The notes below the pieces were generated by a model that saw only the letters and a list, made by a program, of their open reading frames with translations, was not told the origin of the DNA and did not search any database. A DNA stretch of 6,238 nucleotides from Candidatus Zixiibacteriota bacterium. Its GTDB lineage: Bacteria; Zixibacteria; MSB-5A5; SM23-73-2. Made by a program: the position numbers and the translations under genes. The stretch is from NCBI GenBank assembly GCA_030615745.1, contig JAUWYR010000067.1, forward strand, positions 1-6,238. Reading direction: 5' to 3'. Below are positions 1 to 6,238 of this stretch, one piece after another (the first letter of the stretch is position 1; each line of letters begins with the position of its first letter).

Positions 1-202
1 GATCAAGAGATAAGTTGGACCCCCTCGGTATGGAAAAGATACAAAAGGAGGCAGAAGACATTGAACCGAGTTATTCTTGAGGGCTTTTTGTTAGGGCATT
101 CTACCCGTAGGACTACCCGTATATTCAAGCGAGTATTTAAGGGTTTGATCTCTGCGCAAAAGGCTTTTAACCTGGTTAATCCATTCAATCGTTTTGCTAC
201 CC

Positions 203-220
203 TCCCTGGCCGGGCAGGCA
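203..220 (+). repeat. Left arm of a perfect 18-bp GC-rich inverted repeat
   Basis: TCCCTGGCCGGGCAGGCA is the exact reverse complement of 523-540. It sits at or next to the internal deletion joint of the transposase relic, where it encodes LPGRAG. It is far richer in GC than its surroundings and is itself 14/18 palindromic. The match stops sharply at both ends. Confidence 0.85.
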
Positions 221-522
221 AGGATGCGGGAGAGATATATGAGGCAGATACTTTAACCGAGCTACAAGCTGGGTTAAAAGTTTTTTGTCTTAAATGGAGA
301 GCTAAAGAACCAAAAGCAGTTAAAAACTTCCTCTCCGGTTTTGAACTAACTTTAACCTACCCCGCATTTTGCGGGGAACCCTGGAGGATGCTGATAAAGA
401 CCACCAACCCAAAAGAAGCGCTATTTAGAAGAGTTGCAAAGAAGAATAATACCAATGAGGAGATTTGCTAACCAGAAATCAGCAGAAAGGATCCTATATG
501 GACTGATTTTCTACGTTCTCAA

Positions 523-540
523 TGCCTGCCCGGCCAGGGA
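523..540 (-). repeat. Right arm of the 18-bp inverted repeat
   Basis: TGCCTGCCCGGCCAGGGA is the exact reverse complement of 203-220; outer ends are 338 bp apart. The enclosed segment is the C-terminal part of the broken transposase. It may be the end of a small nested element, the result of an inversion or deletion, or two copies of a dispersed palindromic repeat. The sequence alone does not decide. Confidence 0.85.
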
Positions 541-621
541 ACACCAACAGGATAGACCTAAACAAAAAAAATTTACACAAAATCCTTGACATAATCCTTA
601 AAATAAAAACAATCCTAAGTC

Positions 622-649
622 TTGACATAAAGGAATTTTTAGTTATATT
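622..649 (+). promoter_or_regulatory. Sigma-70-like promoter for the C11 peptidase gene
   Basis: TTGACA (622-627), a 16-bp spacer and TATATT (644-649) make a good housekeeping promoter, with a start of transcription expected near 656 and a leader of about 187 nt. A second CTTGACATAA stands 36 bp upstream (585-594) but has no good -10. A TATAAT at 746-751 lacks a fitting -35. The region 590-842 holds no convincing gene. Its other contents are the palindrome at 658-678, a weak 6-bp hairpin (700-705/715-720), an SD-like AAAGAGGTGAT (766-776) with no usable start codon after it, and an 11-bp direct repeat TGATAACTTTT (795-805, 821-831). Confidence 0.55.
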
Positions 650-657
650 AAGTAAAG

Positions 658-678
658 GTATAGCGGAATTCGCTATAC
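658..678. promoter_or_regulatory. Palindrome at the predicted transcription start (operator or 5' mRNA hairpin)
   Basis: GTATAGCG-GAATT-CGCTATAC is a perfect 8-bp stem with a 5-nt centre. A G-T and an A-T pair can extend it outward. It begins about two bases after the predicted start of transcription, 8 bp downstream of the -10 box. That position suits a repressor operator or a 5'-terminal hairpin that stabilises the mRNA. The symmetry is seen; the function is inferred. Confidence 0.5.
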
Positions 679-842
679 TTGAAAAAGAATTAATTTCAAA
701 ACCCTTTTAAAAATAGGGTTAAATTTTATTGAGTAAAATCCATCATATAATTGAAATTAGAATAGAAAGAGGTGATTGAGAGAACAAAACATTTTGATAA
801 CTTTTTAGAAAGTCTTAACCTGATAACTTTTGGAGTGGAAAA

Positions 843-3332
843 ATGAAAAAAAATGTCCTGATTATCGGTGTAATGATTTTTACTCTTATCATAGCATCTA
901 TGTCCTTTTCAGCGGAGTGGACTATTATGGTTTACTGTGACGCTGATAACAACCTTGACCTGGCAGGAGTAGAAGATTTAAACGAACTTGAGTATAGTGG
1001 CTCCACTGATTCGGTGAATATGATTTTTCTTTTGGACCGGTACGGCTGGAATGATACAAAACTTTATTATGTTCTCCATGACCCTGCGGGCAATCCGGGG
1101 GGAACGGATATGAATATTATATCACAGGATATAAGCTCAGATGCTCCCTGGCTTGCGAGTGAGGAAGATATGGGTAATCCTCAAACTTTACAGGATTTTG
1201 TGGTATGGACCATTCAAAACTATCCTGCTAATCATTACCTTCTATCTATCTGGGATCATGGTAGTGGAATCTTTAAAGAGGTGGGAATGGGGATAACCAA
1301 AGGAGAATGCTGGGATGACCACGGTGGTGTTTATGGCGAATACATTGATCTGGCAGAGCTCCGAGATGTGTTAGCTGCCGCATATATTGCCAACGGCAAT
1401 CAAAAGATAGATATTGTAGGTCATGATGTCTGTCTTTTGGGTCAGATTGAGACTTTTTACCAGATGAAAGATTATGTGAAAATTGGCATTGCCGCCGAGG
1501 AGTCAGAACCTTTTGACGGCTGGGAATATGGTCCACCCTTCTACGACCTGAAAAACAATCCTCTTATGTCGCCAGCTCGGTTGGCTCAAAAAATTGTGGA
1601 GTATTATTGCCTGCGCTATGGAACTTATAGCTATATAATTCAGGCCGCTATAGACCTTTCAACCCTTGAGAGCGATCTGATACCCCAATTAAACACCTTC
1701 TCTGAGCTACTTACATACTATATGTACAATTATCAGTCCGATATAGCCAGTGCTCGATCCAGTGCCGAGTATTACAACTGGGACTGCGGAAGAAATCCGG
1801 ACCTATATCACTTTGCCCAGCTAATCCATGCAGATAGCGATTTGCCTGATACACTCCGATCTTCTGCACAGGATTTAATGTCTTGCTATCCCAGAGTGGT
1901 GATAAGCGAATGCCATGGGGATTGGAGTCCAAACGCCCATGGGATGAGCATCTGGTTTCCGGATGATTTCTTAACCAATTACTGCAAAAACGATTATCTG
2001 ACTCTAATAGAATTTGCGCAAGAGGGCTGGGATGAATTTTTAGCTGAGTTTGACGAACCACAACAAGCCTATGACGGACCAGTATGGTATGTATCCACAA
2101 CAGGGGACGACACAACAGGCGATGGAAGCCCGATTAGGCCATTCAGGACAATTCAAAAAGGGATAAATACCGCAAGCAACAGTGATACAGTGCTGGTGAC
2201 TTTAGGGCATTATTACGAGAGGATAAACTTCGAAGGAAAAGCTATCTTAGTTGCCAGCAATTTTATCTTTGATAAGAGCTCTACTACTATTGATTCCACG
2301 ATCATAGATGCGGACACTCTGGTTTTAGGTGTAAGTGATACCGGTAGTGTAGTTACCTTCGTTTCTGGAGAGGATTCGACTTCTGTCATTCAAGGTTTTA
2401 TCATCCAAAATGGTATAGGGACGATAAGTGATACTTCGCGACTTGGCGGTGGAATCTTTTGCTACTCGTCCTCGCCAATTATTAGAGACAATATCATAAT
2501 TGTAAACTCCGCATCCTTCGGTGGTGGAATTTGCTGTAACTCTTCTTCCTCACCCCTAATCAGCAAAAATACCATAATCAGTAACTCCGCATCCTCCTCT
2601 GGCGGCGCGATCTCTTGTCATGAATCTTCACCTACGGTAAATAATAATATTATTACCATAAATTCTACCCAGAGCGGCGGCGGGATCTTCTGTGACAGAG
2701 ACTGTATGTCTTTAATCAACAACAATATAATAACTAAAAACTCTGCTTCCTCTATTGGTGGTGGAATCTTCTGCGACTGGAATGCCTCCCCAACAGTCAC
2801 TAACAACATCATCTCAAATAGCTTAGATGGCGAGGGAATATATTCCGGAGATGAAGCCTGGCCTGCTATCTCCTACAACGACGTCTGGAACAACGCTGAT
2901 GGGAATTTTTATGGTGGTCAACCAAGCGTTGGGGATACTACCTGGGGAACTAATTTCAATCAAACTCCCTGCGACAGCTTTTATAATATCATCCGTGACC
3001 CGATGTTCGCTGATACCATAAATTACGCTCTTCTTTGTAGCTCAGCCGCAATCGATGCAGGTGACCCATCCTATGAATTTCCAGATAGTGGGGGAAGAAG
3101 GATCGACATGGGGATCTTTGAGTATATTTATACTATGGGAGATGTAAAAAAAGATGATAAAATCAATCTGGGTGATGTGATCTATTTAGCTAACTATCTT
3201 TTGAAATCAGGCACACCCCCCTGTCCTTTTGGTTCAGGAGATGTTAACTGCGATGGTAAAGTTGAGTTAGTTGATGTTATCTATTTAGCTAATTATCTCT
3301 TAAAAGGAGGACCCAAGCCAGGCTGTTCTTAA
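843..3332 (+). CDS. Secreted clostripain-like (C11) cysteine peptidase with beta-helix and dockerin domains
   Basis: An 829-residue exported protein. The ATG at 843 follows GGAG (832-835) at 7 nt. Residues 1 to about 23 form a signal peptide (MKKN, hydrophobic core, SFSA). Residues about 25-403 are a C11 peptidase: WTIMVYCDADNNLD at the start, His139 in WDHGSG and Cys197 in HDVCLLG as the catalytic pair, and NAHGMSIWFP near the end. Asp195, two before the Cys, matches the S1-pocket Asp that gives known C11 enzymes Arg/Lys specificity. From about 414 (WYVSTTGDDTTGDGSP) a right-handed parallel beta-helix follows, with five GGGIFC-type coils at 535-665 and a closing IDAGDP...DMGIFEY segment. Residues 765-829 hold two dockerin-like calcium loops (Asp767-Asp778, Asp800-Asp811). 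The gene is monocistronic, ending at the terminator at 3410-3445. The substrate is unknown; the beta-helix may bind glycans and the dockerin may anchor the protein. Confidence 0.93.
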   Translation: MKKNVLIIGVMIFTLIIASMSFSAEWTIMVYCDADNNLDLAGVEDLNELEYSGSTDSVNMIFLLDRYGWNDTKLYYVLHDPAGNPGGTDMNIISQDISSDAPWLASEEDMGNPQTLQDFVVWTIQNYPANHYLLSIWDHGSGIFKEVGMGITKGECWDDHGGVYGEYIDLAELRDVLAAAYIANGNQKIDIVGHDVCLLGQIETFYQMKDYVKIGIAAEESEPFDGWEYGPPFYDLKNNPLMSPARLAQKIVEYYCLRYGTYSYIIQAAIDLSTLESDLIPQLNTFSELLTYYMYNYQSDIASARSSAEYYNWDCGRNPDLYHFAQLIHADSDLPDTLRSSAQDLMSCYPRVVISECHGDWSPNAHGMSIWFPDDFLTNYCKNDYLTLIEFAQEGWDEFLAEFDEPQQAYDGPVWYVSTTGDDTTGDGSPIRPFRTIQKGINTASNSDTVLVTLGHYYERINFEGKAILVASNFIFDKSSTTIDSTIIDADTLVLGVSDTGSVVTFVSGEDSTSVIQGFIIQNGIGTISDTSRLGGGIFCYSSSPIIRDNIIIVNSASFGGGICCNSSSSPLISKNTIISNSASSSGGAISCHESSPTVNNNIITINSTQSGGGIFCDRDCMSLINNNIITKNSASSIGGGIFCDWNASPTVTNNIISNSLDGEGIYSGDEAWPAISYNDVWNNADGNFYGGQPSVGDTTWGTNFNQTPCDSFYNIIRDPMFADTINYALLCSSAAIDAGDPSYEFPDSGGRRIDMGIFEYIYTMGDVKKDDKINLGDVIYLANYLLKSGTPPCPFGSGDVNCDGKVELVDVIYLANYLLKGGPKPGCS
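2445..2835 (+). repeat. Five in-frame beta-helix coil repeats (GGGIxC) in the peptidase
   Basis: Five coils of 25-27 residues each start with GG[GA]I.C and continue with a SSP.I..N.I..NSAS pattern, the usual form of stacked parallel beta-helix turns. One Cys stands at the same coil position each time: residues 540, 565, 592, 617 and 644. The repeats have diverged at the DNA level, so the array is old rather than freshly duplicated. Confidence 0.8.
3174..3307 (+). repeat. Duplicated dockerin half-repeat with a 99-bp offset
   Basis: The segments 3174-3206 and 3273-3305 both encode DVIYLANYLL and are still nearly identical at the DNA level. The offset is exactly 33 codons. Each is preceded by a DxxxDxxxxxxD calcium loop. 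The second loop (D-N-D-G) is canonical; the first has Lys and Asp at the N and G positions. Confidence 0.75.
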
Positions 3333-3409
3333 GAAAAAAACGCAACCTTAAGTGAATTATCAACTTACAATTGGCAAGGCAACCTTTAAAGCTAATTCGG
3401 AGCAAAAAG

Positions 3410-3445
3410 ATACCCCGGCTTTAAATCAAAAGCTGGGGTATTTTT
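3410..3445. terminator. Bidirectional rho-independent terminator between convergent genes
   Basis: A 13-bp stem, ATACCCCGGCTTT (3410-3422) with AAAGCTGGGGTAT (3429-3441), contains one G-T pair and has a 6-nt loop. It is followed by a T run (3441-3445) on the plus strand. On the minus strand it is followed by the complement of AAAAA (3404-3408). It would end both the peptidase mRNA and the minus-strand gene set that finishes at 3474. Confidence 0.9.
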
Positions 3446-3473
3446 ATAAAAAGCCCGATGAATTGAGCAACTT

Positions 3474-4127
3474 TTAAATTGATTTTTCTGCCAATCTTTT
3501 GCCCAAAAGAAAGGCTTTTTTCAAAACCTCTTTATCCTCTTTTACCTTTCCAATTTCAAAACTATCATGAGAATATAAAATCTTTTCGTAAAATTCTATA
3601 CCCACCCATTTGAAAAGCCCTTTTAACAAAGATAAAGCACAATCGAATCTCTGGCGTTTGCCAGCAACTAATATAATTATCCCTTTTCTTTTTCTATTGA
3701 ATTTGTAAATGCGACTCTTATCGAAATAATATTCCCCATCCTTTTCGAAGAATCCTTCGGATTTTCTTCTCAAAGGACGTATACAATTGCACCTGTCAAC
3801 AAAAAGCTTCATCTGAGCAGATACTGAATCGAAATATACCGGTGAGCCGAAAACAAAAAGGTCATAGGTCAAAACCTTTGGATATATCTTTTCCATATCG
3901 TCCTGATAAGAACAGATCACAGTGTCTGGGACCAATTCGCACGATTTGCAAGGAGTTATCTTCAAATCATCCAGATAAATAATCTCACCTTGACCCTTGA
4001 CCCTTGACCCTTGAGCCTTGCATCTTGAATCTTGAATCTCAGATTTCGCCCCTTCGATAACTTTTCTGATCAACAAATCCACATTCCCCCCCTTCACCGG
4101 GCTTCCATTTATCCCTAAGATTTTCAT
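3474..4127 (-). CDS. Flavodoxin-fold NAD(P)H-dependent FMN reductase / iron-sulfur flavoprotein relative
   Basis: A 217-residue cytoplasmic redox protein. GINGSPVKGGNVDLLI (residues 5-20) is the FMN-phosphate loop and first helix of this family. LFVFGSPVYFDSVSAQMKLFVDR (90-112) is its second signature, the flavin-binding loop. Between them, Cys60-x2-Cys63-x8-Cys72 followed by DDM recalls the Cys cluster of Isf-type iron-sulfur flavoproteins. The third Cys expected at 66 is Val, so a 4Fe-4S cluster is doubtful. Residues about 31-47 are coded by a heptanucleotide repeat and look like an insert between the first helix and the second strand. The ATG lies 20 nt after the stop of the nuclease gene, so the two are probably co-transcribed; no clear SD is seen. 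The exact electron donor and acceptor cannot be read from the sequence. Confidence 0.85.
   Translation of the reverse strand: MKILGINGSPVKGGNVDLLIRKVIEGAKSEIQDSRCKAQGSRVKGQGEIIYLDDLKITPCKSCELVPDTVICSYQDDMEKIYPKVLTYDLFVFGSPVYFDSVSAQMKLFVDRCNCIRPLRRKSEGFFEKDGEYYFDKSRIYKFNRKRKGIIILVAGKRQRFDCALSLLKGLFKWVGIEFYEKILYSHDSFEIGKVKEDKEVLKKAFLLGKRLAEKSI
3990..4038. repeat. Seven-copy heptanucleotide tandem repeat inside the flavoprotein gene
   Basis: On the plus strand: TTGACCC three times, then TTGAGCC, TTGCATC and TTGAATC twice, 49 bp with a strict 7-bp period. TTG is constant and the last four bases drift. It encodes the QDSRCKAQGSRVKGQG stretch on the minus strand. Seven is not a multiple of three, so losing or gaining one or two copies would shift the frame. 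Confidence 0.9.
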
Positions 4128-4147
4128 ATTTCAGCACGCTCAGTGAT

Positions 4148-5152
4148 TCAAAGCACTTTGAACAAATCGTAATTCAAAAGAAGTTCTTTGTTTAGCCTAT
4201 AAGGCGTCTTTGTTGTCCTTAGTCTCTCCGCATCATATCCTAAATCCTTCAGATGACTGGCGAACTCAGGAAAACCATGTAGGGTGTAAATCTTTTGAGG
4301 TGATGCCACCTTTACATATTCTATAAGCTCTGAAAAATCCGCATGGTCTGATAGAGGAATAACCTCATCTGTCCCGTAAGATTCTTTTGCTCCCGGGTCA
4401 AGTGCCCATCCGGTCAACATCGCTATCTTTTTCTTTGGGATATTCTCTATTAGCTTGGAGTTTTTTAGCCAGGGAGGTGCTAAAAGAACTTTTCCCTTCA
4501 ATTCCTTAGAATAATATCTGTAGCAATTTTTGAACTTAACTCCAAATTGTTGGTAAACTGAAGTCAATTTCAAGATAGAGCTATGAACAGATAGTTTGAA
4601 TCCGAAATTCCCTAAAATCTTCATCGCCTCCTGAGCTTTTCCCAAAGAATAAGCTAAAATCACAGGTGTCTGGCCTTTTGATAAAGTCTTTTTAACGAAA
4701 CTTGTAAGTTTTTTAACGACCTCTTTTCTGGGCGGAAAAACATAATTTGGCAATCCAAAGGTTGACTCCATAATCAGAATATCGCATTTTTTAACCTCGA
4801 TCTTTTCAGCAGTCAAACATCTCCTTAATTTAAAATCTCCGGTGTAGACCAATCTCACCCCACCCTTTTCAACTAAAATCTGGGACGCTCCGAGGATATG
4901 ACCTGAAGGAAAAAGCTCGACTTTTGCCCCTCTGATTTTAGCCGGCTTATTGAACTTTAAAATCTTTGTTTCAGTCTCTCCTAACCTGTGATGATAAAAT
5001 TTAGCGGTCTGAGGAGAAGCTAAAATCCTTTTATGTTTTGCCGCATGGTCTATATGAGCATGGGATATAAAGCAGAAATCCTTCCCAACCTCTGCATCCA
5101 GCCAAAGGTCAGTCCCCTTGATATGAATACCACCATCATATTCTATTTCCAC
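4148..5152 (-). CDS. Beta-CASP metallo-beta-lactamase nuclease-like protein (ligase-associated exonuclease type)
   Basis: A metal-dependent hydrolase of the COG1236-like class, which includes mRNA 3'-end processing nucleases and the bacterial DNA-ligase-associated exonuclease. Counting from the upstream TTG at 5158 (336 residues), the motifs are SHAHIDHA (His33, His35, Asp37, His38), His87 in PSGHILGA, Asp108 in YTGDFK, Glu131 in ESTFGLP, AYSLGKAQ (169-176), His272 in LSDHADF and His294 in TLHGF. All the expected metal ligands and beta-CASP motifs are present, so it should be active. I prefer the GTG at 5152 (334 residues): GGGAGG at 5164-5159 touches the TTG directly but lies 6 nt from the GTG. 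No ligase gene is seen in the window. Whether the substrate is RNA or DNA is open. Confidence 0.85.
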   Translation of the reverse strand: MEIEYDGGIHIKGTDLWLDAEVGKDFCFISHAHIDHAAKHKRILASPQTAKFYHHRLGETETKILKFNKPAKIRGAKVELFPSGHILGASQILVEKGGVRLVYTGDFKLRRCLTAEKIEVKKCDILIMESTFGLPNYVFPPRKEVVKKLTSFVKKTLSKGQTPVILAYSLGKAQEAMKILGNFGFKLSVHSSILKLTSVYQQFGVKFKNCYRYYSKELKGKVLLAPPWLKNSKLIENIPKKKIAMLTGWALDPGAKESYGTDEVIPLSDHADFSELIEYVKVASPQKIYTLHGFPEFASHLKDLGYDAERLRTTKTPYRLNKELLLNYDLFKVL

Positions 5153-5158
5153 ATCCAA

Positions 5159-5164
5159 CCTCCC
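5159..5164 (-). promoter_or_regulatory. Shine-Dalgarno site that decides the start of the nuclease gene
   Basis: GGGAGG on the minus strand ends directly against TTG (5158-5156) and 6 nt before the in-frame GTG (5152-5150). Normal spacing favours the GTG. Confidence 0.6.
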
Positions 5165-5185
5165 AATTCAAAAAATATAATTGTT

Positions 5186-5211
5186 GCTTCGGGGTGCCTT
5201 CACCCCGAAGC
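5186..5211. promoter_or_regulatory. Perfect intercistronic hairpin
   Basis: GCTTCGGGGTG (5186-5196) pairs completely with CACCCCGAAGC (5201-5211) around a CCTT loop. It stands in the 96-nt gap between the kinase stop (5249) and the nuclease start (5152). On the minus strand no T run follows at once: AACAATTATA comes first and TTTTTT about ten bases later. It is therefore a poor terminator. It could be an mRNA-stability or processing hairpin, a partial attenuator, or a dispersed palindromic repeat. Confidence 0.7.
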
Positions 5212-5248
5212 TATTTCAGACAAGAAAGATTCATCCCTATATTTTTTC

Positions 5249-5731
5249 TTACAATTTATATCCTATCTTTCTTAAAAATTCCTTTCTCTTTTCTACATCC
5301 TTCTCCGTCTCTATCCCTTTAGAGGAAAAGCCATCGATAACTCCTAATACTCCTCTGCCCTGCTTTGTCTCACAGGTTATAACCTCAACTGGATTAGCAG
5401 TTGCACAGAATACAGAACAGACCTCAGGACAATCCTTAATCGCCTTTAAAACATTTATAGGAAAAGCATCCTTTATATATATTATAAAAAAATGTCCTGC
5501 CCCTATCTGGTATGCAGACTTTTCTGCTAATTTTTTTAAATCATCGGAGTTCCCTTCAGATCTGACCAAACAGGGACCAGATGCTTCGCAAAATGCTAAG
5601 CCAAATTTGATCTGAGGAACAGAGCCAACCAAGGCTTCATATAAATCCTCAGTTGTCTTTATAAAATGGGTCTGCCCTAAGATAACATTGGTCTCCTCTG
5701 GAACTTCGACTTTATATGTCTTGGTCTCCAT
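5249..5731 (-). CDS. Adenosine-specific kinase family protein (PF04008 / COG1839)
   Basis: A 160-residue cytoplasmic protein, the usual full length of this small family. The family is best known from archaea and thermophiles, where a member was described as phosphorylating adenosine. The conserved blocks are all present: NVILGQTHFIKTTEDLYEAL (15-34), KFGLAFCEASGP (42-53), IGAGHFFIIYIKDAFPINVL (76-95), FCATANPVEVI (108-118) and GRGVLGVIDG (125-134), with the end RKIGYKL. The start is certain: AAAGGAGG (5743-5736) lies 4 nt before the ATG. It is the first gene after the promoter at 5881-5853, and its leader is almost entirely a cloverleaf structure. The link to the downstream nuclease and flavoprotein is unexplained; nucleoside salvage from RNA or DNA breakdown is one possible theme. 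The family call is firm; the reaction rests on few characterised members. Confidence 0.92.
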   Translation of the reverse strand: METKTYKVEVPEETNVILGQTHFIKTTEDLYEALVGSVPQIKFGLAFCEASGPCLVRSEGNSDDLKKLAEKSAYQIGAGHFFIIYIKDAFPINVLKAIKDCPEVCSVFCATANPVEVITCETKQGRGVLGVIDGFSSKGIETEKDVEKRKEFLRKIGYKL

Positions 5732-5742
5732 AAAACCTCCTT

Positions 5743-5833
5743 TTGTAGATCGAGTATGTTCGAGCTTTAGCGAGGACTACTCGATAAATCCCAGATTTGT
5801 CAATTAGGTCTTGCGACCATAATTGACCTACAA
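5743..5833 (-). promoter_or_regulatory. 91-nt cloverleaf (four-way junction) in the kinase leader
   Basis: A 6-bp closing stem, TTGTAG (5743-5748) with CTACAA (5828-5833), encloses three hairpins with no unpaired base between them. Hairpin one is ATCGAGTA (5749-5756) with TACTCGAT (5778-5785), plus a partly paired inner stem. Hairpin two is AAATC (5786-5790) with GATTT (5794-5798). Hairpin three is 12 bp (5799-5810 with 5815-5827), with one bulged base at 5819 and, in the mRNA, a GCAA (GNRA) loop. The last arm overlaps the SD by one base. It may be a cis-acting RNA controlling translation, or a palindromic mobile repeat. It is not a tRNA. Confidence 0.65.
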
Positions 5834-5852
5834 TTTTCTTTCCCTCTTTCAA

Positions 5853-5881
5853 ATTATAGTATTTTTAATTTAAAATTTCAA
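5853..5881 (-). promoter_or_regulatory. Sigma-70-like promoter of the minus-strand operon
   Basis: Read on the minus strand, TTGAAA (5881-5876), a 17-bp spacer and a consensus TATAAT (5858-5853) form a near-ideal promoter. The start of transcription would be near 5846, about 13 nt before the cloverleaf and 115 nt before the kinase ATG. Confidence 0.7.
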
Positions 5882-5911
5882 AAAGAAAAAAGCAAATAAA
5901 AAATATCTTTT

Positions 5912-5934
5912 AAAAGACCAAAAGGGTCTTTTTT
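5912..5934. terminator. Terminator-like hairpin upstream of the operon promoter
   Basis: AAAAGACC (5912-5919) pairs with GGTCTTTT (5925-5932) around a 5-nt loop, with six T in a row at 5929-5934. It is weaker than the palindrome at 5947-5984 and could act as a second stop for readthrough from the outer-membrane protein gene. Confidence 0.5.
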
Positions 5935-5946
5935 ACAAAAATCAAA

Positions 5947-5984
5947 TAAAAAAGCCTCCCCCATTAATGGGGGAGGCTTTTTTA
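5947..5984. terminator. Perfect 38-bp palindromic terminator
   Basis: AAAAAAGCCTCCCCC and GGGGGAGGCTTTTTT are fully complementary around ATTAAT, and the T and A flanks make it a rho-independent terminator on both strands. It lies 13 nt beyond the stop of the right-edge gene and would end that transcript. Confidence 0.9.
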
Positions 5985-5997
5985 GACCTAAAAAATC

Positions 5998-6238
5998 TTA
6001 GAAGGTAATAGAAAAAGATATCCGGTGATTCTCTCCCATGAATTCCTCAGCCTCAGTTATATAGGCATAGTCCAGATCGAATTTGTATATCTTGAGTCCG
6101 CAACCTATGGCAAAAGCTCCATCATTTACTCCACCCCTCAAGGAGGCGAAGTAGTCGATTGAAAACTCATAGGTATATTCGCCGCCAAAATGGAATTTCA
6201 GATCCTGTCTGTGCTCAATCTTTTCAATATCCGCGGTG
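5998..6238 (-). CDS. C-terminal end of a PorV/UPF0164-like outer-membrane beta-barrel protein (partial)
   Basis: The last 79 codons of a minus-strand gene that starts beyond the right edge; the stop TAA is at 6000-5998. The peptide shows alternating beta-strands: KFHFGGEYTYEFSIDYFASL, then GGVNDGAFAIGCGLKIYKFDLDYAY, and the end ENHRISFSITF. Strand-turn patterns such as G-x-A-x-G-x-G-x-K...DYAY and HRISxSxxF are typical of PorV/PorQ and UPF0164 proteins. The terminal Phe is the usual assembly signal of outer-membrane barrels. It sits in the outer membrane and implies a diderm cell. Its role cannot be told from this fragment. A strong terminator follows at once, so it is separate from the kinase operon. 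Confidence 0.8.
   Translation of the reverse strand, partial: TADIEKIEHRQDLKFHFGGEYTYEFSIDYFASLRGGVNDGAFAIGCGLKIYKFDLDYAYITEAEEFMGENHRISFSITF

Follow-up and report, generated by a model that had tools for sequence, protein, structure and literature searches.

The window analysed here is the whole of a 6,238 nt stretch of Candidatus Zixiibacteriota DNA, in which a strongly structured element at positions 5743–5833 precedes a minus-strand gene for an adenosine-specific kinase. The nearest named relatives of this kinase come from Zixibacteria. Elsewhere, the window carries the remnant of a Mutator/IS256-type transposase gene (1–471), open at the window (contig) end, and an inverted repeat of about 18 bp, TCCCTGGCCGGGCAGGCA / TGCCTGCCCGGCCAGGGA, noticed by eye at 205–222 and 522–540, sits inside and just after this remnant. 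Positions 843–3332 encode a fusion of a clostripain-family (C11) protease, a DUF1565 beta-helix-like region and a C-terminal dockerin type I domain, and a short tandem-like run, cttgacccttgaccctt...cttgaatcttgaatc, was seen by eye at 3990–4040 within a flavodoxin-like ORF (3474–4127, minus strand). The features of the kinase locus, with the parts of the element labelled according to our preferred reading, are:

5249–5731, minus strand: adenosine-specific kinase gene (PF04008, E 2.3e-76), the downstream neighbour of the repeat
5736–5742, minus strand: Shine-Dalgarno sequence AAGGAGG of the kinase gene, adjacent to the repeat but not part of it, and unpaired in the predicted fold
5743–5833, no strand assigned: the entire element, very probably a REPIN; two GTAG-tagged REP units arranged head to head, with TTGTAG/CTACAA as the closing stem, a reading based on its folds and on nine other dimers of the same architecture
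5745–5785, plus strand: left REP unit; foot GTAG at 5745–5748, hairpin ATCGAGTA-T-GTTC...GGAC-TACTCGAT, a variant of the GTCGAG type
5786–5797, no strand assigned: spacer, nearly all of a self-complementary 13-bp AAATCCCAGATTT stretch, forming a 5-bp hairpin in both folds
5798–5831, minus strand: right REP unit; foot GTAG at 5831–5828, hairpin GTCAATTA-T-GGTC-GCAA-GACC-TAATTGAC, a member of the GTAGGTCA set
5853–5881, minus strand: promoter-like TTGAAA-17-TATAAT with 11 of 12 consensus matches, upstream of the repeat and downstream of the terminator
5947–5984, minus strand: intrinsic terminator made of a stem of 17 pairs with a T run after it; it separates the kinase promoter from the minus-strand gene upstream

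The initial annotation of this DNA described a gap-free cloverleaf of four helices, and folding bears this out. The minimum-energy structure of 5743–5833 on both strands consists of four helices that abut without any unpaired base at their junctions: a closing stem of 6 bp (TTGTAG/CTACAA), a first arm of 8 bp continued beyond a one-base bulge by an inner stem, a 5-bp spacer hairpin (AAATC/GATTT), and a second arm of 12 bp (8+4) with one bulged T. The GCAA loop that had been placed on the mRNA strand is indeed found on the minus (mRNA) strand, and the tandem G.A mismatches attributed to the plus strand lie in its GTTC-GA-GC-TTTA-GC-GA-GGAC stretch. Each arm contains a single bulged T and carries an unpaired GTAG at the 5′ foot of its hairpin, and the two arms represent different sub-types, with a divergent stem on the left. 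Both strands fold better than dinucleotide shuffles of the same sequence, the plus strand at −35.9 kcal/mol (z −5.97, equalled by none of 200 shuffles) and the minus strand at −30.7 kcal/mol (z −3.21, with 3 of 200 shuffles as good). The non-mRNA strand achieves the better fold through G-T pairs and fewer mismatches, which gave a first hint that the element is not a leader RNA.

The structure had also been said to fill the kinase leader from a transcription start near 5846 into the Shine-Dalgarno site. The first half of this placement stands, as the predicted promoter ends at 5853 on the minus strand, a position compatible with such a start, whereas at the other end the structure stops beside the Shine-Dalgarno site, which lies directly 3′ of the last helix and is excluded from the fold. 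Given the promoter match and the terminator upstream of it, the kinase mRNA is likely to carry the element at its beginning, as part of the 5′ leader. A repeat in this position should fold and yet leave the Shine-Dalgarno site free, so its influence on expression is probably minor. This copy may have some effect on the kinase, and its presence may be close to neutral.

What the element is becomes apparent from its relatives in the host genome (2.28 Mb in 74 contigs). Owing to the divergence of the stems, a BLAST search with the whole element recovered no second copy in this genome, only the element and some short fragments; judged by this search alone, the structure would have been mistaken for a single-copy one. 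The bare TTGTAG...CTACAA pattern was noisy (7 places against 14 in the reversed control), and two true dimers among its matches were spotted by eye. The grammar common to the dimers is GTAG plus a hairpin, a short spacer, and an inverted hairpin plus CTAC. Patterns for the single arms were far cleaner: GTAGGTCA...TGACA gave 30 matches against 2 in the reversed control, and the left-arm type, GTAGRTCGAGN{6,36}CTCGAY, gave 12 against 0. A covariance model built from the right-arm type, R1, found 44 units at E<=1 and 39 at E<=0.01, and recovered the right arm of the window copy at 5795–5837 (E 1.6e-5, this copy being among the training rows). Ten head-to-head dimers were identified by script, the window copy included, and the spacers of the others measure 8–18 bp. 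When the foot was left out of the search pattern, 11 hairpins were found, 10 of them preceded by GTAG and the remaining one by ATAG.

Covariation was computed on the stems of single units. In an alignment of 24 copies, 99% of the cells of the 8-bp stem are paired and 27 cells are changed on both sides, a result reached by none of 500 shuffles, and the alignment pairs poorly when slid. The units also avoid genes, with only 4 of 55 inside an ORF of at least 100 aa, compared with 70% of random positions, and two of these four look like false units. A covariance-model search had been proposed as the way to separate a regulatory RNA from a mobile repeat. The search with R1 returned many dispersed intergenic copies, and the leaders of homologous kinases lack the structure.

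The trinucleotide AGT stands at exactly −6 to −4 before GTAG in 8 of 54 units of the window genome. Judging from this flank, the conserved REP unit may extend outward beyond GTAG. The complement, ACT, contains a CT dinucleotide, and CT is the cleavage site reported for other TnpA-REPs (PMC8266576). The window copy has no AGT at this position, and the missing flank, together with the divergent left arm, suggests that it may be old and immobile.

The host genome encodes proteins of the kind associated with such repeats. Three of its genes exceed the PF01797 cut-off, and their products, which carry HxH and YIHxNP motifs, also exceed the 80-bit cut-off of NF047646 (NCBIfam REP_Tyr_transpos), with 145, 129 and 103 bits. 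The RAYT protein encoded on contig C65 matches E. coli TnpArep, the solved structure PDB 4er8, at 2e-16. Its gene lies between two GTAGGTCAAG-type REPs that start or end within about 10 bp of the ORF. The RAYT gene on contig C17, whose product is 44% identical to that of C65, lies between two GTAGGTCAGG-type REPs, one at most 10 bp from its stop and the other within about 60 bp of its start. The REPs on both sides of both genes belong to the family of the window element, and REPs directly flanking a RAYT gene constitute the REPtron arrangement (PMC3733652, PMC6006769). The third RAYT-like gene (L021, G000:C25:17668-17913) is the one scoring 103 bits, with the motifs HLH and YIHNNPL, and no GTAG REP was found beside it on C25.

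We conclude, with high confidence, that the sequence at 5743–5833 belongs to the REPINs, miniature non-autonomous mobile elements in which a short spacer separates two inverted GTAG-REP units. The palindromic mobile repeat with TTGTAG...CTACAA ends that the initial annotation had entertained as its rival reading is thereby identified as a head-to-head GTAG-REP dimer with RAYTs in the same genome.

The family reaches well beyond this genome. R1 matches occur in 10 of 10 other genomes of the same order, with 2 to 28 in each, and Y1 transposases occur in 56 of 59 relatives. The comparison includes a single, diverged genome of the same genus (G001), which has only two R1 matches, both on contigs other than its kinase contig. 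Its kinase leader carries a different palindrome, CGGGGTAGGCGTACCCCG, that is itself repeated. This CGGGGTA palindrome (G001:C16:2608-2625) is one copy of a second palindromic family, CGGGGTAN{2,6}TACCCCG, with 19 copies in the window genome (for example, G000:C66:19882-19898) and 21 in G001. The reversed control gave 0 matches and G006 has no copy; the pattern as used contains no GTAG foot. Upstream of the kinase gene, three genomes contain REPs of the GTAGTTGC type, yet another family (G006:C67:1389-1440, G002:C7:8697-8823 and G008:C75:3063-3084). This GTAG REP family (GTAGTTGCYYRATTCATYRRGC) differs from that of the window and has many copies in the f2 family.

These neighbours bear on the question of whether the REPIN has since been co-opted as a 5′-leader element that alters the stability or translation of the kinase mRNA. 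Its probable position in the leader, directly beside the Shine-Dalgarno site, would suit such a role, as would the presence of other repeat families in the same leader of relatives, and reports on REPs elsewhere describe effects on mRNA stability, termination and translation (PMC6006769). A literature search pairing REPs with ribosome stalling found nothing. Against co-option, the element itself is not conserved, and repeats of this kind are not rare upstream of genes: by a rough estimate that relies on crude ORF calls and leaves out the leaders of two relatives, they occupy 2–4% of 200-bp upstream stretches in G001 and the window genome and 11–13% in G002 and G006. Measured against this background, the recurrent occupancy of the kinase leader is only mildly notable and weakly suggestive, and the cases in the f2 family may share one origin by descent within one family. 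We therefore regard co-option as unlikely. The broader proposal, in which unrelated families of palindromic repeats in Zixibacteria preferentially land in the kinase leader and are kept there because their hairpins tune the kinase mRNA, appears somewhat more doubtful again.

A further reading is that of a cis-regulatory, riboswitch-like cloverleaf of the kinase gene that senses adenosine, AMP or ATP, the regulatory PF04008 leader first suggested for this sequence. The location between a good promoter match and the Shine-Dalgarno site and the compact multi-helix fold with its GCAA loop on the mRNA strand are features that such an RNA could be expected to have. However, kinase homologues down to about 70% identity, including those of the same phylum that are 72–82% identical, have leaders without such structure, and both model matches in the same-genus genome lie away from its kinase contig. 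Related units occupy many unrelated intergenic sites of the host genome, and of the two strands it is the non-mRNA strand whose fold stands out more clearly from chance. Rfam has no match overlapping 5743–5833 even at E 5; its matches in the window are all sub-threshold and fall on other hairpins, mainly the terminators at 5900–5990. The comparison of homologous leaders and the existence of the repeat family lead us to reject this candidate, and we consider it highly improbable that the kinase gene is controlled in this way. A transcription terminator or attenuator unrelated to the repeats, which the strong hairpins in the leader might bring to mind, has a negligible probability, since no arm is followed by a T run, a terminator scan was empty here and the real terminators lie at 5947–5984.

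The REPIN reading suggests a route by which the element could have arrived. RAYTs act on REP hairpins in single-stranded DNA by cutting and joining them, and the determinants are GTAG and hairpin irregularities or loop bases (PMC8266576); the REPIN is considered to be the unit that replicates (PMC3116915). In single-stranded DNA, each REP unit of the window copy would form a hairpin whose 5′ foot is GTAG; such a hairpin would be the substrate form for cutting and joining by RAYT/TnpA-REP enzymes such as the three that the genome encodes. An event of this kind may have placed the copy between the kinase promoter and the Shine-Dalgarno site, and the inserted copy would now be transcribed within the 5′ leader of the kinase.

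The element resembles systems described in other bacteria. Like the REPINs of Pseudomonas fluorescens SBW25 (Bertels and Rainey 2011, PMC3116915), it is an inverted REP pair around a short spacer capable of pairing, and its family is intergenic and dispersed, with compensatory changes and matching RAYT genes in the genome. It differs from them in being far less numerous, with about ten recognizable dimers and roughly 50 units, in the different sub-types of the two arms of the window copy, in belonging to another phylum, and in that its mobilization is a deduction. It also resembles the GTAG REP super-family (Di Nocera et al. 2013, PMC3733652), in which a GTAG foot stands directly at a stem of 6–13 bp, sub-families arise by compensatory stem changes, and head-to-head (HH) heterodimers have spacers with complementary ends; the comparison with the 24 families of that study covers their architecture. 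Here, in contrast, the host belongs to Zixibacteria and the window copy probably occupies a 5′ leader, while the usual reported location of REPs is downstream of genes (PMC3733652). The E. coli TnpA-REP system (PMC8266576; PDB 4er8) shares the RAYT with HuH and Tyr motifs, and its REPs share the GTAG, the irregular stem and the single-stranded hairpin substrate, the last of these being a prediction in our case. Unlike in E. coli, the stem irregularity is just one bulged T, and one of the arm types forms a perfect palindrome.

A GTAG REP/REPIN system with its RAYT is, thus, of a known kind, and this one is ordinary apart from the phylum of its host; a literature search of incomplete coverage found no paper pairing Zixibacteria with REPs or REPINs. 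Our analysis removes a candidate riboswitch and extends the REPIN/RAYT partnership to Zixibacteria. The multi-sub-type repeat populations and REP-flanked RAYTs across an entire order could be useful for comparative work on the persistence of domesticated transposases and of their repeats.
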